DNA of 5,046 nucleotides from Deltaproteobacteria bacterium (GTDB lineage Bacteria > Desulfobacterota_B > Binatia > UBA9968), in contig JACZQL010000169.1 of NCBI GenBank assembly GCA_022545745.1, forward strand, positions 1-5,046. Direction: 5' to 3'. Shown piece by piece: positions 1-5,046 of the stretch; position 1 is the stretch's first letter, and each line of letters starts with the position of its first letter. A program made the position numbers and the translations under genes. Under the pieces are notes generated by a model that saw nothing but the letters and a program-made list of their open reading frames with translations, was not told the origin of the DNA and made no database searches.

Positions 1-492
1 ACGGCCGTCGTCATCCGCATCGTCCCAGGAGAAGGTGATCGTGATCGGCGCATTGAACGTGGTGCCCTCTGGCTGAATGTCCACGCCGAACACGCCCAGC
101 GCCTGACCCAGGTTGGAGGTCAGCTCAAAGTTCGAGCCGGTATCGGTGATCGAAATCGTCGTGTCTTCATCCAATGCCCCAGGATCTACCTCGATGGTCA
201 CATCGCCCTTAGTCAAGTCCAGCTTCGCTCGTCCGCGGGCCCGAGTGAACTTTTTGGAGTAGGATTTCGACCATCCAAGGTTGACCACAACGTTGTGGTC
301 GCCACCATTCTTTTCATGCCGGGCGATCCACTTTGCATAGGCGGCTTCAAGCCTATTGGCGGTACCCCCATGGGCAAAAGCAGAGGCAGAGTCTAGTTGT
401 GGCCTTTCGTCGTGATGGCCACAGCTTGCAAGCAGGCAAACAGCAAACACCGTCACCAACCCGACCACCACAATCTTATAAAACTTCTTCAT
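1..492 (-). CDS. Exported lipoprotein with ZU5-like segment (partial, C-terminus outside window)
   Basis: The reverse strand is open from an ATG at 492 to the window edge, giving 164 residues with no stop. The N-terminus is a lipoprotein signal peptide: lysines at 2, 3 and 6, a hydrophobic stretch at residues 7-22, then the lipobox L21-A22-S23-C24. Cys24 would be lipidated. The next residue is Gly, not Asp, which in Gram-negative bacteria favours sorting to the outer membrane. Residues 25-65 are polar and probably a linker. Residues 98-116 (VTIEVDPGALDEDTTISIT) resemble the ZU5-like pattern in which 'PPGAL.. T.I.I' starts a beta sandwich, and a second strand-rich stretch follows at 134-156. 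The acidic run D157-D162 then begins what may be a calcium-binding or linker segment, cut by the edge. A strong AAGGAGG lies 6 bp upstream of the ATG. Export and lipidation are well supported. The ZU5 assignment is by motif resemblance only, and no substrate or partner can be named. Confidence 0.85.
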   Translation of the reverse strand, partial: MKKFYKIVVVGLVTVFAVCLLASCGHHDERPQLDSASAFAHGGTANRLEAAYAKWIARHEKNGGDHNVVVNLGWSKSYSKKFTRARGRAKLDLTKGDVTIEVDPGALDEDTTISITDTGSNFELTSNLGQALGVFGVDIQPEGTTFNAPITITFSWDDADDDGR

Positions 493-498
493 GGTGAT

Positions 499-505
499 CC
501 TCCTT
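499..505 (-). promoter_or_regulatory. Ribosome binding site of the lipoprotein gene
   Basis: The reverse strand reads AAGGAGG here, a near-perfect anti-16S match, six bases before the ATG at 492. It fixes the start codon and supports a real gene, even though the reading frame is cut by the window edge. Confidence 0.8.
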
Positions 506-820
506 TGCGCCATCACCTCGAGGACTCACTAAGCCTGTGGAGTCCCATAAGGGCTGATTCAAATACGGCGATGACTGACAAGGACTAATGGCAATCTTTG
601 TGCCAGAAGGATCCTGGCGCCCAAAAGTGTCCTGAATCACAGGCGGTTTTAACTCAGGGGGTTGAATTGATTGGACCAGAGAGCGGGATCAAATTTGCGA
701 CTCCATCTCACCTTGCGAAAAGTCACAATGATTCAATGATGGGAGAAGAATGGGTCTGTTCCTACTTTCCAGTGCTTTTCGTCCCTGTCAATAAAGAAGC
801 GGGAATGCTATGCAGAGGTG
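506..820. other. Intergenic gap with no convincing gene
   Basis: This stretch lies between the lipoprotein gene (leftward) and the DUF6062 remnant (rightward), so it should hold the promoter of the lipoprotein gene. I could not find a -35/-10 pair with acceptable spacing on either strand. An open frame on the plus strand (598-876) has no ribosome binding site and a composition unlike a known protein. Its end overlaps the remnant in another frame, so I treat it as chance. No heptamer arrays like those further right are present, and no strong inverted repeat was seen. The stretch may include eroded upstream sequence of the pseudogene. Confidence 0.5.
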
Positions 821-1155
821 ATGACCCAAGCACGAAAAGGACGTTCTTATTTCAAGCTCTTGGATGCCTTGAATGAATCGGGGTGCCCCACTTTCTTATG
901 ACCGAGGAGCACTTTTCCAACCATCCCAACTTCCATCTGCTGCTGGAGGTCCAGGCAGACAAGGCGAAGTCCCTAAGGGACAAGCTCGAACGGTTCATTG
1001 AAAAGCAGGATTACCGTCATCCGCAGAAAGTCACTTCCGATGAGGCAAAGGCGGGCAGGGTTGCCATGGAGTTCCTGAACGGAAAACCTGGGACCTTTGG
1101 CAGCGAGATTCAGCGCGAACCTTCAAGGCACGGGCCCGGTCGCTCGTGTCGATAG
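821..1155 (+). pseudogene. DUF6062-type protein remnant, internally deleted and frameshifted
   Basis: Two frames together give parts of one protein. From the ATG at 821 (frame 2) comes MTQARKGRSYFKLLDAL followed by NESGCP, which resembles the N-terminus of DUF6062 proteins leading into their first CPxC motif. That frame stops at 899-901. From about 877 (frame 1) comes VPHFLMTEEH, then NFHLLLEV, ERFIEKQDYRH and AMEFLNGKPG, which resembles the C-terminal third of the same family, ending in a stop at 1153-1155. As I recall the family, intact members are around 230-270 residues; here only about 25 plus about 85 remain, and the cysteine-containing middle is gone. The frames cross at GTGCCCCA (883-890). 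The family function is unknown to me. Upstream, AGAGG lies only two bases from the ATG, so initiation is doubtful. The family match is from memory of its sequence pattern and should be confirmed by a profile search. Confidence 0.6.
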
Positions 1156-1188
1156 AGCTGCCAGCTTGTTTCTCAAGGGTTTCACTCA

Positions 1189-2787
1189 ATGAGATGGTTT
1201 GACGTTGTTATCGTCGGCGCAGGCCACAATGGCCTGGTGACCGCAGGTTACCTTTCACGTTGGGGCCTAAAGGTGTTGGTTCTCGAGCGGCGGGAAGTCG
1301 TCGGGGGTGCGTGCGTCACCGAGGAACCGCGGCCCGGATATCGGGTCTCCACGGCGTCCTACGTGTGCAGTTTGCTGGATCCCAGAGTCATCGACGATTT
1401 GGAGCTGAAACGTTTCGGCTATGCCATTTTTCCCAAGGACCCGGCCTCCTTTACGCCTTTGCCTGACGGCCGATCCTTGCTTTTCTGGCAGGATCAGAAA
1501 AAGACCTTTGATGAAATCGCGAAGTTCTCACGGCACGACGCCGAGCAGTATCCGATCTATGAAGAGCTCATCAACCGCTTGGCGGTCTTTGCCGAATCCC
1601 AATTTAGCAGGACGCCGGCCAACTTATTCCCCACGGCCTTGGACGATTGGAAGAGAATGTTCGTCCTTGGCGGGGAACTGTTACGCCTCGGATGGGGAGA
1701 TTTAGCCAGGCTCACCAAGGTCCTACGATGGAGCGTTCAAAGTTTTTTGGATGATTATTTTCAATCCGAGGTTGTCAAGGCAACCCTTGCAACAGACGGG
1801 GTCATTGGATTCAACGGCGGACCTTCGACGCCGGGCTCGGCCTACGTGCTGTTGCACCACTGCATGGGGGAAGTGGGGGGGAAAAGAGGTCTCTGGGGTT
1901 TTGTCAAAGGCGGTATGGGCGGCATCACGCAGGCCCTCAAAAGATCTGCTGAATCGAAGGGTGTGGTTATTCAAACCGACGCATCCGTAGCAAAAATCAG
2001 GTCCCGTTCCGGCAGGGCCATGGGAGTGGTCCTCAGTAACGGCGATGAGATAGCGGCCCAGATTGTAGTATCCAATGCCGATCCCAAGCAGACCTTTCTG
2101 GAACTCATGGATAAAGGAGACCTGCCACCTTCATTTCGCGCTAGCATCGACGGAATAAAAATGGAGGGTAATGCCATGAAGGTCAACCTGATCTTGGAGG
2201 AGCTCCCGAATTTTACGGCCTATCCCGGGATTGAGGTAGGGCCTCAGCACAAAGGGACCATTCACATCTGCCCCAGCTTGACCTACATGGAGGAGGCGTG
2301 GCGAGACGCCGAGCAGGGGATCCCTTCAAATAACCCGATGCTCGAGTGTTGCATTCCAACGACCTATGACGATTCGCTGGCTCCGCCTGGTAAACACATC
2401 ATGTCAATCTTTGTCCAGTACGCACCTTACCGCCTCAAAGCGGGGACCTGGGATGACCTCCGGGACAGCTACGCGGATCGTGTCATCGAGACGTTGGGAA
2501 ATTATGCCCCCAATATCAAAGGCGCGATCATAGACCGGCAGGTCTTAACCCCGCTAGATCTCGAGAGGGAGTTCGGACTGACCCATGGCAACATCTTTCA
2601 CGGGGATATGGTCTTGAGCCAGCTCTTCTCTCTCCGCCCCTTGCGGGGGTGGGCGCAGTACCGAACGCCTGTCCATAACCTATATCTATGTGGGTCTGGA
2701 ACCCACCCCGGTGGCGGCGTGACGGGATTGCCCGGTTACAACGCGGCAAGGGAGATCATGATTGATATAAAGTCGAAAGGCGCATAG
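1189..2787 (+). CDS. FAD-dependent oxidoreductase, phytoene desaturase-like (PYROXD2 group)
   Basis: This is a complete 532-residue flavoprotein, close to the usual length of the group. The N-terminal Rossmann fold shows the dinucleotide-binding loop G10-A-G-H-N-G15, the acidic residue E33 closing the second strand (for the FAD ribose), and V38-G-G-A41, followed by VTEE. The succeeding 'ASY..SLL.P..I.DLELK..G' stretch (around 55-80) and the mid-protein 'GSAYVLLHH.MGE..G' and 'GGMGG' stretch (about 215-245) are typical of bacterial homologues of human PYROXD2 rather than true carotenoid desaturases. The C-terminal FAD clamp is NLYLCGSGTHPGGG (497-510), then TGLPGYNAA to 520. No signal peptide or membrane helix is seen, so it is probably cytosolic or peripheral. 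The start is ATG 1189 with a modest AAGGG at 1175-1179. Substrate unknown: no carotenoid genes lie nearby, so a desaturase role should not be assumed. The stop codon lies in repeat-like sequence. Confidence 0.93.
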   Translation: MRWFDVVIVGAGHNGLVTAGYLSRWGLKVLVLERREVVGGACVTEEPRPGYRVSTASYVCSLLDPRVIDDLELKRFGYAIFPKDPASFTPLPDGRSLLFWQDQKKTFDEIAKFSRHDAEQYPIYEELINRLAVFAESQFSRTPANLFPTALDDWKRMFVLGGELLRLGWGDLARLTKVLRWSVQSFLDDYFQSEVVKATLATDGVIGFNGGPSTPGSAYVLLHHCMGEVGGKRGLWGFVKGGMGGITQALKRSAESKGVVIQTDASVAKIRSRSGRAMGVVLSNGDEIAAQIVVSNADPKQTFLELMDKGDLPPSFRASIDGIKMEGNAMKVNLILEELPNFTAYPGIEVGPQHKGTIHICPSLTYMEEAWRDAEQGIPSNNPMLECCIPTTYDDSLAPPGKHIMSIFVQYAPYRLKAGTWDDLRDSYADRVIETLGNYAPNIKGAIIDRQVLTPLDLEREFGLTHGNIFHGDMVLSQLFSLRPLRGWAQYRTPVHNLYLCGSGTHPGGGVTGLPGYNAAREIMIDIKSKGA

Positions 2788-2810
2788 GGCATAGCGACGA
2801 AGACAGCGAA

Positions 2811-2838
2811 GCGCATACGCAGAGCGCAAAGTGCGAGA
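2811..2838 (+). repeat. Heptamer block, CGCAGAG/CGCAAAG family, first copy
   Basis: Four consecutive 7-bp units begin at 2811, 2818, 2825 and 2832; the clearest are CGCAGAG and CGCAAAG. The 14 bases at 2818-2831 recur exactly, inverted, at 4325-4338 on the far side of the first MFS gene. Confidence 0.7.
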
Positions 2839-2840
2839 AA

Positions 2841-2875
2841 CAGTGGGCAGAGGGCAGTTAGCAGTTTGCAGCAAA
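2841..2875 (+). repeat. Heptamer block, CAGNNNG family
   Basis: Four in-phase units, CAGTGGG, CAGAGGG, CAGTTAG and CAGTTTG, start at 2841, 2848, 2855 and 2862. A decayed fifth, CAGCAAA, starts at 2869. The invariant CAG and final G with variable middle bases suggest old tandem duplication followed by drift. Confidence 0.75.
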
Positions 2876-2880
2876 TGCGG

Positions 2881-2909
2881 GTCCACAGACTACAGGACTA
2901 CGGACAACC
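2881..2909 (+). repeat. Heptamer block, GACTACG-like family
   Basis: Units read as TCCACAG (2882), ACTACAG (2889), GACTACG (2896) and GACAACC (2903). The shared core is roughly GACNACR with a strict 7-bp step. It is unrelated in sequence to the neighbouring CAG and GCGCA blocks. Confidence 0.6.
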
Positions 2910-2922
2910 AGGAAACAGAACG

Positions 2923-2943
2923 TAGAGCGCAAAGCGCAGAGCG
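2923..2943 (+). repeat. Heptamer block, CAAAGCG/CAGAGCG family, second copy
   Basis: Three exact-length units, TAGAGCG, CAAAGCG and CAGAGCG, start at 2923, 2930 and 2937. This is the same family as 2811-2838, separated from it by the two unrelated blocks, and it reappears on the opposite strand at 4323-4350. Confidence 0.7.
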
Positions 2944-2953
2944 TGAGGAAGAA

Positions 2954-2981
2954 ACAAGTAACGAATTGAAAGCAACAAGTA
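2954..2981 (+). repeat. ACAAGTA pair at 21-bp spacing
   Basis: ACAAGTA occurs at 2954-2960 and again at 2975-2981, a distance of three heptamer steps, with two diverged units between. It continues the 7-bp rhythm of the spacer in an AT-rich family. With only two exact copies it is weaker than the other blocks. Confidence 0.4.
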
Positions 2982-2984
2982 AAT

Positions 2985-3004
2985 GGTAAAAAGGGTTCTT
3001 TACC
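2985..3004 (+). promoter_or_regulatory. Small inverted repeat ahead of the MFS gene
   Basis: GGTAAA (2985-2990) pairs with TTTACC (2999-3004) around an 8-base loop, ending 15 bp before the ribosome binding site of the downstream MFS gene. No T-run follows, so it is not a typical intrinsic terminator. It could be a leader hairpin or an operator, but a six-bp stem may also be chance. Confidence 0.2.
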
Positions 3005-3019
3005 GCTTGGCATTTTTAA

Positions 3020-3026
3020 GAGAGGA
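3020..3026 (+). promoter_or_regulatory. Ribosome binding site selecting a GTG start
   Basis: GAGAGGA lies six bases before the GTG at 3033. This good Shine-Dalgarno site favours GTG 3033 over the first in-frame ATG, which falls inside the first membrane helix. Confidence 0.7.
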
Positions 3027-3032
3027 TAGCCT

Positions 3033-4283
3033 GTGAGTAGTACGGAGCACGGGGGAGGTATATACTCACGACAGAATTTTCTTTCCATCTATGTCCCGGC
3101 CATGACCCTTGCCGTAGGCACCGGGATCGTGGTCCCAGCCATTCCGGTATACGCCAAGTCCTTCGGAGTCTCGTTTGAAGTTGCCTCTCTTGTAATCATC
3201 GTCCATCAACTGGGCGTTGCCCTCTCGAGCTATCCGGTCGGCCTGCTGATCGACCGCATCGGGCGCCGGAAGATCTTGCTCACCGGACCCGTGCTCCTTG
3301 CAATCTCAGGGTTCCTGATCACCATAGCGCAATCGTTCCCGGAGTTATTGGTCTATCGGTTCATCGGGGGTGTTGGAGAACAGATGTGGCAGATCAGCCG
3401 GCTGGCGATGATTGCCGACACAGGGGCGGATCGGGAACGAGGCCGCCAGATCACGACCATGAACGCAATGCAAAATGCCGGACGACTCTTCTCGCCCGCC
3501 CTTGGGGGGCTGCTCGCCGGATTCTGGGACATCCGTGCGCCGTTCATTGCCCATGCACTGCTGTCCCTGATGGCCATCATCCCAAGTTTCAAGCTGGTGC
3601 AAGAGACGGCACCCCATTTGGCCAAGGGTGCCGGTCGCGAACGGACCCAGACCGACGCGACACCGGCAGCGAGCTTTCGGACGTTGCTCACCTACCAGGT
3701 AGTCATCTTTTTTGTTGCCCAGTTTTTCGCGTCGCTGACACGGGCTCCGATTTTCTCCGGCCAGCTGAACCTCTACGGGGCTTATGTATACAACCTATCA
3801 CCTCAGACCATCGGAATCCTCGCAACCTCCGTGACCGCCATTGCCATCCCCATCACCATCGCCGCGGGTTACATCATGGACCGCTACGGGAGAAAGGCCA
3901 CTCTGGTGCCTGGATTCTCATTGCTCGCGGTGGCTCTTGCCTTCCTCAGTTTTACGGATTACGCGGGCTCGTCATTCGGGATGTTCGTTCTGGCCTATGT
4001 CTGTGTCTATACCAGCAACGGAATTACCGGGGGCAACATGCAGACGCTGGGGTCGGACATCGCGCCCGAGAAGGCCCGAGGGAAGTTCTATGGTATCTGG
4101 CAAACCATAGGAACCATCGGGGCTCCGGGCAGCACCTCTATGTTCGCGGTGCTGTCTGGCAGTTTGGGTTACTGGTCGGCCTTTGTGTTCCTCGGTATGA
4201 TGGCGGGTTGCACGGCACTAATTCTCGGCACGCAGGTGCGGGAGCGGTGGCGGGAGAAGCCGGCAACTACCGTGACCTCGTAA
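3033..4283 (+). CDS. MFS transporter, 12-helix drug:H+ antiporter-like
   Basis: This is a complete 416-residue integral inner-membrane protein of the major facilitator superfamily, normal in length for a 12-helix member. After a short polar N-terminus, helix 1 begins near residue 17. Motif A in the helix 2-3 loop is intact: G70, D74, R75, G77, R78, R79. Its counterpart in the second half is G279, D283, R284, G286, R287, K288. The helix 5 region, NAGRLFSPALGGLLAG (148-163), resembles the glycine/proline-rich motif C of drug:H+ antiporters. A polar central loop spans about 191-215. PEKARG (345-350) in the helix 10-11 loop is another common MFS feature. These signs indicate proton-coupled efflux or uptake, but the substrate cannot be read from the sequence. 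It starts at GTG 3033. The gene follows the oxidoreductase on the same strand after a repeat-filled 245-bp gap, so it may have its own promoter. Confidence 0.93.
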   Translation: MSSTEHGGGIYSRQNFLSIYVPAMTLAVGTGIVVPAIPVYAKSFGVSFEVASLVIIVHQLGVALSSYPVGLLIDRIGRRKILLTGPVLLAISGFLITIAQSFPELLVYRFIGGVGEQMWQISRLAMIADTGADRERGRQITTMNAMQNAGRLFSPALGGLLAGFWDIRAPFIAHALLSLMAIIPSFKLVQETAPHLAKGAGRERTQTDATPAASFRTLLTYQVVIFFVAQFFASLTRAPIFSGQLNLYGAYVYNLSPQTIGILATSVTAIAIPITIAAGYIMDRYGRKATLVPGFSLLAVALAFLSFTDYAGSSFGMFVLAYVCVYTSNGITGGNMQTLGSDIAPEKARGKFYGIWQTIGTIGAPGSTSMFAVLSGSLGYWSAFVFLGMMAGCTALILGTQVRERWREKPATTVTS

Positions 4284-4322
4284 AAGAATTCAAGAAAGTT
4301 TTTCGCGCCTAATTGCTTTTGA

Positions 4323-4350
4323 CGCTTTGCGCTCTGCGCTTAGCGCTTTG
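4323..4350 (-). repeat. Heptamer array, four units, inverted relative to the upstream spacer
   Basis: On the plus strand four perfect-length units stand head to tail: CGCTTTG (4323), CGCTCTG (4330), CGCTTAG (4337) and CGCTTTG (4344). On the reverse strand they are CAAAGCG, CTAAGCG, CAGAGCG and CAAAGCG, the same family as 2811-2838 and 2923-2943. The array lies between the convergent ends of the two MFS genes. Read in the direction of the minus-strand gene it has the same orientation as the array behind the oxidoreductase. Confidence 0.8.
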
Positions 4351-4361
4351 CTGTTCCTCCC

Positions 4362-4391
4362 TCTGCGTAAATCTGCGTGAGTCTGCGGTTA
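4362..4391. repeat. Tandem repeat of 10-bp period, three units
   Basis: TCTGCGTAAA, TCTGCGTGAG and TCTGCGGTTA follow each other at 4362, 4372 and 4382, sharing TCTGCG at the start of each unit. CTGCGGTTA, from the third unit, recurs exactly at 4423-4431, inside the end of the minus-strand MFS gene. No terminator hairpin with a T-run could be made out in the 135-bp convergent spacer. Confidence 0.7.
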
Positions 4392-4418
4392 TTTTCTTAA
4401 AGAGCTATTTGTCTACAT

Positions 4419-5046
4419 TTAGCTGCGGTTAATAACTTTTGAGGTTTTCTGCCGTATCATGGGTTTTCGCACGTCCTGCACCAGGTTCATCACCAGCATC
4501 GCCGCAAGGAAACTGGTGGACATTACGGTAAAAGCCACCTTGAAACTGTAGGTCTGGAACAAATAGCCGGTCACGATGGTCCAGACGGGAGCCGATAAAA
4601 AGCCCAGGAAAAAATAGAGGCTGAAGGCTGCGTCTTGGTCCTCCTCGGACACTGAATCGGCCACCATGGCTAGAGTGAGACTCCCACGGGAATGAGTGAC
4701 CATGCCAAAGAAGGTGACATTGAGCAAAATCAACAACGCGTTAGGCACCTGCCAGGCCAGTCCGAGGGCACCCAGCCCCGAGAGCAGGAGCGAGGCCTGA
4801 GTCACCCGCTTGCGGGAGCCGCGGTCAGAAAGCCACCCGAGAAGGAGAGGTCCAGCAAGGCCGCCCAGCTGGAATAGGAACAGGACCAGAATCGTGAATT
4901 TGATATCAAAACCGAAATCCCGCTCCAGGTACAGGGGCAGATAAGTCGGCATCACCTCACCCCGACCCGCACCGCCCACGAGAAACACGAGGGCGATCAG
5001 CATGAAGTTGCGGTTACGCAGAAGCCGTAGGTAGCTTGCCATGCTG
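4419..5046 (-). CDS. MFS transporter, C-terminal half (partial, N-terminus outside window)
   Basis: The reverse strand is open from the right edge to the TAA at 4421-4419, about 209 codons. Counting from the Met at 5042, the protein has some six hydrophobic segments: about 14-34, 50-70, 83-98, 101-118, 137-160 and 167-188. YLRLLRNRNF before the first helix is typical of the stretch that leads from the central cytoplasmic loop into helix 7 of MFS proteins. The helix 8-9 loop carries a motif-A copy: G69, D73, R74, R77, K78. MVADSVSEEDQDAAF (126-140) matches the helix 10-11 loop. This is therefore the second half of a normal 12-helix transporter, with helices 1-6 beyond the window. The Met at 5042 is probably internal; no ribosome binding site can be assessed with only four bases left. 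It differs clearly from the neighbouring plus-strand MFS protein, so they are not a recent duplication. Substrate unknown. Its last codons overlap a repeat-like CTGCGGTTA. Confidence 0.88.
   Translation of the reverse strand, partial: SMASYLRLLRNRNFMLIALVFLVGGAGRGEVMPTYLPLYLERDFGFDIKFTILVLFLFQLGGLAGPLLLGWLSDRGSRKRVTQASLLLSGLGALGLAWQVPNALLILLNVTFFGMVTHSRGSLTLAMVADSVSEEDQDAAFSLYFFLGFLSAPVWTIVTGYLFQTYSFKVAFTVMSTSFLAAMLVMNLVQDVRKPMIRQKTSKVINRS

Follow-up and report, generated by a model that had tools for sequence, protein, structure and literature searches.

On a narrow balance, the spacer at 2780-2988 of the window (the whole stretch of 5,046 nucleotides analysed here) is probably a decayed stack of dispersed hairpin-arm repeats, which would have been inserted ready-made and then trimmed in 7-bp steps. 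This reading extrapolates to the window from relatives, namely 12 deltaproteobacterial genomes of one family whose kinship to the window organism is not established as close. In these relatives we observed the dispersal of the repeats, their insertion as whole elements with empty sites at the corresponding positions, similar ends around unrelated cores, nesting as judged by reading, and 7-bp indels.

A period of seven bases between two genes

The 7-bp periodicity pointed out in the earlier note is real. Identity at lag 7 across the 209 bp of spacer 2780-2988 is 0.475, against a mean of 0.289 (sd 0.031) in dinucleotide shuffles, and this value was reached by 0 of 1000 shuffles at lag 7, and again by 0 of 1000 when every lag between 3 and 15 was allowed, so that similar 7-bp runs are not given by sequence of the same composition. 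Lags 14 (0.39) and 21 (0.35) are likewise raised, and lags 3-6 and 8 are not. Tandem Repeats Finder (TRF), at a score of at least 30, did not call this spacer. None of the three coding regions tested in the window has a comparable lag-7 excess; the largest coding value, which 53 of 1000 shuffles reached, belongs to the MFS gene (0.279 vs 0.258). In the partial gene at 4422-5042 the excess is at lag 6 instead (0.34).

The blocks of the spacer are given in Table 1. The count of at least four heptamer families made in the earlier note stands, and its list of six named blocks overcounts them, since blocks 1, 2 and 5 are all GCGCANA, which leaves four families. Blocks of GCGCANA flank two other families on both sides, and the GACTACN and ACAAGTA families are small, with 2-3 units apiece. 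The stop codon of the oxidoreductase gene (2785-2787) falls within the first repeat block. Four homologues of this protein (P0001, P0002, P0003 and P0005), the first three at 97, 92 and 87% identity, all have 532 aa, as in the window, and share a similar C-terminus, and thus the array starts at the gene end.

The window had been said not to look cyanobacterial, and its closest organism-named homologues come from Deltaproteobacteria MAGs; Binatia, Nitrospinota, Blastocatellia, Chloroflexi and others follow at lower identity. When the class of G001 (148 genomes) was searched with the oxidoreductase, 19 genomes matched, the best being G001 itself at 71% and the next at 51%. The 395 genomes searched from the phylum of G001 yielded no relative carrying the same MFS gene, a result that says little as the search had no positive control.

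Table 1. Genes and repeats of the window, with positions, strand and basis of each assignment
Feature	Position	Strand	Basis
Upstream gene, phytoene-dehydrogenase-like FAD oxidoreductase	1189..2787	+	ORF; Pfam Amino_oxidase 7.9e-15; 71% identical homologue in L001
GCGCATA-GGGCATA block (GCGCANA family)	2780..2796 (two units 2780-2793)	+	sequence, lag 7
GCGCATA-CGCAGAG-CGCAAAG-TGCG block (GCGCANA family)	2811..2835	+	sequence, lag 7
GCAGNNN block	2841..2871	+	sequence
GACTACN block, 2-3 units	2888..2905	+	sequence
Second GCGCANA block (GCGCAAA/GCGCAGA 2927-2943), terminal bases AGCGTGAGG	2922..2948	+	sequence; element alignment
ACAAGTA x2 (2954 and 2975), spaced 21 bp	2954..2981	+	sequence
Downstream gene, MFS transporter	3033..4283	+	ORF; Pfam MFS_1 6.1e-54
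Reverse-strand heptamer array	4323..4351 (TRF period 7, 4318-4351)	-	TRF; 29-mer search
Period-10 repeat TCTGCGTAAA adjoining the heptamer array	4362..4387	.	TRF

Dispersed hairpin elements in the relatives

The relatives were reached from the closest locus, L001 (71% protein identity), through its phylum to the genome richest in GCGCANA, G147. The GCGCANA dimer pattern has 81 copies in G147 against 0 for the reversed control, and across the phylum of G001 at least one copy is present in 28 of 148 genomes, with the reversed control present in 5 by a hand count. This pattern, CGCARAGCGCARAG, showed no enrichment in the phylum of G007 (28 matching genomes out of 149, against 31 with the reversed control by a hand count), and a lone match to it in a genome carries little weight at an estimated chance rate of about 0.1 per genome. 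Searches around G147 at the family and the order level each covered 12 genomes. Homologues of the product of a neighbouring gene in G147 are labelled Deltaproteobacteria, Desulfobacterales and Syntrophales.

Arrays with a period of seven are abundant in this family, and the lag-7 excess there is large. A sample of 230 kb of G147, made up of 20 contigs picked regardless of arrays, holds 70 lag-7 regions, 14 of lag 8 and 4 of lag 9, and nothing at lags 3-6 or 10-11. For G304, 400 kb contained 84 lag-7 arrays, together with 13 of lag 8, 3 of lag 6 and 1 each of lags 5 and 9; 77 of the 84 lie mostly outside ORFs of at least 150 aa. Smaller samples gave 7 (G305), 15 (G306) and 4 (G311) lag-7 arrays, and three genomes beyond the family (G026, G068 and G065; 120 kb in total) gave none. 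The arrays thus recur in several assemblies, among them the single-contig records G304, G305 and G306.

Many of these arrays are dispersed. In G304, 48 of the 84 arrays match another locus of the same sample, and so do 162 of 173 in G147, where the sample takes in 17 stretches picked because they carry arrays, and in 27 and 129 cases, respectively, the match reaches at least 20 bp past the array. Controls moved by 1500 bp had matches in 0 of 84 and 27 of 173 cases. An inverted mate no more than 150 bp away, at a score of at least 15, accompanies 29 of the 84 G304 arrays, against 9 with swapped flanks, and this excess is nearly gone at score 20 (8 vs 5). Variable positions within units are weakly concentrated by phase (0.58 in G147 and 0.61 in G304, vs 0.50 expected). 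The idea of two adjacent free positions per unit was set aside as weak, the top two phases being adjacent in 45 of 95, 16 of 51 and 6 of 16 arrays where one third is expected. Mismatches between arms also cluster by phase (0.47 vs 0.34 expected; 87 arm pairs, with some pairs entering once from each arm), which was not counted as evidence because it follows from the arrays having variable positions.

One 241-bp stretch of G147 (L062:9148-9388) recurs in more than 20 other copies, partial or full, within that genome, and there are more copies across the family. Twelve copies from five genomes (G147, G304, G305, G306 and G308) align within the element and not in the flanks. Its parts follow in the order end, CGCAAAG array, GTAAACG array, loop, inverted GTAAACG array, inverted CGCATAG-type array and end, and it folds as a hairpin (z -4.3); the DNA folding z of the two other elements tested was -7.1 and -2.6. 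Elements measure about 170-360 bp and have long arms of degenerate 7-8-mers, and copies of the CGCAAAG element vary by 7- and 14-bp indels within the arrays. A search of six sources, including the window, against Rfam at the gathering score returned only two tRNAs, both in L060.

Insertion of whole elements was seen at four empty sites. The G147 element at L062:9150 is missing from G305, which holds another insert nearby; at L047:15570 G147 has 317 bp and G305 61 bp; at L080:11307 G147 has 365 bp and G310 11 bp; and at L080:13753 G147 has 199 bp and G305 6 bp. By eye, none of these four sites in the relatives shows a target duplication. The dinucleotide AG precedes the element at three of the four filled sites and stands at the matching position of those three empty ones; among the 18 left ends whose match starts at base 1, 12 have AG before them. 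Non-autonomous elements of the IS200/IS605 type, a class considered for these relatives, would be marked by the absence of target-site duplication, by asymmetric ends with subterminal hairpins and by insertion beside a fixed short target. The site at L062:9150 lies in a setting with a conserved promoter-like stretch shared by nine genomes. Next to this stretch, three different 7-bp families are found in G147, G309 and G308 (best 35-base lag-7 identity 0.71-0.74), one common 8-bp family is found in G303, G304, G306 and G307 (lag 8, 0.69-0.80), G305 is borderline (0.63 at lags 7 and 8) and G311 has none.

Two candidates for the nature of the mover were considered. The two ends of the relatives' element, compared by eye, are not inverted copies of each other; lacking terminal inverted repeats and visible duplications there, the elements were not taken for classical MITEs of a DDE transposase. 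Genes for a Y1 transposase (PF01797), of the family that mobilises similar elements, are present in 11 of the 12 family genomes, and none was found in G147, whose assembly is fragmented, though copies of the element are many there. Since no Y1 gene was found in this copy-rich genome, the Y1 transposase was not adopted as the mover.

Similar ends occur on elements with unrelated interiors. Profiles of the ends, run on the fetched family loci, picked up 42 left ends and 40 right ends, and 23 pairs have both ends no more than 700 bp apart. By reading, 14 of the 23 cores are of the CGCAAAG type, 6 of which (between L154 and L160) come from loci fetched for that core; five are octamers of the type GGAGTAAT, and GGTGTCA, CAAATNN, the related AAATTCC and GGTACAAGG account for one each. 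A copy with the octamer core, used as query, has matches in 11 of the 12 family genomes. Ends and cores were compared in 25 end-to-end pairs from 22 loci (16 fetched for showing both ends or a full copy and 6 from the end-profile set; L266 was counted twice). Median identity is 0.75 for the ends, which had been selected so, and 0.44 for the cores, against 0.43 for shuffled cores. Single linkage sorted the cores into 10 octamer, 7 CAAATNN and 2 GGTGTCA members and six singletons, among which L266 (twice) and L268 also contain GGTGTCA units. At the C2 site of G303, a right end with a different interior was not taken as a core swap, since no left end was paired with it.

Reading of the sequences further suggests that stems are nested inside stems. 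The outer left arm of CAAATNN opens GGTGTCA cores in 4 of 4 loci of the 25-pair set and its outer right arm closes 2 of the 4, and CAAATNN cores in turn lie within the octamer stem, inside its first units. The GGTGTCA copy L060, from the 23-pair set, lacks this outer CAAATNN arm.

Ties between the window and the elements

With respect to these elements, the window can be no more than a remnant or cousin, as it has neither element ends nor a hairpin and as three of its families have no special presence in G147 and G304. Comparison of the end profiles with the window found no element ends in it, and its two spacers, with folding z of -1.2 and +1.1, do not fold as hairpins. The five GCGCANA-type units of the window average 25 tandem occurrences in G147, which was picked for GCGCANA, and 14 in G304, against 1.7 and 1.1 over all 1172 unit types. 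The other 11 unit types of the window are not enriched, with means of 1.8 and 1.2 in the same two genomes, and so these counts leave three of the four window families unlinked to the elements. Of the 12 aligned element copies, 4 have a CGCAAAG array that closes with the nine bases AGCGTGAGG, which also end the window block at 2948.

A second tie lies in the spacer downstream of the MFS gene (4284-4421), where lag 7 is not significant across the whole spacer (151 of 1000 shuffles reach the observed value). The reverse complement of the heptamer array within it, GCAAAGCGCTAAGCGCAGAGCGCAAAGCG, equals the left arm of the dispersed element over 29 bases, including the order of the unit variants. 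Under independent draws at the unit frequencies of G304, this order has a probability of about 7e-4, a rough estimate from 44 units only; with two smaller samples (11 and 9 units) the values were 3e-4 and 0. In G147 there are at least 8 exact copies among the places listed and 32 copies with up to two mismatches. Outside G147, one copy with 1-2 mismatches was found in each of 5 genomes, making 6 of 395 genomes in total, with 0 for the reversed control. The exact 29-mer was absent from the viral contigs searched, and a plasmid search returned nothing matching the octamer-core element or the window spacer.

Origin of the heptamer families

According to the reading that we favour, new families would arrive as ready-made blocks within small non-autonomous hairpin elements, whose arms consist of degenerate 7-bp and sometimes 8-bp units. 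Elements would land beside or inside older ones, and each array would later gain or lose units in 7-bp steps. Mobilisation may proceed via single-stranded hairpin DNA, a route we infer with no target duplication seen, and the unit length would be set by slippage in the arms and not by a counting enzyme. Exchange of the hairpin tip is suggested by cores that differ inside while the outer stems match, and the blocks of the window may have come by the same route as the elements of the relatives. The earlier note had offered two processes. Its insertion of ready-made heptamer arrays is supported in the relatives, where dispersed copies have unrelated flanks, elements are missing from orthologous sites, and families differ at one spacer or between similar ends; for the window itself it is an extrapolation. 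Its process that counts seven bases is not supported as worded: an octamer core lies between similar ends, which means that the unit is not strictly seven, an octamer family occupies 4 of the 9 orthologous spacers, and lag-8 arrays number 13 in G304 and 14 in G147.

A rather unlikely account, though the best placed of the alternatives, is that the families grew in place by 7-bp slips alone, with replication favouring 7-nt slips and no insertion of blocks. It draws on the 7- and 14-bp indels that separate copies of one element, by which ordinary 7-bp steps also take part. Compared by eye in G147, G305 and G303, the spacer around L080:14570 retains one family with turnover of its units, and three of the four window families are not enriched in the relatives that bear elements. 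Moreover, the available part of PMC4692102, citing earlier work, discusses the over-representation of heptamers in many bacteria and ties it to the segment of DNA held by the polymerase. However, slippage alone is opposed by arrays that recur in the G147 family, their units in the same order, both at unrelated loci and in further genomes, by matches that run beyond the arrays, and by whole elements missing from orthologous sites.

We regard it as improbable that the units are repeated sites, kept by selection, at which a regulator (IHF/HU-like or translational) binds DNA or RNA. Such roles have been proposed, in the parts of these papers available, for the hepta- and octanucleotide elements of Geobacter metallireducens (PMC2700814) and for the TAACTGA repeats (PMC4679880), and by reading the arrays lie between co-directional genes in the window and in two fetched loci (L226 and L228). 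However, the nine orthologous spacers at the promoter-like stretch differ in family, and therefore no single family is required there, and unit differences are only weakly concentrated by phase. Finally, chance periodicity is refuted by the shuffles and an assembly artefact is opposed by the arrays in several relatives' assemblies, including single-contig ones, so that this last explanation can practically be dismissed.

Several known repeats resemble what we describe. The STRR heptamers of cyanobacteria are intergenic tandem heptamers with several families in one genome; the window and the relatives likewise hold intergenic arrays of near-identical 7-bp units, in hosts that, judged by their closest named homologues, are not cyanobacteria. 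Small dispersed repeats of cyanobacteria, reportedly the subject of work by Elhai et al. in 2008, are said to measure 21-27 nt and often to be embedded in tandem heptamers. They share with our elements the nesting of small mobile repeats with heptamer arrays, whereas in the relatives the arrays themselves form the arms.

Also comparable are the multicopy heptanucleotide and octanucleotide elements of the deltaproteobacterium Geobacter metallireducens, several in opposite-strand pairs (Aklujkar et al. 2009, PMC2700814). They are dispersed and largely intergenic, with 3-5 tandem 7-/8-bp units and several classes paired on opposite strands. In the available part of that paper, however, each class is one sequence, read as a regulatory element and regulator-binding site, and neither shared ends with exchangeable cores nor a comparison of orthologous sites is described. 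The TAACTGA heptamers of Beggiatoaceae, cyanobacteria and Bacteroidetes (PMC4679880) are intergenic and tandem, with mixed heptamers, several families per genome and 7-nt indels between close strains; they differ in unit sequence, and the available text describes no fixed-end hairpin elements and suggests horizontal transfer without giving a mechanism. REPINs and REP elements moved by RAYT transposases are, from the available part of PMC3116915, non-autonomous, intergenic, hairpin-forming and dispersed, as are the elements of the relatives. The latter differ in their size, their long degenerate arms, their exchangeable cores and the lack of a Y1 gene found in G147, and hairpin folding was found in three elements of the relatives and not in the window spacers. 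Heptamer-derived satellites are mentioned in the available part of PMC6749651. The earlier statement that no mechanism had been described therefore needs correction to the extent that PMC2700814, PMC4679880 and PMC3116915 describe related repeats, and stands for the rest: the open-licence literature searched yielded no account of exchangeable heptamer cores between conserved ends.

A broader proposal, which we put forward tentatively as a possible though doubtful one, is that of a modular mobile hairpin, in which a conserved pair of ends would spread while, one level after another, unrelated periodic stems take the place of its tip, and spacers like that of the window would be the fossil record of this process. 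If this is true, one chassis makes and disperses many heptamer and octamer families, which would explain how the length stays near seven while the sequence changes. The elements themselves raise the questions of what drives the movement of the ends, by what route a core is swapped, and whether units of 7 bp exist already before insertion or form afterwards. An excess of heptamers in bacterial spacers has long been noted without an accepted origin, and the combination of similar ends, empty sites and unrelated 7-/8-mer cores makes this puzzle testable.

Periodicities in the window and other genomes, and paired homologues of the window oxidoreductase

Besides its heptamers, the window carries another short repeat and a coding region with a periodicity of its own, in which identity at lags 12, 18 and 24 was likewise raised. 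Homologues of the window oxidoreductase occur as adjacent pairs in G279, G281, G282, G284, G286, G287, G294 and G296, among other genomes.

Further periodic features of the window
Feature	Position	Observation
Period-10 repeat TCTGCGTAAA	4362-4387	Immediately adjoins heptamer array
Partial MFS gene	4422-5042	Lag-6 excess, 0.34 (z 4.6)

An element in both orientations at one site

In the heptamer-rich G147 family, the spacer 3' of an acyl-CoA ligase gene (L145/L146; G303 and G309) holds what appears by eye to be one element, with ends GGATATTTCATGAAT, at matching position and in reversed orientation between the two genomes. As also judged by eye, it adjoins heptamer or octamer arrays.

Heptamer families in other lineages

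Strong lag-7 arrays with different unit sequences were observed in Blastocatellia and Chloracidobacterium MAGs (L003:1-170; L007 near 1, 2121, 6721 and 15191). G567 and G658, both from the G007 phylum, contain the control made by reversing CGCARAGCGCARAG 73 and 91 times, respectively, and because of these counts a further 7-bp family is probably abundant in both genomes.
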